Below, piece after piece: positions 1 to 7,001 of a stretch of DNA of 7,001 nucleotides (position 1 is the first letter of the stretch; every line of letters starts with the position of its first letter). The translations under genes were made by a program, and so were the position numbers. The stretch is taken from contig RFHZ01000560.1 of the NCBI GenBank assembly GCA_003696125.1, positions 1 to 7,001 of the forward strand, in the 5' to 3' direction. A model generated the notes under the pieces. It ran no database searches. It had not been told where the DNA came from and saw only the letters and a list, made by a program, of their open reading frames with translations. The DNA is from Nitrospinota bacterium. Its GTDB lineage: Bacteria > Tectomicrobia > Entotheonellia > J063.

Positions 1-2
1 AA

Positions 3-117
3 GGGATACACTGGCCGGGGGAGAGGGGTCGTGCCTCTATCGTATCCCGTTTCCGGTATGGGGAGCTATTGTTCCGGAAAGTTGAGACCATGTCAAGGGG
101 AATCGGGTGTCTCTCAA
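3..117. other. Three tandem inverted repeats upstream of the first gene (possible structured RNA)
   Basis: Three perfect inverted repeats follow one another with a single base between them. GGGATAC 3-9 pairs with GTATCCC 42-48, with an inner AGAGG 22-26 / CCTCT 34-38. TTTCCGG 50-56 pairs with CCGGAAA 74-80. TTGAGA 82-87 pairs with TCTCAA 112-117. This would give three adjacent hairpins. I do not recognise a known RNA family. All three plus-strand frames are open here for at least 27 codons, so the stretch could instead be the 3' end of an upstream gene. The window edge cuts off the context. Confidence 0.25.
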
Positions 118-150
118 AAGATCTACTCAAGTTTTCCTGTCTCTGACCGA

Positions 151-173
151 TAAAAAAAGAAAGCCCAGAGGGC
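151..173 (-). terminator. Weak candidate intrinsic terminator on the minus strand
   Basis: Read on the minus strand, GCCC-TCT-GGGC (173 to 163) is followed by TT, TC and a run of seven T (158 to 152). The T-tract is good but the stem has only 4 bp. No minus-strand gene lies to its right, so it would only stop antisense transcription. It may be chance. Confidence 0.25.
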
Positions 174-187
174 ACGGAAAGAATGCC

Positions 188-215
188 TTGCACCCCCAGG
201 GAAATCGGGTATAAT
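188..215 (+). promoter_or_regulatory. Sigma70-type promoter for the SpoIID/LytB gene
   Basis: A perfect TATAAT lies at 210-215, with TTGCAC at 188-193 as a partial -35 box (TTG matches) and a 16-bp spacer. Transcription would start near 222, leaving about 65 nt of untranslated leader before the ATG at 287. This is the clearest promoter seen in the window and could drive the SpoIID-antiporter pair or the whole plus-strand series. There is no extended -10 TG. Confidence 0.6.
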
Positions 216-286
216 GAAGCATTCTAGTATAAAGGTATCGGCACTCTGGGTTGCCTACTTGAGGTTTTTCTGTTCTGGTCAGAGGG

Positions 287-1459
287 ATGATTCGTTCTTG
301 TAGAGAGAGCTTTCCCTCAAAGCTGCTGCTTCTCCTGGTGATCTTCTGGGGGTGGGGGAGCTGCTCCCTCACCCTGGCTCAAGGAGACAGGGAAGAGATA
401 CGGGTCTTGTTACAGGAAGGGGTGGAACAGGTCACCATTGTCGGCACACGGAGCTATCAGATCCTCTCCCCTTCCTCTCCTTTGCTCCACCTCTCCCGCC
501 AGGTCACCATCAGGGCAGAGAAAAAGGGTATGATCATTGCTAAAGTTTTCTATCCGGTGCAGCGACTCCTCTTCCGGTCGTCCCAGCCGGAGAACCGTTT
601 TGGAATCGGGTCTTACCAGTATCGAGGAGAGCTGGAGGTGCGGCAGACCGGTCCAGGGAGGTTGCAGGTCATCAACGTGGTACCGCTCCGTTACTACCTC
701 TACGGGGTGTTGCCCCAGGAGATCGACCCTGACTGGAAGATGGAGGTTCTCAAGGCCCAGGCCGTTGCGGCCAGGACCTATGCCCTGTACCGGAAAATGG
801 GCTCTGCGGGGCGGGAATATGATGTGCGTGCCGATGTTTGGGATCAGCTTTATCGAGGGTATACGGGAGAGGATCCGCGTACCAACAGGGCGGTAGACGA
901 GACCGCAGGTGAGATCCTGGTATACAAGGGAAAACCGATCGCCGCCTATTACCATGCCGATGCCGGTGGCTATACCGAGGATAGCCGTTATGTCTGGTCG
1001 ATCTCCTACCCCTACCTCCAGAGTGTCCGCTCCTTCTACGGTGCAGATTCTCCTTACGCCACCTGGGAGTTGACCCTCTCCACTACCGAGATCGGCCGGC
1101 GATTCCGGGCCGCCGGATATCCGCTAGATGAGGTCACAGGGGTGACCGTGGTGCAACGGAGTCCGACCGGAAGGGTCTTGCTGGTGAAAGTCCACCACAA
1201 GCGAGGAGTGCTGTGGCTGAAAGGGACGACTTTCCGCAAGATCATCGGGATAAATACGCTCCTGAGCACCCTCTTTTGGACCCAGAAGAAGGGAGGGAAG
1301 ATCCATTTTCAGGGACGAGGTTGGGGCCATGGAGTGGGACTTTCCCAATGGGGAGCAAAGGAGATGGCGGAACTGGGATTTACCTATCCGGAGATCCTCC
1401 AGTTCTACTATCGGGGTGTAACGCTTACACAGGTAAACGGGAGGAAAGACACACCATGA
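287..1459 (+). CDS. Secreted SpoIID/LytB-domain protein
   Basis: This 390-residue protein has a hydrophobic N-terminal signal (about 13-31, likely cut after TLA). A poorly defined region of about 75 residues follows, then a SpoIID/LytB domain (about 113-380). Family marks are GVLPQEI at 140-146, KAQAVAARTYAL at 156-167, YYHADAGGYTED at 221-232, and near the end GRGWGHGVGLSQWGA at 343-357. In Bacillus SpoIID, a lytic transglycosylase that cleaves glycan strands lacking stem peptides, the glutamate of this LPxE segment is catalytic; E145 is the equivalent here. The Cys found after the conserved His in sporulation SpoIID is missing, which fits the LytB-like group of non-sporulating bacteria. The role is inferred to be peptidoglycan binding or cleavage outside the membrane. 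The start is fixed by an in-frame TGA at 260-262, but the AGAGGG at 281-286 touches the ATG. The stop overlaps the next gene (ATGA, 1456-1459). Confidence 0.9.
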   Translation: MIRSCRESFPSKLLLLLVIFWGWGSCSLTLAQGDREEIRVLLQEGVEQVTIVGTRSYQILSPSSPLLHLSRQVTIRAEKKGMIIAKVFYPVQRLLFRSSQPENRFGIGSYQYRGELEVRQTGPGRLQVINVVPLRYYLYGVLPQEIDPDWKMEVLKAQAVAARTYALYRKMGSAGREYDVRADVWDQLYRGYTGEDPRTNRAVDETAGEILVYKGKPIAAYYHADAGGYTEDSRYVWSISYPYLQSVRSFYGADSPYATWELTLSTTEIGRRFRAAGYPLDEVTGVTVVQRSPTGRVLLVKVHHKRGVLWLKGTTFRKIIGINTLLSTLFWTQKKGGKIHFQGRGWGHGVGLSQWGAKEMAELGFTYPEILQFYYRGVTLTQVNGRKDTP

Positions 1460-2856
1460 AACAGATCTGGACATTTTTGCTCAGCAGTGGTATAGTAGTG
1501 GCTACGGCGGTACCGAGTTTTGCTTCGGCAGGAGGAGGCGGGGAAGGGGAGGATATTCTCCTTGTCATTGCTCGTCTGGTCCTCCAGATCGGGGTCATCC
1601 TGATTGCGGCCAAGGTAGGGGGAGAGATCTGTGAGGTCTATCTCAAGCAGCCGGGGGTTTTGGGCGAGCTGATTGCGGGCATGCTGATCGGTCCGTATGC
1701 GCTGGGAGGCTATATTACCATACCCCGTTTGGGTCCGCTCTTTGTCCTCCCCTCTACCGGTGGAGAGGTGACCGGCATCCCGGTCTCTACCGAGCTGTAC
1801 GCTTTTGCCCAGATTGCCGCGGTCATCCTCCTCTTCATGGCCGGACTGGAAACCGACCTGCGCCAGTTTCTCCGCTACGGTGGACCGGCCACGGTCATTG
1901 CCGTGGGTGGGGTGATTACCCCTTTTGTTCTGGGAGCCTGGACCACGGTGCTGTTTGGGTTTGCCCCCTCCTTTATGCACCCCACAGCACTCTTCATGGG
2001 GGCGATCATGACCGCCACCTCGGTCGGGATTACGGCACGGGTCTTGAGCGATATCGGGCGCCTGGATACGCCGGAAGGGGTTTCCATCCTGGCCGCAGCC
2101 GTGGTGGACGACGTGCTGGGGATCCTGGTGCTGGCCATGGTGGTCAGTATCTCCCGCGAGGGGGCGGTTTCCCTGGGGGCCCTGGGGATGATCGGGGCCA
2201 AGGCCTTCGGGTTCTGGATCGGTTTGACGGCAGCCGTGATTCTCCTCTCGCGCTATATTGAGCGCTTCCTCAATGCCTTTGTCTCCAAGGGGGCGACGCT
2301 GGCGCTGGCCCTGGCTCTCTGTTTTGTGGCGGCGGCCACGGCAGAGCTCTTTGGACTGGCCATGATCATCGGGGCGTATGCCATGGGACTGGGGTTGTCG
2401 GAACGGGAGATCGCTCATCGCCTGGAAAAGGCGCTCGCCCCGATCTATGCCTTCATGGTCCCGGTCTTCTTTGCGGTCATGGGGATGCTGGTCAACTTCC
2501 ATGCCATGCAGGGTGCCCTCATGTTTGGGCTGGTGCTCAGTTTCCTGGGGGTCATTTCCAAGATTTTCGGCTGTGGACTGCCGGCCCTGGCCGTCGGGTT
2601 CAACCGGGTAGGAGGATTCCGGATCGGCATCGGCATGCTCCCCCGGGGAGAAGTGGCCTTGATCGTGGCCGGAGTGGGGCTTTCTGCCAGTGTGATCAAT
2701 AGTGCCGAGTTCGGGGTGGCCATCATGATGACCCTGATCACCACCCTCATCGCCCCTATCGTACTGGTCCCCGCTTTTCAACGTGGGGGAGAGGGTACAA
2801 GAAGGGCACGGCAGCAGAATATGGTGCAGGAGGCGATCCCTCGCGAAGCCGATTGA
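1456..2856 (+). CDS. CPA2-family cation:proton antiporter (Na+/H+ or K+/H+)
   Basis: This 466-residue membrane protein should exchange monovalent cations for protons across the inner membrane. Family motifs in order are QPGVLGELIAGMLIGP at 65-80, LFMAGLETDL at 126-135, TATSVGITARVLSDIG at 186-201, VVDDVLGILVLA at 216-227, VPVFFAVMGM at 335-344 and GMLPRGEVALI at 393-403. The paired aspartates D218-D219 match the ion-binding Asp-Asp of NapA-like electrogenic exchangers. About 12-13 hydrophobic segments are visible. The C-terminus ends about 25 residues after the last helix, so there is no TrkA-N/RCK domain and KefB/KefC-type ligand gating is unlikely. The first 25 residues look like a cleavable signal peptide (ASA at 23-25) followed by a Gly-rich linker. 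The start at 1456 has GGAGG at 1440-1444 and overlaps the preceding stop, suggesting translational coupling. The ion cannot be told from the sequence. Confidence 0.9.
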   Translation: MKQIWTFLLSSGIVVATAVPSFASAGGGGEGEDILLVIARLVLQIGVILIAAKVGGEICEVYLKQPGVLGELIAGMLIGPYALGGYITIPRLGPLFVLPSTGGEVTGIPVSTELYAFAQIAAVILLFMAGLETDLRQFLRYGGPATVIAVGGVITPFVLGAWTTVLFGFAPSFMHPTALFMGAIMTATSVGITARVLSDIGRLDTPEGVSILAAAVVDDVLGILVLAMVVSISREGAVSLGALGMIGAKAFGFWIGLTAAVILLSRYIERFLNAFVSKGATLALALALCFVAAATAELFGLAMIIGAYAMGLGLSEREIAHRLEKALAPIYAFMVPVFFAVMGMLVNFHAMQGALMFGLVLSFLGVISKIFGCGLPALAVGFNRVGGFRIGIGMLPRGEVALIVAGVGLSASVINSAEFGVAIMMTLITTLIAPIVLVPAFQRGGEGTRRARQQNMVQEAIPREAD

Positions 2857-2875
2857 TAGAGGGGAACCTTGAGCC

Positions 2876-2944
2876 GTTAGCAGCCAGCCCGTGGTTCTCC
2901 CTGGCCGGCCTCAGGAGAGGTGGCCAGGGCAGCAGGCTGCTGAC
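2876..2944 (+). promoter_or_regulatory. Nested stem-loop in the leader of threonine synthase (candidate regulatory RNA)
   Basis: The 125-nt gap between the antiporter and thrC holds a nested inverted repeat. Outer stem: GTTAGCAGCC 2876-2885 pairs with GGCTGCTGAC 2935-2944 (10 bp, one G-U). Second stem: CCCTGGCC 2899-2906 pairs with GGCCAGGG 2922-2929 (8 bp). Inner stem: CCTC 2909-2912 pairs with GAGG 2917-2920 around an AGGA loop. CAGCA 2930-2934 / TGCTG 2938-2942 is a competing 5-bp hairpin that would break the outer stem. CAGGAGA occurs twice, at 2912-2918 and 2945-2951. No T-tract follows, so this is not an ordinary terminator. It could be a riboswitch-like leader, a processing site or an intergenic repeat element. 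I recognise no known riboswitch class. Confidence 0.45.
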
Positions 2945-2981
2945 CAGGAGACGCGTAGCGAGCCAAGAATAGGGGAAAGGG

Positions 2982-4337
2982 ATGGAAGAGTATAACGCCT
3001 GGTTTGAATGTATCAAGGGATGTGAAGGGCGGTATGCCCTTACCGACATCATCTACCGGTGTCCCCGCTGTGGCGACCTGCTGCAGGTGGCGCACGATAT
3101 GGACAAGCTCCGCCAGAAGTCCCCCGCAGAGTGGAAGCGCCTGTTCGACGACCGGTACATGCGCAACACCTATCCGTACGGGAGTGCCGTCTGGGGCAAG
3201 AAGGAGTGGGTCTGCCCCCAGATCGACAATGCCAACGTGGTCTCCATGTACGAAGGGGGAACCAATCTCTTCTGGGCCGACCGGCTCGGTCAGCAGATCG
3301 GGGTGACCGATCTCTGGGTCAAGCAGTGTGGAAACAGCCATACCGGTTCCTTCAAGGATCTGGGAATGACGGTCCTGGTGTCGGTGGTCAAGCAGATGAT
3401 CGCCGATGGCCAGCAGATCAGGGCCGTGGCCTGCGCCTCTACCGGTGATACCTCGGCAGCCCTGGCCGCGTACTGTGCGGCGGCCGGGATCCAGGCCGTC
3501 GTCTTCCTCCCCCGCAATAAGGTCTCCATCGACCAGTTGATCCAGCCGATTGCCAATGGAGCCCTGGTCTTCTCCATCGACACCGATTTTGATGGGTGCA
3601 TGCAACTGGTGCAGGAGGTTACCAGCAAGCACAACATCTATCTGGCCAATTCCCTGAACTCGCTCCGCATCGAAGGGCAGAAGACGGTGAGTATCGAACT
3701 GGTGCAGCAGTTCGACTGGGAGGTGCCCGATTTCGTCATCATCCCCGGGGGCAATCTGGGTAATGTGACCGCTCTGGGCAAAGGGTTTTTGATGATGTAT
3801 GACCTCGGGCTGATCGATAAGCTGCCCCGCATTGTCTGTGCCCAGTCTGAGCGGGCGAATCCCCTCTACCGGAGCTATCTCACCGGATTCAAGGAGTACA
3901 AGCCGATCGTCGCGCAGCCGACCCTGGCCAGTGCCATCCAGATCGGCAACCCGGTCAGCATTCACCGGGCTATCGCCATTCTCAAGCGGTTTGACGGCAT
4001 CGTGGAGCAGGCCAATGAGGATGAGCTGGCCAACGCCTCGGCCCAGGCAGATCTGACCGGGATGTATACCTGTCCCCATACCGGAGTCGCCCTGGCGGTA
4101 CTCTTCAAGCTGGTGGAGCGGGGAATCATTCGTCCCCAGCATCGGGTGGTGGTGATTTCGACGGCACACGGGTTAAAATTTACCAATTTTAAAGTGGCAT
4201 ACCATGAACAAAAACTTCCCGAGGTCACGTCACGTTTTGCCAATCCTCCCCTACAACTCCCGGCAGACTATAACCAGGTCGAGCGGGCGATCCTGGAACA
4301 TTTAGAGCGGGAAGACAAAAGTAAGGTTGATTGGTAA
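2982..4337 (+). CDS. thrC: Threonine synthase, plant-like, with N-terminal zinc ribbon
   Basis: This PLP enzyme converts O-phosphohomoserine and water to threonine and phosphate, the last step of threonine synthesis in the cytoplasm. It has 451 residues. An N-terminal ribbon with Cys10, Cys14, Cys27 and Cys30 probably binds zinc. The PLP lysine is K125 in [13 protein letters not shown] (117-129). [10 protein letters not shown] (151-160) is the substrate and cofactor loop, PGGNLGN (255-261) the phosphate-cradle glycine loop, and STAHGLKFT (393-401) a conserved C-terminal segment. From memory, long blocks such as [19 protein letters not shown] (189-207) and the region 85-130 are nearly those of chloroplast threonine synthase, which is activated by S-adenosylmethionine. 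The ribbon cysteines are, as I recall, missing in plants. An in-frame TAG at 2970-2972 and AGGGG at 2971-2975 fix the start. A 38-nt gap separates it from the cystathionine gamma-synthase gene. Whether S-adenosylmethionine acts on this protein is unknown. Confidence 0.93.
4173..4192. repeat. AT-only inverted repeat inside the end of thrC
   Basis: TTAAAATT 4173-4180 and AATTTTAA 4185-4192 form a perfect 8-bp inverted repeat around TACC. It lies in codons for the conserved GLKFTNFK segment and is much more AT-rich than its surroundings. TAAAAT at 4174-4179 resembles a -10 box but has no matching -35. It could be a protein-binding site ahead of the next gene, or simply codon choice. Confidence 0.3.
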
Positions 4338-4361
4338 CAGCCTGGGGAACAGGTCCATACA

Positions 4362-4378
4362 GAGGGATGGTTTCTATG
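4362..4378 (+). promoter_or_regulatory. Ribosome binding site that decides the cystathionine gamma-synthase start
   Basis: GAGGG at 4362-4366 is followed by two in-frame ATG codons, at 4367 (no spacing) and 4376 (9-nt spacing). Only the second has a workable distance, and it gives an N-terminus that begins just before the conserved STRAVHGG. A TTG at 4331 is in frame too but has no ribosome binding site. Confidence 0.6.
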
Positions 4379-5560
4379 ACAGATGGGTATCTCGGCTTTT
4401 CAACGCGCGCGGTTCATGGAGGTGAGGAACGTCGGAAACCGGAACACGCGTTAACCACACCGATCTTTCAAACCTCGACCTATTCTTTTCAGAATACGGC
4501 AGAGCTTATCGAATACATGGAGGGGCGGATCGAGCGGGAAGAGTACGGCCGGTACGGGAATCCGACGCAGCGGGTGGCAGAGAAGAAGATCGCTGCCCTG
4601 GATGGGGCGGAGGATGCCCTCCTCTTTTCCAGCGGTATGGCCGCGATCACCACCATCTTTTTCGGGATGCTCTCCCGGGAGAGCCACCTGATCCTGACCA
4701 GCGATGGGTACCGGCGGACGCGACAGTTCTGCTCCACACTGCTGCGCAAGCTGGGGGTGGATGTCTCTGTTATCGATATCCAGGATGGGTACGAAAAGCT
4801 GGAAAACTCGATTCAGGAAAATACCCGCCTCATCTTCTCCGAGTCTCCCACCAACCCTTACCTGCATGTCCTGGATCTGGAACGGGTGGTGGCCATTGCC
4901 AAACGCCACCGGGTCAAGGTCGTGATCGACAGCACCTTTGCCACTCCCTACAACCAGCAGCCGCTCCGCTGGGGGGTGGATCTGGTGGTGCACAGTGCCA
5001 CCAAGTATCTCGGCGGGCATAACGATCTGCTGGCCGGTGTGGTGACCGGTTCTTCCTATCTGATCGGTGCGCTACGGGACGTGCAGGCCATGCTGGGGGG
5101 GATCATCGATCCGCACAGCGCCTACCTCCTGCTGCGAGGGTTAAAGAGCTTTAGCCTGCGCCTGGCCAAGCAGAACGAGAATGGCCAGCGCATCGCCGAG
5201 TTCCTGGCCCAGCATCCCCGGGTCAAGGCGGTATACTACCCGGGCCTGCCGAGCCATCCCCATCATGCCATCGCTACACGGCAGATGCGGGGATTTGGCG
5301 GGGTGGTCAGCTTTGAAATCGATGGAGATTTAGAGACGACGAGCCGCTTTATCGATCGGCTCAAGATTCCCTATATTGCCCCGAGTCTAGGGGGAGTAGA
5401 GAGCCTGGTGGAACAGCCAGCCCTCATGTCGTACTATGAGATGGATCCAGAAGAGCGGCGGCGTATCGGGATTACAGATGAACTGGTCCGCCTCTCTTTA
5501 GGCATCGAAGATGCCGAAGATCTGATTGCAGATTTGCAACAGGCTCTGGATGGAATCTAA
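4376..5560 (+). CDS. Cystathionine gamma-synthase-type PLP enzyme, plant-like
   Basis: This 394-residue member of the Cys/Met-metabolism PLP family should join cysteine to an activated homoserine to make cystathionine, the first committed step of methionine synthesis by transsulfuration. Visible marks are STRAVHGG (9-16), YGRYGNPT (57-64) with the phosphate-binding Y57 and R59, SSGMAA (85-90), D185 in the cofactor-ring contact, HSATKYLGGHNDLLAG (206-221) with the PLP lysine K210, and R372 in LVRLSLGIED, the usual carboxylate-binding arginine. GYRRTRQF (111-118) is the plant-type segment, where most bacterial family members have a YGGTxRLF-like sequence. The C-terminal third, including GFGGVVSFEIDGD (306-318) and KIPYIAPSLGG (330-340), is close to remembered plant sequences. 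Plant enzymes use O-phosphohomoserine, so that substrate is inferred here, supported by the adjacent threonine synthase. The N-terminal regulatory region of plant enzymes is absent. Gamma-lyase or O-acetylhomoserine sulfhydrylase activity cannot be excluded. I would call it metB-like but leave the symbol open. Confidence 0.88.
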   Translation: MTDGYLGFSTRAVHGGEERRKPEHALTTPIFQTSTYSFQNTAELIEYMEGRIEREEYGRYGNPTQRVAEKKIAALDGAEDALLFSSGMAAITTIFFGMLSRESHLILTSDGYRRTRQFCSTLLRKLGVDVSVIDIQDGYEKLENSIQENTRLIFSESPTNPYLHVLDLERVVAIAKRHRVKVVIDSTFATPYNQQPLRWGVDLVVHSATKYLGGHNDLLAGVVTGSSYLIGALRDVQAMLGGIIDPHSAYLLLRGLKSFSLRLAKQNENGQRIAEFLAQHPRVKAVYYPGLPSHPHHAIATRQMRGFGGVVSFEIDGDLETTSRFIDRLKIPYIAPSLGGVESLVEQPALMSYYEMDPEERRRIGITDELVRLSLGIEDAEDLIADLQQALDGI

Positions 5561-5577
5561 AGAGTCTTTGATCCTAT

Positions 5578-5595
5578 GAGGGGGGGACCCTGGTG
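5578..5595 (+). promoter_or_regulatory. Ribosome binding site selecting a GTG start
   Basis: GAGGGGGG at 5578-5585 lies about 7 nt before GTG 5593 and about 13 nt before the in-frame ATG 5599. The spacing favours GTG, though ATG two codons later would change little. Confidence 0.5.
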
Positions 5596-5934
5596 ATCAT
5601 GAGATCTCTGTGGCGTATCGGTAGCTATTTCCTCTACTGGCTCCGCTTGCTCCCCCACCTGCCCAACTTCTTGCGACTCTGCTGGCGCCTGTTCTGCGAT
5701 TCCCGTGTTCCGCTCCGCCTGAAAGGGATGGTGGTGGCAGCCTTCCTCTACCTGCTCCTGCCGGTCGATCTGTTGCCTGACTTCCTGCTCCCTTTTGCCG
5801 GCCAATTCGACGATCTTACCCTTCTCCTCTTGACCCTCTATTTCTTTATCCGCTGGAGTCCCAAAGAGGTGGTGGCCGAACATGTGATGGCCATCGATAA
5901 GACGCGGGGAGGCTTTCCGCACTGGCAGCAGTAA
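5593..5934 (+). CDS. YkvA/DUF1232 family small membrane protein
   Basis: This 113-residue protein matches the DUF1232 (YkvA) signature. D36-S-R-V-P40 and K44 are followed by a hydrophobic stretch and LLPVDLLPDFLLPFAGQFDD (55-74), which contains the diagnostic P-x-DLLPD and G-x-x-DD. A second hydrophobic segment runs about 75-87, then SPKEVVAEH (89-97), a typical family ending. The first 35 residues are basic and aromatic and may lie on the membrane surface. The biochemical role of this family is not known. The gene starts 32 nt after the cystathionine gamma-synthase stop and is probably transcribed with it, but nothing in the protein ties it to amino acid synthesis. It ends 10 bp from the stop of the converging propeller gene. 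Confidence 0.85.
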   Translation: MIMRSLWRIGSYFLYWLRLLPHLPNFLRLCWRLFCDSRVPLRLKGMVVAAFLYLLLPVDLLPDFLLPFAGQFDDLTLLLLTLYFFIRWSPKEVVAEHVMAIDKTRGGFPHWQQ

Positions 5935-5944
5935 GGGAGAAATT

Positions 5945-7001
5945 TCACCGCTTGAGGGCTTCGGCCCTCTCTGGCTCTGCCAGCGGAGGGGATCCCTTCT
6001 CTGGCAACGAAAGAAAGCGGATGCGCATTCCCTGCGGGGTATGGATCTGGTAGGCAAGCATTCGATTGGCCGGTGACCAATAGAGCAGGGGGGAGAGGGG
6101 AGCCTGCGGCTGCAGGAGAAGGGATACTCCTGCCTTCTCCCCTGGGGAGGTGGGGAGATCGAGTTGATAGATGGCCCGCCTGCCTTCCCCCCCTTCTCCG
6201 ACGTACAGGAGACGATCATCCCCTACCCAGAGCGGTCCCTGCGGAGAGAAGACAACCCGATCGCTCACCATCTGGATCGATGCTGGACGGTCTGCTGACA
6301 GGAGATACAACCTCCACCTGTCCCGGGAAGGGGCGTAGAAGGCCAGTCTTTTCCCATCCGGAGACCAGACCGGACAGGGAGGAGAGGGGGGGGAGAGGTG
6401 AGTAAGACGCGAGACGACCGCCTCTTTGCCGTTACGAGGGGTATAGAGGTAGATATCGAATCCCTTCTCCCGTTTGGCTGCCAGGGCGATGGCGTTCCCG
6501 GTGGGAGACCAGGTCGGACAGGCGATCTGGTCAAACGATTGGGGCAAGAGCTGTACCGGTTCCCAGGTGAGAGGGAGGGGTTTCCCCTGGCTCCCATCTG
6601 CTATCAAGTCCTGCCAGAACAGCTTCCCTCCCTGCACATAGAGAAACTGGGGGCGGTGGGGGGTCCAGGAGATGGCCGTGCTTTTCTCCTGCAGGCGAAG
6701 CACCAGACCGAGTATGGTGTCTCCCTGGCCCAGATAGAGCGCTTTGCCCTCTCCCATCGGAATGGCCAGGAGGTAGTACCCGGTACCGACCGACCAGTGG
6801 AAATCAACGGCAGGAGCAGGTAAACCGGCCAGCGAGGCGACTCCCCACTCCCCTTCGGCGATCTGTACCCGCCGGTCCAGCAAAAATCGCTCCAACCAGA
6901 GTTCATCCCGCTCGGGAAAATGCTTCTGCACCGCATAGGTTTTCCCATCCGGAGACCAGCCCAGGAAGAAGAGGTCTACCGCTGCCGTCTCTGTGTCCTG
7001 G
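5945..7001 (-). CDS. TolB/PD40-type beta-propeller protein, 5' end beyond the window
   Basis: The reading frame is open from the right edge (first full codon ends at 7000) to a TGA at 5947-5945, giving 351 visible residues; the N-terminus is missing. Repeated WSPDGK-type blade motifs occur at visible residues 15-20, 164-169 (WSPTGN), 212-217, 251-256 (FSPQGP) and 308-313 (WSPANR), each followed by a short beta-strand such as RLAFYA or MLAYQI. SWTPHRPQFLYV at 111-122 looks like one more, degenerate blade. This spacing fits a six- or seven-bladed TolB-like propeller. Such proteins are usually periplasmic or lipoprotein scaffolds, but the signal peptide, if any, lies outside the window. No catalytic domain is visible. 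A GTG at 6931 is not the start, because the first blade motif continues upstream in frame. The partner is unknown, and the gene is transcribed toward the other five. Confidence 0.8.
   Translation of the reverse strand, partial: QDTETAAVDLFFLGWSPDGKTYAVQKHFPERDELWLERFLLDRRVQIAEGEWGVASLAGLPAPAVDFHWSVGTGYYLLAIPMGEGKALYLGQGDTILGLVLRLQEKSTAISWTPHRPQFLYVQGGKLFWQDLIADGSQGKPLPLTWEPVQLLPQSFDQIACPTWSPTGNAIALAAKREKGFDIYLYTPRNGKEAVVSRLTHLSPPSPPCPVWSPDGKRLAFYAPSRDRWRLYLLSADRPASIQMVSDRVVFSPQGPLWVGDDRLLYVGEGGEGRRAIYQLDLPTSPGEKAGVSLLLQPQAPLSPLLYWSPANRMLAYQIHTPQGMRIRFLSLPEKGSPPLAEPERAEALKR
5954..5983. terminator. Paired hairpins at the convergent gene junction
   Basis: GAGGGC-TTCG-GCCCTC (5954-5969) is a perfect 6-bp stem with a UUCG tetraloop on the plus strand. 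CTGGC-TCT-GCCAG (5971-5983) follows after one base. They lie 20 nt past the YkvA stop, inside the last codons of the propeller gene. No T-tract follows on either strand, so if this ends transcription it is a non-canonical or Rho-assisted site, or a 3'-end stabiliser for the plus-strand mRNA. Confidence 0.45.

Follow-up and report, generated by a model that had tools for sequence, protein, structure and literature searches.

A plant-type gene pair of the O-phosphohomoserine (OPH) branch point, in which a threonine synthase (TS) gene is followed by a cystathionine gamma-synthase (CGS) gene, is probably present in this bacterium, and OPH is the likely substrate of its CGS. The window, which is the whole stretch of DNA analysed here, is an entire contig, the 7001-base C910, from a draft assembly of 4.18 Mb (G000; 990 contigs, 94.8% complete, 8% contaminated). 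We considered this contig as a gross contaminant and rejected the idea: its GC content of 0.584 and tetranucleotide distance of 0.112 are within the range of the assembly's other contigs.

Organization of the gene pair and the proposed branch point

The preliminary description placed the two genes side by side with a short gap, and both open reading frames and the gap are found as it claimed, on one strand (Table 1). Both frames are intact and encode the catalytic lysines. An AGAGGG sequence is located about 9 nt 5′ of the CGS ATG at 4376; this start codon is a better fit than the TTG at 4331. The gap, when scanned, displayed no terminator-like site, and an Rfam search of the window matched no family and returned no riboswitch.

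Table 1. Features of the window and, in the last row, SepCysS genes at two other loci.
Feature	Position	Strand	Remarks
SpoIID-like protein	287-1459		neighbour gene
CPA2-type cation:proton antiporter	ends at 2856		neighbour gene
Purine-rich stretch	2968-2981	+	probable ribosome-binding site, directly 5′ of the TS ATG; identified by eye
Plant-type TS	2982-4337	+	451 aa ORF; thrC model, Arabidopsis match, tree
TS PLP lysine K125	codon 3354-3356	+	equivalent to Arabidopsis K163
TS-CGS intergenic gap	4338-4375	+	38 nt
Plant-type CGS	4376-5560	+	394 aa from ATG 4376; PF01053, tobacco match, tree
GYRRTRQF	4706-4729	+	CGS residues 111-118
CGS PLP lysine K210	codon 5003-5005	+	equivalent to tobacco K261
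DUF1232 protein	5593-5934		neighbour gene
Beta-propeller protein	5945-6931	opposite	neighbour gene
SepCysS genes	L095 6005-7126 and L096 4198-5316		see text

In plants, TS and CGS compete for OPH, the former for threonine and the latter for methionine. We propose the following model, in which TS and CGS would form a small, presumably co-transcribed operon of the OPH branch point. Homoserine kinase, encoded elsewhere in the genome, would make OPH. The plant-type TS would convert OPH to threonine, and the plant-type CGS would combine OPH with cysteine to give cystathionine with the release of phosphate. A second PLP enzyme of the PF01053 family would then probably cleave cystathionine to homocysteine.

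Relationship of TS and CGS to the plant enzymes

The TS passes the NCBIfam thrC model TIGR00260 (215.9 bits, cut-off 167.1) with its PLP lysine present, and its best match among solved structures is the Arabidopsis enzyme (1e5x, 591 bits), the next structure scoring 196 bits. The alignment with plant TS (1E5X/2C2B) extends along residues 8-437 of the window protein and begins at Arabidopsis residue 46; the resemblance to the plant SAM-activated TS is one of sequence similarity alone. In the TS tree, a moderately supported placement (82 to 92) nests the Arabidopsis protein among bacterial plant-type enzymes, beside those of genomes G153 and G278. This high score and shared clade bear out the earlier designation of the TS as plant-like, but the type is common in bacteria, not rare. 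In a sample of 290 genomes spread over the domain, about 39 carry a plant-type TS, defined by an identity of 55% or more, which rules out the notion that a plant-like TS is exceptional in bacteria and makes the TS half of the finding ordinary. Furthermore, the source assembly contains a second TS of the ordinary bacterial type (contig C939, L194 1204-2412; PRK08197, 621 bits) that is about 29% identical to the window TS, which thus need not be the sole threonine synthase. In one relative (G003:C1:1090892-1092216), the plant-type TS is distributed over two overlapping frames, a split that probably reflects a frameshift or sequencing error.

The CGS matches PF01053 with 461 bits, and its best solved structure is tobacco CGS (1i41/1qgn) with 424 bits, the next one scoring 321 bits. 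None of the NCBIfam equivalogs among those shown reaches its cut-off: the acyl-homoserine CGS model (MetB, TIGR02080) scores 333 bits against 504.55, the methionine gamma-lyase model (TIGR01328) 396 against 549.7, and another CGS-family model 397 against 600. The YRRTR segment (residues 112-116) aligns with YRKTR of tobacco CGS (residues 163-167), with R113, R114, and R116 corresponding to tobacco R164, K165, and R167. The two central positions of this motif are R-R in all 14 proteins of the YRRxR set (R-K in tobacco) and glycine in 87 of 90 and 74 of 90 other CGS relatives, respectively. Relatives with a Y-R-R-T/S-R motif are found in 13 of the 290 sampled genomes and in a named Thermoflexus MAG, and a sister set carries YK(K/Q)T or similar.

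Less common than the plant-type TS is the clade to which the window CGS and tobacco CGS belong. This 16-row clade (bootstrap 99, SH-aLRT 96) comprises all YR-x-TR proteins together with tobacco CGS and is sister to the YKKT set; jointly, they form a 23-row clade (100/100) that lies apart from E. coli MetB and from the second PF01053 enzyme of the source genome. A 114-row tree also groups the window CGS with tobacco CGS. Within the clade, tobacco CGS joins the proteins of G278 and G072 (98/92), and this join is tentative because all three have long branches. The TS and CGS trees contain one plant sequence each, taken from the structure-match alignments. Both the resemblance of GYRRTRQF to the plant Y-R-K-T-R segment, which the preliminary description had pointed out, and the grouping of the two proteins with plant enzymes, which it had offered as a check, are seen in the alignments and trees.

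The window CGS shares with tobacco CGS (1QGN/1I41) the family, the clade, the basic region, and the PLP lysine. It differs in being bacterial, in being paired with a TS gene, and in the arginine at the position of tobacco K165; since the alignment begins at tobacco residue 59, the plant N-terminal region is absent from it. E. coli MetB, an O-succinylhomoserine-dependent CGS, belongs to the same PF01053 family and has the same reaction type, but it is 37% identical to the window CGS, has GG where the latter has RR, and falls in a separate clade.

Plant CGS accepts O-acyl-homoserines in vitro. Clade membership therefore does not fix the substrate, which in the cell is set by supply as well as by the enzyme. 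The trees, the motif, the presence of homoserine kinase, and the recurrent adjacency described below all favor the branch-point reading of the preliminary description; the choice of OPH as substrate we infer from sequence.

Methionine-pathway genes and alternative explanations

The source assembly contains a homoserine kinase gene (thrB, 209 bits, cut off at a contig edge), and searches of it detected no MetA, MetX, or HcyBio. As it holds only two full-length PF01053 proteins, no MetY was detected, either. The second of these proteins is closest to the CGS model PRK07811, scoring below its cut-off, and is probably a cystathionine lyase. MetX was likewise not found in the Thermoflexus MAG carrying the same CGS type. 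The absence of MetA and MetX was rejected as an argument in its own right, since 51 of 90 CGS-family genomes outside the YRRxR set (57%) show neither and the absence is therefore non-discriminating. Regarding the prediction that an organism using OPH would need no homoserine acyltransferase for methionine, thrB was found and neither MetA nor MetX was detected, but this incomplete assembly also yielded no methionine synthase, and two genomes of the source organism's class (G001 and G002) have MetA alongside the same CGS type.

The latter observation bears on the leading alternative, in which the CGS, sharing no more than ancestry with plant CGS, would depend on acyl-homoserines in the ordinary way, and the acyltransferase would be missing from the fragmented assembly. 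We consider this unlikely. It fits the division of the assembly into 990 contigs, from which methionine synthase is also missing, and the occurrence of an acyltransferase beside the same CGS type not only in G001 and G002 but also in G064 and G205, which have MetX. In all four of these genomes, however, which are the only ones with a YRRxR CGS and an acyltransferase, the latter adjoins a MetY-type sulfhydrylase that can use its product, so that the acyl-homoserine has its own consumer. The same holds in the wider CGS clade for four of the six other genomes with MetX (G016, G148, G164, and G123); no MetY is within view of MetX in G044 and G278. As MetX and MetY also adjoin in the unrelated G019 and G023, this adjacency argument is supportive, not decisive. 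We did not count a weak 138-bit MetX match in G004, because it adjoins what by eye is an FAD oxidoreductase-like gene, with no MetY in view. Direct sulfhydrylation by MetX or MetA plus MetY is thus an alternative route to homocysteine in G001, G002, G064, and G205, whereas none of its genes was detected in the source genome. Finally, the window CGS shares its YRRTR motif with the OPH-using plant enzyme, and E. coli MetB lacks it.

Somewhat less likely still is a methionine auxotroph that has retained TS and CGS as a relic or for salvage but makes no methionine, a reading that may overlap with OPH use by the CGS itself. Neither a PF02574 (MetH type) nor a PF01717 (MetE type) methionine synthase was found in the source assembly, and the control genomes were positive, which points to either an assembly gap or a methionine auxotroph; an unknown enzyme would be a third option. 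The intact frames with their catalytic lysines and a base composition matching that of the rest of the assembly argue against a relic, and in a MAG that is 95% complete, metH could also plausibly have been missed.

It is very unlikely that the CGS-family protein is an OPH sulfhydrylase (forming homocysteine from OPH and sulfide) or a methionine or cystathionine gamma-lyase: the similar scores of the methionine gamma-lyase and CGS-family models, neither of which it passes, would allow this, but it groups with tobacco CGS, which leads its solved-structure matches by about 100 bits, and its motif and linkage to TS indicate OPH, which lyases do not use.

Linkage of TS and CGS across bacteria and the origin of the plant pathway

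A TS gene followed by a CGS gene on the same strand is found in four families, with gaps of 38 nt in the source organism, about 17 nt in G153, 2 nt in G123, and 45 nt in G278. Random adjacency in genomes with several thousand genes should, by a rough estimate, yield well under 0.1 cases of this kind. A YRRxR CGS is accompanied by a plant-type TS in six of seven family-level lineages, and the other CGS-family genomes show such a TS in 8 of 90 cases (Fisher p of about 2e-5, uncorrected for shared ancestry).

Several of these loci have further features. The pair of G278 (L111 3499-6051) contains a divergent CGS with a YRHTR motif, and the trees place both of its proteins close to their plant counterparts. 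In G059 (L094 5560-9273), a YRRTR CGS lies downstream of a cysteine-synthase-like gene and a serine O-acetyltransferase gene, a cysteine-to-cystathionine cluster, and the YRRxR CGS of G205 adjoins a metF-like gene. SepCysS (O-phosphoseryl-tRNA:Cys-tRNA synthase) is encoded near a YKKT-type CGS in G123 and G260 (504 and 517 bits), and in one of these two genomes it adjoins the TS-CGS pair. Cysteine formation by way of a phospho-amino acid is found here beside a possible such route to cystathionine.

With Arabidopsis TS placed beside G278 and G153 and tobacco CGS beside G278 and G072, the plant CGS and TS appear to fall inside bacterial diversity, and the source organism would be one of several such bacterial lineages. 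It is possible, albeit doubtful, that the linked pair of at least four bacterial families constitutes the OPH branch point of threonine and methionine, usually regarded as a plant trait, and that a bacterial lineage with the two genes as neighbors was the source of both plant enzymes.

In reviews, the synthesis of methionine is assigned to OPH in plants and to acyl-homoserines in bacteria. OPH is described as the plant route in PMC4523565 and PMC13257386. GapMind leaves out pathways whose occurrence in bacteria is uncertain (PMC7311316). A search of the open-access literature returned no description of a bacterial CGS that depends on OPH. Apparent methionine gaps in genomes that lack MetA and MetX would be explained by a bacterial clade that combines the plant-type enzyme with its motif and branch-point partner. 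Such a clade would also supply simple enzymes for the study of phosphate-ester specificity, and would bear on where plants acquired the pathway.
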